A DNA stretch of 64,000 bases from Enterobacter hormaechei ATCC 49162. Its GTDB lineage: Bacteria > Pseudomonadota > Gammaproteobacteria > Enterobacterales > Enterobacteriaceae. The translations under genes were made by a program, and so were the position numbers. Numbering within the stretch: position 1 is the stretch's first letter; every line of letters starts with the position of its first letter. The stretch is taken from positions 2,852,001-2,916,000 of the forward strand of contig NZ_MKEQ01000001.1 in the NCBI RefSeq assembly GCF_001875655.1, written 5' to 3'. Of this stretch, positions 1 to 64,000 are shown one piece after another. The notes below the pieces were generated by a model that saw nothing but the letters and a program-made list of their open reading frames with translations, did no database searches and had not been told where the DNA came from.

Positions 1-605
1 ATCTCTTTAAATATATTTATTTTGTAAAACACCATTACCCTTACGATACGTTCAGTATTATTCATGTCTTTTCTAAATTCTCGTGACCGGAGGAAAAGGA
101 TAATAGTTTATGTACTCACCACTCACAACCTCTTCACGCCAGGATTTTATCCTTCTCAGGCCTAAAAATCTGAACAAGGACATTAAATTTATAGAAAAAA
201 TTCTATTTTATTCTGCACGCCGTCTCCCCCCGCAGATAAAGGGATGTAGATAATCCTGCCACGATCACATCTTTTCTCACAGAAGCAGCAATAATCTACT
301 GATAAAACAATGGATTAACGCCATTAACCCACTACCTGATGCTTATTATCCACTCATTTACAGAATAAAAAGCTGTCATAAATATTATTCGAAGATTAAA
401 ACAATTACATATACCATTAAAACCATTTTTCAATTTTATCTTTCTCTAACAATTGGCATCAGCTTTACTCGACGGTTTGTATTGGCTTACATTGATGCCA
501 TCGCATCGCGTTATTTAAATAAGTGCTCGCTATTCTTTTAATAAGAGAGTGCGATCCGCCATTTTCTCTTATATGGACTGTTTACTCAGCGAAAGGAGAA
601 TGCCA
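1..605. other. AT-rich region without a recognised gene
   Basis: This stretch is AT-rich and has no open reading frame with a plausible ribosome site that I can recognise. The last part (about 480-600) must carry the promoter and leader of the LuxR-type gene that follows. I see no clear tRNA, terminator hairpin or repeat. A small RNA cannot be excluded. Confidence 0.4.
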
Positions 606-1226
606 ATGCAAAATAAAAAAACAATTCACGTTGCCGTTATTGACAGCTGCGAATTCACCATGATTGGCCTGCAATCGCTTGGAAAGCGTGAGCCTGATGA
701 AAAGCACGACGTCATTTTCCATGGATTTACCCATATCGAAGAGCTTGCTATGAGTGAACAGCCCTTTGATATTATCATTTATGATCCGTTGAATACGCGT
801 CATTTCCGGGTGACGACGAATGACGATATTCTCTGTATTAAACAGAAGCAAGCGACGGCGAAGATCTATATCTATTCGTTATCCGCTGGCTATTTGAAAT
901 TCAAACATGTTGATGGGGTAATCAGCAAAAGAGTCTCCCTGGGAGATATCAAAGCGCTGTGGCAAATACTGATGAGCCAGACGCCGCAAGAATCTGGCCG
1001 TTACAACGTGGGCATGACTACCCGCTTACGCACCCCGGCGAGGCTGTCCAGCGAGGAGGCCAGCGTATTGCGCGGCTATTCCTGTAACCTCAAAACCAAG
1101 CAAATCGCCCGCCAGCTGGGGTGTAACGTCAGGCTGGTTTATTTCTATAAGAACAACGCCATGAACAAGCTTAAAGCCGTGCGTGGTCCTTCGTTTTATC
1201 AGAGTATTCGCTGGATCCTGAATTAA
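606..1226 (+). CDS. LuxR-type DNA-binding regulator
   Basis: Predicted transcription regulator of 206 residues. The C-terminal part (about residues 145-195) is a LuxR/FixJ-type helix-turn-helix, visible as LSSEEASVL, then KTKQIARQLG, then VYFYKNNAMNKL. The N-terminal half looks like a receiver fold (IHVAVIDS at strand 1, DIIIYDP near strand 3), but the usual acidic pair is D-S-C, so classical phosphorylation is doubtful. The start at 606 is preferred over upstream codons at 549 and 600 because AAAGGAG lies 7-8 bases before it. The EAL-domain gene follows within about 75 bases, as in regulator/phosphodiesterase pairs of fimbrial loci such as mrkI-mrkJ of Klebsiella. That parallel is inference; no fimbrial genes are in view. 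The regulated target is unknown. Confidence 0.8.
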   Translation: MQNKKTIHVAVIDSCEFTMIGLQSLGKREPDEKHDVIFHGFTHIEELAMSEQPFDIIIYDPLNTRHFRVTTNDDILCIKQKQATAKIYIYSLSAGYLKFKHVDGVISKRVSLGDIKALWQILMSQTPQESGRYNVGMTTRLRTPARLSSEEASVLRGYSCNLKTKQIARQLGCNVRLVYFYKNNAMNKLKAVRGPSFYQSIRWILN

Positions 1227-1301
1227 GAATTTGACCGTGTGTCGTTTGCCTTTTGTTCCCGTGTCCGCGGGAACCTTTTTTCTTTTCCTGAAGGCTGTTC
1301 C

Positions 1302-1982
1302 ATGTATACCGTTCTTCCCTCTCCCCTGTTGCAACGTATCTCCGGGCTGCGATTCCAGCCGCTTGTCGATCTTCATTCGGGCCAGGTGTTCGCGCATGAA
1401 GTTCTCGTGGAAATCCATAACGTCAATCTTGAGGTGTTGTTTGCCTCGCTGCCCTCGCGCAGCGCGCTGCAAATCTTCTTCTGGCAGGCCAACACCCTGT
1501 TACAGATCCCCGGCCGGGACGCTTACTGGCTTAACCTCCCGGCGGAACACCTTCTCGACGAACGCGCTATTCGGTTGTTGCTGGCGTTACGCCATCAGCA
1601 ACGGTTAACGATTGAAATTCAGGATCCCCTCACCATCACACGGCTGAGTGAAGCTGAGCAATGTCGTCTTCATGCCACGCTTGTTCGGTTAAAAGAGGCG
1701 GGATGGCAAATCTGGCTGGACGATTTAACCCGGGAACTGGCTGAGACGTTCACGCGGCTTGCGCTGCCGCTGGACGGGGTGAAAATTGACCGTTCAGCGC
1801 TGCGCGAGCGCGCGCCGCTTGCCCCGTTTGTGCGGGAGATCAGGGCGGGCATCGCTCAATCAATCCTCACAGAAGGCATTGAGAACTCGCGGGATCTGGC
1901 CCGCGCCCGCGCGTCCGGCGCACAATCTGGTCAGGGTTTTCTGTGGCCCGAAAGCCGAACCGATGCCCGCGTAACGCTTTGA
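1302..1982 (+). CDS. EAL-domain c-di-GMP phosphodiesterase-like protein
   Basis: Single-domain EAL protein of 226 residues with no membrane segment, expected to bind or hydrolyse cyclic di-GMP in the cytoplasm. The signature EAL is E33-V-L35. Other expected catalytic or metal positions are present: N78 (LNLP), E105 (IEIQD), D140-D141 (WLDDL), K161 (VKIDR), E191 (LTEGIE) and Q211 (SGQGF). Activity is therefore plausible despite the altered motif. The ATG at 1302 gives the normal single-domain length; an in-frame GTG at 1239 would add 21 residues without family support. It lies just downstream of a LuxR-type gene and is probably co-transcribed with it, which suggests control of a sessile or motile switch. 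Confidence 0.82.
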   Translation: MYTVLPSPLLQRISGLRFQPLVDLHSGQVFAHEVLVEIHNVNLEVLFASLPSRSALQIFFWQANTLLQIPGRDAYWLNLPAEHLLDERAIRLLLALRHQQRLTIEIQDPLTITRLSEAEQCRLHATLVRLKEAGWQIWLDDLTRELAETFTRLALPLDGVKIDRSALRERAPLAPFVREIRAGIAQSILTEGIENSRDLARARASGAQSGQGFLWPESRTDARVTL

Positions 1983-2015
1983 CGGCCAGCGGATCGCTGG
2001 CCTTTTTACCGTGGC

Positions 2016-2816
2016 TTACCAGCCCGGCACCGCGCCGCCGTTAAAAATGGTCTCTGCCGCTTCCGCCACTTCCGGCGACTGATAGGACTGGATAAATTCC
2101 TTCACGTTTTCCGCATCTTTATTGTCTTCACGCGTGACCACAATATTCACGTAGGGCGAGTTTTTGTCTTCGATAAAGACGCTGTCATGCACCGGAGACA
2201 GCCCCGTTTGCTGGAGATAGGTGGTGCTGATGATGGCTACATCCACCTTCGGATCGTCCAGCACGCGCGGCAGCTGCGCCCCTTCCAGCTCCATAATCTG
2301 TACGTTTTTCGGATTCGCGGTAATATCCAGCACCGTTGGCAGCAGGCCAACGCCTGGTTTCAGGGTAATCAGCTGCTCTTTTTGCAGCAGCAACAGCGCG
2401 CGGCCCAGGTTAGTGGGGTCGTTTGGAATCGCAATGGTTGCGCCGTCCTTCAGCTCTGACACTGCTTTGATCTTTCGGGAGTACCCCGCCATCGGGAAGA
2501 CGAAGGTATTGGCCACGGCGACCAGCTTGTAATTGTGCGCCTTGTTGTCCTGGGCGAGGAACGGGCGATGCTGGAAGACGTTGGCGTCCAGTTCACCCTG
2601 GTTAGTGGCATCGTTGGGTAGCAGCGAGCCGCTAAAGCCCACCAGTTCAACATCCAGACCGTACTTCTCCTTTGCCACCTTTTTGGCGACTTCCGCCACG
2701 TCCTGCTCTGCGCCATTAATCACGCCGACTTTAATGTGTCTGGCATCATTGCCGCTCTGGTCACAGCCCGCGAGCAGCAGGCCAGTCAGGAGAAGCGCAC
2801 CCAGTTGAAGTTTCAC
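2016..2816 (-). CDS. nlpA: Lipoprotein NlpA (MetQ/NlpA family)
   Basis: Inner-membrane-anchored periplasmic lipoprotein of 266 residues, homologous to the methionine-binding protein MetQ. A signal peptide with lipobox LLAGC puts the lipidated cysteine at residue 18. The mature part has NlpA signatures: IKVGVINGAEQDVAEVAKK, ELDANVFQHRPFL, NDPTNLGRALLL, and a C-terminus ending NGGAVPGW. The start is a GTG at 2816 with AAAGGAA 7 bases upstream; the reading frame extends further but the extension lacks a signal sequence. No metN or metI permease genes are adjacent, which matches E. coli nlpA, an orphan of the MetNIQ family. Role is probably accessory methionine binding. Confidence 0.93.
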   Translation of the reverse strand: MKLQLGALLLTGLLLAGCDQSGNDARHIKVGVINGAEQDVAEVAKKVAKEKYGLDVELVGFSGSLLPNDATNQGELDANVFQHRPFLAQDNKAHNYKLVAVANTFVFPMAGYSRKIKAVSELKDGATIAIPNDPTNLGRALLLLQKEQLITLKPGVGLLPTVLDITANPKNVQIMELEGAQLPRVLDDPKVDVAIISTTYLQQTGLSPVHDSVFIEDKNSPYVNIVVTREDNKDAENVKEFIQSYQSPEVAEAAETIFNGGAVPGW

Positions 2817-3197
2817 GAGACAGTTCCTTTTGATAGACGTTTTGAAGACTATATCGACAACGAGACGGCAGGCTAAAAAACGAAAAGGAATCAGTAAGAC
2901 GGTTAAGTTATATGAAAAGCGCAGAACAGCCAAACAAATTGCCAGCATGAATAAATAACAAAACACACAAAAAGCCAATGAATAAAAAGCAAATATAATA
3001 ATTTAGCGAAAAAATACAATGTCGCTTATGAATTCGATACACAAATAGATCAATGAACATCCTGATCAAAAATAGCAATACTAGATAGCAAATTGATATA
3101 ACTCAATCTTTTTGCGCCCATTTAAATTAATCTACGCATCGAACACCTCATTTGAAAATTCATTATGAAACAGTTAAATTGGCTTAAGGAAGTTGAA
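2817..3197. other. AT-rich intergenic region between divergent genes
   Basis: About 380 bases with strongly AT-rich composition between nlpA and an unknown gene on the opposite strand. It must hold both promoters, but I could not fix a convincing -35/-10 pair. The drop in GC begins here and runs through the following gene, so it may mark the left edge of a small acquired islet. Confidence 0.4.
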
Positions 3198-3671
3198 ATG
3201 AAAGATCAAGGCATCAATGATTTTATTTCTATATGTGATGTAGTGAAAAAGCGAGGAAGAAAAGGAGGGCGGCAACCATACAGTAACAAATTAAGTATAT
3301 CACAAACATGCCGTCGCATTAATGATCAACAGGTACGCTTTATGAATATAAATATCCCTGAGGATATAATGTCAAAAGCTCGACTCAAAAAAGGAGATCG
3401 TATAGATATTGCATTTACAGCAAATGGGATGAAATGGAGGTTAAAGGTAGTGCCTAATGGAGAGCAAGGTTACAGCATAACGACTCCTTCAACAAATTCA
3501 AAACGTGGACAAATCAGATTAACTTGGTGCGAAGGTATACCAATCATAGGTGGAGATGAAGCAATTCGTAAGGCGCGAGCAATTGCAGTTGAGGAAACAA
3601 TGAGAGTATCTCCTGCGGAGTTAATCTTCGAGCTTGGAGAGATATCAGTCGAAGCCAAGCGCGAATCTTAA
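3198..3671 (+). CDS. Hypothetical protein, AT-rich gene
   Basis: Unrecognised protein of 157 residues. The N-terminal 35 residues are basic (KKRGRKGGR). The middle reads VRFMNINIPEDIMSKARLKKGDRIDI, which resembles the beta-strand pattern of AbrB/MazE-type swapped-hairpin DNA-binding proteins, but this is only a visual similarity. No signal peptide or membrane segment is seen. The ATG at 3198 has AAGGAAG about 7 bases upstream; an in-frame ATG at 3165 would add 11 residues. The codons are far more AT-rich than in neighbours, suggesting horizontal transfer, perhaps from a phage. It is followed by a hairpin terminator and then, convergently, by vapBC. Confidence 0.6.
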   Translation: MKDQGINDFISICDVVKKRGRKGGRQPYSNKLSISQTCRRINDQQVRFMNINIPEDIMSKARLKKGDRIDIAFTANGMKWRLKVVPNGEQGYSITTPSTNSKRGQIRLTWCEGIPIIGGDEAIRKARAIAVEETMRVSPAELIFELGEISVEAKRES

Positions 3672-3701
3672 TATTAAGTAAAAGTTGTTTATTTTTTTGA
3701 A

Positions 3702-3728
3702 GGCGACCTGTTCATGTAGAAAGGTCGC
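3702..3728 (+). terminator. Hairpin terminator
   Basis: GCGACCT and AGGTCGC form a 7-bp stem with an 11-12-base loop, followed by TTCTTATT. It lies 30 bases after the stop of the preceding plus-strand gene and just before the vapC stop on the minus strand. Confidence 0.6.
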
Positions 3729-3739
3729 TTCTTATTGAT

Positions 3740-4132
3740 TTATTGAGTCCAGTCCTCAACCGTAAGATCCTGTACCATCCCGAACGCATGATCGTTCGTG
3801 ACAATCGTCGTGCCCCGGCTGATAGCATGTGCTGCAATCAACTGATCGAGATCCCCCATCACTTTCCCTTTCTTTTCCATTGCCGCACGCAGTTCACCGT
3901 AGGTGGCTGCGGCTTCGCTATCCCAGGCGCAGATAGTGATGGTTTTAAGAAATTCCATTATGGTTTCGTGCAGCTTGTTGTTTTGCTTTTTGGCTACGCC
4001 GTAAAGCAATTCCGCTTCCGTTACGCTTGAAATACACATCTTTTCAGGCGTAATTTGCGAATATCGGTTTACTACTTCAGGATGCTGCCTCACCAGATGG
4101 CTTACGATGTTAGTGTCCAGCATATGCAGCAT
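3740..4132 (-). CDS. vapC: VapC-type PIN-domain ribonuclease toxin
   Basis: PIN-domain endonuclease of 130 residues, the toxin of a VapBC pair; enteric relatives cleave initiator tRNA. Metal-binding acidic residues fit the family: D6 (HMLDTN), E41 (TEAELL), D96 (GDLDQLIAAHA) and D114 (VTNDHAF). The start at 4132 lies three bases after the antitoxin stop, so the two are translationally coupled; an in-frame ATG at 4123 is an alternative start. Length and order (antitoxin first) are typical. All catalytic residues are present, so the toxin is probably functional. Transcription is likely autoregulated by the VapB-VapC complex. Confidence 0.9.
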   Translation of the reverse strand: MLHMLDTNIVSHLVRQHPEVVNRYSQITPEKMCISSVTEAELLYGVAKKQNNKLHETIMEFLKTITICAWDSEAAATYGELRAAMEKKGKVMGDLDQLIAAHAISRGTTIVTNDHAFGMVQDLTVEDWTQ

Positions 4133-4135
4133 CTT

Positions 4136-4396
4136 CTACAGCCCTTCCAGAGGATTTCTTGTCGTATAGCTCTGATTGCGCTCCTCTTTACTTAGAAAGG
4201 TATCAGGCACATGCGTTTGTCTTAGCATGCGCAAAAAGTTATCTCTGTGTCGTTCTTTCTCGGACCTTGCCGTCAAAACCACATTCCCCTCGTCATCCCG
4301 GCGGATATAAACACTCTCCGTTTCAAATGCAAATTCCGCAGGCAAGACCACGGCCTGGTTTCGTCCTTTTTTAAATAGTTTCGCTGTGCGTTCCAT
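4136..4396 (-). CDS. vapB: VapB-type antitoxin
   Basis: Antitoxin of 86 residues. The N-terminal part (MERTAKLFKKGRNQAVVLP) is the AbrB/SpoVT-type DNA-binding strand-swapped hairpin common to VapB/MazE proteins. The C-terminal part (about residues 45-86) is the likely toxin-wrapping segment. It binds and neutralises VapC and represses its own operon. It sits immediately upstream of vapC with a 3-base gap. The promoter should lie within 4397-4513; I did not find a clear operator there. Confidence 0.88.
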   Translation of the reverse strand: MERTAKLFKKGRNQAVVLPAEFAFETESVYIRRDDEGNVVLTARSEKERHRDNFLRMLRQTHVPDTFLSKEERNQSYTTRNPLEGL

Positions 4397-4513
4397 GGCA
4401 ACCTCTGTCGGTTTATTGACCAGCCCACAGCATGCGCTAACGCCCGGGAAAGCGACAAGCGAGACAGTTAAAATTCAGAAAGCGACTCGCAATAAATAGC
4501 AGAACCGCTAACC

Positions 4514-6019
<1,506 letters not shown>

Positions 6020-6028
6020 TCACTTGAA

Positions 6029-6050
6029 ATTAATTAATCGTATAATTAAT
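6029..6050. promoter_or_regulatory. Probable TetR operator palindrome
   Basis: A 22-bp imperfect palindrome (18 of 22 positions symmetric, arms ATTAATTA/TAATTAAT around ATCGTA) lies between the divergent pump and TetR genes. Its position suits repression of both promoters. Assignment to this TetR protein is inference from position and symmetry. Confidence 0.6.
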
Positions 6051-6091
6051 ATTTGTGGAAGTGATGAATAAGATCAAGAGATACGGTGACC

Positions 6092-6739
6092 ATGCCAGCA
6101 CAAAAGGACAATTCTGAACCCCGCCGCCCCGGTCGGCCACGCGGCGGCAAGCGCGTTACCGCCAGCCGTGAACAGCTGCTGGACATCGCCCTGAACCTCT
6201 TTTCCCGGCAGGGGATCGCCAATACGTCGTTGAACGCCATCGCCCGCGAAGCAGGCGTGACGCCCGCCATGCTGCACTACTACTTCAACTCCAGAGAACA
6301 GTTACTGGATGCGATGATTGAGGAGCGCTTCCTGCCGTTACGCGAGCGGATCGGGGCGATTTTCGCCGACAACCGGGATTCGCCGGTGGATGCCCTGACG
6401 GAAATGGTCAGGGTGCTGGCCGAACTGGCGGAAAAGTATCGCTGGTTTGCCCCGCTGTGGATGCAGGAGGTGATTGGCGAGATGCCGGTACTGCGCACCC
6501 ATTTGCAGGCACGCTTTGGCGATGAGAAATATCACACCACGCTGGCAACCATCAAAAGCTGGCAGCAGGAGGGAAAGCTGAATCCGGCGCTGGCCCCCGA
6601 ACTGCTGTTCACTACGCTGCTGAGCCTGGTGCTGGTGCCGTTCTCCCGCATGCGCAATGACGAGAGGCTTAGCGCCCTCTCGCCGGAGATCGTGGTGCGC
6701 CACGTGTTAGCCGTAATTGGCACCGGGATCGGCGGTTAA
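6092..6739 (+). CDS. TetR/AcrR-family repressor
   Basis: Transcription repressor of 215 residues. The N-terminal helix-turn-helix is clear: [30 protein letters not shown], then [20 protein letters not shown] (about residues 25-75). The rest is the helical ligand-binding domain. A basic, proline-rich leader ([11 protein letters not shown]) precedes the HTH. The ATG at 6092 is chosen, but a GTG at 6086 is equally close to a weak ribosome site. It is divergent from the DHA2 pump and probably represses it until a toxic compound binds. Its stop codon overlaps the stop of the convergent GNAT gene by three bases. Confidence 0.88.
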
Positions 6740-7155
6740 AGATTTTTGGTCAGATAGTGTCTCTGCATTCCCTGATAAGGGTAATCCTGCAAGGACATCT
6801 GCACCTGATAGCCCTGTTTTTCATAGAACGGACGCGCCTGGAAGCTGACCGTATCCACCAGCGCGTGACGACAGCCTTTGCGACGGGCCTCCTCTTCAGC
6901 CGTTTTGATAAGCTGGCTTCCCACGCCCGTTCCCCGCACGCTGTCGCTGACCCACAGATAGTCGATGTTCAGCCAGTCGCCTTTCCGTACGCCGATTAAC
7001 CCGCCCAGCATGACGCCATTGTCGTCTCGCATATATACGCCAATATCGCCGCCAAACGTCGCCAAATCTAAAAACTGCGCGTTATAGGCTCTTAGCCCCG
7101 TTAATAATTCTTCTTTTTCCTGGAGGGTGACGTTCTCCGTCGTGATCAGATGCAT
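6736..7155 (-). CDS. GNAT-family N-acetyltransferase
   Basis: Acetyltransferase of 139 residues. The acetyl-CoA binding motif is seen as [22 protein letters not shown] (about residues 73-95), preceded by the strand [10 protein letters not shown] and followed by [10 protein letters not shown] near the C-terminus. Substrate is not predictable. The gene is monocistronic and convergent with the TetR gene, sharing three bases at the stop codons. Upstream sequence 7156-7292 is shared with divergent yicS. Confidence 0.85.
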
Positions 7156-7292
7156 AGCGTTCTCCTTGTTTTTGTGCAGTTTAACTATCGCACAGCTGCA
7201 TGGCAGGGAAAATTCATACTTTTGACCGGGGCCACGTCGCTGAAAATAACCCTACATTTCAGGGAAAGCCTGTGACTTTATCGGAGGTTTCG

Positions 7293-7589
7293 ATGAAATC
7301 TGCACACCTGGTTTGCCTGCTCGTTTGTCTGATTTTCGCTGCGTTTGTTCACGCGCAGGAGAAGAGCGCTCCGGAGAAAGAGGCCCAGATAAAACAGCAG
7401 GTCCTGAAAGATGTGAAGAAAACCTGTACCCCGCAGAAAAAGCAGAGCGATAAGGCCTGGCAGGCGATGATTTTGTCGTCTGAGGCGAACCAGCTGCTGA
7501 TCAAAAACGCCATCACCGCCGTGAAGCGTGACAACCTGGACGCCTACTGGGATGCGGTAAGTCAGGTGGATTGTATGGAGGATTACTAG
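7293..7589 (+). CDS. yicS: YicS-family small exported protein
   Basis: Predicted secreted or periplasmic protein of 98 residues. A signal peptide (MKSAHLVCLLVCLIFAAFVHA) is followed by a charged, lysine-rich mature part. The mature part matches E. coli YicS as I remember it (CTPQ, then AWQAMILS, then DAYWDAVSQVDC). Two cysteines in the mature part could form a disulfide. The ATG at 7293 has GGAGG 7 bases upstream; upstream in-frame codons from 7200 lack a signal sequence. In E. coli yicS lies next to nlpA; here it is separated by an inserted islet. Function is unknown. A REP element follows the stop. Confidence 0.85.
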   Translation: MKSAHLVCLLVCLIFAAFVHAQEKSAPEKEAQIKQQVLKDVKKTCTPQKKQSDKAWQAMILSSEANQLLIKNAITAVKRDNLDAYWDAVSQVDCMEDY

Positions 7590-7597
7590 GGTTGAGC

Positions 7598-7626
7598 GCC
7601 GGGTGGCGCTGCGCCTTACCCGGCCT
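7598..7626. repeat. REP element
   Basis: A GC-rich imperfect palindrome (GCCGGGTGGCGCTGCGCC followed by TTACCCGGCC) between the convergent yicS and LacI-type genes. It matches the enterobacterial repetitive extragenic palindrome. Confidence 0.85.
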
Positions 7627-7636
7627 GGAAAACATT

Positions 7637-8587
7637 TTAACGCTTCCGCACATCCGGAATAATCAAATCCCCGCGCAGCACGTAAGACCCCAGCATCTGC
7701 GTTTTCTCCGTCAGCCAGGTGACGATGCGCGCCGCCATGGCGTCCATAGAATATTCAATGGCCGGGATCACCGGAATACCCGGCAGATGCAGCGAACCGC
7801 CGAGGCTGAAGACCATGATGTCTTCCGGTACCGATTTATTAAACGCCTGAAGCTGCGGGATCACCCGCTGGGCTTCCTGCTCGTCCGCCACCAGCAGCGC
7901 GTTGAAGTTCAGCGTGGTCGCGTTGTTGAGTAATTCCTGAAGCGCAACGGACGATGAAGTCGCGTCCATAAACACGAGGTTGCGATTAAAGGGCAGGAAG
8001 TTTTTCTCCAGCGCATGTTTGTAACCCAGCAGCACCTGATCGGCAAAGCCGCTGCCGTGCGGGTGGATGAGCGCTATCTGGCGACGTCCCTGGCTGGTGA
8101 GGTAGTTACAGGCCGTTTCAGCCGCGAAGGCGTGGTCGAACTGAATGCTGTTGGCGTTATCGGCTTCCATACAGTCGACCAGAATGACGTTGTCCATGTC
8201 CACGTCCAGCGGGAAACGCGCGCCAATCACCAGAATGTCATCACATAAGCCACAGGAGAGTTCTTCAAGGGCATTCATCACTTCTGTTTTCGTGTGTGCG
8301 AAACGCAGCAGCAGATGTTTTTGATGCTGGCTGAGGTGTTTTTCCAGCGCATACAGGTAACCAGTGGTCTGGTTGATGTTCTCCTGCGCGCAAATCACCC
8401 CAATGCAGCCCGTCGACTGGCTGAGCAGCGACTGGGCAATCACGTTGGGACGATAGTTCAACTCATCCACCGCTTTCAGAACAGCCTGACGGCTGGCTTC
8501 TTTAACGCCACGCGACCCGCTCAACACCCGTGATACCGTGGCTTTGGACACCCCGGCCAGACGTGATACATCGTTGATTGTAGACAT
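7637..8587 (-). CDS. LacI-family repressor of the adjacent beta-glucoside operon
   Basis: LacI/GalR-type repressor of 316 residues. The HTH is at residues 3-24 (TINDVSRLAGVSKATVSRVLSG) with hinge helix NVIAQSLLSQ; the rest is the periplasmic-binding-like sugar domain. It is slightly shorter than the usual 330-340 residues. It is divergent from the PTS operon starting at 8881 and very likely represses it until a sugar phosphate or disaccharide binds. Perfect and near-perfect GGAAACC-type palindromes in the intervening region are likely operators. Similar LacI/PTS/phospho-beta-glucosidase modules are asc of E. coli and cas of Klebsiella oxytoca. Confidence 0.9.
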   Translation of the reverse strand: MSTINDVSRLAGVSKATVSRVLSGSRGVKEASRQAVLKAVDELNYRPNVIAQSLLSQSTGCIGVICAQENINQTTGYLYALEKHLSQHQKHLLLRFAHTKTEVMNALEELSCGLCDDILVIGARFPLDVDMDNVILVDCMEADNANSIQFDHAFAAETACNYLTSQGRRQIALIHPHGSGFADQVLLGYKHALEKNFLPFNRNLVFMDATSSSVALQELLNNATTLNFNALLVADEQEAQRVIPQLQAFNKSVPEDIMVFSLGGSLHLPGIPVIPAIEYSMDAMAARIVTWLTEKTQMLGSYVLRGDLIIPDVRKR

Positions 8588-8678
8588 CTCTCTCCCCTGT
8601 CAGACGCAACTGGCGTCTGTAATTTCCATCACCGCTACGGCTCACATTATAGCCAGAACGGAGTATATCCGTTTCCGT

Positions 8679-8700
8679 TTTCCATGGAAACCGATTTTCC
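8679..8700. promoter_or_regulatory. Probable LacI-type operators near the regulator
   Basis: TTTCCATGGAAA is a perfect 12-bp palindrome (8679-8690) overlapping GGAAACCGATTTTCC (8686-8700), a near palindrome with the same half-site as the operator at 8812. The spot suits autorepression of the LacI-type gene. Assignment is inference. Confidence 0.6.
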
Positions 8701-8811
8701 GTTTCCACTCAATTTGATGTCAAAACAGCCAAATTATGTGACCCACATCCAGTTAATTAGCCTCATAAGCAAGGGATATTGATGGTTGTCACACTTCTGT
8801 CTTTTATCAAT

Positions 8812-8825
8812 GGAAACCGGTTTCC
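8812..8825. promoter_or_regulatory. Probable LacI-type operator of the PTS operon
   Basis: GGAAACCGGTTTCC is a perfect 14-bp palindrome with a central CG, the usual form of LacI/GalR operators. It lies 56 bases upstream of the first PTS gene. A second copy of the half-site lies about 120 bases away, so looping is possible. Confidence 0.72.
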
Positions 8826-8880
8826 GTATCATGTCCAATCATCCTCGCAATAACTTTTTACATTTTGAGGATGGTTGTCG

Positions 8881-9195
8881 ATGTTCAAGATTATGCTGTG
8901 CTGCTCTGCCGGGATGTCCACCAGCCTGCTGGTCAGCAAAATGGTCGATGTTGCAAAAGAACGGGGCTTGCCCGTGAAGATTGATGCGTATGGCGTATCC
9001 GAATTTGATACCCAGTTTCCGCACTATCAGGTGGTGCTTCTCGGACCGCAAGTGAAATACATGTTAAAGACACTCTCAGAAAAGGCAGCGACGCAAGGCA
9101 TTCCGGTACAGCCCATCGACATGATGGACTACGGCATGCAGCGTGGCGATAAAGTACTGGACTATGCTCTGTCGCTCATCGAAGCGGCACACTAA
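8881..9195 (+). CDS. PTS lactose/cellobiose-family IIB component
   Basis: Cytoplasmic phosphocarrier of 104 residues that passes phosphate from IIA to the incoming sugar. The phosphorylated cysteine is C8 in the loop CCSAGMSTSLL, and VVLLGPQVKYM is the second family motif. It resembles ChbB of E. coli in length and sequence. GAGG lies 10 bases before the ATG at 8881; a TTG two codons upstream is a less likely start. It is the first gene of a five-gene operon (IIB, IIC, GH1, IIA, porin). Confidence 0.92.
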   Translation: MFKIMLCCSAGMSTSLLVSKMVDVAKERGLPVKIDAYGVSEFDTQFPHYQVVLLGPQVKYMLKTLSEKAATQGIPVQPIDMMDYGMQRGDKVLDYALSLIEAAH

Positions 9196-9206
9196 AAGGT
9201 GTTCAC

Positions 9207-10532
9207 ATGAGTTCGTTATATCAATCCATGGTCGCGGTGATTGAGCAGTCAATTACCCCGCTGGCCGCTAAGCTGGGTCAGCAAAAGTATGTGATTGCCA
9301 TCCGCGACGGCTTTACCGCCGCGCTGCCGTTTATGATCATCGGCTCGTTTATGCTGGTGTTTATCTTCCCGCCGTTCTCGGCGGATACCACCAACAGCTT
9401 CGCCCGCGGCTGGCTGGATTTCTCCGAGACCTACCGCGAACAGCTGATGCTGCCGTTTAACCTCAGCATGGGCGTGATGACCTTCTTCATCTCGGTAGGA
9501 ATCGGGGCGAGCCTGGGACGTCAGTTTAACCTCGACCCGGTGATGTCCGGCCTGCTGGCCTTTATGGCCTTCCTGCTGGTCGCCGCGCCGTATGCCGATG
9601 GCAAAATCTCGACCCAGTATCTCTCTGGTCAGGGCATCTTCACTGCGCTGATCACCGCCATCTACTCCACCCGCGTCTATGCGTGGCTAAAGCAGAATAA
9701 CGTCACCATCCGCCTGCCGAAGGAAGTGCCGACCGGCGTGGCGCGTTCGTTTGAGATCCTGATCCCGGTGATGGTGGTGATCGGTACGCTGCACCCGCTG
9801 AACCTGTTCATTGAAGCGCAAACCGGGATGATTATCCCGCAGGCGATCATGCACCTGCTGGAGCCGCTGGTGTCCGCGTCTGACTCCCTGCCCGCGATCC
9901 TGCTCTCCGTGCTGCTGTGCCAGATCTTCTGGTTTGCCGGTATCCACGGGTCGCTGATTGTCACCGGCATCATGAACCCGTTCTGGATGGCGAACCTCTC
10001 CGCAAACCAGGCGGCGCTGGCGGCGGGCGCGGCGTTGCCGCACGTTTATCTGCAAGGCTTCTGGGATCACTACCTGCTGATTGGCGGTGTCGGCTCGACC
10101 CTGCCGCTGGCGTTCCTGCTGCTGCGCAGCCGCGCCACGCACCTGCGCACCATCGGCAAAATGGGCATTGTGCCGAGCTTCTTTAACATCAACGAACCGA
10201 TTCTGTTCGGCGCGCCGATCATCATGAACCCGATGCTGTTTATCCCGTTCGTGTTTGTTCCGCTGGTCAACGCCTGCCTGGCGTACGGCGCAACGAAGCT
10301 CGGCTGGCTGGCTCAGGTGGTGTCATTAACCCCGTGGACCACCCCGGCGCCGATTGGTGCCTCGTGGGCGGCGAACTGGGCGCTCAGTCCGGTGATCATG
10401 TGCCTGGTCTGTATGGTGATGTCCGCGCTGATGTACCTGCCGTTCCTGCGCGCCTATGAGCGCACGTTAATGAAAAACGAAGAGCAGAAAGCCCAGGCAA
10501 CCGTCGGTAACGCTGAAGCCGCAAGCAATTAA
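9207..10532 (+). CDS. PTS lactose/cellobiose-family IIC permease
   Basis: Membrane permease of 441 residues for uptake and phosphorylation of a beta-linked disaccharide or glycoside. The ChbC/CelB-type signatures are visible: RDGFTAALPFMIIGSFMLV in the first segment, WFAGIHGSLIVTGIMNPFW, and the conserved FFNINEPILFGAPIIMNP. About ten membrane segments are expected. It starts 11 bases after the IIB stop with AAGGTG upstream. The substrate cannot be fixed; cellobiose-type or mannobiose-type sugars are likely from the GH1 partner. Confidence 0.92.
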   Translation: MSSLYQSMVAVIEQSITPLAAKLGQQKYVIAIRDGFTAALPFMIIGSFMLVFIFPPFSADTTNSFARGWLDFSETYREQLMLPFNLSMGVMTFFISVGIGASLGRQFNLDPVMSGLLAFMAFLLVAAPYADGKISTQYLSGQGIFTALITAIYSTRVYAWLKQNNVTIRLPKEVPTGVARSFEILIPVMVVIGTLHPLNLFIEAQTGMIIPQAIMHLLEPLVSASDSLPAILLSVLLCQIFWFAGIHGSLIVTGIMNPFWMANLSANQAALAAGAALPHVYLQGFWDHYLLIGGVGSTLPLAFLLLRSRATHLRTIGKMGIVPSFFNINEPILFGAPIIMNPMLFIPFVFVPLVNACLAYGATKLGWLAQVVSLTPWTTPAPIGASWAANWALSPVIMCLVCMVMSALMYLPFLRAYERTLMKNEEQKAQATVGNAEAASN

Positions 10533-10549
10533 GTCAAAGAGGAATGGTC

Positions 10550-11926
10550 ATGAAATACGCATTTCCCGATAACTTCTGGTGGGGCAGCGCAAGCTCCGCT
10601 CTCCAGACCGAAGGGACACGAGAGGGTGAAACCACATGGGATTACTGGTTTGCCCGCGAGCCGAACCGTTTTCACAACGGCGTGGGGCCGCAGCACACCT
10701 CCACGTTTTATCAGCACTGGAAAACGGACATTCAGCTGTTAAAGCAGCTGAACCACAACAGCTTTCGTACCTCAATTAGCTGGGCGCGCCTGATCCCCGA
10801 CGGTATCGGTGAAGTGAACCCGGACGCGGTCGATTTTTATAATCAGATCATTGATGAGCTGAATGAACAGGGCATCACGCCGTTTATCACTCTGTTCCAT
10901 TTCGACATGCCGATGGCGATGCAGGAGATTGGCGGCTGGGAAAACCGTGACGTGGTGGAGGCGTACGCCCGCTATGCGCAGATCTGCTTCGAGCTGTTTG
11001 GCGATCGTGTGCTGCACTGGTTTACCTTCAACGAGCCGATTGTCCCGGTGGAAGGCGGTTATCTGTACGACTTCCACTACCCGAACGTGGTGGATTTTCG
11101 TCGGGCGGCCACCGTGGCGTATCACACCGTGCTGGCCCATGCGAAGGCGGTTCAGGCCTACCGCGCCGGGCATTATGCGGGGGAGATCGGCATCGTGCTG
11201 AACCTGACGCCGTCCTACCCGCGTTCGCAGAACCCGGCGGACGTGAAGGCGGCGCACATTGCGGATCTGATGTTTAACCGCAGCTTCCTCGACCCGGTCC
11301 TGCGCGGCGAATACCCGGCGGACCTGGTGGCGCTGCTGAAATCCTACGATCAGCTGCCCGCCTGTAAACCGGAAGATGGTTTCCTGATCGCGGAAGGGAA
11401 AATCGACCTCCTCGGCGTGAACTACTATCAGCCGCGTCGCGTGAAGTGTCGCGACAGCGCGGTGAACCCGCAGGCGCCGTTTATGCCGGAGTTGTTCTTT
11501 GATAACTACGAGATGCCGGGCCGCAAGATGAACCCGTACCGCGGCTGGGAAATCTACGCGCCGGGTATTTACGATATTCTGGTTAACCTGCGCGACAATT
11601 ACGGCAATCCACGCTGCTTTATTTCTGAAAACGGCATGGGCGTCGAAAATGAACAGCGCTTTATTGAAAATGGCCAGATAAACGATCAATACCGCATCGA
11701 GTTTATTTCCGAACATTTAGCCTGGCTGCATAAGGGTATTAGCGAAGGGTGTAATTGTCTTGGCTACCATATGTGGACGTTTATTGATAACTGGTCGTGG
11801 TGTAATGCCTATAAAAACCGCTACGGTTTTATTCAGCTCGATATAGAGACGCAGCAGCGCACCATTAAGAAAAGCGGAGAGTGGTTTGCCGCCACCGCCT
11901 TAAATAACAGCTTTGATAAAGAGTAA
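10550..11926 (+). CDS. GH1 6-phospho-beta-glycosidase
   Basis: Glycoside hydrolase family 1 enzyme of 458 residues that should cleave the phosphorylated disaccharide delivered by the PTS. Acid/base E162 is in TFNEP and nucleophile E360 in ISENG. At the phosphate-binding loop (DNWSWCNAYKNRYGF) S416 replaces the glutamate of non-phospho enzymes and Y425 is conserved, but lysine is one place early (K422) compared with LacG-type enzymes. I recall the same loop form from GmuD-like enzymes for gluco/mannan oligosaccharides, so the substrate may be different from cellobiose. The ATG at 10550 is chosen because AGAGGA precedes it by 7 bases; the ATG at 10544 is too close. Confidence 0.9.
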   Translation: MKYAFPDNFWWGSASSALQTEGTREGETTWDYWFAREPNRFHNGVGPQHTSTFYQHWKTDIQLLKQLNHNSFRTSISWARLIPDGIGEVNPDAVDFYNQIIDELNEQGITPFITLFHFDMPMAMQEIGGWENRDVVEAYARYAQICFELFGDRVLHWFTFNEPIVPVEGGYLYDFHYPNVVDFRRAATVAYHTVLAHAKAVQAYRAGHYAGEIGIVLNLTPSYPRSQNPADVKAAHIADLMFNRSFLDPVLRGEYPADLVALLKSYDQLPACKPEDGFLIAEGKIDLLGVNYYQPRRVKCRDSAVNPQAPFMPELFFDNYEMPGRKMNPYRGWEIYAPGIYDILVNLRDNYGNPRCFISENGMGVENEQRFIENGQINDQYRIEFISEHLAWLHKGISEGCNCLGYHMWTFIDNWSWCNAYKNRYGFIQLDIETQQRTIKKSGEWFAATALNNSFDKE

Positions 11927-11928
11927 AG

Positions 11929-12234
11929 ATGATGATCGCATTAGAAGAAGCCGTAATGGAAATTATCGTCAACGCCGGACAGTCCCGCAGCCTGTGCTTT
12001 GAAGCCCTGCACGCGGCGCGCCAGGGCAACCTTGACGAGGCCAAAAGCCTGCTGCGCGAAGCCGATGGCTACGCGCGCCAGGCGCACAAGATGCAAACCA
12101 AACTGATCGAGCAGGATGCGGGCGAAGGCCGCCAGCCGATGACGTTAATCATGGTGCACGCGCAGGATCATTTAATGAATTCCTTATTAGCGCGTGAGTT
12201 ATCCGAAGAAATTATTCATTTATATCAGAGATAG
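11929..12234 (+). CDS. PTS lactose/cellobiose-family IIA component
   Basis: Phosphocarrier of 101 residues, an all-helical trimer in this family. The phosphorylated histidine is H77 in MVHAQDHLMNSLLAREL, the family signature. It begins two bases after the GH1 stop, so coupling is likely; a second ATG lies at 11932. With IIB and IIC it completes a three-protein enzyme II. About 135 bases separate it from the porin gene, which may have its own promoter or share the operon transcript. Confidence 0.92.
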   Translation: MMIALEEAVMEIIVNAGQSRSLCFEALHAARQGNLDEAKSLLREADGYARQAHKMQTKLIEQDAGEGRQPMTLIMVHAQDHLMNSLLARELSEEIIHLYQR

Positions 12235-12370
12235 TCTATGGCGAAATAATTACGGTAATACCTCTGCACCCTAAATAAAGATCCACTTGTTCTGATGATA
12301 GCGACATACTCTGTCAGATCGGAGCGGGATGGTTATTGTCTGAATAAAATTAAACTATATTGAGATAACC

Positions 12371-13750
12371 ATGAATACGATTAAAAAACTTCCATTAACC
12401 ATGGCGGTTATCGCCGCGCTTTGCCCAATTTCCGTGCTCGCACAAGAGTTCACCCAGGAGCAAATCGACGCCATTGTGGCGAAAGCGGTAGATAAAGCCC
12501 TCGCCGAACGTCAGGCGAAAATGGATGCGGCGGTGGCGAAAAAAGCGGACGTAGTGACCGAACCGCAAAGCGCAGCGCAATCCCCGGATATGGCGATCCC
12601 GTTCGGGGTGAAATTTACCGGCTACGCCCGCTACGGCGCCCACTTCCAGGCCGCCGATCAGAAATACGTGGCTGTCGATGGCTCCTACAACGGCGCGTCC
12701 GCCATTGGTCGTCTGGGTAACGAAGGCAACGGCGGGGAATTCCAGCTCTCCAAGGCCTTCAGGGGTGACAACGGCGCCATCTGGGACATCAACGTCATGA
12801 TCGACCACTGGGGCGACGAAGTTAACCTGAAAAAAGCCTACGCGGGGGTGACCAACATTATGGCCTCCAACCCGAACGCTTACTTCTGGGCCGGTCGTGA
12901 CTTCCACCAGCGTCCGCAGCAGGGCATCAACGATTACTTCTGGATGAACCACGACGGCCAGGGCGCCGGGGTGAAGAACTTCGACATCGGCGGCGTGCAG
13001 TTTGACGTGGCCGCCGTGGCGGCGGTGGAATCCTGTAGCCCGGAAGTGATGGAAGACGAAGCCAACCCGTCGCGCATCACCTGTACCGGCGGTTCCGGCA
13101 CGGGCGATAAAGGCAACTACGCTGCCACCTCAAAAATCCACGGCATGAAGCTCGGCCCGATCGACATGGAGTTGTATGCCAACTACGGCTTTGATTCCAA
13201 AGCGGTGGAGAGCGACGAGCGTCTGAACGCGTGGCAGGGCGGCGTGGTGCTGAGCCACACCAACGACAGCGGCGTGAACAAGGTAATTGCTCGCTACTCC
13301 GATAACGCGGACAACAGCGTGTTCAACAAAACCGAGGATCTGACCACGGTCTACGCCAGCTTTGAAGGGCTGTATAAATTCACCCAGGCGACGCAGGTGG
13401 AGTACATTCTCGCCTTCCATGACTACGACAACAGCCGCGATAAGACCGACAACCGCAAGAACTACAACGCCATCGTGCGTCCGATGCACTGGTGGAATGA
13501 CGTTCACTCCACCTGGCTGGAAGCGGGCTGGCAGCACGTGGATTACGACAACGGCGGCGACAACAAGGGCTGGAAGCTGACCCTGTCGCAGAACATGTCC
13601 ATCGCCATGGGACCGGAGTTCCGTCCGATGCTGCGCTTCTACGTGACCGGCGGCAAGGTGGATAACGAACGCACCGCGCGCGTGAACAACACCAAAGACG
13701 AAACGCTTGACGACTTCAATGTCGGCGCGATGTGGGAGGCATGGTTCTAG
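12371..13750 (+). CDS. LamB-type carbohydrate porin
   Basis: Outer-membrane sugar channel of 459 residues. A signal peptide ends around SVLAQ (residues 20-25). It is followed by a charged helical stretch (about residues 27-66, [21 protein letters not shown]) of the type found as the periplasmic coiled coil of ScrY and BglH, then a LamB-like barrel starting [15 protein letters not shown] and ending in the typical terminal phenylalanine (WEAWF). It is shorter than BglH. Its place after a beta-glucoside PTS indicates entry of the same sugar across the outer membrane. A REP element follows. Confidence 0.9.
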
Positions 13751-13769
13751 TACGACGCCGTTTGTTTCG

Positions 13770-13839
13770 CCCGGCGGCGCTGCGCTTGCACGGGCCTACA
13801 AAAGCTTGTAGGCCGGGTAAGCGCAGCGCCACCCGGCAA
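13770..13839. repeat. Paired REP elements (BIME)
   Basis: Two inverted REP units around CCTACAAAAGCTTGTAGG: GCCCGGCGGCGCTGCGC on the left and its counterpart GCGCAGCGCCACCCGGC on the right. They form a long stem between the porin and yicL and may act as a transcript-stabilising or terminating structure. Confidence 0.88.
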
Positions 13840-13884
13840 GATCCCATGTTATGCTACAAAAAAACCAACATAGCAGGGGAGAAC

Positions 13885-14790
13885 ATGGGTTCCACACGCA
13901 AAGGGATGCTCAACGTCCTGATCGCCGCCGTTTTATGGGGCAGTTCCGGGGTTTGCGCGCAGTACATCATGGAGAAAAGCCACATTTCTTCGCCTTACCT
14001 GACCATGGTTCGTCTGCTGTTTACCGGCGTGATCCTGCTGACGCTCTCCTTTGTTCACGGCGACAAGATTTTCTCGGTCATCAAAAACCGCAAAGACGCC
14101 ATCAGCCTGCTGTTTTTCTCACTGGCTGGCGCGCTCACCGTGCAGCTCACCTTCCTGCTGACGATTGAAAAATCCAACGCCGCTACGGCTACCGTGCTCC
14201 AGTTTCTGTCGCCGACCATCATCGTGGCGTGGTTCGCCCTGGCGCGGAAAACGCGTCCCGGCATATTTGTCTTATCCGCGATTTTCACGTCGTTGATCGG
14301 TACCTTCCTGCTGGTTACTCACGGCGACCCGACGTCGCTCTCCATCTCGCCTGCCGCGCTGTTCTTCGGTATCGCCTCGGCGTTTGCCGCCGCGTTTTAC
14401 ACCACCTATCCGTCGACGCTGATCGCCCGCTACGGCACGCTGCCCATTGTCGGCTGGAGTATGTTGATTGCGGGATTAATGCTGACGCCGTTCTACGCCG
14501 GACGCGGCACCACCTTCGTGATCGACGGCGGCCTGCTGCTGGCGTTTTTCTACCTGGTGGTGATTGGCACCGCGCTGACGTTCAGCCTGTATCTGAAAGG
14601 CGCACAGATGATCGGCGGGCCGAAGGCGAGCATTCTGAGCTGCGCCGAGCCGCTGAGCAGCGCGCTGCTGTCGGTGGTGTTACTTGGGGTGGCATTCACC
14701 CTGCCGGACTGGCTGGGGACGCTGCTGATTGTGTCGTCGGTGGTGCTGATTTCGATGGATTCACGCAGAAGGGTTAAGGCATCGGCGTAG
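13885..14790 (+). CDS. yicL: EamA-family transporter YicL
   Basis: Inner-membrane drug/metabolite transporter of 301 residues with ten expected helices in two EamA repeats. It is close to E. coli YicL by memory (start [20 protein letters not shown], later [23 protein letters not shown]). Substrate is unknown. The ATG at 13885 has AGGGGAG 6 bases before it; the frame is open back to 13732 inside the porin but that extension is not family-like. In E. coli yicL lies on the other side of nlpA, so the local order differs here. Confidence 0.92.
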
Positions 14791-14799
14791 CGAATGTCT

Positions 14800-14897
14800 C
14801 CCCTCACCCTAACCCTCTCCCCACAGGGGAGAGGGGACTGCTCGGTGCGGTCTTTTCACCCTCGCCCCTTTGGGGAGAGGGCCGGGGTGAGGGGTGA
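14800..14897. repeat. Intergenic inverted repeat (CCCTCACCCTAACCCTCTCCCC family)
   Basis: Long inverted repeat between convergent yicL and nepI. The left arm CCCTCACCCTAACCCTCTCC and the right arm GGGGAGAGGGCCGGGGTGAG are complementary, each with its own inner CCCC/GGGG stem. I recall this sequence as a frequent intergenic repeat in enterobacteria. It probably serves as a bidirectional transcription end. Confidence 0.75.
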
Positions 14898-14906
14898 GAA
14901 AATTTA

Positions 14907-16097
14907 CTACTTCGCCTTCACCTTCCCCGCCACCAGCAGCGCGGTGAGTAGCATCAGCGTACCGGAAATCACCAGCGGTGACGTCAGCCCCAGGTGGTCG
15001 AGCGCCACGCCGCCCACCGCCGCGCCGCAGGTGTTCGCCAGCTGGATCACCGCCACCTGAATCGACCCGGCTTTTTCCGCCTGATCAGCAAGCGAGCGGG
15101 TGATCCACGTCGACCAGCCCACCGGCACCAGCGCAAAGGCAAAGCCCCAGATAATCGCGATGGCAGACGCGACCCACTTATCGCTGCCCCACAGCACCAG
15201 CACCGCGGCGCTCAACGCCAGCACCAGCGGCGCACCCGCCAGCGCGACCTTCAGGGAGCGTTTCAGGAACTGGGACGACAGCGAGGTGCCGACAAAACTG
15301 GCAATACCGAAGCTCAGCAGCACCAGCGTCAGGCCATCCACGTCAAAGCCCGCCATGGTCATGTACACCGGGCGGATATAGGTGAAGAAGGCAAACTGTC
15401 CAGCGAAGGACATGAAGATCGCGGTCATTCCCGCCAGCACGCCCGGGCGCTTCAGCAGCGCGAACATGTTCTGTTTGTGGTGCGCCGCTTCCCCCGGCAG
15501 GGACGGCAGCGCCTTCCACACCCAGATAATGCACAGCACGCCCATCACCGCCGCCGCGTTAAAGACGTTGCGCCAGCCGATAATCCCGCCGAGGAAGCTG
15601 CCGAGCGGCGCGGCGATCACCAGCGCGATGGAGACCGCGCCGAAGATAACGGACAGCGCTTTTGGCACCGTGCGCGCGGGCACCAGGCGCATGGTCAGCG
15701 AGGCGGACATCGCCCAGAAGCCGCCTAAGCCCAGCCCCAGACAGGCACGGCCGAGCAGCAGCAGGGTGAAGCTTTCCGCGAAAGAGACCAGCAGGCAGGA
15801 GAGCGTCAGCAGCACGCTGAACAGGATAACCACTTTGCGGCGGTCGATGGTGCCGATCGCCTGAGTGATAAACAGGCTGGCGAACATCGCCACGAAGGCG
15901 GTGACGGTAACGGACTGCCCCGCCACGCCTTCGGAAATGCCCAGATCCTGCGCCATCGGCGTCAGGAGGCTCACCGGCAGAAACTCAACGGTAATCAGGC
16001 AGGCGACGCAGAACGCCACGGCGAAAACCGCCGACCAGTTGGGGCGAGAAACCTCGTTGGTCTGCGGTCTGGTCGTGGGCTGGATATGTTCTGTCAT
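14907..16097 (-). CDS. nepI: Purine ribonucleoside efflux pump NepI
   Basis: MFS exporter of 396 residues, 12 helices, closely matching E. coli NepI (YicM), which exports inosine and related nucleosides. Recognisable segments are [55 protein letters not shown] and [19 protein letters not shown]. It is monocistronic and convergent with yicL. The promoter lies in 16098-16304, shared with the divergent aldo/keto reductase. Confidence 0.93.
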
Positions 16098-16304
16098 GGC
16101 GTCACCTGAAGATAAAAACGTGCGGAAAAGTCGCGCAGTTTATCATCAAAAGTGTGACGGATTTAACGATTTGACAACTTTTGTCGTTTTTAATGATTCG
16201 GAAGGCAGATCGGCGGTGACTGATACCTTTTCAGCATAACGAAAATGAAAATTCAGTATCCACAATTGAGGTGAAACAATCATAGCGTCTGAAAAGGAGA
16301 AACT

Positions 16305-17303
<999 letters not shown>

Positions 17304-17320
17304 TACAGCATCCTGAAAAT

Positions 17321-17347
17321 AAAAAACCGGGTTTCCCCGGTTTTTTT
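17321..17347 (+). terminator. Rho-independent terminator
   Basis: AACCGG and CCGGTT form a stem around GTTTCC, followed by a run of seven T. It lies 18 bases after the aldo/keto reductase stop; the upstream A-run makes it useful on the other strand too, for the operon ending at 17380. Confidence 0.85.
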
Positions 17348-17379
17348 ATATCCACAGATACGCCGTTAGCGATAAACGC

Positions 17380-17694
17380 TCAACGCGACGCCTTCCCCGC
17401 CGTCACCGTACCCTCTTTTCGGAAGACTGGCTTCAGTTTCGTCAGACATTGCGTATCTACGGGCAATCCCGCATTCAATGCCGACTGTCGGGCCGGGTTC
17501 TGGCCGCACCCCGCAGTAAGAACCTGTCCCATAATGATCTGGGAGATATCACTGGCTTCTACGTCAGATTCTTTCAGGAGCGCCTGAAAGACGCGGCTTC
17601 CCAGGTCAGAGGCTGAATGCTCCGCAAGTGCGCCCTGAAATGCGCCCGTCGCCGTGCGGCGGGCTGCAATAATAACAATCTCGCTCATGCGCAC
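17380..17694 (-). pseudogene. Acetyl-CoA acetyltransferase (thiolase) remnant with internal deletion
   Basis: Reading frame of 104 residues that begins like a full thiolase (EIVIIAARRTATGAFQGAL, later DISQIIMGQVLTAGCGQNPARQSALNAGLPV, about residues 4-78). It then jumps to a segment normally found about 150 residues later (LTKLKPVFRKEGTVTAGKAS) and stops. The active-site cysteine region and the C-terminal His/Cys segments are missing, so it cannot be an active thiolase. The join is in frame, which looks like an internal deletion followed by loss of the 3' end. It is the last element of a minus-strand operon. Confidence 0.8.
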
Positions 17695-17733
17695 TTCCCT
17701 TTAGTCCTGGCAAAGTATGGCCCGTCGCGGCCA

Positions 17734-18954
17734 TTAATTTGACTCATAAGATTTCTCCATACGGGATTGTTTTGCGGTCAACGTTGATGGAATAACCGCG
17801 ACAAGCAGAACGGACAGACCGATGGCCGAACCGGCAACGATATACAGGAGCGGCATTGAAAATGCTGAAACCATCCAGGCACCGACTGACGCACCGATAC
17901 CAATGGCAGTATTGAAGAATGAAACGTAGATTGCGGAGGCCGGGAAAGCTTTATCCTCTGCCATACGTAAAACCCACGTCTGGAAGCCGACAAATATTCC
18001 TGATACGGCGACACCCCAGACAACCATACTGGTGAATATCAACGCAGCAGAGAGCGAAGAACCAGACAGGCCCAGGAACAGCAGCACCGCACAGATCAGC
18101 AGTACAGACAAAGAGACCGTCAGCTTGAGATACTTATCAATCAACACGCCGGTCAGGAAATTACCTGCCAGACCCGCGATGCCGTAAACAAAAAGCACAG
18201 CAGGAATAATGGCGGTGGACAGTAAACTCTGCGTGTGTAGCCAGGGTTCAATGTACGTAAAGGCGGCAAAGTGCGCCGTCACAGCCAGCAAGGTTGCTGA
18301 ATAAATTTTCCATAATGTTGACGATTTCAGCACGCCTTTAAGCGCATCCAGCCCGAGCGCGCTTCTGCTGGTAATTCTGGGAACCAGAACGCTAATACCC
18401 ACAAAGGCAATTACGCTCAGCGCGGCCATCAGCCAAAATGCCTGCCGCCAGCCGAAGTGGATACCAATATAGTTGGATACCGGTACGCCAAAAACGCTTG
18501 CTGCGGAAACACCACCAAATACGATTGACGTCGCCGCCCCTATATATCTGGCAGGGACCATAGCCACCGCCGTTGCGCCGATCATCGCCCAGAATGCGCC
18601 GTGAGCGAGCGCACCCAGTACGCGGGCGCTAAGCAGCATGCTGTACGTGTGTACCGTCGCAGCCATAACGTTAGAGACCAGAAGCACCACGGTGAGCACA
18701 AGTAAAAGCCGCTTCTTGGCTACATTCCCCAAAAAGACGGAGGCAAACAGCGCACTTAACGCCCCCACCCAGGCATAAAGCGACACGGTCATGCCCACCG
18801 CAGATTCCGAAGACTGTAGCCCCTCTGCGATTGGCGTTAATAACCCGACTGGCGCCAGTTCGGTGGTGACAATAGTAAAGGTTGAAATAGCCAGAATGAA
18901 TAAAGCAAGCCATGACCTTAACGTCATATTTTGCAAAGAGAGTTCTGAAGTCAT
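17734..18954 (-). CDS. MFS transporter, DHA1 sugar/drug exporter type
   Basis: Inner-membrane transporter of 406 residues, 12 helices. FTIVTTELAPVGLLTPIAEGL in helix 1 and ARVLGALAHGAFWAMIGATAVAM in helix 4 are typical of the SotB/AraJ/YdhP group of DHA1 exporters. The start at 18954 has GAGG 8 bases upstream and lies five bases after the truncated HAD gene, so it is probably translated from the same transcript. It most likely exports a small organic compound related to the operon's enzymes; substrate is unknown. Confidence 0.88.
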   Translation of the reverse strand: MTSELSLQNMTLRSWLALFILAISTFTIVTTELAPVGLLTPIAEGLQSSESAVGMTVSLYAWVGALSALFASVFLGNVAKKRLLLVLTVVLLVSNVMAATVHTYSMLLSARVLGALAHGAFWAMIGATAVAMVPARYIGAATSIVFGGVSAASVFGVPVSNYIGIHFGWRQAFWLMAALSVIAFVGISVLVPRITSRSALGLDALKGVLKSSTLWKIYSATLLAVTAHFAAFTYIEPWLHTQSLLSTAIIPAVLFVYGIAGLAGNFLTGVLIDKYLKLTVSLSVLLICAVLLFLGLSGSSLSAALIFTSMVVWGVAVSGIFVGFQTWVLRMAEDKAFPASAIYVSFFNTAIGIGASVGAWMVSAFSMPLLYIVAGSAIGLSVLLVAVIPSTLTAKQSRMEKSYESN

Positions 18955-18959
18955 ACTAC

Positions 18960-19220
18960 TTACCTCAATAAGGATTTAAATAATGTGCCAGTTTTTTTCA
19001 GTTGCATATCTGGTAAGCGCGGAATGCTCTCCCACACATAATCTCTGTTCAGGGTTTCCCTTGGCACACCGTCTTTCACGTCGGTGCGAAAACGAGACAT
19101 ATAGCGTTGAAGACGATCGTTTTGATTATTTTCCCTGCACCAGAAATCATAGAAATCAAACATGCTTTTAATATTTATAAGCGTTTCATCAACATCAAAA
19201 AAAGCGGCATGTTTACGCAA
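18960..19220 (-). CDS. Truncated HAD-family phosphatase (N-terminal part)
   Basis: Frame of 86 residues starting MRKHAAFFDVDETLINIKSMFDF: the DxDxT motif of HAD phosphatases, with nucleophile D in FFDVDETL. HAD-IB family members usually have about 200-250 residues; here motifs II-IV are absent, so it is a truncated gene or only a cap fragment. The start is a TTG at 19220 with GAGGA 8 bases upstream, overlapping closely the end of the tautomerase gene. Whether the fragment is stable is unknown. Confidence 0.65.
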   Translation of the reverse strand: MRKHAAFFDVDETLINIKSMFDFYDFWCRENNQNDRLQRYMSRFRTDVKDGVPRETLNRDYVWESIPRLPDMQLKKTGTLFKSLLR

Positions 19221-19223
19221 ACT

Positions 19224-19448
19224 TTATTCCTCGTAGTTTTTTCTTCGACTCTTAACTGGAAAATCTTTATCCGTACCAGACACGCCTGCATCCGCCCAGC
19301 GGGAAGGCGCAATTTCAGAAACCACCACGGAAATTTTATCCAGCGGCGCACCCGTGTTTTTGTGAACGGCAAATGTAATATCTTCCTGGAGTCTGATGAT
19401 TTGATTTTCATCTTTCGCAGGCCAGGTCATAACATGAACAAATGGCAT
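19224..19448 (-). CDS. 4-oxalocrotonate tautomerase-family protein
   Basis: Small enzyme of 74 residues. Proline directly after the initiator methionine (MPFVHVMTWPAKDENQ) is the catalytic base of the tautomerase superfamily once methionine is removed. KISVVVSEIAPSRWADAG in the middle fits the second strand region. It is likely a keto-enol tautomerase or a dehalogenase-like relative; the substrate is unknown. The TAA stop lies three bases before the TTG of the HAD fragment, indicating coupled translation. Confidence 0.8.
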   Translation of the reverse strand: MPFVHVMTWPAKDENQIIRLQEDITFAVHKNTGAPLDKISVVVSEIAPSRWADAGVSGTDKDFPVKSRRKNYEE

Positions 19449-19501
19449 ACTTTTCTCACTCTATAGTTGTAAATTCATCGAACGTGAGCCGGGCTCGTTT
19501 C

Positions 19502-19882
19502 TTATGTAATGGTTTCATCGCGCCACTGACGGTACTGCTGATAGTTATGCGCAGGCACTTCGACGTGTCGGAGTTGGATATAATTTGATTGTGGCAAGCT
19601 ATTTTTATTATCAATTGGGGATTCAACAAACTTAAGCAGTTCGCGACGTATATCGGCAGAAAGAACTTCAGAGAAACGATGGAACATGGATTCCATTTCA
19701 CTTTCAACCCATGCGATTTCTTTAATATCGTTGAATGCGCGTAATTCCAGCAATTCATTTACGCCGTTTTCTTCACAGGTATAGTAGCGAACGTTTTCAT
19801 CGCTTTTTAAGGAAGTAAATTCTTTTTCAGAAAAAGTGTTTTTTAATGGGAAGCGTGATACCAGTACATATTTAGACGACAT
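19502..19882 (-). CDS. Hypothetical protein, first gene of the tautomerase operon
   Basis: Protein of 126 residues that I do not recognise. It has no signal peptide or membrane segment. Visible features are an N-terminal strand (KYVLVSRFPLK), an acidic helical middle, and a C-terminal QLRHVEVPAHNYQQYRQWRDETI, which recalls the ferredoxin-like strand-helix pattern of small monooxygenase-fold proteins, although this is weak. The abrupt end after RDETIT may mean it is truncated like its operon neighbours. It is divergent from the LysR-type gene. Confidence 0.65.
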   Translation of the reverse strand: MSSKYVLVSRFPLKNTFSEKEFTSLKSDENVRYYTCEENGVNELLELRAFNDIKEIAWVESEMESMFHRFSEVLSADIRRELLKFVESPIDNKNSLPQSNYIQLRHVEVPAHNYQQYRQWRDETIT

Positions 19883-20069
19883 AATTACTCCGAATATTGA
19901 TTAAGTGAGGATTCGGATAGAAATTTATCAATACAGGAAACTATTGGAATTGTTAAATTTGTAATATATTTTTTGTATTACTGTTAAAACGGGTTTTGCT
20001 GTCAGCATTTAGCGTGTAATATCGAAATGGAAAAAAGACGAAATACCTTTTCGCATTTAGGACCCACGT

Positions 20070-20990
20070 ATGGCCTCAGCAGAACATTTAATCAGCAATA
20101 ACCTGCCCAGTATCAAACAATTACAATGCTTTCTTGCTGTTGCACATGAACTGAACTTTCGTAAGGCTGCCGAACGTCTGCGCATGACTCAACCGCCTCT
20201 GACGCGTCAGATAAAATGCCTTGAAGCGGTGTTGAAACGTCAGTTGTTCAGTCGCAGCACGCATGACGTTAGCCTCACTGAAGCAGGTCGAGCGCTGGTC
20301 GTTCAGGCTGAAAAAATACTCAAAGACATCAGCAGCTTAAAAGAAGATCCTCACTCTTCAGAAACGAGTCTGCGCATCGGTCTCACGCGCACGCTTAATT
20401 TTGAATATATTGAACCTGTAAATACCCAGCTTCAAAAAATGAACGCGGGAGATGACGTTGAAACGCCCGACCTGACGTCAGCACAGCTGCTGCAAAGCTT
20501 GTCTAAAAATATGCTGGATCTGGTGCTGACCGGGGAAAAAGGAACGGGTCATGAAGACATTGTTCAATACCGCTGGGTCTGCCAGGAACCGTTGCTCATC
20601 GCAATGCCTTCTTTACATCCTGCCAGTCTGAAAGAGAAAGTCTCGCTGGAAGACATTAGCGATCTTCCACTTTTTTGGTTTTCGAGAAGCGCCAATCCGT
20701 CATTCTATGACAAATGCGAAAGTTACTTTGACACACTGAAAACGCCGCTGAAGCGTATTAAAGAGCCGGATGATTCCCTCGTGATGCTAAGCCGTATCGC
20801 AAGAGGGAAAGGGTTTGCGCTACTGCCTCAGTCAAAATGCACCTTCAATCAGGAGGGGCTATGCTACCGCGAGCTAACGGACGATGAGGCAAAGAGATTA
20901 AATATTGATATCTATGCCGCAACTCGCCTCAATGAAAACAGAGAGGAGATCCTGAACGCTCAGAATTTCTTGTGCGGCAAAAAGGCTTAA
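20070..20990 (+). CDS. LysR-type transcription regulator
   Basis: LysR-family regulator of 306 residues. The N-terminal winged HTH is clear (IKQLQCFLAVAHELNFRKAA, then MTQPPLTRQIKCLE, about residues 15-60), followed by the two-lobed effector domain. It is divergent from the tautomerase operon, the standard layout for LysR control of a degradation or detoxification operon; the 190-base gap (19883-20069) is AT-rich and should hold both promoters. Its stop overlaps the stop of convergent yicN by two bases. Confidence 0.9.
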   Translation: MASAEHLISNNLPSIKQLQCFLAVAHELNFRKAAERLRMTQPPLTRQIKCLEAVLKRQLFSRSTHDVSLTEAGRALVVQAEKILKDISSLKEDPHSSETSLRIGLTRTLNFEYIEPVNTQLQKMNAGDDVETPDLTSAQLLQSLSKNMLDLVLTGEKGTGHEDIVQYRWVCQEPLLIAMPSLHPASLKEKVSLEDISDLPLFWFSRSANPSFYDKCESYFDTLKTPLKRIKEPDDSLVMLSRIARGKGFALLPQSKCTFNQEGLCYRELTDDEAKRLNIDIYAATRLNENREEILNAQNFLCGKKA

Positions 20991-21439
20991 TGCAGATAAA
21001 ACACACCTTCTTCCGGCAGGAAGAGCTGGTTATAGCGTAACTGGAAGGCGTTAAGCTCCTGCGGATCGGGCTCCATTTCGCGCATAAAGCCAAGTGCCAG
21101 ACGAATTTGCGCATCGGTAATGGGTGCGGCAAGGCGAGCTTTACGCAGCATACGGTACCAGGTATGCAGATTCTCTTCGCTACCATCAACAATACAGACC
21201 TGCCAGATAAGCAGCACCTGCGCGGCGTTTTGCAGATGCGCCTCGTCAGGTCGCTCAAGGTAGCGGATAAACTCATTGCCCGGCGTTTTACCGAACTGGT
21301 CGATCATTGATTCTACCGGCATCGGGGTGATCCCCAGCCGCTCGCTTAAACGTTTGATGGCGCGGCGGGAATCTGAAGTCAGGACGCGAAATCCCACCAC
21401 AAACACCACGGCAAGCGTTGCCAGCATTATCCAGACCAT
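20987..21439 (-). CDS. yicN: YicN (DUF1198) protein
   Basis: Conserved protein of 150 residues with an N-terminal membrane anchor (MVWIMLATLAVVFVVGF). The core DEAHLQNAAQVLLIWQVCIVDGSEENL and LALGFMREMEPDPQELNAFQ corresponds to E. coli YicN as remembered. Function is unknown. In E. coli it follows nepI directly; here a block of about 4.7 kb lies between them, and yicO/ade are missing on the other side. Confidence 0.88.
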   Translation of the reverse strand: MVWIMLATLAVVFVVGFRVLTSDSRRAIKRLSERLGITPMPVESMIDQFGKTPGNEFIRYLERPDEAHLQNAAQVLLIWQVCIVDGSEENLHTWYRMLRKARLAAPITDAQIRLALGFMREMEPDPQELNAFQLRYNQLFLPEEGVFYLH

Positions 21440-21590
21440 GCGTTCTCCTTAGACTAGCCGCTCATCATAGCGGGAAACGCACCGTGTCGACAGCGGGTAC
21501 GGCCAGAATAGTGAACCGAAAAAAGCTGGATAAATGCGATGAAAGCAATCCCGCGCAGGCGTGGCTGCGCGGGCTGTTGCTGGAGACCAG

Positions 21591-22595
21591 TCAGCGCGCC
21601 TGAAGCCCTTTCAGCAGCGCCTCGTGGAAGCGGGCAGGATCCTGCATCTGCGGCGCGTGGCCCATGTCGTTAAATTCAACCAGCGTCGCGTGCGGGATAC
21701 GCTTCGCCGTCTCTTTGCCCAGCATGGCGTAGTTACCGAGCGTCTTGCGGATCTCCGGTGGGGCGAGATCTTTCCCGATGGCGGTGTTGTCCTTCGTGCC
21801 GATCATCAATAATACCGGCATCTTCAGCTCGCTAAATTCATAGACAACCGGCTGGGTATAAATCATGTCGTAGAGCAGCGCCGAGTTCCACGCCACGCGC
21901 GCTTTGCCCGGCCCGTTGTTCAGCCCGGCAAGCATGGTGACCCAGCGCTCGTATTCCGGCTTCCACTCCCCGGCGTAGTAGGTGTTTTTCTCGTACTGAC
22001 GAATGCCGTCGGCGCTGACCTTCAGTTCGCGCTGGTACCACTGGTCGACCGTAATGTGCGGCACGCCGCGGGCTTTCCAGTCTTCCAGGCCAATCGGGTT
22101 CACCATCACCAGCTGCTCTACCTGCTGCGGCCACATTAGCGCGTAGCGGGTCGCCAGCATGCCGCCGGTCGAATGGCCAATAACCGTGACGCGATCGACG
22201 CCCAGCGTTTTCAGCAGCGCGTGGGTGTTATCCGCCAACTGCTGGAAGGTGTACTGATAATGCTCCGGCTTGGTGGATTTGCAGAAGCCGATCTGGTCGG
22301 GTGCGATCACGCGATACCCGCTGGCTGAAAGCGCGCGGATCGTGCCGTCCCAGGTACCGGCGCAGAAGTTTTTGCCGTGCATCAGCACCACGGTGCGGCC
22401 GTTGGGTTTTTCCGGCTTCACGTCCAGGTAAGCCATATCCAGAGGCTGGTTCTGCGAGGTAAAGGTAAAATGTTTTACCGGCCAGCCGTAGTCAAAACCT
22501 TCCAGCTTCTCGCCGTAGGTGGGGGCATCCGCAGCCATTGCGGGGGACGCCAGCGCCATCAACAGCGCCAGGCAGGACAATCGTCGGGTCAACAT
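21591..22595 (-). CDS. Secreted alpha/beta hydrolase
   Basis: Hydrolase of 334 residues with a signal peptide (cut near SPAMAA, residue 22), so probably periplasmic. The fold is complete: oxyanion segment LMHGKNF, nucleophile S142 in GHSTGG, acid D269 in IGTKDNT and base H313 in MGHAPQ. The reaction (esterase, lactonase or other) cannot be told. It occupies the place of yicO and ade in E. coli, between yicN and uhpT, and appears to be monocistronic. Confidence 0.88.
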   Translation of the reverse strand: MLTRRLSCLALLMALASPAMAADAPTYGEKLEGFDYGWPVKHFTFTSQNQPLDMAYLDVKPEKPNGRTVVLMHGKNFCAGTWDGTIRALSASGYRVIAPDQIGFCKSTKPEHYQYTFQQLADNTHALLKTLGVDRVTVIGHSTGGMLATRYALMWPQQVEQLVMVNPIGLEDWKARGVPHITVDQWYQRELKVSADGIRQYEKNTYYAGEWKPEYERWVTMLAGLNNGPGKARVAWNSALLYDMIYTQPVVYEFSELKMPVLLMIGTKDNTAIGKDLAPPEIRKTLGNYAMLGKETAKRIPHATLVEFNDMGHAPQMQDPARFHEALLKGLQAR

Positions 22596-22710
22596 GCAAG
22601 CTCTCCGTTAGCAAAGGGGCTAAGGCTGCACGAAAGGCGGCAGCAAAAAACACTGTAGAGCATGGAGAGGAGTGGGTGTGTAAAGCGGGGTAAAGGTAGG
22701 ACGTGCATAT

Positions 22711-22738
22711 AAAAAAGCCCGGCATCACACACCGGGCA
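22711..22738 (-). terminator. Terminator of uhpT
   Basis: On the minus strand GCCCGG and CCGGGC pair around GTGTGTGAT and are followed by a T-run. It lies about 20 bases after the uhpT stop. Confidence 0.85.
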
Positions 22739-22756
22739 AAGAAGTCACCTGCACAC

Positions 22757-24148
22757 TCAGGCTACTTTTAATTTCTGCGCACGATTCTCACGGCGAATCT
22801 TACGTTCTTCCAGCACCGCGACCATCGCCATCAGGACGATACAGCCAATCGCTGCTGCATCCAGCGCGGCGAAGGTGCCCGCCCAGCCGGTGAGGCCGAA
22901 AATCGGCGTGCCGTCGGCGATCATCCCCAGACCCAGCTTGGCGAAGCTGTCGCCGATCAGGTAGGCGAAGGTGCCCTTAATCCCGTCGGCGGCGCCGATC
23001 GCTTTTTTCGGGACGAAGCCCACTGCCGCCACGCCGATCAACAGCTGCGGACCGAACACCAGGAAGCCGAGCGCGAACAGGGAGGCCAGGTAAACGTACT
23101 GGTTGCTGGCGTGCTGGTAGACGCCGAGGGTGGCGATAATCAGCGCCAGCGCGACGCAGGCCACCAGCGCGCGACGGCCATTGGCGAGGTCAGAGAGCCA
23201 GCCCCACAGCAGCGTGCCGACCAGCGCCCCCACTTCGAACAGGGTGAAGCCCTGAATCGCCACTTCTTTAGAAAGCTTCAGCTCCTGGAAGGCATACACG
23301 GTTGACCACTGGTCGATACCGATGCGTACCACGTAGAGGAAGATGTTCGAGAAACATAACAGCCAGATCACTTTGTTTTTCAGTACGTATTCAACAAAGA
23401 TCTGCCATTTGGACATTTCGTTTTCTTCGGTCTCTTTGTCCTCTTCGCTGATCTCCTCCCCGAACAGCTCTTCGGCTTTGCCGAGGCCGTAGGATTCCGG
23501 GGAATCGCTGCCGTAGCGCAGGCCGATAAAGCCGACAATCAGGGCAATAATCGACGGGAAGATAAACATGCCGATCACGTGGCCGTCGAACAGATAGTTG
23601 GCACCGAACAGCGCCACGCCTGCCGCACCCGCCCCGCCGAGGTTGTGGGAGATGTTCCACATGCCGAGGTATGAACCCCGCTTGCGGCGCGGCGTCCATT
23701 TGGTGATGGTGGAGTAGCTGCACGACCCGCCGGTACTCTGGAAGAAACCGCTCAGGGCGTAGAAGGCGATCATCAGGAACAGGCTGACGGAGCCTGCGCC
23801 CATGCTGGCGCTGAAGCCGAGCATGCAGATGGCGGAGAGGATCAGCATAAACGGCAGGAACTGCTTGGTGTTTTTGCCGTCCGCGTAGTAGGACACGACG
23901 GTTTTCCCCACGCCGTAGGTGATGGAGAAGCCCAGGCCGATCATCCCCAGTTGCGTCATGCTCAGCCCGTAGGTCGAGATCATGTCGTTCTGCGCGATGT
24001 TAAAGTTTTTGCGGATCAGGTACATGGTCAGGTAGCCAATAAAGACCACCAGATAGGACTGCATGAACGGTTTGAACCACATCTTACGCCGCACGTCGAG
24101 CGGCAGATCCAGGGTCGGCTTGCGCACCTGATTGAGGAAGGCCAGCAT
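22757..24148 (-). CDS. uhpT: Hexose-6-phosphate:phosphate antiporter UhpT
   Basis: MFS organophosphate antiporter of 463 residues in the inner membrane; imports glucose-6-phosphate in exchange for phosphate, and is also the entry route for fosfomycin. The E. coli pattern is plain: [20 protein letters not shown] at the start, [32 protein letters not shown], and [21 protein letters not shown]. It lies downstream of a 130-base regulatory gap after uhpC on the same strand. Transcription needs phosphorylated UhpA. The reading frame is intact. Confidence 0.97.
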
Positions 24149-24180
24149 GGTTGGTTTACTCCTGAGCTGATTTTTGCAGC

Positions 24181-24245
24181 ATTGTAAAAATCAGCCGGGA
24201 GAGATGCCTGAGACAGCTTCCAGGTGAAACCGGGAAAATGTCTTA
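24181..24245 (-). promoter_or_regulatory. uhpT promoter and probable UhpA site
   Basis: On the minus strand a -10-like TACAAT (24181-24186) lies about 35 bases before the uhpT start, without a good -35, as expected for an activator-dependent promoter. Upstream, CCTGGAAGCTGTCTCAGG (an imperfect inverted CCTGG/TCAGG, about 24211-24228) is a candidate UhpA-binding site. Confidence 0.5.
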
Positions 24246-24280
24246 GTTTTTCACCCTTCGGCAGCAAAAGGTGAAGCGCG

Positions 24281-25591
24281 TCACGCTTCGCGCGGTGCCT
24301 GGGCGTGCAAAAACGGCAGCAGCAGCAGGGCGGAGATCCCCGCCGCGATGGCGATCACCGCGAAGAAACCGCTCCAGTGCCAGACGTCGATCACCCGCGC
24401 CAGCGGCCAGCCGGAGAGCGATGCGCCAAGGTAGGCAAACAGCCCGACAAAGCCCGTCGCCGCGCCTGCCGCCTCCTTGTGCGAGCACTCCGCCGCCGCC
24501 ATGCCGATCAGCATCTGCGGGCCAAAAACGAAGAAGCCGATGGTGAAGAAGCACGCCGCCTGCATCACGTAGCTGGCGAACGGCATCAGCCACAGCGAGC
24601 CGACGGAGAGCAAAATCCCGGCGGCGAAAATGAGGTTCATCGGACCACGGTTGCCGTTGAACAGCTTATCCGAGCCCCAGCCCGCCACCAGCGCGCCGAT
24701 AAACCCGCCCAGCTCGAACATCGTCACCGCCGAGTTAGCGGTCACCAGATCCACGCCCAGCGTCTCGGACATGTACAGGTTGCCCCAGTCGTTGATGGCC
24801 GCCCGCACCACGTAGACCAGCACGTAGCAGAGCGACAGCAGCCAGATGTAGGGGTTTTTCAGCACGTATCGGGTGAGGATCTCCTGGCGGGTCAGCCCCG
24901 CGCCCTCCTGCTGCTGGGCGATCTCCATCTCGTCGTGCCGCCAGTCGCCCACCGGCGGAAGGCCGACGGTTTGCGGCCTGTCGCGCAGGCGCCAGCAGAG
25001 GAACAGCCCGGCGACAATCGCGAGGCCACCGGCAATCATCATCCCGGCCCGCCAGCCGTAGTGCAGCGCCGCCGCGCCTACCACCATCGGGATCAGCGCC
25101 CCGCCGACGTTATGCGCGGTGTTCCAGATTGCCCACCAGCCGCCGCGCTCGTTACGTGAGTACCAGGCGGTGAGCAGACGAGCGCAGACCGGCGCGCCCC
25201 AGCCCTGGAAAAAGGCGTTCAGCGCCCACAGCAGGGCGAAGGCCCACAGCGAGGTGGAGAAGCCAAACAGGATGTTCACCACGCCGGTGGCGATCAGCCC
25301 TACGCCCATAAAATAGCGCGCATTGGAGCGGTCGCTGACGATGCCGGAGAAGAACTTCGACAGGCCGTAGGTGATGTAAAACAGCGTCGCCAGCAGGCCG
25401 ATGTCGGTGCGCGCCATCACGCCGCTGGCGAGGATTTCCGGCGCGGCGGCGTTGAAGCTTTTGCGGGTGAAGTAGAACAGCGCGTAGCCGAGCCAGATGG
25501 TTATCAGGATATGGCGACGCCAGTAGCGGTAGCGGGCGTCGATTTCCGCTTTGTTGCTTAGCGGGGCGGCGCTGGCGGGGGTTTTAAACAT
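24281..25591 (-). CDS. uhpC: Glucose-6-phosphate sensor UhpC
   Basis: Membrane protein of 436 residues, a transport-type MFS protein that detects external glucose-6-phosphate and signals to UhpB. It is clearly related to UhpT but distinct, with [27 protein letters not shown] and [19 protein letters not shown]. It overlaps uhpB by eight bases (25584-25591), supporting coupled translation of the sensor pair. It is the third gene of the uhpA-B-C signalling operon, which is transcribed together ahead of uhpT. Confidence 0.96.
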
Positions 25592-27089
25592 GCATCGTCC
25601 TTAACGGCAAACTGACGCTGACGCGCGTCCCGTTGGTGCAGGAGAGGGTCAGCGTGCCGCCCAGCGCCTTTACGCGCTCGCGCATGCCCGCCAGACCAAA
25701 CCCCTGCTGGCCGGAGCCAGGCGGCAGGCCGCAGCCGTCGTCTTCAATCACCAGCATCAGGCGCTCGTCCTGCTGCCAGCCCTGGATCGTCACCGCGCTG
25801 GCGCTGGCGTGTTTGACGATGTTGTTTAGCCCTTCCTGACAGACGCGGAACAGCGTCACGCGCTGGCCTTCGCTCAGCGCAGGTTCGTTAATGCGCCAGT
25901 CGAGATGGCTGACAATCCCGCGGCTCTCCAGCTCCATCTCGCGCATCAGGGAACGCACCGCCTGCTCAAGCGACAGGTCGTCAAGCTGGCGCGGGCGCAG
26001 CCGTCCTAACAGGCGACGAACGGAATCATAGACACCCAGCGAAAGCTGTTCGATATGCGCCCCGCCCTGCTTCACGCCTGCGTTTTCTGCTGCCAGACGC
26101 TGAACAATGCCCGCCTGGGTGCGAATGGCGGTGATGGTCTGGCCGATATCATCGTGCAGCTCGCGGGCGACCTCCTGCCGCACGCTCTCTTCGGTTTCCA
26201 GCAGACGCTCCGCCAGGCGGCGGTTGCGCGCCAGCTCGGCTTGCAGGGACTGGTTCAGCTCGCGCAGGCGCTGAATGCCCGCCCCGAGCAGCAGCCCGGT
26301 CAGGCTCTGGGCCAGCAGGGACAGCAGTAAATCAACAGGATGATCGTGCCAGGTCTGGCTGGCGATCAGCGCGATGGCGTTCATCAGCGTGGCAATCAGC
26401 GCCCCCTGCCAGCCGTAGTGCCAGGCCAGGGCGATAATCGGCAGCGCCAGACAAAACGGCGTGAAGCGTGAAAGCTCGGCGGGCAGACCAAGCTGCAACC
26501 ACAGGCTCACCACAAACAGCAGCAGATACCAGATGAGGTGCCGGGCGCGCCAGTTCACCGGTTGCGATACCAGCGCCGGGCCGAGCGGCTGCCAGACGGT
26601 GCTGGTGAGATAGTGCCAGAAAACCAGGCAGGTCGGCGCCAGCGTCAGGCCGCCGGTAAGGGTCAGCAGCAGGGCGTTAAGCACCTCCTTTTCGCCCACC
26701 CACGGCAGGGACTGCAACAGCGCGGCGGCAATCAGCGCCGCCCCCTGACGCAGCAGCGTGCGCCAGTCGCGCTGGTGACGGTAGCGGGAAATCAGCGCAA
26801 CGGGGAGAAGCGTGAGCAGGCTTCCGGTCATCAATAAGGGCAGATTCGCCAGAGCGACTTCCTGCGCCAGCCAGATCAGCATCAGCCACTCTGCGCCGAA
26901 TAAAACGGGCCAGTAGCCGCGCGGGCATTGCAGCATCAGCCCCAGACGCAGGCCGAAGGGAAACAGCAGCACCGCCAGTTCGGGGCGCTCGACAAGATGC
27001 AGGCTGATACTCCACAGGCAGAACCAGGCGGCGGAGAAGATGAAAAAGCTGGCAACGACGGCGATCAGCCGTGAAAACAGGGAATTCAT
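25584..27089 (-). CDS. uhpB: Sensor histidine kinase UhpB
   Basis: Histidine kinase of 501 residues. The first 270 residues form about eight membrane segments (MASE1-type). The cytoplasmic part has the HisKA_3 phosphoacceptor H312 in [14 protein letters not shown] and an HATPase with [19 protein letters not shown] (N box) and [27 protein letters not shown] (G boxes). It phosphorylates UhpA when UhpC detects glucose-6-phosphate. It overlaps uhpA by four bases and uhpC by eight. Confidence 0.96.
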
Positions 27090-27679
27090 TGCCAGCTGTC
27101 AAACATACGGCGCGCCAGCTCGACATCGTTACTGACGTTGAGTTTTTCCATCAGGTTGGCGCGGTGAACGTGCACGGTTTTTGGCGACAGCCCCAGCTCT
27201 ACGGCGATCTCTTTCACCGACATGCCCTGGGCAAGTTTCTCTGCCACCTGACGCTCGCGCCTGGTGAGCGGATCCTGCCGTCCCGCCGCCAGCTTGATGG
27301 CGATATCCGGCGTCAGGTAGCAGCCGCCGGTGGAGACGGTGCGCACGGCGGCAATCAGCTCGTCGGGGCTACAGCGTTTAGAGAGAAAGCCGCGCGCGCC
27401 CGCGTTGAGCGCCTGCTCGACCAGCGCCGGGCTGTCGTGGACCGAGAGCATGATCGTCGCCATCCCTTTCGGCAGCTGGCTCAACAGCTCCAGCCCGGAG
27501 AGGTCGGGCATGGAGATATCGCAGATACAGACCTGCACCCCGCGCCCCGGCAGGCCCGCCAGCGCCTCGCGACCGGAGCCAAACTCGGCCACGACCTGAA
27601 AATCCGGTTCGAGGTTCAAAAGCTGGGCAAATCCGGAGCGAACGATAAGGTGGTCGTCGATAAGGGCGATGGTGGTCAT
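27086..27679 (-). CDS. uhpA: Response regulator UhpA
   Basis: NarL/LuxR-type response regulator of 197 residues that activates uhpT. The receiver has the acidic pair in ALIDDH and phosphoacceptor D54 in CDISMPDL; the HTH is [43 protein letters not shown] (about residues 135-180). The start MTTIALIDD at 27679 is the family start; the frame stays open upstream across a REP element and part of ilvN without homology. First gene of uhpABC. Confidence 0.96.
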
Positions 27680-27702
27680 GGGTGTTCCTGCGGTCTGAAA
27701 AC

Positions 27703-27732
27703 GCCGGATGGCGCTGCGCTTATCCGGCCTAC
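27703..27732. repeat. REP element
   Basis: GCCGGATGGCGCTGCGCT followed by TATCCGGCCTACA: standard REP palindrome in the short gap between ilvN and uhpA. Confidence 0.9.
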
Positions 27733-27761
27733 AAGAGCGAAAGACGCTTACCTTAAGCGAT

Positions 27762-28049
27762 CTATTCGAAAAACACCGCAATTTTGTTAAACATGGTGGG
27801 ATCCGACTGGTTGCGCGCCACTTTGGTGACGTCCTCCAGCTTGTCGATCTGCGCCATCATCTGTTCCAGACGCTGGTCATCGTTCACCAGTAGCCAGATG
27901 CGGCTGTGCTCGCTGCCCTGAATCGGCAGGCACAGAATGCCTTCCACGTTAAACGCCCGGCGGGCAAACAGCCCGCAGACGTGGGTCATAACGCCAGGAT
28001 GGTTGCGGACGGTGAGTTCCAGAATGACGTTTTCATGTTGTTTCTGCAT
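27762..28049 (-). CDS. ilvN: Acetolactate synthase I small subunit
   Basis: Regulatory subunit of 95 residues with one ACT domain ([33 protein letters not shown]). It gives valine feedback inhibition to IlvB and raises its activity in branched-chain amino acid synthesis. It begins three bases after the ilvB stop. A REP element and uhpA follow on the same strand. Confidence 0.96.
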
Positions 28050-28052
28050 GGC

Positions 28053-29741
28053 TTATTCCCCCACCATCTCTGTATTGGCCGCACCCGGCGGCACCATCGG
28101 ATACACTTTTTGTTCAGGGTCGATACGCACGTGGATCAGCGCCGGACCCGGACGAGAAATTGCTTCCTGCAACGCCGCATGGGCGTCTTCTTCGGCGTTC
28201 AGATCGCAGGTGTGCAGGCCAAAACCGGCGGCAATCTGCATAAAGTTAATCATCCCCGGATAGGTCGCGGCAAATACCCCCTGCTTGTAGAACAGGCTCT
28301 GCTGCTGATGGACCAGGCCCAGCGCCTCGTTGTTCATCAGAATGATTTTGACGTCTAACTGGTTTTCGGCCGCCGTCGCCATTTCCTGAATGTTCATCAT
28401 CAGGCTGCCGTCACCGGAGAAGCAGATCACCTTGCGGTCCGGGTTGGCGAGCGCCGCACCAACCGCTGCGGGCAGGCCGAAGCCCATGGTGCCAAGGCCG
28501 CCGGAGGTCAGCCACTGGCGCGGACGGTTCAGCGGATACGCCTGGGCGGTCCACATCTGATGCTGACCCACGTCAGTAGTGATAATCGCGCTGTCGTCCA
28601 CACAGGCGGCAACGGCGTTGATAAGTCCATAGTGGCTCAGCGGGTCGCCTTCGGTTGGGATAGCGCCCGGGAACTCGCGTTGCAGATCGGCCACCAGCTG
28701 ACGCCAGTCGGCGCGCTCGGTTGCCTCCGTCTGCGGGATCAGCTGCGCCAGCACCTCGGCCACGTCGCCCTGGATCGCCACGTGCGGCTGCTTGATTTTA
28801 CCCAGCTCGGCGCGGTCGATATCCACATGAATGATTTTGGCGTTCGGGCAGAACTGCTCGGTTTTGCCAATCGCCCGGTCATCAAAACGCGCGCCCATAA
28901 CAATCAGCAAATCTGCCTCTTGCAGGATGTAGTTGGTGCTGCGCGCACCGTGCATGCCCAGCATGCCCAATGACAGCGGGTGCGCTTTGGGCAGCATGCC
29001 CAGCGCCATCAGAGTCATGGTGGTCGGCAGGTTGGCTTTTTCCGCAAACTGGCGGATTTCATCCGCGGCGTTGATCGCCCCGCCGCCCAGATAGAGCACC
29101 GGGCGTCTGGCGGCGTTAATCATGGCGGCGGCGTCGCGCACGCTTTCAGCGCTGAATTCCGGTGCGGGGGCACGCTCGCCCGGCTCCGGCAGGACGTCGA
29201 TCTCGATCTCTGCTGTCTGAACATCCTTAGGAATGTCTATCCACACCGGACCCGGGCGGCCAGACTGGGCAATGCGAAACGCATCGCTGATCACCTGAGG
29301 AAGCTCGCTGATATCGCGAACTAAATAGTTATGTTTGGTGATGGGGATAGAGATACCGTAGGTGTCGACTTCCTGAAACGCATCGGTGCCGATCATTGAG
29401 GACGGTACCTGGCCGGTAATGCAGATCAGTGGAATAGAGTCGAGGCGCGCGTCGGCGATGGCGGTCACCAGGTTAGTCGCGCCCGGCCCGCTACAGGCCA
29501 TACAGACCGCCGGTTTGCCCTGGGTACGCGCCATGCCCTGAGCGATAAAGCCTGCCCCCTGCTCGTGGCGCGCCAGCACGTGGCGGATCTGGGTGCTTTG
29601 GCTTAACGCATCGTACAGCGGCAGCACCGTGCCACCCGGGATGCCCGCAACGGTGGTGATGCCCTGTCGTTCCAGTAAATGAACGATCAGCTGCGCGCCG
29701 GTAAAACGCGTCTTTGTGGATGTTGTGCCCGAACTTGCCAT
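28053..29741 (-). CDS. ilvB: Acetolactate synthase I large subunit
   Basis: ThDP- and FAD-dependent catalytic subunit of 562 residues that condenses two pyruvates to acetolactate, or pyruvate with 2-ketobutyrate. The catalytic glutamate is E60 in LARHEQGAGFIAQG; the ThDP/Mg motif is FSGDGSLMMNIQEMATAAENQL. Length matches E. coli IlvB. Expression is set by the ivbL attenuator just upstream and, in E. coli, by CRP. The frame is intact. Confidence 0.97.
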   Translation of the reverse strand: MASSGTTSTKTRFTGAQLIVHLLERQGITTVAGIPGGTVLPLYDALSQSTQIRHVLARHEQGAGFIAQGMARTQGKPAVCMACSGPGATNLVTAIADARLDSIPLICITGQVPSSMIGTDAFQEVDTYGISIPITKHNYLVRDISELPQVISDAFRIAQSGRPGPVWIDIPKDVQTAEIEIDVLPEPGERAPAPEFSAESVRDAAAMINAARRPVLYLGGGAINAADEIRQFAEKANLPTTMTLMALGMLPKAHPLSLGMLGMHGARSTNYILQEADLLIVMGARFDDRAIGKTEQFCPNAKIIHVDIDRAELGKIKQPHVAIQGDVAEVLAQLIPQTEATERADWRQLVADLQREFPGAIPTEGDPLSHYGLINAVAACVDDSAIITTDVGQHQMWTAQAYPLNRPRQWLTSGGLGTMGFGLPAAVGAALANPDRKVICFSGDGSLMMNIQEMATAAENQLDVKIILMNNEALGLVHQQQSLFYKQGVFAATYPGMINFMQIAAGFGLHTCDLNAEEDAHAALQEAISRPGPALIHVRIDPEQKVYPMVPPGAANTEMVGE

Positions 29742-29790
29742 GCTCCAGTCCTTTTCTTCTGAGCCAGCCTTCCGGGGAGGGTCCTAAACG

Positions 29791-29824
29791 AAAAACCCCG
29801 CCCGGTTTGCGCCGGCGGGGTTTT
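29791..29824 (-). terminator. ilvB attenuator terminator
   Basis: On the minus strand AACCCCGCCGGC and GCCGGGCGGGGTT-like arms form a strong GC stem around GCAAACC, followed by five T. It lies between the ivbL stop and ilvB, and ends transcription when valyl- and leucyl-tRNA are plentiful. Confidence 0.93.
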
Positions 29825-29847
29825 GGATTCGTGTGTTGATCCAGTCC

Positions 29848-29946
29848 CTACGGCGCATTGCCGACGACCACCACCACACGCACGACGACCACTGCGGCTG
29901 GTTGCGCAGTTTTTAGTAGGGTCGAAGTGAAGATGGATGAAGTCAT
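29848..29946 (-). CDS. ivbL: ilvBN leader peptide IvbL
   Basis: Leader peptide of 32 residues read from the sequence; too short for routine gene calling. It starts MTSSIFTSTLLKT, then has valine runs (four, arginine, then five) and ends GNAP. The valine codons and the two leucine codons are the sensors for attenuation of ilvBN. It corresponds to E. coli IvbL, which has the same valine block and the same last residues. The attenuator hairpin follows 24 bases after its stop. Confidence 0.95.
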   Translation of the reverse strand: MTSSIFTSTLLKTAQPAAVVVVRVVVVVGNAP

Positions 29947-30093
29947 TGGGGACCTGTGTTTGGAATCATTGATTGAATTTATACAAACACAGGTTTTCGG
30001 ATGTGACAATGGAAATATTTTCATCTGCGCAAAAATGCGTCAGGGATCACGTTTCGTTGGTTGGGGGATGACACTCAAAAAAGGGGTTTTTAC

Positions 30094-30513
30094 TCACTCT
30101 ATAAACAGCGCAGGCGATACCCCAAATCTGGCCGCCAGCTTTTTAATATGGTTCAGAGTAAGCTGTCTCTGACCATTCAGAACCCGTGAAACCATCGATT
30201 TACTACCAATTTCATCCTGAAAATCCGAGATTGTCAGTTTGTACTGATCCATCAAGGTTCTTAAAACTGCAATTCCGACGGGAACGGACTCCATCTCCTT
30301 GCGTAATGCGACTATCTCTGGCCGATTAGCTTCATAACGGCTAATTCTGGCGCACACAATATCCAGCAAGGGGCTATTGGGCTCGTTCATAAGGAGATAC
30401 TCAACCAGCTCAAGCGCATCCTTATAATCTTTCTCGCTCGGCTGTTCACCCAGTAAAGGAACGGCCGCAACAAGGGCGTGCGTAGCTTTCATTGCATCAG
30501 CGACGATCATCAT
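30094..30513 (-). CDS. Solitary HigA-type antitoxin / XRE regulator
   Basis: Protein of 139 residues like E. coli HigA (YgjM). A helical N-terminal part with DYKDALELVEYLLMNEPNSPLLDIVCARI is followed by a C-terminal XRE HTH (LTISDFQDEIGSKSMVSRVLNGQRQLTLNHIKKLAARFG, about residues 93-131). In HigBA modules the mRNA-cleaving HigB lies just upstream; here only 57 bases separate the start from the IstR-1 terminator, so there is no room for a toxin and none is seen downstream. It may be an orphan that now only regulates, or it may neutralise a toxin encoded elsewhere. Confidence 0.82.
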   Translation of the reverse strand: MMIVADAMKATHALVAAVPLLGEQPSEKDYKDALELVEYLLMNEPNSPLLDIVCARISRYEANRPEIVALRKEMESVPVGIAVLRTLMDQYKLTISDFQDEIGSKSMVSRVLNGQRQLTLNHIKKLAARFGVSPALFIE

Positions 30514-30570
30514 TTCTTCCCCTTAGTGCGATGTTTCTCCGAAGATACTATTTTCACTTCGTCAGAAAAC

Positions 30571-30646
30571 AAAAAACCTCGCCTAAGCGAGGTTTTTATC
30601 AGGGTTTTGCGGTTGGTCGCCGCAGAACACACTGTGTTACGTCAAC
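30571..30646 (-). ncRNA. istR: IstR-1 antisense RNA of tisB
   Basis: Predicted small RNA of about 76 nt (E. coli IstR-1 is about 75 nt). On the minus strand a sigma-70 promoter is seen as TTGCGC, 17-base spacer, TATACT (30653-30658), giving a 5' end at G complementary to 30646. Bases 2-19 of the RNA are complementary to the tisB message at 30873-30890. The RNA ends with the hairpin AACCTCGC/GCGAGGTT followed by a T-run (30571-30597). It should block ribosome loading and trigger cleavage of the tisB message. Place, length, 5' end and pairing region all agree with the E. coli istR locus. A longer LexA-controlled form (IstR-2) may start near the LexA box. Confidence 0.9.
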
Positions 30647-30743
30647 GCGAAAAGTATACGCGATCGAAGACGAACGCGCAATTCCGGCACGGATTTTGAC
30701 GTTTTTGAGTATGGATCGCCTTCCAAATTTTGTCCATAAAATA

Positions 30744-30759
30744 CTGTTCATGCATACAG
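30744..30759. promoter_or_regulatory. LexA box and tisB promoter
   Basis: CTGTTCATGCATACAG matches the SOS box CTG-N10-CAG fully, including the inner T and A. A promoter for tisB overlaps it: -35-like TGTTCA (30745-30750), 17-base spacer, -10 TATACT (30768-30773). Binding of LexA should silence tisB until DNA damage. Confidence 0.92.
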
Positions 30760-30872
30760 TATTTATCTATACTGAGGGTGTTCGCAGTGAGCGAGGGGGC
30801 CGCAGTTTACCGGCGCAACGAAGTCCTGGCTGAAACGGGTGGTGCCGTCAGTGCCTTAACCCCTGAAGTGAG

Positions 30873-30890
30873 CACACTGTGTTACGTCAA
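30873..30890 (+). promoter_or_regulatory. IstR-1 target site in the tisB leader
   Basis: CACACTGTGTTACGTCAA is repeated exactly at 30628-30645, inside istR-1 on the opposite strand. The tisB message can therefore pair with the IstR-1 5' end over 18 bases. In E. coli this region is the ribosome standby site about 100 nt upstream of tisB, consistent with the 72 bases to the tisB start codon here plus structure. An open frame from GTG 30787 to 30945 occupies the place of the untranslated tisA frame. Confidence 0.88.
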
Positions 30891-30961
30891 TCCAGGTGCT
30901 GGTCACAGGCGGCGGAAAGGTACGCCAGCATCGTGCTCCTTTTAACCAAAAGGAGACGCGT

Positions 30962-31051
30962 ATGAGCGTCGTGGATATGGTCATACTTATCCTCAAACTC
31001 ATTGTTGCTGTATTGCAACTGCTTGATGCTGTCCTGAAATACGTTAAGTGA
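30962..31051 (+). CDS. tisB: SOS-induced membrane toxin TisB
   Basis: Toxin of 29 residues, read directly from the sequence. It begins MSVVDMVILILKLIVAVLQL and ends DAVLKYVK, differing from E. coli TisB at only a few positions. It is one amphipathic helix that inserts into the inner membrane, lowers membrane potential and promotes persister formation after DNA damage. AAAAGGAG lies 7 bases before the ATG. It is controlled by the LexA box at 30744 and by IstR-1. Confidence 0.95.
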   Translation: MSVVDMVILILKLIVAVLQLLDAVLKYVK

Positions 31052-31072
31052 TTCAGGTTCAAGTCGCACCTG

Positions 31073-31099
31073 AGAGGGGCGGGCAACCGCCCCTCTTTA
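31073..31099 (+). terminator. Terminator of tisB
   Basis: AGAGGGGCGG and CCGCCCCTCT form a strong stem with a GCAA loop, followed by TTTAAT. It lies 22 bases after tisB. Confidence 0.88.
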
Positions 31100-31115
31100 A
31101 TAACGAGGGAATGCT

Positions 31116-31562
31116 ATGTCGCGTCTGTTAATTGAGCCTGTCACGCCTGATGAACCAGGGTATATCGCCCTGAAGGCGGAAAGTATCGCGTTGAATTTCA
31201 ATATGCTGCACAGGCTGGAAGAGAACTGGCAGCGGGGTGAAAACCGCTTTAACGCGCCGGGTGAAAAACTGCTGGGGGCGTTTCTTAACGGCAGACTGGT
31301 GGGCGTGTGCGGCCTCAACCGCGATCCGTTTAGCCAGCAGCCGCGCGCCGGACGTATTCGTCATCTTTACGTCAGCGAGAAGTGCCGTGGGCAGGGCATT
31401 GGCAAACAGCTTTTGACCGTGGTGATGGCGGATGCCAGCATCTGGTTTGATTTTCTTAATACCTATGCGCCGGAAACCGCGTACGGATTTTATCATCAGG
31501 CGGGCTTCCGGCTGGTATCAGACGAACCCCGGGTGACGCACCGCCTTTTTTGTGCGGTGTAA
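31116..31562 (+). CDS. GNAT-family N-acetyltransferase
   Basis: Acetyltransferase of 148 residues. The cofactor motif is IRHLYVSEKCRGQGIGKQLL (about residues 79-100), with the late motif YGFYHQAGFRLV. An N-terminal ALNFNMLHRLEENWQRGENRF is characteristic of a subgroup I cannot name. It starts only 17 bases after the tisB terminator and is not in the E. coli order. Substrate is unknown. Confidence 0.85.
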   Translation: MSRLLIEPVTPDEPGYIALKAESIALNFNMLHRLEENWQRGENRFNAPGEKLLGAFLNGRLVGVCGLNRDPFSQQPRAGRIRHLYVSEKCRGQGIGKQLLTVVMADASIWFDFLNTYAPETAYGFYHQAGFRLVSDEPRVTHRLFCAV

Positions 31563-31624
31563 GCGGCTGGCAGCCTCGCCGGGTGAATGTTACAGTTGTA
31601 TGACATTTCACCAACCGATACGCC

Positions 31625-32458
31625 ATGACCATCACCGTTTTCTGCATTTTACTGTTCGCCGCACTGCTGCATGCCAGCTGGAACGCCATCGTTAAAGCCG
31701 GAACGGATAAACTCTACTCTGCGATCGGCGTTAGTGGTTCAGCCGCGGTGATCGCCCTGATTTTACTGCCCTTCTCTCCACAGCCCTCTGCCGCAAGCTG
31801 GCCGTTTTTGTTTGTCTCCTGCGCCTTACAGGTGGTGTACACCGTGCTGGTAGCGAAGACCTATCAGGTCTCCGACATGAGCCAGACCTATCCGCTGATG
31901 CGCGGCACCGCCCCGCTGCTGGTGGCGCTGATCAGCGTAATGGCGCTCGGCGACCATCTCTCCTGGCTTGCCTGGTCCGGCATTGGGGTCATTTGTCTGT
32001 CGATTCTGGCGATGGCGATGAACGGCCGCATGCAGTCACGCAAGGGGGTCTGGCTGGCGCTGCTGAACGCCTGTTTTATCGCCGGATATACGCTGGTGGA
32101 CGGCACCGGCGTGCGACTCTCGGACACCGCGCTGGGCTACACGCTCTGGACCTTCTTTATGAACGGCTTCTGCCTGCTGAGCTGGGCAATGGTAGCGCGG
32201 CGTCGTGAAGCGTCCAGCTACCTGCGCCTGCACTGGAAAAAAGGACTGCTCGGCGGCGTCGGGACGATGGGATCTTACGGTCTGGCGCTCTGGGCAATGA
32301 CGCAGGCACCGCTGGCTGTGGTCGCGGCACTGCGTGAAACCTCAATTCTCTTTGGCGCATTAATCGCATTTGTGCTTTTAAAAGAGAAGGTTGTGGGCCT
32401 GCGCATCGCGGCAGCGCTGGGCATTGCCGCCGGTGCGATCCTGCTGCGTCTGGCGTAA
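31625..32458 (+). CDS. EamA-family transporter
   Basis: Inner-membrane drug/metabolite transporter of 277 residues with about ten helices in two EamA halves: ALLHASWNAIVKAG in helix 1, VSDMSQTYPLMRGTAPLLVAL in the first repeat and TQAPLAVVAALRETSILFGALIAFVLLKEK in the second. Substrate is unknown. It lies between the GNAT gene and emrD on the same strand, with 62 and 175 bases on either side. Confidence 0.88.
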   Translation: MTITVFCILLFAALLHASWNAIVKAGTDKLYSAIGVSGSAAVIALILLPFSPQPSAASWPFLFVSCALQVVYTVLVAKTYQVSDMSQTYPLMRGTAPLLVALISVMALGDHLSWLAWSGIGVICLSILAMAMNGRMQSRKGVWLALLNACFIAGYTLVDGTGVRLSDTALGYTLWTFFMNGFCLLSWAMVARRREASSYLRLHWKKGLLGGVGTMGSYGLALWAMTQAPLAVVAALRETSILFGALIAFVLLKEKVVGLRIAAALGIAAGAILLRLA

Positions 32459-32633
32459 ATCACTGGCAACATTAGTTGCCGATCTTGTTTACAAATCCTG
32501 CCTTATCCGCTTTTTTCATTCACCGCGACAATGCTTAAATTGTCATCTCTCTGTGGTAGATTCCTCGCGCATTTATGGGAATGCGTAGTCACTTATTCTT
32601 TATTTATCTCTTTTGGCAAAAGTATTCAGCGAC

Positions 32634-33818
32634 ATGAAAAAACAACGGAACGTGAACTTATTGTTGATGCTGGTGTTACTGGTGGCCGTCGGGCAGATGG
32701 CGCAAACCATCTACATACCGGCGATTGCCGATATGGCAAAAGATCTGAGCGTCCGCGAAGGTGCGGTACAGAGCGTGATGGCAGCCTACCTGCTGACCTA
32801 TGGTGTTTCGCAGCTGGTTTATGGTCCCCTGTCCGATCGCGTCGGGCGTCGTCCGGTCATTCTGGTGGGCATGAGTATTTTCATGGTGGCGACGGTGATT
32901 GCCATTACCACGCACAGCCTGACCGTCCTGATTGCCGCCAGCGCCCTTCAGGGCGTGGGCACCGGCGTTGGCGGGGTGATGGCGCGTACCCTGCCGCGTG
33001 ATATGTATCAGGGCACCCAGCTTCGTCACGCCAACAGTCTGTTAAATATGGGCATTCTGGTCAGCCCGCTGCTGGCGCCGCTGATTGGAGGTTTGCTGGA
33101 TACCGTCTGGTCCTGGCGCGCCTGTTACGCCTTCCTGCTGGTGCTGTGCATCATTGTCACCTTCAGCATGGCGCGCTGGATGCCTGAAACCCGTCCACAG
33201 GACGCGCCGCGCACGAAGCTTATCGCCAGCTATAAAACGCTGTTCGGTAATGGGGCATTTACCTGTTATCTGTTGATGCTGATCGGCGGTCTGGCGGGCA
33301 TTGCCGTGTTTGAAGCCTGTTCCGGCGTGCTGCTGGGCGCGGGTCTGGGCCTGAGCAGTATGGTGGTGAGCATTCTGTTTATTCTGCCGATCCCGGCGGC
33401 GTTCTTCGGCGCGTGGTTTGCCGGACGTCCGAACAAACGTTTCTCTACCCTGATGTGGCAGTCGGTGATCAGCTGCCTGCTGGCGGGTCTGATGATGTGG
33501 ATCCCGGGGCTGTTTGACGTGATGTCGGTCTGGACGCTGCTCATCCCGGCGGCGCTATTCTTCTTCGGCGCGGGAATGCTGTTCCCGCTCGCCACCAGCG
33601 GCGCGATGGAGCCGTTCCCGTTCCTCGCAGGCACGGCGGGCGCGCTGGTGGGCGGTTTGCAGAATATCGGTTCCGGCGCGCTGGCCTGGCTTTCGGCTAT
33701 GATGCCGCAGACCGGGCAGGCGAGTTTGGGTTTACTTATGACGCTGATGGGGTTGCTGATTTTGCTGTGCTGGCTGCCGCTGGCGTCGCGCGTCCCGCAT
33801 CACGAACAGCCGGTTTAA
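32634..33818 (+). CDS. emrD: Multidrug efflux protein EmrD
   Basis: MFS drug/proton antiporter of 394 residues, the same length as E. coli EmrD, which exports amphipathic compounds and uncouplers. Near-identical segments include VNLLLMLVLLVAVGQMAQTI, YGVSQLVYGPLSDRVGRRPV and the C-terminal GLQNIGSGALAWLSAMMPQT. The ATG at 32634 is the family start; a TTG at 32613 would add seven residues. The last 83 bases overlap the end of the convergent GH5-like gene. Confidence 0.95.
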   Translation: MKKQRNVNLLLMLVLLVAVGQMAQTIYIPAIADMAKDLSVREGAVQSVMAAYLLTYGVSQLVYGPLSDRVGRRPVILVGMSIFMVATVIAITTHSLTVLIAASALQGVGTGVGGVMARTLPRDMYQGTQLRHANSLLNMGILVSPLLAPLIGGLLDTVWSWRACYAFLLVLCIIVTFSMARWMPETRPQDAPRTKLIASYKTLFGNGAFTCYLLMLIGGLAGIAVFEACSGVLLGAGLGLSSMVVSILFILPIPAAFFGAWFAGRPNKRFSTLMWQSVISCLLAGLMMWIPGLFDVMSVWTLLIPAALFFFGAGMLFPLATSGAMEPFPFLAGTAGALVGGLQNIGSGALAWLSAMMPQTGQASLGLLMTLMGLLILLCWLPLASRVPHHEQPV

Positions 33819-34809
33819 CCGCATGATGGCCCGGCTTTTCGCCGGGCTTTTCACAGACGGGCGCAATCATCGCCTGCAATAACGGCTCCGGTGCAGGCCG
33901 CCACGCCCCCTCTTCCCCGTCGTAAAACTGAAAATCCGCGTTCAGCGCGTACGGGATTTTCGCGTGTTGCAGCTCGCAGGCCATAAACGTGGCAAACGCC
34001 ATCTGCGAGGCGGTTGGCGTCAGACTTTTCGATTCCCCCACGCCCCAGCCGCCAACCCAGCTCACGTGCCCGGTTTTTTGTTGCCAGTGCAGCGCGGCGT
34101 TGATGCGGTTACGGATAGCCGCTTTCTCCGCCACGGTTCCGGACGTCCACGGGTACTTGCCGTTCGTTTTCAGCGGACCCCAGGGAAAAATATGCCACTC
34201 CGCCAGCAGGTAATTCTGGCTGTGCGCGGGCAGCTTCAGGCTGGATAAATCCTCCGGCGCGGCGCGCAGACGAGGGGCGATAAAAATCATGCGGCTGGCA
34301 TCAATGGCGTGAATGTCTTTGATCGCTTTCTCATACACCCGGTTGAGCGAAGCAATATTGTGGTTGAGCTTGTCCGCCGGTTCGTAGATCAGGTCAAACC
34401 CCAGCAACGGCGAACGCTGACCAAAATAGTGCGCCACGGCTATCCACCAGTTGATCACCGCGTCTTCGGTATCCGCTTTCGGGTCGTTTTTATATTCATC
34501 AGCCTGATAAGCGATGATGGGGATGACGCCGTATTGCTCGCAGGCCTCCACCAGCTTGCGCAGGTGAATCAGCCGCGCTTCCGTGGGTTCGCCCGCCACC
34601 CGAATACGGACATGGTGTATGCCTTTCGCCTGGAAATCACGGACCACCAGCGGATCGAATTCGCGGATACCGCGCTCCGTGCGCGCCCAGTCGACATCCA
34701 TCCCGACCCCCAGCATCTGCGCGTAACGGGCAGCCGTCAGGGGCGGCTCAGCAGCACAGGCCCAGCCGGAAGCGATCGCTAACATGGTGACAATCAACGG
34801 CTTTAACAC
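33736..34809 (-). CDS. Secreted cellulase-like (GH5-type) glycoside hydrolase
   Basis: Exported protein of 357 residues; signal peptide cut near ACAAEPP (residue 20). The fold looks like a GH5-type barrel: GVGMDVDWARTERGI early, proposed acid/base E143 in FDLIYEPAD and proposed nucleophile E259 in GGWGVGESKS, both inferred from motif position. The catalytic part ends near residue 318; a 39-residue low-complexity tail (EKPGEKPGHHAVKPAV..., rich in A, T, S, P) comes from reading through the emrD terminator and the antisense of emrD. That suggests a lost ancestral stop. It is divergent from the D-serine dehydratase gene. Confidence 0.78.
   Translation of the reverse strand: MLKPLIVTMLAIASGWACAAEPPLTAARYAQMLGVGMDVDWARTERGIREFDPLVVRDFQAKGIHHVRIRVAGEPTEARLIHLRKLVEACEQYGVIPIIAYQADEYKNDPKADTEDAVINWWIAVAHYFGQRSPLLGFDLIYEPADKLNHNIASLNRVYEKAIKDIHAIDASRMIFIAPRLRAAPEDLSSLKLPAHSQNYLLAEWHIFPWGPLKTNGKYPWTSGTVAEKAAIRNRINAALHWQQKTGHVSWVGGWGVGESKSLTPTASQMAFATFMACELQHAKIPYALNADFQFYDGEEGAWRPAPEPLLQAMIAPVCEKPGEKPGHHAVKPAVRDAGRATPAAASTAKSATPSAS
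33829..33853 (+). terminator. Terminator of emrD inside an opposing gene
   Basis: GCCCGGC and GCCGGGC form a stem with loop TTTTC, followed by TTTTC. It lies 10 bases after the emrD stop but within the coding region of the minus-strand GH5-like gene, where it encodes the repeat EKPGEKPG. Confidence 0.85.
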
Positions 34810-34906
34810 GACGCCCCTTGCAAATCATCAAATGCTTTACTCTGTATTTAGCATGCTTTTTCACAATTGGTGTAGAGTCAGAACGAACTAAATTCTGAGA
34901 CAGATT

Positions 34907-36196
34907 ATGAAAACGACTGACCTTACCAGCCTCATCGACCGGTTTCCGCTGCTGGCGGATTTGATCGCCCTGAAAGAGACCACCTGGCGTAACCCACGTA
35001 CCACCACGCTTGCCGAAGGATTGCCGTACGTTGGATTGACCCGCGCCGACGTGGACGACGCCCACGCGCGTCTGCAACGTTTTGCACCTTACCTGGCGAA
35101 AGCGTTTCCGGAAACGGCGGCCAGCAACGGGCTTATCGAATCTGAGCTGGTCGCGATCCCGGCGATGAAAACGCGTCTGGAGCAGGAGTCTGGCGCGACG
35201 ATCCACGGCACGCTGCTGCTGAAAAAAGACAGCCATCTGCCGATTTCCGGCTCCATTAAAGCGCGCGGCGGTATTTATGAGGTGCTGGCCCATGCGGAAA
35301 AACTGGCGCTGGAAGCCGGGTTGCTGCGCCTCGAAGACGATTACAGCATTCTGCTGGAGCCACGCTTTAAAACCTTCTTCAGCCAGTACAGCATTGCCGT
35401 TGGCTCAACCGGCAATCTGGGGTTGTCCATCGGCATCATGAGCGCGCGCATCGGCTTTAAGGTCACGGTGCATATGTCTGCCGACGCCCGCGAATGGAAA
35501 AAAGCCAAACTGCGCAGCCACGGCGTGATCGTGGTGGAATATGAGCAGGATTACGGCGTGGCGGTGGAGCAAGGGCGCAAAGCGGCGGAAAGCGATCCGA
35601 ACTGCTTTTTTATTGATGATGAGAACTCACGCACGCTGTTCCTGGGCTATGCGGTGGCAGGTGAACGCCTGAAAGCGCAGTTTGCCGAACAGGGCCGCGT
35701 GGTGGATGCCGATCATCCGCTGCATGTCTATCTGCCATGCGGCGTCGGCGGTGGCCCCGGCGGCGTGGCGTTTGGCCTGAAGCTGGCCTTTGGCGATAAC
35801 GTCCACTGCTTCTTCGCGGAGCCAACGCACTCGCCGTGCATGCTGCTGGGCGTTTACACCGGGCTGCACGATGAAATTGCCGTGCAGGATCTGGGCATTG
35901 ATAACGTGACGGCGGCAGACGGGCTGGCGGTAGGCCGCGCGTCCGGCTTCGTGGGCCGCGCGATGGAGCGTCTGCTTGACGGGTTCTATACCCTCTCGGA
36001 TCAGAGCATGTACGACCTGCTCGGCTGGCTGGCGCAGGAGGAGGGGATTCGCCTGGAGCCGTCGGCGCTGGCGGGGATGGCCGGGCCGCTGCGCGTGCAG
36101 GCGGATGCCAACACCACGCACCTGGTCTGGGCGACCGGCGGCGGCATGGTGCCGGAAGACGAGATGGCGAAGTACCTGGCGAAGGGAAACGCCTGA
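34907..36196 (+). CDS. dsdA: D-serine ammonia-lyase
   Basis: PLP enzyme of 429 residues that converts D-serine to pyruvate and ammonia. The PLP lysine is K118 in SGSIKARGG; other motifs are [15 protein letters not shown] and the phosphate-binding [15 protein letters not shown]. coli DsdA is slightly longer (442). The usual partners dsdC (regulator) and dsdX (transporter) are absent, so this is a lone copy with unclear regulation. It ends three bases before the convergent maturase gene. Confidence 0.88.
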
Positions 36197-36199
36197 TCG

Positions 36200-37303
36200 T
36201 CAGCCGCTCTGTCGCAGCTGTTTCATCAGTTCAGCAGGCGAACGTTGATGCCTGATGAGGTCGCGCATGGCCCGCATGTACGGCGCGCTGTGAAAAAAGA
36301 AATCACGGTAGCCCGCGCACAGCACGCTTTTACCGTTCAGGCGATGGCGGGGGCAGTCGCCATTGCACAGGCCGATAACCTGACAGCGCTGGCACTCCGC
36401 TGCCAGCGTACGCTGTTTATCTTCGCCAAACGCGCGCGCCGCATCGCTGTCGTTGAGCGTCGCCAGGGGCGTCTGGTGAATATTTCCCAGCCGGTACTGC
36501 GGAAAGACGTAATGATCGCACTGGTACAGATCGCCGTTCGCCTCCAGCGCAAAAGCATGTCCGCAACGCCCGGCCAGCGCGCACATTTGCGATGGATAGC
36601 CGCGCCAGACGCCGAGCGTGGAGTCAAACAGCTGCACAAACACGCGGCCAATATCTTCTCGCACCCAGATATCGAAAACGGTCTTCAGAAAGTGGCTCCA
36701 CTGCACGTCGCTGACTGACTCAGGATTACCGTGCTCCACCAGCGGGATAAACTGCACATAGGGGGTGCCGAGGTCGCGAAGATAGCGGTAAAGCCGCTCC
36801 GGCTGGCCACTGTTCTGTCGGTTAATGACCGTCAGCAGGTTAAACGACACCTGATGCGCGCGAAGTTTGTCTATCGCCGCGATGACTTTATGGTGAGTAG
36901 GGCCGCCGCTGCGGCTCACACGGTAAGCGTCATGCAACTCCGCAGGGCCATCCAGCGAAATACCGACCAGCCAGTCGTGCTCGCTCAGGAACGTACACCA
37001 GGCGTCGTTAAGCACGATCCCGTTGGTCTGAAAAGCATTAACGATCCGTTTTCCGCGAGCGTGCCGTGTCTGCAACGCCACCACGCGACGAAAAAAATCC
37101 AGCCCACAGAGCGTGGGTTCTCCGCCCTGCCAGGCAAACTGCACCTCCGGCCCCGGCTGCGCATCAATGTGCTGCTGAATAAATGCGTCCAGCGTGACGT
37201 CATCCATCATCGGCTGCTGAGGTTTAGCGATATAAAAACAGTAACGACAATCCAGATTGCAGCGTGAACCCGCTGGTTTGGCCATGACCTGACATCCTGT
37301 CAT
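36200..37303 (-). CDS. Anaerobic sulfatase-maturating enzyme (radical SAM, SPASM)
   Basis: Radical SAM protein of 367 residues. The first cluster uses C15, C19 and C22 (SRCNLDCRYCFY); the C-terminal SPASM domain has CQRCQVIGLCNGDCPRH and the preceding CALAGRCGHAF for two more clusters. Such enzymes oxidise a Cys or Ser in sulfatases to formylglycine. It starts four bases inside yidG (ATGA) and so belongs to the yidH-yidG operon, in the place of E. coli yidF. Its likely substrate is the Cys-type sulfatase at 45551. Confidence 0.9.
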   Translation of the reverse strand: MTGCQVMAKPAGSRCNLDCRYCFYIAKPQQPMMDDVTLDAFIQQHIDAQPGPEVQFAWQGGEPTLCGLDFFRRVVALQTRHARGKRIVNAFQTNGIVLNDAWCTFLSEHDWLVGISLDGPAELHDAYRVSRSGGPTHHKVIAAIDKLRAHQVSFNLLTVINRQNSGQPERLYRYLRDLGTPYVQFIPLVEHGNPESVSDVQWSHFLKTVFDIWVREDIGRVFVQLFDSTLGVWRGYPSQMCALAGRCGHAFALEANGDLYQCDHYVFPQYRLGNIHQTPLATLNDSDAARAFGEDKQRTLAAECQRCQVIGLCNGDCPRHRLNGKSVLCAGYRDFFFHSAPYMRAMRDLIRHQRSPAELMKQLRQSG

Positions 37304-37662
37304 GCAATATCCCTTATTAAGCTAATGAGGTGATGAACATGACCAGCAGCAAACAGTAAAGCCAGAGAAAACACTGCGAGGGAGATCAAAAATTTAGATC
37401 TCAACGTGCGGGAGGCAGAAAAATCATAGTGCGAGACGTCCATCCGCGTACGGCTGCGGGTGTAATACCACAGGAGCAGCGCCACTGCCGCGAGAATGCC
37501 GAGTGCGGCCCAAAACAGCGGGCCTGCCTGCTGCCAGTTATGCCTGACTGCCAGCACCATCAGCGCACCATAACCCAGCAGCGTGCGCAGCCAGGCCAGC
37601 GAGGTTCGCTCCGGCTGAAGGCCGGGGTCCGCTTCCCGCCGCGCTTTGCGGCTATCCGGCAT
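37300..37662 (-). CDS. yidG: Membrane protein YidG (DUF202)
   Basis: Inner-membrane protein of 120 residues with three helices. The opening MPDSRKARREADPGLQPERT and the following SLAWLRTLLGYGALM match E. coli YidG. It overlaps yidH by 11 bases and the maturase by four, so the three are coupled. Function is unknown. Confidence 0.93.
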   Translation of the reverse strand: MPDSRKARREADPGLQPERTSLAWLRTLLGYGALMVLAVRHNWQQAGPLFWAALGILAAVALLLWYYTRSRTRMDVSHYDFSASRTLRSKFLISLAVFSLALLFAAGHVHHLISLIRDIA

Positions 37663-37999
37663 ACAACACCAGTAACATCACTACGCCCGCAACCATCAGC
37701 AAAATGGTACTGATAATGAGCAAGCCGCGCGTGTAGGGGAGATCCTGCTTCAGACGCATCGCCTTTTCATTTTTCAGCCAGCGCAGATAGCCGTAGATCG
37801 CCAGCACGCCAGCAATCAGGCACAGCAGCAGGGCCAGCACTTCGCGAATCAACGGGGTGGCAAAATCGGGGGCGAGCTGATCAAGGCCGACGCCTGCGGC
37901 CAGAAAGCCCAGGGCGGTGCGGATCCACGCCAAGAACGTGCGTTCGTTAGCCAGTGAGAAGCGGTAGTCCGGCGCTTCACCGAGACGGGAAATGTTCAT
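37652..37999 (-). CDS. yidH: Membrane protein YidH (DUF202)
   Basis: Inner-membrane protein of 115 residues with three helices. The N-terminal half is nearly the same as E. coli YidH (ISRLGEAPDYRFSLANERT, then FLAWIRTALGFLAAGVGLDQ). The start is the ATG at 37999 with AAGGAA 5 bases upstream; a TTG one codon earlier also opens the frame. First gene of the yidH-yidG-maturase operon. Function is unknown. Confidence 0.93.
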   Translation of the reverse strand: MNISRLGEAPDYRFSLANERTFLAWIRTALGFLAAGVGLDQLAPDFATPLIREVLALLLCLIAGVLAIYGYLRWLKNEKAMRLKQDLPYTRGLLIISTILLMVAGVVMLLVLYAG

Positions 38000-38060
38000 C
38001 AAGGTTCCTTGTCGTGCTGCATGCAGGCTTCAGCATAGCGTAATTCAGCCAGGACAAGGA

Positions 38061-38084
38061 GACCGGCATCAGGCGATGCCGGTC
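38061..38084 (-). terminator. Terminator of the glv-type operon
   Basis: GACCGGCATC and GATGCCGGTC form a perfect 10-bp stem with loop GCCT or AGGC. It lies 7 bases after the GH4 stop codon on the minus strand; the following T-run is weak (TCCTTGT). Confidence 0.7.
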
Positions 38085-38091
38085 AGAAAGA

Positions 38092-41033
<2,942 letters not shown>

Positions 41034-41180
41034 TTTTAAATCCTCATGAAACAACCTGTAGGGGATAGAGGCCTTTATGGTTTTTTACTGGCCTGAGGTG
41101 AGCATAAGAACTTACTGATACGGCAACATGGTATGCCGCTGCGATTCGTGATCGCATTCATGGTTTTATTTTGACCAATC

Positions 41181-41254
41181 AGGTCTACTTTTTGCTGTAA
41201 ATATGGACATGTCAGGACACAATCCACGCCCTGATAAGGGCAGAGAGGTCTACT
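41181..41254. promoter_or_regulatory. Candidate YidP operators between glvC and yidP
   Basis: AGGTCTACT occurs twice (41181-41189 and 41246-41254), the second just ahead of the yidP start codon. Between them is the palindrome GACATGTC (41206-41213). AGGTCTA resembles half-sites of HutC-type GntR regulators. The TGCGATTCGTGATCGCA palindrome at about 41131-41147 may be a CRP-like or second regulatory site. Assignment is inference. Confidence 0.5.
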
Positions 41255-41255
41255 G

Positions 41256-41999
41256 GTGATCTACAAATCAATTGCCGACAGATTGCGGCTGCGGCTGAAC
41301 TCGTCGGACTACAACATCGGCAGCCCGCTGCCCGGCGAAAAAGCGCTGGCGCAGGAGTTCGGCGTGGCGCGAATGACCATTCGAAAAGCGTTAGACCTGC
41401 TTGTGAGTTGGGGGCTGGTTGAGCGGCGGCACGGCAGCGGGACGTTTGTCTCGCGCAAAGACGTTCATCATGAAACGACTAACCTGACCGGGCTGGTGGA
41501 GGTGCTGCGTCAGCAGGGAAAAGAGGTGCAGAGCAAGGTGTTGCAGTTTGAAGTGATGCCCGCGCCGCCCGCCATCGCCAGCCAGCTGCGGATTCAGGTT
41601 GATGAGCGGATCTATTTTTCAAGGCGGGTGCGTTACGTGGACGGCAAACCGCTGATGCTAGAGGACAGCTTTATGCCGGTGAAGCTGTTTCGCAATCTTT
41701 CCCTGGCGCATCTCGAAGGGTCTAAGTTTGATTACATCGAGAAGGAGTGTGGGATCACTATCAGCGGCAATTACGAGAGTCTGACGCCGGTGCTGGCAGA
41801 TAAACAGCTGGCCGGTTATATGAATGTGCCGGAACAGACGCCGCTGCTGCGCATCACCTCCCTTTCCTACAGCGACAGCGGCGAGTTCCTCAATTATTCC
41901 GTGATGTTCCGGAACACCAGCGATTACCAGGTGGACTACCATCTGCGGCGCATCCACCCGGAAGACTTATTAACCCATCCCCCGGAACAGCAACGGTAA
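41256..41999 (+). CDS. yidP: GntR/HutC-family regulator YidP
   Basis: Regulator of 247 residues. The GntR HTH is at about residues 8-70 (PGEKALAQEFGVARMTIRKALDLL, WGLVERRHGSGTFV), followed by a UTRA ligand domain (IYFSRRVRYVDGKPLMLEDSFMP). It matches E. coli YidP. The start is GTG. It is divergent from the glv-type PTS operon and probably represses it until a sugar phosphate binds. Confidence 0.92.
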   Translation: MIYKSIADRLRLRLNSSDYNIGSPLPGEKALAQEFGVARMTIRKALDLLVSWGLVERRHGSGTFVSRKDVHHETTNLTGLVEVLRQQGKEVQSKVLQFEVMPAPPAIASQLRIQVDERIYFSRRVRYVDGKPLMLEDSFMPVKLFRNLSLAHLEGSKFDYIEKECGITISGNYESLTPVLADKQLAGYMNVPEQTPLLRITSLSYSDSGEFLNYSVMFRNTSDYQVDYHLRRIHPEDLLTHPPEQQR

Positions 42000-42014
42000 C
42001 GCACCAGAGCAGAT

Positions 42015-43430
42015 TTATATCAGCGTGCGCAATTCATCGAAGGAAAGAATACGGCCACGATAGCCCAACCCGGAATCAATATTGTATATCGACACCCCAA
42101 TATTATTGTCGGTATCGAAGACGAAGAAGGACTGCTCGGCGCCAAAATAGACGTTGAAATTATCATCTCCCACGTCAAATACCGATGAAGTAAGCTCGCT
42201 TCGCTGACCAGTAATGTGGAACTGATCCAGCCGCTGAACCGTCCTGGCAGATAAATCAACGGCCAGCACGGTGGGTAAAGAATCCAGTGCCGCCGCAGTA
42301 TAAGCGACTGGCGGCGATTCAATAATACGCACCAGTTCATTCCCCTTTTCATCGGCACAGGAGTTATTGTTAAACAGAGAAATGACGATTTTATTATCAC
42401 CTCGCCAGGCATCATATTGACGATTTTTGGTAATAAACACGGCGTGCTCACCGTCAGGATAGGTGAAATTATCGGCATCGACCACGCTCAGATTGAGCGC
42501 GCTATTGAGGGTGGGGAAAGCGGGATTATCAATAATCCACTCTGGATCGCCCGAGTCAATATTAAGGCCAATAATGGTACAGCTTGAGCGGGAATTGATC
42601 ATGAGCTGATTGGTTTGCGCGATATACTCCAGGCTGTTGAAATGTACGTCATTGGTATCGGTATTATCCAGCACCGTGGCCCCCATAAACTCGGCGGTGT
42701 AGTCACGCTGCCAGAGCAGCGTTCCGCTGGCGAGATCGTACCGGTAGAGCATGCACTCCAGCTTTTGCTGGTCGCTCCAGCCGTCCAGCAGCGAGCCTAA
42801 CATCCACAAGTTGCCCTTGCCGTCGGTTGTCAGGTCGTGGTGAAAGCCATAGCCCGCCGGTGCGGCAAGGGTTTGTGTTACCTTTCCGGCAAGGTTAAAG
42901 CGGTAGAGCGTGGGGGCAAAGGCATGTTTATCGGGATCGTAGGTTTCACTGGCCAGCGCTGACCACAGCGAATTGTCGATAATTTTTAAATTACCGTACA
43001 TCCACGGGAACAGACCCGTAATGCGTAAATCGCCGTTAATATCGTAGCCATTCCACTCGCTGGTCACAAACCAGCCCTGACCCAGCGTATTATCCGCCAT
43101 GTCCCGATCGTCAATATTGATGGCTAACGTTAAGGCCACATCGCCATAATCCTGGCCCTCAGTGGAGATCGTGAAAACAGAAGTTTGTGTCTCTCCTTGT
43201 TCCGTGTAAAGCGTCAGCGTCACGGTATTGGCATAATTCGCATAGAGGCCGACAACGGTGACTTCGGGATTAACAGCGTAACGATCGCTGGCATAATAAA
43301 AATCCACATTACTGGACTTACCATGAACGGTATAATTAAATTTTACCGGCTGATAATAATCTATTTTAATAAGCGCACTGAGCTTATTCTTATCATAAGG
43401 GTTAACAATTACTGTAGAGGTTGCTTTCAT
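42015..43430 (-). CDS. Aryl-sulfate sulfotransferase-like protein without signal peptide
   Basis: Protein of 471 residues with repeated beta-propeller-type segments, similar to the AssT family (PLP-free aryl sulfotransferases). Family-like positions are H197-H198 in GYGFHHDL, H263 in DVHFNSLEYI and R281 in LMINSRSSC. I could not see the equivalent of the histidine that carries the sulfate in AssT. The first 100 residues look like a beta-sandwich. Known AssT proteins are periplasmic; this one has no signal peptide, so it is cytosolic or the function has changed. It is divergent from the PTS-sulfatase operon, and convergent with yidP. Confidence 0.65.
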   Translation of the reverse strand: MKATSTVIVNPYDKNKLSALIKIDYYQPVKFNYTVHGKSSNVDFYYASDRYAVNPEVTVVGLYANYANTVTLTLYTEQGETQTSVFTISTEGQDYGDVALTLAINIDDRDMADNTLGQGWFVTSEWNGYDINGDLRITGLFPWMYGNLKIIDNSLWSALASETYDPDKHAFAPTLYRFNLAGKVTQTLAAPAGYGFHHDLTTDGKGNLWMLGSLLDGWSDQQKLECMLYRYDLASGTLLWQRDYTAEFMGATVLDNTDTNDVHFNSLEYIAQTNQLMINSRSSCTIIGLNIDSGDPEWIIDNPAFPTLNSALNLSVVDADNFTYPDGEHAVFITKNRQYDAWRGDNKIVISLFNNNSCADEKGNELVRIIESPPVAYTAAALDSLPTVLAVDLSARTVQRLDQFHITGQRSELTSSVFDVGDDNFNVYFGAEQSFFVFDTDNNIGVSIYNIDSGLGYRGRILSFDELRTLI

Positions 43431-43863
43431 TACAGAGTCCTTAGTTTGTGCTTAACATCGCTGGTGTATTGACGTCTTCACCCACAAACCTATACCTCGT
43501 TTTAATTGTATTTTGTGGAATAGCACACAAATAGATCGTTTTTTGCAAATTCATACTAATTAATCAGCAATAAAAACACTAAAATAAATCATTACACATA
43601 AATATATTCATCGATGAAATATAATCCCGATGAATACACGTTACGCCTGTTATTCACATTCATAGATTATATATAAATAATTAATTAAAAAATTCCAATA
43701 AATCACTGGGGTTTATAGCTTGCTATTTTTGCAAAGACACTCACAAAAAATCATATTTAATCTTCTAATGACTAATTTTGATTACTAGTATTCATCCCGT
43801 CATCAACAGCAGTGAACGGGATGTAATTATCTGGATAAAAATATCACGGAGGTTAAGTCGAAC
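43431..43863. other. AT-rich divergent promoter region
   Basis: About 430 bases, strongly AT-rich, between the sulfotransferase-like gene and the PTS-sulfatase operon. TTCATCGATGAA (43607-43618) is a perfect 12-bp palindrome; related CGATGAAT and ATTCATC half-sites occur near 43630 and 43791. They could be operator sites, but no regulator gene is adjacent. The composition is unlike the flanks and suggests H-NS-type silencing or recent acquisition. Confidence 0.45.
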
Positions 43864-45189
43864 ATGTTTTCTGAATTTATTGCCATAATACAATCTTTTT
43901 TGACCGAGCCTGCAATCTTAATAGGCTTGCTGGTCGGTCTGGGGTACGCACTCGATAAAAAATCACCGATAAAAATTATTACCGGCATGGTAAGCGCCAT
44001 GGTGGGATTAATGATGGTGTTATTCGGTGGTTTTCAATTCTCGGCAACGTTTAAACCTGTGGCTGATGCTGTCAGCCAGTCTTATGGTATTCATGGCTAC
44101 CTGATGGATTCCTACGCCATGAAAGCGGCGACCCAAATTGCGCTTGGCGATAATTTCGGTTTTGTCGGCTATGTGTTTGTGCTGGCCTTTTTTACCAACC
44201 TGCTGCTGGTGCTGCTGGGCCGTTATACGCGGGTCAAAGGCATCTTCCTGACCGGTAATACCGGCGTATCCCACTCTCAGGCTGTGCTGTGGCTCATCGT
44301 CTTCTGGCTGGGCTTAGGCTGGGTCCCCTCAATTATTATCGCCGGGATATTAACCGGGTTGTTCTGGGCTTTCGCCACGACGCTGATCGCGAAACCCATC
44401 GCCAAAATTACCAATAATGCGGGCTTTACCATCGCCCATAATCAGATGCTGGGGATCTGGTTTTTTTCTAAATTCGCCCATTTGTTCGGCGATGCGGAAA
44501 AACAGGATGCCGAGAATATGAAACTGCCCGGATGGCTGGCGATTTTTAACCATAACGTCACCTCTATCGCAATCGTCATGACGCTGTTTGTCGGCGGTTT
44601 TTTACTGACAACCGGGATTGATAACGTCCAGGCGATGGCGAAAGGCAAGCCCTGGTATATCTATATTATTAACCTCGGGCTGCAATTCTCCATGTATATG
44701 GTGATTTTGCTTCAGGGCGTGCGCATGATGGTCGGCGAAATTAATGCCTCTTTTAAAGGCTGGCAAGACCGTCTTATTCCTGACGCCATTCCGGCTGTCG
44801 ACGTCGCGGCGCTGCTCCCCTTCTCACCGAATGCCGCGACGCTGGGATTTATCTTCTGTACCTTCGGCACCATATTTTCGATGGGTATTCTGCTTATCAC
44901 CAAAAGTCCCATTATGGTGTTGCCGGGTTTTGTGCCGCTCTTTTTCTCCGGCGGTCCTATTGGCGTATTAGCCAACCGATTAGGTGGTTACCGCTCCGTT
45001 ATTATTTGCACCTTTCTGCTGGGAATGATTCAAACCTTTGGCACGATCTGGGCCATTCCGCTTACCGGCCTTGCTGCCGAGGGAGTGGGCTGGACCGGTA
45101 TTTTTGACTGGGCGACATTATGGCCCGCCATTTGTGAAATCCTTAAGTTTATTGCAGCCACATTCCACCTTGGGCCTTACGCGGGCTAA
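43864..45189 (+). CDS. Ascorbate-type PTS IIC permease
   Basis: Membrane protein of 441 residues of the UlaA/SgaT (L-ascorbate) PTS family, about 11 helices. Segments VKGIFLTGNTGVSHSQAVLW and GFTIAHNQMLGIWF fit the family, as does the C-terminal ALLPFSPNAATLGFIFC. GGAGG lies 11 bases before the ATG. It is followed by IIB and a sulfatase in one operon. The substrate is probably a small acidic or sulfated sugar; no IIA is seen here. Confidence 0.85.
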   Translation: MFSEFIAIIQSFLTEPAILIGLLVGLGYALDKKSPIKIITGMVSAMVGLMMVLFGGFQFSATFKPVADAVSQSYGIHGYLMDSYAMKAATQIALGDNFGFVGYVFVLAFFTNLLLVLLGRYTRVKGIFLTGNTGVSHSQAVLWLIVFWLGLGWVPSIIIAGILTGLFWAFATTLIAKPIAKITNNAGFTIAHNQMLGIWFFSKFAHLFGDAEKQDAENMKLPGWLAIFNHNVTSIAIVMTLFVGGFLLTTGIDNVQAMAKGKPWYIYIINLGLQFSMYMVILLQGVRMMVGEINASFKGWQDRLIPDAIPAVDVAALLPFSPNAATLGFIFCTFGTIFSMGILLITKSPIMVLPGFVPLFFSGGPIGVLANRLGGYRSVIICTFLLGMIQTFGTIWAIPLTGLAAEGVGWTGIFDWATLWPAICEILKFIAATFHLGPYAG

Positions 45190-45217
45190 ATCCCTTCACC
45201 TTTAAAAGGAACGTGTG

Positions 45218-45541
45218 ATGAAAGAAAGAATTAATATTCTGTTTGTTTGCGGCTATGGCGTTGGTAGTAGCGTAATGTTACAGACGGTCGTGAAAAAAGC
45301 GTTAGCAAAATACAATATTGCTTTTGAGATGGAGCATACCGCCGCGGGCGAGGTGGGCGGGTTTACCGACTGGGCCGATATCTATGCAATATCGAAAAAA
45401 CTCATTGATGTGGTCAGTCTCGATCCGCGTCACGGGCAATATCTCATCCCGATCGAAAATATTATGGACGGCGAAACGATCGGCAAACAGATCTACGCGG
45501 TTGTAGAAGAACATTTTCCGCATCTGATCCCGTCTCGCTAA
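45218..45541 (+). CDS. Ascorbate-type PTS IIB component
   Basis: Phosphocarrier of 107 residues. The phosphorylated cysteine is in LFVCGYGVGSSVMLQ, the UlaB-type loop. ATG at 45218 has AAGGA 8 bases upstream; a GTG one codon earlier opens the same frame. It pairs with the IIC 28 bases upstream, and the sulfatase starts 9 bases after it. The IIA partner must be encoded elsewhere. Confidence 0.88.
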   Translation: MKERINILFVCGYGVGSSVMLQTVVKKALAKYNIAFEMEHTAAGEVGGFTDWADIYAISKKLIDVVSLDPRHGQYLIPIENIMDGETIGKQIYAVVEEHFPHLIPSR

Positions 45542-45550
45542 GGAGCGCAG

Positions 45551-47035
45551 ATGAAAGCCATTATTCTGCTCTTTGATAGTCTGAATAAACATTATCTGCC
45601 GCCCTACGGAGACGTTATTACCCAGGCGCCAAATTTCCAGCGTCTGGCGGCGCACGCGGTAACGTTTAATAACAGCTATGTCGGCAGTATGCCGTGTATG
45701 CCCGCCCGCCGTGAATTACACACCGGGCGGTACAACTTCCTCCATCGCGAATGGGGGCCGCTGGAACCGTTTGACGACTCCATGCCGGAGTTGCTGAAAA
45801 AAGCGGGCGTGTATACGCACCTTATCAGCGATCATCTGCATTACTGGGAGGATGGCGGAGGTAATTACCATAATCGCTACAACTCCTGGGAGATCGTGCG
45901 CGGTCAGGAGGGCGATAGCTGGAAAGGAAGCGTTGCCGATCCGGTTATCCCGGAGGTGCTGCGCGTACCGCAGAAACAGACCGGCGGCGGCGTGTCCGGG
46001 CTGTGGCGCCAGGACTGGGTAAATCGCGATTATATCCGCGAGGAGGCCGATTTCCCGCAAACTCGCGTCTTTGCTGCTGGCTGCGAGTTTATCGAAAAAA
46101 ACCATTCGCAAGATAACTGGCTGTTGCAGGTCGAAACCTTCGATCCGCACGAACCGTTTTACACCACCGAAGAATACCTCTCGCTGTATGAAGATCCGTG
46201 GGACGGGCCTCACTACGACTGGCCGCGCGGCAAGGTGGAGGAGAGCGCGGAGGCGGTAGAACATATTCGCTGCCGCTATCGTGCCCTGGTGTCCATGTGC
46301 GATCGCAATCTGGGCCGCATCCTTGACCTGATGGACAGTCACGATCTCTGGCGCGATACGATGCTGATCGTCGGTACCGACCATGGTTTTCTGCTGGGAG
46401 AACATGGCTGGTGGGCGAAAAATCAAATGCCGTACTACAACGAAGTGGCGAATAACCCGTTATTTATCTGGGATCCGCGCCACGCCAGGCGCGCAGAGCA
46501 GCGTGATTCGCTGGTGCAGATGATTGACTGGGCGCCGACTCTGCTGGAGTTCTTCAGGCAGCCCATTCCCGCAGACGTACAAGGGCAACCGCTAACGCCG
46601 GTTCTGCAAGATGACACGCCGGTGCGTGACGCCGCGCTGTTCGGCGTTTTCAGCGGCCACGTCAACGTCACGGACGGTCGCTACGTCTATATGCGCGCCG
46701 CGCTTCCCGGGCGTGAAAATGACATCGCGAATTACACTCTGATGCCGATTAAGATGAACACCCGCTTTGATGTGGCCGAACTGCACGCCTTAACGCTGGC
46801 GCCTCCCTTCCGTTTTACCAAGGGCGTCAGTACATTGCGCATTCCGGCCAAAGAGAAATATAAGGGGATTAATCGCACTGGCCATCTGCTGTTTGATTTA
46901 TACACCGATCCGCAGCAGTTGAACCCGATAAAGGATGACGCGATCGAAGCGCGTATGATTGCCCTGCTGGTGCGCCTGTTGCACGAGAGTGACGCGCCGG
47001 CAGAGCAGTTTGTCAGGCTGGGCTTATCCGGCTAG
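45551..47035 (+). CDS. yidJ: Cytosolic Cys-type sulfatase (YidJ-like)
   Basis: Sulfatase of 494 residues (E. coli YidJ is about the same length). The formylglycine site is C49-M-P-A-R53 in [15 protein letters not shown]; metal-binding aspartate is in LLFDSLNK and DH in [12 protein letters not shown]. No signal peptide is seen, so it acts in the cytoplasm on a substrate brought in by the upstream PTS. C49 must be matured; the radical SAM enzyme at 36200 is the likely partner. The stop codon overlaps the stop of convergent yidE by two bases. Confidence 0.88.
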
Positions 47036-48693
47036 CCCATCCCCCAGAACAGCACCGCCAGTAACTGCGGTGTGATGATGCGCAGAAACATCACCAGCGG
47101 ATAAACCGTGGCGTAGGACAACGCCGCCGCGCCGCTGGTGGTGTGCAGGTTATTGGCGAACGCCAGCGCGGGCGGGTCGGTCATAGAACCGGCCAGCATG
47201 CCGCACAGCGTGAGATAGTTCATTTTAGCGAACATACGCGCCAGTATCCCGACCGTTATCAGCGGAATGGCGGTAATAAATATGCCGTATCCTATCCAGC
47301 TCATCCCTTCGCCGTTGACCAGGGTATCGACAAAATCGCCGCCGGATTTCAGCCCCACCACCGCCAGAAACAGCACGATGCCTAACTCCCGCAGCGCCAG
47401 GTTAGCGCTCGGGGGCATAAACCAGTAGAGCTTGCCAATAGAGCCGATACGCCCGAGGATCAGCGCCATAATGAGCGGCCCGCCTGCCAGTCCCAGCTTC
47501 AGCGCTACCGGGAAGCCGGGCACGTACAGGGGGATGGAGCCAAGCATGACGCCAAGCCCGACGCCGATAAAGACCGGCAGCATCTGCACCTGCTGGAGTT
47601 TTTGCTGTGCGTTACCCACCATGTTGGCTACGGCATCAATGGATGACGGACGCCCAACGAGGTTGAGAATATCACCAAATTGCAGGCTGGCATCCTGGCT
47701 GGCTACCAGCTCGACGCCAGCGCGGTTAAGCCGCGAGATCACCACGTCGTAACGCTCTTTCACCTGCAAATCGCGTATTTTCTTGCCCAGGACCTTCTCA
47801 TTGGTCACCACCACCCGCTCCACGCGCATGTCTGTTCCACGGGTTGAGAGCGAGGTATCCACCTCCTGACCAATCACCAGCCGGGCATTGTTTAAATCCG
47901 CCGGTTGCCCAACCAGATGCAGGAGATCGCCGTGCTGAATAAGGGTGTCAGGTGAAGGCACCATCAGCGTGTCATCACGTTTCAGACGGGAACAGATGAT
48001 GGTCGCGCTGTTCAGAATGGGAACATCCTGGATCGCCATATTGTTCAGGTTGGGGTTTTCAACACGAATGTTGATGGTTTTAATGAGTGCATGGCCGTTG
48101 GTCAGCGTGCTTTCATGCTCCTTCGCCTCGCGTTCGACGTTAATGCGGAACAGCACGCGCACCAGCCACATTGAGAGCAAAATACCGCAAATGCCAAACG
48201 GATAGGCCATGGCGTAGCTCATCCCCATCTGATCGACGACATCAGCAGGGATACCCAAATCGCGCAGAATTTGCTGGCCCGCCCCAAGCGCGGGCGTATT
48301 AGTAACAGCGCCGGAGAAGATGCCCAGCACGACGGGCAGCGGAATCGCGAAGAGTTTATGCAGAATGGCGGTCACCAGCCCCCCCATCACGACGATGCCG
48401 AAGGCAAAGAGATTAAGGCGTAAACCGGAGACGCGCAGGGAAGCGAAGAAGCCCGGTCCTACCTGAATACCGATGGTATACACAAAGAGGATCAGGCCGA
48501 ACTCCTGGATGAAATGCAGCATATCGGCGCTGAGCACCCATCCAAGCTGGTCGGCAAAATGGCCGACAAAAATCCCGCCGAACAGCACCCCGCCGATGCC
48601 AAATCCGACGCCGCGGATTTTGATATTCCCCAGCCATAGCCCCACTACCGCAACAAGGGCCAACACGCTAACGGTTAACGCGATATCACTCAT
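47032..48693 (-). CDS. yidE: Putative transporter YidE (AAE family)
   Basis: Inner-membrane protein of 553 residues, the same length as E. coli YidE. It belongs to the aspartate:alanine exchanger family: two membrane halves with [16 protein letters not shown] and [15 protein letters not shown], flanking two TrkA-C (RCK_C) domains (about residues 190-370). Substrate is unknown. ATG at 48693 ([20 protein letters not shown]) is the family start; the frame stays open upstream past the ibp terminator with no homology. Confidence 0.93.
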
Positions 48694-48772
48694 GATCCAC
48701 ATCCTGTGTATAACCATAGTTATCCTAAGGATTCTCTCAGAGCTGACGGCGGTTGTATGGGCGATGGCGCAC

Positions 48773-48800
48773 AAAAAAGCCCTGCCGGGGCAGGGCTTCG
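48773..48800 (-). terminator. Terminator of ibpAB
   Basis: On the minus strand AAGCCCTGCC and GGCAGGGCTT form a strong stem followed by six T. It lies about 95 bases after the ibpB stop, beyond a REP-like element. Confidence 0.88.
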
Positions 48801-48818
48801 TGCAGTCTGTGGGTATTG

Positions 48819-48850
48819 TCGGGTGGCGGCTACGCCTTACCCGACCTACA
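48819..48850. repeat. REP element
   Basis: TCGGGTGGCGGCTACGCC followed by TTACCCGACCTACA: REP palindrome with YCGGATGGCGGCTACGCC-type core between ibpB and its terminator. Confidence 0.85.
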
Positions 48851-48893
48851 GGTTCGGCAGTTTTTGTGTAGCCTCTACCCGGCAAAAAATGTA

Positions 48894-49322
48894 TTAGCTA
48901 TTCAACGCCGGACGTTCGCTAATGGCGATGCGCTGCGGTGCAATGGCTTCCGGCACGTTACGGGTGAGGTCAATGTTCAGCAGCCCGTTAGTGAACGTCG
49001 CGCCAGACACTTCCATATGGTCTGCCAGGGTAAAGCTCAGGCTAAACGGCTGAGTGACAAGCCCCTGATGCAGCCATTTGGTCTCGGTATCTGGTTTTTC
49101 CGGCGACCCTTTCACGGTCAGGCGCGTCCCCTCAAGCTGGATGTCGAGGTCTTCCTGACGGAACCCGGCCAGCGCAAGCGTGATGCGGTAGTGGTTATCA
49201 TCGCTTTTTTCGATGTTGTACGGCGGAAACGTCTGCTGTTCGGTTGCGCTTTGCAGCGCGTTAGCCAGTTTGTCAAAACCGATCCACTGACGCAGCAGGG
49301 GGGAAAAGTCATAGTTACGCAT
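48894..49322 (-). CDS. ibpB: Small heat shock chaperone IbpB
   Basis: Holding chaperone of 142 residues with one alpha-crystallin domain (about residues 35-125; VFLVxG-type core [20 protein letters not shown] and LTVKGSPEK). The C-terminal I-x-I-like motif is weakly seen in QRIAISERP. It works with IbpA to bind aggregates for DnaK and ClpB. The start [19 protein letters not shown] at 49322 has AAGGAG upstream. The 136-base gap after ibpA probably forms its own temperature-sensitive leader, as in E. coli. Confidence 0.95.
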
Positions 49323-49458
49323 ACTAAATCTCCTTCTGAGAAGCGAGTTCGGCACAGTTTAATTTTGTGCACAGTTGTTCCTGCAAACCCTTGCGGATTC
49401 GCATATGCTCCCTTTACGGCAAGCAAATTCAGGTGGGCCGCTTCCGCGACCCGCATAA

Positions 49459-49869
49459 TTAGTTGATTTCGATACGGCGCGGTTTTTTCTCTTCCGGAAT
49501 CACACGTTCCAGTTCGATAAACAGCAGGCCGTTCACCAGGTTCGCGCCCTTGACGTGGATGTTCTCAGCCAGCTGGAACTTGCGTTCAAAGTTGCGCTCG
49601 GCGATGCCCTGGTAGAGGTAGGTTCGTTCTTTCTGCTCCGCCGTATGGGAGCCTTTCACCACCAGCAGATTGTCCTGCGCGGTGATCTCCAGTTCGCTCT
49701 CTGCGAAACCTGCAACAGCAATCGCAATGCGATAGTGGTTTTCATCAACCAGTTCAACGTTGTAAGGAGGATAGCCGTTGCTCTGGCTCTGGTTGTTTTC
49801 TAAGTGGTTGAACAGACGGTCAAAACCAATGGCAGAACGGTATAGCGGAGAGAGATCGAAATTACGCAT
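49459..49869 (-). CDS. ibpA: Small heat shock chaperone IbpA
   Basis: Chaperone of 136 residues; [20 protein letters not shown] at the N-terminus, alpha-crystallin domain about residues 35-122 and terminal IEIN (I-x-I/V motif for oligomer contacts). First gene of ibpAB under a sigma-32 promoter and a thermometer leader. It binds inclusion bodies and stress-denatured proteins. Confidence 0.96.
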
Positions 49870-49970
49870 AGATAAAAGCTCCTGAAATCAGCGAGAAAAT
49901 GTAGCCTTCCACCATGGACAGGCTTCTGTTTCCCCGAACACCCATCAGGCGTGTTCGTTATCGGGTTACA
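49870..49970 (-). promoter_or_regulatory. ROSE-type RNA thermometer leader of ibpA
   Basis: The ibpA leader of about 100 nt folds into several hairpins: GAACACGCC.../GGGTGTTC, AGCCTGTCCATGGTGGAAGGCT, and a last one in which CGCTGATTT lies opposite the ribosome site CAGGAGCT. This layout is that of repression-of-heat-shock-gene-expression (ROSE) elements. Structure was judged by eye. Confidence 0.75.
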
Positions 49971-49975
49971 TTCTT

Positions 49976-50004
49976 AAAATGGGTCTGGATACGGCCTTTT
50001 CAAG
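49976..50004 (-). promoter_or_regulatory. Sigma-32 promoter of ibpAB
   Basis: CTTGAAA (49998-50004), a spacer of 13-14 bases, then ACCCATTT (49977-49984) on the minus strand, close to the heat-shock consensus CTTGAAA and CCCCATNT. Confidence 0.88.
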
Positions 50005-50183
50005 CCTGTTGATGAGAGATTTTTTTGCACTTTGCTGGTTGTCGCATAGACTCAGGGCACAGCACAAAGGGTTAAATTGCGATGGCGTCCACAGTGCGGA
50101 AGTTTTGGGCTGTCCATTTTAGACGCGCCTCGCTATAACCCTGAGTTGCAGGTCTATGCCGTGCTACTAATGATGACTGAGTG

Positions 50184-50516
50184 ATGATGAGAAATGTTCT
50201 GATTAAGCTGGCGACGTTCAGCGGGGTTGTTTTACTTTGCGGGTGTTCGAGCGTGATGTCGCACACCGGCGGTAAAGAAGGAACATATCCGGGGACGCGC
50301 GCCAGTGCCGCAATGATCTCTGATGATGAGACAAACTGGGGTACCAAATCTCTGGCGATTCTTGATATGCCGTTTACGGCGGTTGCCGATACGCTTCTGC
50401 TGCCGTGGGATATGTTCCGCACCGACAGCTCAGTGCGCTCGCGGGTTGAGAAAAGCGAGCAGGACAATCTGGCGACCAATTCTGTCATCCCGCCCGCAGC
50501 GATGCCCCCACGCTAA
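50184..50516 (+). CDS. yidQ: Lipoprotein YidQ
   Basis: Predicted lipoprotein of 110 residues. The lipobox VVLLCGCSS puts the lipidated cysteine near residue 21, followed by SVMSHTGGKEGTYPGTRASA, a DUF1375-type start shared with E. coli YidQ. The ATG at 50184 matches the family start; 50187 is an alternative. Function is unknown. It is convergent with yidR, sharing two bases. Confidence 0.92.
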   Translation: MMRNVLIKLATFSGVVLLCGCSSVMSHTGGKEGTYPGTRASAAMISDDETNWGTKSLAILDMPFTAVADTLLLPWDMFRTDSSVRSRVEKSEQDNLATNSVIPPAAMPPR

Positions 50517-51742
50517 TTCTGTGCGGTTTCCGTTAGCCACAGCTGGCGGAAACCGTCCTTCTCTTCCATCCACGCAATAAAACGACCGTCCGGGGAAAAT
50601 ACCACAGCGTCAGCAGACGGCGGATTGCCGTGATCGGACGTCAAAAACGTTACGTCTCCGGTCTGCGCATCGCAGCTGGCAATGCGGCCTGCAAGCACAA
50701 ACCCCAGGCTGTTGCCGGAAGGATGCCAGTTAAAGGCCGACTGAATACCACGCTCGGTGTGGGTCAACTGACGCGGTTCGCCGCCTTCAGGGGAGATAAG
50801 CCACAGCTGCACAACGCCGTTATCGTCCCGCATTAAAAACGCAATCTGCGTCCCCTGTGGATTACTGCGCACCCAGTGGCGCGGTACGTTCACCAGCCCC
50901 GGATACGCCTTCTGATGGGTGAAGGTTAGACGGCGTTGCATGACGCCCGCAGGCGGCGCGGGCATGGTATCAGGCGTTCCCTGCAATGGCGCGTCCCCAG
51001 CCCGTTTCCAGCCCTGCTCGTCTTTGGGGAGATCGACAATAAACAGCTCGGGCACTTTCTCGCCTTTCGCAGACAGGGTATCGCCGATAAACGCCAGCTT
51101 GTTGTTGCCCACCCAGCCCTCTTCATAAGCGCGGTTGATCTCATCGCTGCCCGGCTTCGGGTTCGGCGTAGTACGGCTTACCAGCACGCTCCAGAAGGTG
51201 CCAGCATATTCCCGTGGATGTTTCCCCTGTGGGTTCACCGGACCAAAAGGCGTCGCCACTCCGACGTTACGCAAATCCAGCTTCGGATCGCGCTCGTGCA
51301 ACACATGGTCGTTATAAGTAAAGCTGACCCACTGCCCGTTCGGACTAAAAACGTGGACGTGACTGCCGCCACGCAGCGCGCCTGCCGTGTAAGGTGCGGT
51401 GATATCCATCGCGTCCAGATTGCGCACCTGGCCGTTTTGCGCGATCACCCCCTGACGATGGTGAAAATCATACTGCCAGTCTGCATCCGGGTGTGCCGGG
51501 CCGTGGATAAAAACATATTTTTCCTGCGCCGGATGCACGGTCACCACGCCGACATGCGCGCCATCAGTGGCACGGTAGATCACTTCCACCTCGCCAGTGC
51601 TGACGTTCACCCGCTCGATGGTGTCACCGGTAAATGACGCCCCGGACGGGCGCACATCATAGACGAGCCACTGGCTGTCCGGCGTCCAGGTGTTGATGTT
51701 GGTGAGCTGGTGGTTGCGGGAAGCGAAGGTGATTTGTTTCAT
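50513..51742 (-). CDS. yidR: YidR, WD40/TolB-like beta-propeller protein
   Basis: Protein of 409 residues (E. coli YidR about 415) with repeated propeller blades: WTPDSQWLVYDVRPSG, VHVFSPNGQWVSFTYNDH, FNWHPSGNSLGFVL, VVFSPDGRFIAWME. No signal peptide, so cytosolic. Function is unknown. ATG at 51742 is the family start. It lies downstream of dgoT on the same strand; a strong hairpin separates them only seven bases before its start. Confidence 0.93.
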   Translation of the reverse strand: MKQITFASRNHQLTNINTWTPDSQWLVYDVRPSGASFTGDTIERVNVSTGEVEVIYRATDGAHVGVVTVHPAQEKYVFIHGPAHPDADWQYDFHHRQGVIAQNGQVRNLDAMDITAPYTAGALRGGSHVHVFSPNGQWVSFTYNDHVLHERDPKLDLRNVGVATPFGPVNPQGKHPREYAGTFWSVLVSRTTPNPKPGSDEINRAYEEGWVGNNKLAFIGDTLSAKGEKVPELFIVDLPKDEQGWKRAGDAPLQGTPDTMPAPPAGVMQRRLTFTHQKAYPGLVNVPRHWVRSNPQGTQIAFLMRDDNGVVQLWLISPEGGEPRQLTHTERGIQSAFNWHPSGNSLGFVLAGRIASCDAQTGDVTFLTSDHGNPPSADAVVFSPDGRFIAWMEEKDGFRQLWLTETAQN

Positions 51743-51748
51743 GAAAAT

Positions 51749-51777
51749 ACCCTGATGCGCGGTTATCGCATCAGGGT
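51749..51777 (-). terminator. Hairpin between dgoT and yidR
   Basis: ACCCTGATGCG and CGCATCAGGGT form a perfect 11-bp stem with loop CGGTTAT. On the minus strand it is followed by ATTTTC and then the yidR start codon seven bases later. It may end dgo transcription and also mask the yidR ribosome site. Confidence 0.7.
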
Positions 51778-51793
51778 AAAACATCCGAAGAGA

Positions 51794-53086
51794 TTAGCCT
51801 ACTCGTTTCACATCCCCCACCAGCAGGATGTAGGAGAGTGCCCCGATCAGCGCCACGGCAGAGATATACACCAGCGCCGGACCAAAGCCGTAGTCCTGTG
51901 CCAGGTAGCCGATGACCAGCGGCACGGTGATCCCGCCCAGCCCGCCAACGAAGTTAAACACGCCACCGGTGAGACCGATCAGATGCATCGGCGCCAGGGA
52001 CGACACCAGCGACCAGGTGATGGAGGCAAAACCATTTCCGAAGAACGCCACCGCCATCAGGGTCATGATCCACACCGGATCGTTGGTGTAGTTCGCCCCC
52101 ATGATACAGGTAGAGATCAGCAGCCCGCAGATAATCGGCGTTTTACGCGCAACGCCCAGTGAGAAGCCTTTTTTCACCAGTTTGTCCGCCAGCCAGCCCG
52201 AGAGCAGCACGCCGAAAAACGCCGCAAGGAACGGTACGGTGGTCATAAAGCCTGCTTTCAGTGCGGTAATTCCCTTCTCCTGGGTCAGATAATTCGGGAA
52301 CCAGGTGAGGAAGAACCACAGCGTGGAAGTCACCGCGAACTGGCCCAGATAGACGCCCACCAGCTTACGGTGGAAGACCAGCTTCCAGTCCGCTCTGGTC
52401 AACGGCTGGCGCGCCTCTTTTTTCACCGGCGCATCGCCGTCCACCAGGCCACCGCCGTCGCGAATGTAGTCCAGTTCGGCTTTGGTGATGCTTTTGGTCA
52501 GGCGCGGCGGCTGATAAACCTTAAACCAGATCAGCGACCAGATAATGCCGATCCCGCCGGTGACGATGAACACCCAGTGCCAGCTCAGCAGCTCCTGGAT
52601 CCAGATTAACAGCGGCGTCAGAAACGCCAGGCCCACAAACTGCCCGGAGGTATAGAAGCCGACGGCAGAGGCACGCTCATGTTCCGGGAACCAGCTGGTC
52701 ACCATGCGGTTGTTGGTCGGGAACGCGGGCGCTTCAAACACCCCGGTGATGGCGCGCAGACCAATCAGCGACATCAGCCCGGTGGCGAACCCCTGGAACA
52801 GCGTCGCCACGGACCAGCCCAAAATGGCGATAAAGTAGGTCAGACGAGACCCCACGCGGTCAAGGAACCAGCCGCCGGGGATCTGGCAGAGCGTATAAAG
52901 CCAGGCAAATGCCGAGAAGACGTAGCCCATTTCCGCTTTGGTGATGCCAAACTCTTCCTGAATATGGGCCGATGCCACGGCAAGGTTGGCGCGGTCGACA
53001 TAACAGATGACCACGGTAATAAAGATCATGATCAGCGTCAGGTAACGACGACGCCCGGTTTTTGCAGCAGTAACTGGAATATCCAT
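51794..53086 (-). CDS. dgoT: D-galactonate transporter DgoT
   Basis: MFS anion:cation symporter of 430 residues that imports D-galactonate with protons. E. coli-like segments: [39 protein letters not shown] and [20 protein letters not shown]. Start at MDIPVTAAK (53086); the longer frame lacks support. Last gene of dgoRKADT, separated from dgoD by about 225 bases that hold an ERIC element. Confidence 0.95.
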
Positions 53087-53199
53087 CGCAATCTGTCTCC
53101 AGATTTTGGGCATAGCGAAGCCGCTCACCATGCCCTGTAATTTACAGAGGGTGTATTTGGTTTTTTTAATTAAAAACGTAAACGGAATGCGCTAAATAA

Positions 53200-53310
53200 T
53201 TCGTGCTGGGGGAAGGCGGCAAGTTTTCGCATCCCCGGGAGCATACAAAAGTATGTGACCGGGGTAAGAAAACGCAGCCAACGCATCACCAGCGCGAAGT
53301 ATGACGCGCA
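53200..53310. repeat. ERIC element
   Basis: Central hairpin CCCCGGGAGCATAC / GTATGTGACCGGGG, flanked by GTTTTC and GAAAAC arms and followed by AACGCAGCCAACGCA. This is the core of the enterobacterial repetitive intergenic consensus (CCCCAGGAGCTTACAT...AAGTGACTGGGGTGA). It lies between dgoD and dgoT; ends were judged by eye. Confidence 0.85.
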
Positions 53311-53311
53311 T

Positions 53312-54460
53312 TTACCACTCGGCTACGGAACCGTCCTCATGACGCCACAGTGGGTTACGCCAGTCCGGCGCATTTTTACTCAGCTCAATGACTTTGGCTT
53401 CGTCGATCTCCACGCCAAGGCCCGGCTTCATTAACGGTTTAAAGAAACCGCCTTCCATGCAGAAGTCTTCTTTGTTTTTCACAAAGTCGAGCAGCTCCGC
53501 GCCCTTGTTATAGTGAATGCCCATGCTTTGTTCCTGGAACACCGCATTGCGGGAGACAAAGTCGACGTGCAGGCAGGCCGCCAGCGCAATCGGCCCAAGC
53601 GGACAGTGCGGCGCCAGCGCCACATCGTAAGCTTCTGCCATTCCGGCAATTTTGTAGCATTCGGTGATGCCACCCGCGTGGGAGAGGTCCGGTTGCAGGA
53701 TCGCAATGCCGCCCGCTTCCAGCACGCGTTTAAACTCGAAGCGCGAGAACATACGTTCCCCCGCTGCGATGGGAATGTGCGTCTGTTCAGCCAGTTTCGG
53801 ATAGTATTCCGCCTGCTCGGCCAGCACCGGCTCTTCGATAAACAGCGGGCGATACGGCTCCAGCTCTTTGATCAGCACTTTGGCCATCGGCGCGCTGACG
53901 CGGCCATGGAAATCCAGACCAAACTCGATCTCGTTGCCGAAAGCCTCGCGGATTTGCGCCACGGTATTCACCGCGCGGTCTACCGCACGTGAATTGTCGA
54001 TAACGCCCATCTCTTCGCAGCCGTTGAGCTTGAAGGTGTCAAAGCCGATGTTGCGCAGTTGCCGGATACCGTCGATCACTTCCGCAGGACGGTCGCCACC
54101 GACCCAGCTGTAGGCTTTGATTTTGTCACGCACCAGGCCGCCCATTAGCTGCCAGACCGGGGCATTCAGCACTTTGCCTTTGATATCCCACAGCGCCTGG
54201 TCGATGCCAGCGATGGCGCTCATCAGGATCGGGCCGCCGCGGTAAAATCCCGCCCGGTACATCACCTGCCACAGGTCGTTAATGCGCGCCGGATCCTGAC
54301 CAATCAGGTACTCGCCCAGCTCGTGCACCGCGGCTTCAACGGTGCGCGCACGTCCTTCAATCACCGGCTCGCCCCAGCCAACCACGCCTTCGTCGGTTTC
54401 GATTTTCAGGAACATCCAACGCGGGGGTAAACGGTACGTGGTGAGTTTGGTTATTTTCAT
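53312..54460 (-). CDS. dgoD: D-galactonate dehydratase DgoD
   Basis: Enolase-superfamily dehydratase of 382 residues, same length as in E. coli, forming 2-keto-3-deoxygalactonate. Metal ligands lie in GLDFHGR, FIEEPV and AAGERM; the acid/base histidine is in LAPHCPLGP. Start [15 protein letters not shown] at 54460 overlaps the dgoA stop by four bases. Intact. Confidence 0.96.
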
Positions 54461-55074
54461 TGCACTGCCTCTCGATACGCTTTCACAAATGCTGCCGCCT
54501 GCCGTGCGGTACGCTCTACGGGCTGCCCGGCACGATAGAGATCGCTGCCCAGCCCCGCGCCCACACAACCCGCGTTCATCCACTGCACCAGGTTTTCCGG
54601 CGTGACGCCGCCCACGGCAAAGACCGGCACGCTGGCGGGCAAGACCGCTTTCAGCGCTTTGATGTAATCCGGACCAAAGGCCGAGGACGGGAAAATTTTG
54701 AGCGACTGTGCGCCCGCATCGAGGGCAGTAAAGGCTTCTGTGGCCGTGGCGCACCCCGGACAGACGGTCATGCCGTACTCCACCGCCCGGCGGATCACCT
54801 CGGGGTTGATATTCGGTGTGACGATAAGCTTGCAGCCCATCTTCGCCAGTTCATCCACCTGCTCCGGCTGTAATACGGTGCCAGCGCCAATCAGCGCCTT
54901 ATCACCGAACGCCTTCACAACTGCCGGAATGCTTTTTTCCCAGTCGGGCGAGTTGAGCGGGATTTCCACCGCGTCGAACCCGGCGTCGATCACCGCGCCA
55001 ACGTGCGCTAAGGCCTCACCGGGCGTGATACCGCGCAAAATCGCGATCAGGGAAAGTTCAGTTTGCCACTGCAT
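54457..55074 (-). CDS. dgoA: 2-dehydro-3-deoxy-6-phosphogalactonate aldolase DgoA
   Basis: Class I aldolase of 205 residues that cleaves KDPGal to pyruvate and glyceraldehyde-3-phosphate. The Schiff-base lysine is K126 in [23 protein letters not shown] and IGAGTVL are other family motifs. It overlaps dgoK by 17 bases and dgoD by four, so the three catalytic genes are tightly coupled. Confidence 0.96.
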
Positions 55075-55936
55075 GAGCGATGCTCCTTATGCCTGCCTGA
55101 AATGCCGTGTCGCCTTCCACCGCAGCAACATCCCGTCCGATAGCGTGGAACGCCTGGCGGTAACGAGACGTCAGCGATGAACCCGCGACGAGCGTGATGG
55201 TCTGCTGCCCGGCGAACGTGTCGCTCAGGGTGGCGACTTCTGCGCCAATCAGCAGGCCGGACAGAAATTCGCTGACCTGTTCGCGCGGAAGGTTTCCCAG
55301 CACGTGCGAGGCGCGAACCTCAAAAAGTTGCGGCAAAATGGCAGGGGAGGCGATCCCGCGCTCAAGCCCGGCGGCAAACGCCTCCGGCGAAGGGGTCTGC
55401 TCCGGCAAACCGGCCCCCACCAGCGAATGCTTAAGCAGCAAATGGTGCAGTTCACCGGTCATCACGGTGCGAAAATCATGAATTTGCTCCGCATCCGCCT
55501 GGACCCATTTACAGTGCGTCCCGGGCATGACGTAGACAGCAGAAGGAGAAAGGGTGCGCGCCCCGAGCAGCTGCGTCTCTTCGCCGCGCATCACGTTATG
55601 GTTATCGTCGCGAGAGACGCATAAACCGGGAATAATCCAGACATTGTCGCCAACGGACGTTAACTGCTCGCCAATGGCAGTGAAATGTACCGGAACCGAC
55701 AGATAAGGCGCGACCTTCCAGCCCACATTACTGCCAACCATTCCGGCCATGACCACCGGCGTGGTACCGTCGCGCCAGTTTTGTGTCACCTCTGCTAACA
55801 CCGCTGCGGGGGATTTACCGTTCAGGCGCGTCACGCCTGCTTCTGATTGCCTGCTTTCCAGGCACTGCTCACCCTGGTAGAGCCAGGCGCGCAGATTGGT
55901 CGATCCCCAGTCAATTGCGATGTAGCGTGATGTCAT
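55058..55936 (-). CDS. dgoK: 2-dehydro-3-deoxygalactonokinase DgoK
   Basis: Sugar kinase of 292 residues that phosphorylates 2-keto-3-deoxygalactonate. The N-terminal IAIDWGSTNLRAWLY is the ASKHA-type phosphate loop of the DgoK family; VMPGTHCKWV and LVAGSSLTSRY are later family motifs. It begins four bases inside dgoR. Confidence 0.95.
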   Translation of the reverse strand: MTSRYIAIDWGSTNLRAWLYQGEQCLESRQSEAGVTRLNGKSPAAVLAEVTQNWRDGTTPVVMAGMVGSNVGWKVAPYLSVPVHFTAIGEQLTSVGDNVWIIPGLCVSRDDNHNVMRGEETQLLGARTLSPSAVYVMPGTHCKWVQADAEQIHDFRTVMTGELHHLLLKHSLVGAGLPEQTPSPEAFAAGLERGIASPAILPQLFEVRASHVLGNLPREQVSEFLSGLLIGAEVATLSDTFAGQQTITLVAGSSLTSRYRQAFHAIGRDVAAVEGDTAFQAGIRSIAHAVAN

Positions 55937-56622
55937 GTGATTTCCTTCAACCTTCGTGTCGAGCTGGCGATCATGGTTAGCGCCGCCTGCTCTGCCGCAT
56001 CGCCGTCCTGATGCCGTATCGCATCGAACAGCGCTTTATGTTCCTGAAGCGTTTTCGGCATGTTGGCCTCATCGCCCATCCAGGTACGTTCAAATACCGC
56101 TCGCTGTAGCGAGCTGATCGCTACGCTAAGCTGCTGTAACACCGGGTTATGCACCGACTGCAATACCGCCTCGTGGTAGCGAATGTCCGCTTCGTTGAAC
56201 GCCTCCCGGTTCTGGTTATTGGCGATCATGTCGTTTAAAGCCGACTCAATCTGTGCCAGGTCACCTGACGTTGCGCGCTCTGCCGCCCAGCGGGCGATGG
56301 CCGGTTCCACCAGATTTCGCACCTCGCTCATCGCGCCGATAAGCCGTGGGTCGTAGTCGTTTTCCAGTACCCATTGCAGAACATCGGTATCGAGGTAGTT
56401 CCACTGGTTACGCGGGGCAACAAACGCGCCGCGATAGCGCTTCATTTCAATCAGCCGCTTCGCCATCAGCGAGCGGAACACTTCCCGGATGATGTTGCGC
56501 GAGGTTTCAAACTCTTCGCACAGTTCCGCCTCTGCGGGCAGCGGCGACCCGGGAACGTATTTGCCACCCACAATCTGAGTGCCCAGCGTGATGACAATGC
56601 GATCGGTTTTATTGAGTGTCAT
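55933..56622 (-). CDS. dgoR: D-galactonate repressor DgoR
   Basis: GntR/FadR-type repressor of 229 residues. The HTH is about residues 25-70 (LPAEAELCEEFETSRNIIREVFRSL, LIEMKRYRGAFVAP); the C-terminal FCD domain binds galactonate. It represses dgoRKADT. First gene of the operon, with two TTGTA-type palindromes about 110-140 bases upstream. Confidence 0.95.
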   Translation of the reverse strand: MTLNKTDRIVITLGTQIVGGKYVPGSPLPAEAELCEEFETSRNIIREVFRSLMAKRLIEMKRYRGAFVAPRNQWNYLDTDVLQWVLENDYDPRLIGAMSEVRNLVEPAIARWAAERATSGDLAQIESALNDMIANNQNREAFNEADIRYHEAVLQSVHNPVLQQLSVAISSLQRAVFERTWMGDEANMPKTLQEHKALFDAIRHQDGDAAEQAALTMIASSTRRLKEIT

Positions 56623-56731
56623 GGAGAGTCCTTGTGCTCTGTAAGTCCATCACTACTTTACCGCGACCGCTGAATTTCGCCTCACTTTTGCAGTACAAAC
56701 GTGAGGCCTTTCGTCTTTGCCGTGGTGACAA

Positions 56732-56762
56732 TGTAGTACAATCGTTTAATGTTGTACTACAA
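56732..56762. promoter_or_regulatory. Two DgoR operators
   Basis: TGTAGTACA (56732-56740) and TTGTACTACAA (56752-56762) are inverted repeats spaced by 11 bases, matching the E. coli DgoR operator form TTGTA-G/C-TACAA as I recall it. They lie upstream of dgoR. Confidence 0.82.
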
Positions 56763-56801
56763 TCCAGATCACAAAAAGAACAATTCGATAAATTCAGGGC
56801 C

Positions 56802-56831
56802 AAAAAAAGCCCCGGTGGATAACCGAGGCTG
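56802..56831 (-). terminator. Terminator of yidA
   Basis: On the minus strand AGCCTCGG and CCGGGGCT pair around TTATCCA and are followed by seven T. It lies 18 bases after the yidA stop. Confidence 0.9.
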
Positions 56832-56848
56832 ATGTTTTAAAGCACTTG

Positions 56849-57661
56849 TTACGACAGAACGAATTTCTCGATCGCCCAGGCAACACCGTCTTCCAGGTTG
56901 GATTTGGTCACGAAGTTCGCCACTTCTTTCACAGAGGGTATGGCGTTATCCATCGCCACGCCCATGCCTGCATACTCGATCATCGCGATATCATTTTCCT
57001 GGTCACCCAGCGCCATAATCTCTTCAGGCTTGATACCCAGCGCATCGGCAAGCGATTTCACGCCCGTCCCTTTATTGACGCGTTTATCGAGGATTTCGAG
57101 GAAGTACGGCGCACTTTTCAGCACGGTGTATTTCTCTTTTACCTCAGCCGGAATGCGTGAGATGGCTTTGTCGAGGATCGCGGGTTCGTCAATCATCATT
57201 ACTTTCAGGAATTGCGTCGCCGGGTCCATTTTCTCCGCTTCGCAGAACACCAGTGGAATGGTCGCAACGTAGGACTCATGCACCGTGTAGTAGCTGATAT
57301 CGCGGTTGGCGGTGTAAAGCGTATTACGATCGAGCGCGTGGAAGTGGGAACCCACCTCGCGGGAGAGTTTTTCCAGGAAACGGTAGTCATCATAGCTCAG
57401 TGCAGTTTGCGCCACCGTACTGCCATCCGCTGCCTTTTGCACCAGCGCGCCGTTATAGGTGATGCAGTAATCGCCAGGCTGGTTCATGTGCAGCTCTTTG
57501 AGGTAACTGTGCACCCCGGCATACGGGCGTCCAGTGGTGAGCACCACGTTCACACCTTTTTCGCGTGCGGCGGCGATCGCATTTTTAACGGCAGGAGAGA
57601 TAGTGTGGTCTGGCAGCAGCAGCGTGCCGTCCATATCGATTGCAATGAGTTTGATGGCCAT
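56849..57661 (-). CDS. yidA: Sugar phosphatase YidA (HAD, Cof type)
   Basis: HAD-IIB phosphatase of 270 residues, acting on a range of sugar phosphates. Motif I is IAIDMDGTLL with nucleophile D9, motif II LTTGRPYAG, and motif IV LGDQENDIAMIEYAG. Same length as E. coli YidA and in the same place after dgoR. Monocistronic. Confidence 0.95.
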   Translation of the reverse strand: MAIKLIAIDMDGTLLLPDHTISPAVKNAIAAAREKGVNVVLTTGRPYAGVHSYLKELHMNQPGDYCITYNGALVQKAADGSTVAQTALSYDDYRFLEKLSREVGSHFHALDRNTLYTANRDISYYTVHESYVATIPLVFCEAEKMDPATQFLKVMMIDEPAILDKAISRIPAEVKEKYTVLKSAPYFLEILDKRVNKGTGVKSLADALGIKPEEIMALGDQENDIAMIEYAGMGVAMDNAIPSVKEVANFVTKSNLEDGVAWAIEKFVLS

Positions 57662-57752
57662 GAGGTCCCCGGGATAAATGAGTGCTACCTCATGCTAACG
57701 CGATTCGGCTCAAAAAACAGTAAAAGTGTCAGCGAGAAAGGGGGATGGGAAA

Positions 57753-57799
57753 AGGGGACTTCACTCCCCTATTAACCCCGGCGGTTCAGGCCCGCCGGG
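57753..57799 (-). terminator. Two hairpins after the MFS gene
   Basis: AGGGGA/TCCCCT (57753-57770) and CCCGGCGG/CCGCCGGG (57777-57799, 8-bp stem) lie just downstream of the minus-strand MFS stop at 57819. T-runs are poor, so termination may need Rho or the hairpins protect the message end. Confidence 0.5.
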
Positions 57800-57818
57800 A
57801 TCACGCCAGAAAAAATAC

Positions 57819-59051
57819 TCAGGCAATCGTCTGTTTTTTACCTCCCAGCATCAACAGCACAGCGGAGCCGATGGCCAACGCGCCAACCAGGTAGAACGCG
57901 GAATAATATTGCCCGGTTCCTTGCACAATAAACCCGGTTAACATCGGCGCGAATACCCCTGCGAGATTAGCAAGGAAGTGGATAAAGCCGCTGACGGCGC
58001 CCACGTTATTGCCCTTCACCGTATCCTGAACGATAGCCCAGTAACATGATGTCGTAACATACATGGCGAACATCCCGACGGACATCAGTGCAATCGCCCC
58101 GTAGAGGTTAAGCACCAGCGCGGAGGCGGTGATGCATATCGCGGCGATGATCAGGCCAACAACGATAATTACCTTACGAGAAAACAGCAGGTTATTGGTC
58201 AGCTTGTAGATATAGTCAGAGATAAAGCCACCGGAGATCAGGCCGACAAAGCCCAGCAGCCAGGGCAGCACGTTGGCGATACTCATGTCGCGCATATTCA
58301 GGCCGCGCGCGTCCAGCAGATAGCTTGGGAACCAGGTCATAAAGAAGAACAGAATGTAGCTGTAGGCGAAAAAGGCCAGCGCGGTAAACAGGATGATCGG
58401 CTGCTTCAGGTAATACGAGAGCTTTTCATCCGGCTGGTCGTTCCCGGCTGTATCAGCCACGGTCCGGGCATCCGCCTCCTCTTTTGGCGCTTCGCTCCCC
58501 TTCGTGGCGATGAGCCAGACAACCACCCACACGAAACCGATAAGCATCATTCCAACGAACGTCATACGCCAGCCAAACGCCAGCGCAGAGGCGGCGACGA
58601 TGGGCGCCGATACCGCGCCGCCCATCGGGTTACCTGAAAAAGAGACGCCGACAGCCCTGGCGCGCTCCCTGGCAGGAAACCACTTCACAATGGTTTTATT
58701 GGTTACTGACCCCATTGGGCCTTCCGCCGCCCCAAAAATAACGCGAATAATAAACAGGGAGGTAAAATTAAACGCGGCGCAGGTCAAACCGGCAAACAGC
58801 GACCATAACCCCATCGCGCCAGCAAATATGCGTCGTGGTCCATATTTATCAGCCAGCCAGCCGCCAACAAAACAGAACACCGCATAACCGATCGCGAAGC
58901 TACTAAAAATAAGACCCAGCTCAGCTTTATTGACATTCAAATCCGTCGTGATATAGGGGGCGAGAATAGATAATGCTGCCCGATCTATATAATTTATCAT
59001 TGATGCAATAAAAAGGAGCACAAGGATAAAATATCGTCTTCCAGTATACAT
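57819..59051 (-). CDS. MFS anion:cation symporter for a sugar acid
   Basis: Inner-membrane transporter of 410 residues, ACS family (relatives ExuT, GudP, DgoT). YIDRAALSILAPYITTDL in helix 1 and GAAEGPMGSVTNKTIVKWFPARERARAVG are characteristic. It is the last gene of a minus-strand operon with three dehydrogenases, so it probably imports a hexonate or hexuronate used by them. Substrate is unknown. Confidence 0.88.
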   Translation of the reverse strand: MYTGRRYFILVLLFIASMINYIDRAALSILAPYITTDLNVNKAELGLIFSSFAIGYAVFCFVGGWLADKYGPRRIFAGAMGLWSLFAGLTCAAFNFTSLFIIRVIFGAAEGPMGSVTNKTIVKWFPARERARAVGVSFSGNPMGGAVSAPIVAASALAFGWRMTFVGMMLIGFVWVVVWLIATKGSEAPKEEADARTVADTAGNDQPDEKLSYYLKQPIILFTALAFFAYSYILFFFMTWFPSYLLDARGLNMRDMSIANVLPWLLGFVGLISGGFISDYIYKLTNNLLFSRKVIIVVGLIIAAICITASALVLNLYGAIALMSVGMFAMYVTTSCYWAIVQDTVKGNNVGAVSGFIHFLANLAGVFAPMLTGFIVQGTGQYYSAFYLVGALAIGSAVLLMLGGKKQTIA

Positions 59052-59146
59052 TTAATTCTCCAGGGTAAAGAGGTTTTACAGATGTATTTAGCTGTTATTG
59101 ATATTCAAATGCACGATGTTGTTAATGTAAAACCCATATCATCCAT

Positions 59147-60154
59147 TCACAACGCAGATAAATATTGATAAATACTTTCAACGACTGGAATGCCTTCGCT
59201 CTGGCATTTCTCTTTATAACGTACCTGTGGATCGTTAGGCGCCAGGACCTTTTCAACGCCAGGAACGGGTTTAACCGCCCGGAGTTCATCCCGCATCATT
59301 TTTATGGTGGCGGCAAAGAGCGGATTACCCAGTTTTTCAGGATCGATAACAATGACCAGGCTCGCCAGTTTGCGCATCTTATCGTAATCGCCATACATAC
59401 GAACAATATGATTACCAAAGTTTGCACCCATTAAGATGCCGGTCAGCGCACTTGCCAGCGCAATCCCTGACCCTTTATGCCCGCCGAAGGGCAACAAATT
59501 TTCAATTTTATGCGGATCGGTGGTGACATTGCCTTCCTTATCCAGTGCAAGCCCTTCGCCGATGGGTTTGCCCGTCTCTTTGGCATGTAAAATTTTTCCA
59601 AACGCGATAGCGCTGGTTGCCATATCGACGATCATCGGTTCTTCGCCCGCAACCGGGAAACCAAAAGCAATCGGGTTCGTACCCAGGAAACGCTCTGCGC
59701 CACCGTGAGGGGCAACGCAGGTATCCGTTTGTGTCATGACGATAGCAATGGTGTTTTGTTGGGTAGCGCGTTCAGCAAACCAGGAGAGCGCCCCGCAGTG
59801 AGAGGCATTTTTTATCCCCACAAAACCCAGCCCGGTCTCTTTCGCCAGCGCTATCGCGTGATCCGTCGCCACCTTGAGTGCCGAATGCCCCATACCGTCG
59901 TCAGCATCCAGCACCGCCACGGACGGAGAAACAGTATTGATCGTCATTTTTGCAGCCGGATTAAGGCCGCCTGCTTGCAGGCGCGTACAATAATGTTCCA
60001 CGCGCATGACGCCATGAGAATGCACGCCCGTCATATCCGCATGAACCAGCACGTCCGCGACATCTTGCGCCGTTTTTTCATCCAGCCCGGCGGGAATTAA
60101 TTTATTTAACACCAGTGTTTTTAAGCAATCTTCTTTAATAAATACGGTGGTCAT
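59147..60154 (-). CDS. Ldh2-family (malate/L-lactate type) NAD(P)-dependent oxidoreductase
   Basis: Dehydrogenase of 335 residues related to AllD, YiaK and ComC. The catalytic histidine region is GVHSHGVMRVEHY (H45, H47), with NASHCGALSWF and FLGTNPIAFGFP for cofactor binding, and FGGHKGSGIALA near the C-terminus. In this family enzymes reduce 2-keto acids or sugar-derived diketo acids. It lies between the MFS and Zn-dehydrogenase genes in one operon. Confidence 0.88.
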   Translation of the reverse strand: MTTVFIKEDCLKTLVLNKLIPAGLDEKTAQDVADVLVHADMTGVHSHGVMRVEHYCTRLQAGGLNPAAKMTINTVSPSVAVLDADDGMGHSALKVATDHAIALAKETGLGFVGIKNASHCGALSWFAERATQQNTIAIVMTQTDTCVAPHGGAERFLGTNPIAFGFPVAGEEPMIVDMATSAIAFGKILHAKETGKPIGEGLALDKEGNVTTDPHKIENLLPFGGHKGSGIALASALTGILMGANFGNHIVRMYGDYDKMRKLASLVIVIDPEKLGNPLFAATIKMMRDELRAVKPVPGVEKVLAPNDPQVRYKEKCQSEGIPVVESIYQYLSAL

Positions 60155-60163
60155 ATTTTTTCC

Positions 60164-61180
60164 TTAAAATTTAATGACGCCTTTGACCAGATTTTTATTT
60201 TCCACGACATCCTGCTGATAGCGATCGCCAATGTTGTAGAAATCAAATTCCTGATTGACCATCAGATGTTCATTAAGCGTTCCGTTCGCCATTAAGGCGA
60301 TTACGCATTCAAAATCTTCTCGCGTTGCGTTGCGACTGGCCAACAGCGTGGTCTCTTTTTTATGGAAAGTGGGATCGTCAATCGCCAGTTCACCAATATA
60401 AAGTCCAATAAAGACTATTTTTCCACCGTGACGAATCAGATCCACCGCCCGCGTCATAGAGCCTTTATTGCCGGTGGCATCCAGCAACGTACAGGCTAAC
60501 TGTCCGTCAAAACAGGCTTTCACCGTTTCAACATAATTATCCTGCGCAGGATCGACGGTATGTACGCCAACCTTATCGGCGATTTGCTGGCGTCTTCCGG
60601 CGTCGATATCGGCGACCACGACGCGGCCCCCTTTCGCTTTAGCAATGGCGGCCGCCGCCAGCCCAATCGGTCCTGCGCCAACCACCAGCACATTTTGCTG
60701 CGGGGCGATATCTGCCCGGCGAACCGCATGCGCGCCAATGGCAAAACACTCAACCAGCGCGCCAGCGTTGTCGCTCAGCGTGGGCGGCAGCTCCACCAGA
60801 TTTTCTTCCCGCACGGCCAGATATTCACTGAATCCGCCATCCTGATGTACGCCATAAAGCGAGACGTTTTCGCAGCAGTTGGTTTTTCCTTCCCGGCAGG
60901 CAGCGCAATCGCCGCATGGGATACAGGGGATAACGCTGTAGCGGCGGCCTTTCTGTACACGCTGGCAGGCGCGGCCTGTCTCTTCCACTACGCCGCAAAT
61001 TTCATGTCCCAATACGCGCGGATAAGAAAAGAAGGGCTGGCGTCCCGCATAAGCATGGATATCCGTACCGCAAATGCCCACCGCGTTGATTTTTAACAGC
61101 GCTTCGGTCTCGTGTAATTCAGGCATCGCCCTTTCGATGTATTCAATATTGCCGGGAGCCTGGCAAATGAGCGTTTTCAT
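60164..61180 (-). CDS. Zinc-dependent medium-chain dehydrogenase (LgoD/RspB-like)
   Basis: Dehydrogenase of 338 residues. Catalytic zinc ligands are C37 and H59-E60 (GICGTDIHAY, VLGHEICG); structural zinc cysteines C89, C92, C95 and C103; cofactor loop VVGAGPIGLAAA. It resembles E. coli LgoD (YjjN), which oxidises L-galactonate to tagaturonate, so a hexonate oxidation is plausible. It overlaps the upstream mannitol-dehydrogenase-type gene by four bases. Confidence 0.88.
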   Translation of the reverse strand: MKTLICQAPGNIEYIERAMPELHETEALLKINAVGICGTDIHAYAGRQPFFSYPRVLGHEICGVVEETGRACQRVQKGRRYSVIPCIPCGDCAACREGKTNCCENVSLYGVHQDGGFSEYLAVREENLVELPPTLSDNAGALVECFAIGAHAVRRADIAPQQNVLVVGAGPIGLAAAAIAKAKGGRVVVADIDAGRRQQIADKVGVHTVDPAQDNYVETVKACFDGQLACTLLDATGNKGSMTRAVDLIRHGGKIVFIGLYIGELAIDDPTFHKKETTLLASRNATREDFECVIALMANGTLNEHLMVNQEFDFYNIGDRYQQDVVENKNLVKGVIKF

Positions 61181-62616
61181 ACGTTAGCCTTCAAAAGTAA
61201 ATGTTGAATAGCGGCTTTTACGCCGTGGGTTTCAATCGCTTCGAACGCCTGCCGCACATCGTGCAGAAATTGCGGATTGTCGCTCGCGAGCGAACCGAAA
61301 ATGCTTTTTATCTGAAGCAGCGAGAGCGCTTTCGCCCATGCCTCTTTTTGCGCTGTCACGCAGGCATGAAACTCAGCGTTAAGCGGATCGGCAACCGCCT
61401 CCCCCTTGCCAATGGCGCTGATAACGAAGTGGAGCCAGCCGGCGACCAGAACCGTCAGGGCCGTGCCCTTAACCCCGCGCATCTGAAGCGTGCGCCAGGG
61501 ATCGATAGCCCGTTGAGGCAGTTTTTGTGAACCATCCATGGCGATTTGGCTGGTTTTATGCCGGATATGCGGATTGCTAAAGCGCGCAATAAGCAAGTTA
61601 GCGTATTGGTTAACGTCCAGATCCAGGTGCGGACTCAGGGAGTTGGCCTGCTCTTCAACCATCAGATACCGCACGGCAGCGTTAAAAACCGCATCGTCCA
61701 TGCACTGGTAAATGAACTCATGGCCTGCCAGAGTGCCGCAGTAGGCCAGAAATGAGTGACTGCCGTTCAACATACGCAGCTTCATCTCTTCATAGGGCAG
61801 AACGTCGGCGACAAACATGGCGCCAGCCCGGTCCCACTCAGGCCGCCCTGCGACAAAATTATCTTCGATGACCCACTGACGGAAATCTTCACATACCACA
61901 CCCGCGGGATCGGCCTTGCCGGTTTCCGCTTCGATCAGAGCAAACGCCTCTTCCGTCATTGCCGGAACAATCCGGTCCACCATCGTTCCAGGGAAGGTGA
62001 CGTTCTGCGCAATCCAGTCGGCCAGCCCAACATCCCGCTGCGCGGCGAAGGCAATAACGGCACCTTTCGTCAGCGCGCCATTCTCCGGGATGTTATCGCA
62101 TGACATGACGCTAAACGGGGGCAGATTGTGGAGCCGACGCAGGCGTAGCGCCTCCACGATCAGGCCGATTGCAGACTGCGGCGCGTGCGGGTTGGCCAGG
62201 TCGTGACAAATAAGCGGGTTAAGCAGATCAAGCTGGCGAGACTGCGGATCGGTACAGTAGCCTTTCTCTGTCACCGTTAAGGAGACGATTTTTACCTGCG
62301 GTTCGATCAGTTTTTCTATCGCGGCCTGGATACCGCTCAGTGGCGTATGCAGCGCGCCGGTCAACGAACGTACCTGACGGCACAACGTGGCGTGTGACGA
62401 TCGCTCGACCACGGTAAAAAGACCGTGTTGCGCATTTAACGCTTCCACGACGTCAGCGCTGCCGAACAGATTAATGCCAAAAATGCCCCACCGCGTTCCT
62501 GCCGCTTCATTGCTTAAATCGGTGTAAACCGCCTGGTGCCCCCTGTGAAATGCGCCAATACCGATATGTACGATGGCAGTTTCTAAATCCTGGCGGGAGT
62601 AAGCCGTGCTTTCCAT
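61177..62616 (-). CDS. Mannitol dehydrogenase-family oxidoreductase (UxuB/UxaB-like)
   Basis: NAD-dependent polyol/aldonate oxidoreductase of 479 residues (UxuB is about 486). IVHIGIGAFHRGHQAVYTD is the Rossmann start, SCDNIPENG and the catalytic KLRMLNGSHSFLAY (K, N, H) are family motifs. It likely interconverts a keto-uronate and an aldonate. ATG at 62616 with AGGGGAT upstream is chosen over the open frame from 62646. First gene of the four-gene minus-strand operon. Confidence 0.88.
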   Translation of the reverse strand: MESTAYSRQDLETAIVHIGIGAFHRGHQAVYTDLSNEAAGTRWGIFGINLFGSADVVEALNAQHGLFTVVERSSHATLCRQVRSLTGALHTPLSGIQAAIEKLIEPQVKIVSLTVTEKGYCTDPQSRQLDLLNPLICHDLANPHAPQSAIGLIVEALRLRRLHNLPPFSVMSCDNIPENGALTKGAVIAFAAQRDVGLADWIAQNVTFPGTMVDRIVPAMTEEAFALIEAETGKADPAGVVCEDFRQWVIEDNFVAGRPEWDRAGAMFVADVLPYEEMKLRMLNGSHSFLAYCGTLAGHEFIYQCMDDAVFNAAVRYLMVEEQANSLSPHLDLDVNQYANLLIARFSNPHIRHKTSQIAMDGSQKLPQRAIDPWRTLQMRGVKGTALTVLVAGWLHFVISAIGKGEAVADPLNAEFHACVTAQKEAWAKALSLLQIKSIFGSLASDNPQFLHDVRQAFEAIETHGVKAAIQHLLLKANV

Positions 62617-62654
62617 TACGATCCCCTGATAGTTAACGTCGACCAATTATGCTT

Positions 62655-62979
62655 AATTGGTTTACCAAAACAGTGAGTAAGATCGCAAATGGTGAACAGA
62701 TAATCCAGTAAAAAAAGATCATTCGAAGATAAATGTTTATAAAACAAATAAAATCAAAAAGTTATTTGATGATCGTTTTTCTTGTTACCGATGCATGTGC
62801 AAAAATGTGACCCGTCGCAGGGGAAAACACCTGCAAACCGGTGTACCATTCTGCAATCAGAGGACAACCAAATTCATTAACCATTTGTTTTTAATATAAA
62901 TAACTCACTAACAAAACCGAATAAACCGCTAAACACACGAAAAATTGGTAAACCATTAAGGCGTAAAAGGTTTACCAGC
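62655..62979. promoter_or_regulatory. UxuR/ExuR-like operators in the divergent promoter region
   Basis: AATTGGTTTACCAAAA (62655-62670) and AATTGGTAAACCATT (62943-62957) are palindromes like the UxuR/ExuR box (AATTGGTATACCAATT); AAAGGTTTACCAGC (about 62966-62979) is a third half-matching copy. One lies near each divergent gene. The remaining 270 bases are AT-rich and hold no gene I can see. Confidence 0.65.
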
Positions 62980-63021
62980 AGGACTACTCCAGCAATGACT
63001 GATCATGAAAAGGATATGAAG

Positions 63022-64000
63022 ATGGATACCGCTATTAAGACCGTTGAAACCAGACTCTTCAAAGTGCCGCTGGCAGAAGTGTTAGTCGATGCCAAACATG
63101 GGGATCACAGCCATTTCGAGCTGATTACCACCACCATTACCCTGGAAAATGGCGAGACCGGCACAGGCTACACCTATACCGGCGGCAAAGGGGGTTATGC
63201 GATTAAAGCAATGATCGATCACGATCTGGCCCCCGTACTGGCAGGCAAGGATGCGGCGGCCATTGATGATATTTATGACTTTATGGAGTGGCATATTCAT
63301 TACGTGGGCCGGGGCGGGATCGCTTCTTTTGCAACATCGGCGATTGATATTGCCCTGTGGGATTTGAAAGGTAAACGCGAGCAGCTTCCGCTCTGGAAAA
63401 TGGCGGGCGGCAAAAACAAGAGCTGTAAAGCCTACTGCGGCGGTATCGATCTCGCCTTCCCGCTGGAAAAGCTTCTGAACAGCATTAAGGGATATTTAGA
63501 AAGCGGCTTTAATGGCGTGAAGATTAAGGTTGGCCAGAAGAACCCGCAGGAGGATATCGAGCGAATCAAAGCAGTTCGTCAGCTCATCGGGCCGGATATC
63601 ACCTTTATGATTGACGCCAACTACTCTCTGACCGTGGATCAGGCGATTGCGCTATCGAAGGCCGTCGAGTCATGCGATATCACCTGGTTTGAAGAGCCGA
63701 CCATCCCAGATGATTACGATGGTTACGCCACCATCGCGGAAAATACCACCATCCCGCTGGCGATGGGCGAAAACCTGCATACCATTCATGAGTTTGGCTA
63801 TGCGCTGGATCGCGCAAAACTGGGCTTTATTCAGCCGGACGCCTCTAACTGCGGGGGGATCACCGGTTGGCTGAGAGCCGCCCAGCTGTCGACCCGCTAT
63901 GGTTTGCCGGTCTGTTCACATGGGATGCAGGAGCTGCACGTCAGCCTGGTTTCCGCCTTTGACACCGGCTGGCTGGAAGTTCACAGCTTCCCTATCGATC
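63022..64000 (+). CDS. Enolase-superfamily sugar-acid dehydratase (partial, runs off the window)
   Basis: Mandelate racemase/muconate lactonizing enzyme family protein; 326 residues are visible and the gene continues past the window end. The KxK motif is GVKIKVGQ, metal ligands are in [14 protein letters not shown] and MGENLH, and the second-base histidine in CSHGMQELH. This set (KxK plus His) marks the mandelate racemase subgroup, which includes galactarate, talarate and hexonate dehydratases. AAAAGG lies 8 bases before ATG 63022; in-frame ATGs at 62995 and 63016 are alternatives. Divergent from the dehydrogenase operon and probably part of the same pathway. Confidence 0.85.

Follow-up and report, generated by a model that had tools for sequence, protein, structure and literature searches.

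An operon of Enterobacter hormaechei ATCC 49162, located in the 64,000-nucleotide stretch of DNA analysed here (the window), is likely an add-on module of ascorbate catabolism. Judging from comparative sequence analysis, its products would import sulfated ascorbate, remove the sulfate in the cytosol and feed the product into the ula enzymes. What we observed is a conserved gene set, its linkage to and co-occurrence with ula genes, a promoter element common to both, and a genome that holds a complete ula set and two sulfatase maturases.

An ascorbate-family PTS and a sulfatase in one operon

The operon lies on the forward strand and encodes a PTS EIIC permease of the ascorbate family, belonging to a sulfatase-linked clade (43864..45189, 441 aa), a PTS EIIB (45218..45541, with an alternative GTG start at 45215) and a Cys-type, predicted cytosolic S1-type sulfatase (45551..47035, 494 aa). 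A previous sequence-only reading had described IIC, IIB and sulfatase as one operon with gaps of 28 and 9 bases, which holds with the ATG at 45218 as the IIB start. Its assignment of the PTS to the ascorbate family is borne out by the permease, which matches EIIC-GAT (PF03611, 327.6 bits) and UlaA (4rp8, E 5e-94). The permease exceeds the cut-off of the NCBIfam equivalog NF009550 (902.6 bits vs 583) and is not a UlaA equivalog itself (NF006919, 325.1 vs 380). The EIIB matches PF02302 (PTS_IIB) with 40.5 bits, and its two NCBIfam matches, to an ascorbate IIBC model and to a IIB model, are both below cut-off.

The sulfatase matches PF00884 with 109.7 bits (cut-off 25) and contains the motif C49-M-P-A-R53, which we take to be the C-x-P-x-R signature of Cys-type sulfatases. 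C49 and R53 are invariant in a 37-row alignment and are kept in every covering row of a further alignment. The AF2 model (pLDDT 85.1, pTM 0.91) shows an S1 sulfatase fold in which residues 2-8 at the N-terminus form the first β-strand; this makes a signal peptide, already presumed absent, unlikely as far as the model goes. In a quick tree, which left out rows longer than 610 aa or below 38% identity as well as L046, L047 and L057, the sulfatase clade comprises 32 rows (SH-aLRT 100). The S1 sulfatases FA22070 (6hhm), BT1918 (7oz8) and BT4656 (5g2v) are about 22% identical to the window protein; their titles give ulvan or host glycans as substrates, whereas the window sulfatase is predicted to be cytosolic and is PTS-linked.

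The operon itself has no IIA gene, as had been noted. The statement that no regulator is nearby holds only with a qualification: a GntR-family gene (41256-41999) lies near the operon, and the promoter bears an element common to ula operators.

The IIC and IIB genes are directly upstream of the sulfatase gene in 26 of 31 close loci (sulfatase identity of at least 62%), while no immediate IIC-IIB is visible in the other five. The three genes are thus a linked set; an unlinked outcome would have counted against the proposal. Neighbour annotation lost L046, L047, L057, L068 and L084, in which antisense open reading frames hid the gene, and tblastn recovered L046, L047 and L057. Carriers of the set are found in Enterobacteriaceae and several Firmicute groups. 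The set is present in 545 of 5,426 E. coli genomes, about 10% of complete genomes, and in the three genomes inspected it occupies the rlmC-artJ site, not that of the window. A plasmid origin was considered and discarded: a 606 kb record labelled as a plasmid encodes a 100% identical sulfatase, but it also contains ibpA and ibpB and has the look of a chromosome.

Association with ula genes and the promoter element

In the ula pathway, L-ascorbate 6-phosphate is converted by UlaG, UlaD, UlaE and UlaF to D-xylulose 5-phosphate. Genes for these four enzymes adjoin the sulfatase set in three Bacilli loci. The order in Neobacillus L078 is IIA-IIC-IIB-sulfatase-UlaG-IIB-like-UlaD-UlaE-UlaF-HPr, with UlaG at 653 bits (cut-off 306). 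In Bacillus L050, UlaF-E-D-G-C-DeoR is divergent from IIC-IIB-sulfatase, and in Bacillus L055/L201 (L201 being a duplicate) UlaG-D-E-F is followed by two IIC-IIB-sulfatase sets. The ula genes are not adjacent to the set in most carriers, including all the enterobacterial ones. Two relatives that lack the PTS have the sulfatase together with TctABC and ula genes; the arrangements found are TctABC-UlaG-UlaF ... sulfatase (64/63%), without IIC, in L222/L223, and TctABC ... sulfatase (52%)-FGGY kinase-UlaG-UlaE-UlaF in L206/L224.

UlaG scores above cut-off in 26 of 28 carrier genomes, a count that is not of independent cases as the carriers are related; G305 gave no match and G302 partial matches only. 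L049, L051 and L057 are not among these 28 genomes. UlaG lies on the same contig as the sulfatase, within about 15 kb, in 7 of the 28. Its background frequency is 28 of 299 genomes in a Firmicute family sample and 103 of 295 in another family sample, Bacilli being outside both. All close carriers in these samples have UlaG: 4/4 in the former (G303, G310, G314 and G322, also among the 28) and 5/5 in the latter (G000, G045, G152, G179 and G260). When the sulfatase threshold is relaxed to E <= 1e-60, only 11/25 and 14/22 carriers have UlaG; the link therefore holds for the close clade and not for the wide family.

The E. hormaechei genome holds ulaR, ulaG and ulaABCDEF, with the ula operon unlinked to the sulfatase operon. 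UlaG scores 712 bits, and UlaA, UlaB, UlaC and UlaR all exceed their equivalog cut-offs. UlaD, UlaE and UlaF exceed subfamily cut-offs; at the equivalog level UlaD falls short (270 vs 294). The two sulfatase maturases match TIGR03942 with 494.9 and 505.2 bits (cut-off 349.45).

Upstream of the permease gene, an element resembling the ula operator, ACTCACAAAAAATCA (43739..43753, + strand), shows one mismatch to AATCACAANNAATCA, a pattern derived from two ula sites of the same genome; the right half-site of this element, TTTTGATTA, is at 43776..43784 (+ strand). With at most one mismatch allowed, AATCACAANNAATCA matches the window only at 43739..43753 (0.03 matches expected), and TTTTGATTA occurs in 9/10 enterobacterial promoters of the operon as well as at the two ula sites of the genome itself. 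All 11 exact copies of AATCACAANNAATCA in nine carrier genomes are at ula or the operon: five at ula, including the two source sites, and six at the operon. The reversed pattern gave no match in these genomes. Assigned by coordinates, the operon has the exact copy in 6 of the 9 carrier genomes; its copy in the window departs from the pattern at one position, as do those of two of the eight remaining carriers. Among 295 family genomes, ula accounts for 38 exact copies and the operon for 4, with 65 lying elsewhere (reversed control, 12), and only 30 of the 103 UlaG genomes of this sample have an exact copy at ula. UlaR probably co-regulates the sulfatase operon, because the operon bears this ula-type operator element.

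The permease pocket, sulfatase Arg226 and the divergent arylsulfotransferase gene

The sulfatase-linked permeases form a separate clade (27 rows, support 100/100), in which the enterobacterial ones have those of Bacillus L050 and Neobacillus L078 as their sister group (100/99). IIC is 31-40% identical to ula-operon permeases, with differences at several substrate-contact positions. The idea that it differs from UlaA mainly at ascorbate-contact residues was rejected: changes are present, statistical enrichment is absent. Three of 11 pocket columns are among the 48 disjoint columns of 428 (p 0.11, L200 being in neither group); widening the pocket to 13 residues gave four disjoint columns (p 0.047), and a second pocket test showed no enrichment of pocket changes (p 0.39 to 0.54). 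The changes fit a sulfated substrate and, as they are not enriched, are not used as proof. A second permease type (N87, K139, N410) occurs beside a different sulfatase, once beside an arylsulfotransferase, and partly next to ula genes; its pocket tests, based on just four sequences, gave p values from 0.001 to 0.06.

In the sulfatase, all 27 clade rows that are PTS-linked or unassigned have R226, whereas the two TctABC-linked members have S or C at this position; this alignment left out L082 (broken) and L201 (duplicate) and set L205 apart. That Arg226 might read the phosphate of the substrate is suggestive only, because E466 shares the pattern, the two being the only such columns among 166 invariant ones, and five other sister pairs give 0 to 4 such columns.

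A gene of the arylsulfate sulfotransferase family (ASST; 42015..43430, - strand; PF05935 66.5 bits, PF17425 59 bits) is divergent from the operon; like the ula link, it was absent from the sequence-only reading. Its FHHD, VHFNS, NSR and GEHA segments align with other family members, and four catalytic-type residues of the arylsulfate sulfotransferase AssT appear to be retained in this copy. The protein shares its Pfam domains with AssT (3elq, 4p04; PDB search E about 2e-4) and differs from it in having no evident signal peptide. Among enterobacterial loci, the gene adjoins the operon in the window, in Leclercia L038 and in Silvania L039 only. We rejected it as a core part because it lies within the fetched flanks of only 3/31 loci (L038, L039 and L058) and nothing in E. 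coli genomes matches its region. It is probably an accessory to the operon.

Substrate and proposed pathway

It had been proposed from the sequence that the PTS imports some sulfated acidic sugar, with ascorbate 2-sulfate or a sulfated uronate as examples, and our comparisons support this. They favour ascorbate because ula enzymes adjoin the set in the three Bacilli loci, UlaG accompanies it in 26/28 carriers, sulfatase and ula genes also occur together with a non-PTS transporter, and the promoter element is common to ula. The imported substrate is most likely sulfated ascorbate and probably the 2-sulfate, the position of the sulfate being inferred. IIC-IIB would import it with phosphorylation on O6, using as EIIA the UlaC of the unlinked ula operon. 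The sulfatase, activated at Cys49 by an anaerobic sulfatase maturase, would strip the sulfate in the cytosol to give L-ascorbate 6-phosphate, if the steps follow this order, and UlaG, UlaD, UlaE and UlaF would convert the latter to D-xylulose 5-phosphate. UlaR would control the operon by binding to the ula-type operator element.

The same logic could apply to another sulfated acidic sugar or lactone, such as a sulfated uronate, with the ula link incidental or serving only part of the product. Relatives of the sulfatase at about 47-53% identity lie with a Glc-type PTS IIBC (L090), another fused EIIB-EIIC PTS (L167), an MFS sugar transporter (L173) or TctABC (L206), and the wider family therefore handles several substrates; the divergence of IIC from ula-operon permeases, also at substrate-contact positions, points in the same direction. 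We nevertheless hold another substrate to be rather unlikely, given that L050, L055/L201 and L078 have UlaG, UlaD, UlaE and UlaF all next to the set, and given the UlaG co-occurrence and the shared promoter element. A glucosinolate or glycosaminoglycan substrate, an idea taken from passages of PMC6767122, was dropped: no recurrent glycosidase or lyase was recognised among those neighbour clusters that were annotated, although glv genes adjoin the operon region in the window.

Sulfate release is the chemistry of the sulfatase family, and use as a sulfur source was among the options raised earlier, so that the aim could be sulfate for assimilation and not carbon. The promoter element, however, belongs to a carbon-catabolic regulon, and putative anion exporters near some relatives, of the TauE/SafE family in L059, with a member of the same protein cluster in L054, and of the chromate-transporter family in L053, fit sulfate as waste; sulfur scavenging appears very improbable. 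We give hardly more credence to the idea that the enzyme acts on the imported sugar as a phosphonate or phosphate diester and not as a sulfate ester. The PehA model is far below cut-off (118 vs 900), and an anaerobic sulfatase maturase as well as the putative exporters adjoin the sets of some relatives, although the maturase argument is weakened by phosphonate monoester hydrolases likewise using formylglycine.

Sulfated-ascorbate import thus remains our preferred reading. The operon resembles the ula regulon and the L-ascorbate PTS UlaABC (TC 4.A.7) of E. coli in its EIIC-GAT permease and separate EIIB, and through the promoter element, UlaG co-occurrence and UlaG-D-E-F adjacency in three Bacilli loci; unlike UlaABC, it has no IIA, adds a sulfatase, and its IIC forms a clade of its own (100/100) with an altered pocket. 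The SPH1922-1929 locus of Streptococcus pneumoniae Hungary 19A likewise joins PTS genes to a sulfatase, a sulfatase-modifying enzyme and a TauE-family exporter, but its PTS is of the lactose type and is given for sulphated glycans, with no ula link in the passages concerned (PMC3302838). In the ula regulon described for Sebaldella termitidis, a sulfatase gene lies within the ula cluster; the relevant passage calls it an inserted gene and proposes no role (PMC3219644). Metabolome studies of human plasma and urine treat ascorbic acid 2-sulfate as a metabolite of vitamin C (PMC11322087). Among the matches listed in the open-licence literature, we found no published bacterial example of import and desulfation of sulfated ascorbate, and no paper joining ascorbate 2-sulfate, sulfatase and bacteria; in PMC5059643, the one listed match that combines these subjects, the passages retrieved mention the compound nowhere but in the title of a cited work.

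The bolder proposal of a dedicated, horizontally spread ascorbate 2-sulfate pathway of Enterobacteriaceae and Firmicutes, in which a PTS brings the compound in as the 6-phosphate and the sulfate is removed in the cytosol before the product enters ula, stands in our judgement at about even chances. Such a pathway may have arisen more than once, since there is a second permease type with a different sulfatase and there are TctABC-linked versions. Host sulfation would then not shield vitamin C from gut bacteria. If the preferred reading is right, a gene set that is annotated but has no assigned function, and that about 10% of complete E. coli genomes share with several Firmicute groups, would gain a substrate as well as a pathway and its regulator, and would offer a template for interpreting PTS-sulfatase pairs generally.

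The IIC-IIB-sulfatase operon and its conservation

ORF and domain searches placed three genes on the + strand: the IIC (EIIC-GAT domain, 43864-45189), the IIB (PTS_IIB domain, 45218-45541) and the sulfatase (Sulfatase domain, 45551-47035). The gaps are 28 bases from IIC to IIB and 9 bases from IIB to the sulfatase, so the arrangement described in the sequence-only reading is correct. Against NCBIfam NF009550 the IIC scores 902.6, above the cut-off of 583; against NF006919, the model for ascorbate IIC, it scores 325, below the cut-off of 380. The sulfatase carries the Cys-type signature residues C49-M-P-A-R53. Its AlphaFold model (pLDDT 85, pTM 0.91) has S1 sulfatases and phosphonate monoester hydrolases as its best matches among solved structures. 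To the left, the module adjoins a glv/yidP-like group (GntR regulator, alpha-glucoside PTS IIBC and GH4-family enzyme, 38092-41999); to the right lie a putative transporter, ibpB and ibpA. A database record of Enterobacter hormaechei has a 100% identical sulfatase in unchanged gene order. NZ_CP077309.1 (L229), labelled a 606-kb plasmid of this species, contains ibpA and ibpB and is probably a piece of chromosome.

Scanning the species-genome collection yielded 48 sulfatase loci (L-numbers), 31 of them at ≥62% identity. Same-strand IIC and IIB genes lie immediately upstream of the sulfatase in 26 of these 31, as judged by ORF gaps in 20 and by tblastn in 6, one of which has its IIC cut by a contig end. 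The linkage on which the earlier proposal depended thus holds across these loci. Intergenic gaps are mostly short, with one of 244 bases in L053 and one of 330 bases in L055. Among the other five, a IIB is visible at the very edge of L064, the IIC-IIB pair of L052 follows the sulfatase at a distance of about 2.4 kb, L062 and L063 have a different transporter instead, and no IIC-IIB is visible at the L049 locus. The sulfatases form one clade (32 rows, SH-aLRT 100 in a quick tree), as do the IICs (27 rows, support 100/100). In E. coli, 546 of 5,426 genomes gave a match, and in 545 of them it spans 80% or more of the three genes. The three E. coli loci opened (L086, L230, L231) have the module between rlmC and artJ, a site unlike that in the window, with flanking ORF clusters common to other Escherichia and Salmonella loci. 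Overall, the module is both conserved and mobile. Many of 30 E. coli match rows sampled at even steps are cattle, O157:H7 or O145 isolates.

Association with ula genes and a shared promoter element

In three Bacilli loci the set lies beside or among genes of ascorbate 6-phosphate catabolism (ula). The order in Neobacillus (L078) is IIA-IIC-IIB-sulfatase-UlaG-IIB-like-UlaD-UlaE-UlaF-HPr, and the only EIIC-GAT match of that genome is the one adjoining the sulfatase. In Bacillus SD088 (L050), IIC-IIB-sulfatase is faced by UlaF-E-D-G-C and a DeoR-type gene, while Bacillus FJAT-50079 (L055/L201) has two IIC-IIB-sulfatase sets after UlaG-D-E-F. On the IIC tree, L050 and L078 are together sister to the enterobacterial sequences (support 100/99). 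All NCBIfam matches of an opposite-strand gene upstream in L078 are below cut-off and to other families, which we take to be members of the formylglycine-generating enzyme superfamily; by our reading, this gene resembles formylglycine-generating enzymes.

In 7 of 28 carriers (L050, L055, L056, L062, L063, L067, L078), UlaG and the sulfatase share a contig and are no more than about 15 kb apart. UlaG is present above its cut-off in 26 of the 28 carrier genomes, counts that are not independent because carriers are related. Of the remaining two, G305 gave no UlaG match and G302 gave partial matches only, yet two ORFs there are labelled UlaG-like in the locus annotation. Background occurrence was 28/299 and 103/295 genomes in two family samples drawn outside the Bacilli, in which 4/4 and 5/5 close carriers, respectively, had UlaG. 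At a looser sulfatase threshold, only 11/25 and 14/22 carriers had it, so the link with UlaG belongs to the close clade.

Both ula operator regions of the E. hormaechei genome share AATCACAANNAATCA and TTTGATTA. In each of the 10 enterobacterial operon promoters examined, the left element (43739-43753 in the window) matches one of its forms with no more than one mismatch. At that tolerance the window holds one copy, 110 bases before IIC (expected 0.03), and the whole genome ten, three at ula and six elsewhere. Nine carrier genomes contain 11 exact copies, assigned by coordinates: 5 at ula, two of which are the source sites of the pattern, and 6 before the operon; the reversed-control pattern had zero matches in these nine genomes. 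Across 295 family genomes there were 107 exact copies, of which 38 are no more than 700 bases from UlaG, 4 accompany the operon and the remaining 65 are at other sites; the reversed control gave 12 matches. Since this element is shared and the E. hormaechei genome has a complete ula set including UlaR, the module probably relies on UlaR and UlaC of the ula system.

Permease pocket and import route

We compared the IICs with UlaA at its ascorbate-contact residues, as given in PMC6048161. The sulfatase-linked clade keeps H194, R288, D314 and F362 and differs by S59→G, H135→N (with a single exception, one Q), I136→T/A/S, Q139→S/A and Q195→N; N135 also occurs in one ula-operon permease. Most of these replacements shorten the side chain, which would fit a bulkier ligand, but pocket changes in these IICs are not enriched over general divergence. 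A second permease type (N87, K139, N410) adjoins a different sulfatase-family protein in L045 (12336-15425), L055 (2692-5908) and L197, being near ula genes in the latter two, and an arylsulfotransferase instead in L058 (9687-14383).

In two Firmicute genomes, the neighbours of a clade sulfatase include a TctABC transporter, UlaG, UlaF and a GntR-type gene (L222, L223). Each of these genomes also encodes a second sulfatase (L206, L224) of 52% identity that falls outside the clade; it is flanked by TctABC on one side and by a kinase-UlaG-UlaE-UlaF run on the other. Pfam identifies TctC, TctA and FGGY kinase in L206 and TctA in L222. Such a layout is expected if import proceeds without phosphorylation; desulfation would then be followed by the kinase and the lactonase. 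R226, otherwise invariant among the clade sulfatases, is replaced by S or C in L222 and L223, which is suggestive only. Uroporphyrinogen-decarboxylase-family proteins adjoin the TctABC-ula-sulfatase clusters (L206, 2600-3616; L222, 15626-16687) and possibly act in methyl transfer from a methylated ascorbate.

Sulfated ascorbate as the putative substrate

Divergent from the operon lies an arylsulfotransferase-family gene (42015-43430, − strand, by domain search). Its product has the motif segments of the family, and no signal peptide is evident in it. The gene also adjoins the operon in Leclercia (L038) and, in frameshifted form, in Silvania (L039); in L180, a 41% relative stands in line with a 48% sulfatase. 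Because ascorbic acid 2-sulfate is reported as a sulfate donor in vivo, by the title of a reference in PMC5059643, transfer of its sulfate to a phenol by this enzyme is a testable idea, no more.

A second PTS-sulfatase locus of the genome (L090, 4110-10577; C1:948000-962000) encodes a Glc-type IIBC, a 49% related sulfatase, an aldose-epimerase-like protein, an RpiR-like regulator and an anaerobic sulfatase maturase; the IIBC-sulfatase-epimerase-RpiR run recurs in 7 other family loci.

In the open-licence literature, as distinct from print beyond it, no paper joined 'ascorbate 2-sulfate', 'sulfatase' and 'bacteria'. Passages of PMC3219644 mention a sulfatase gene inserted in a Sebaldella ula regulon, and passages of PMC3302838 a pneumococcal Lac-type PTS with a sulfatase. 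Comparative genomics gives good support to the initial idea of a sulfated ascorbate: the module would import this putative substrate, probably the 2-sulfate, desulfate it in the cytosol and feed the ula enzymes.
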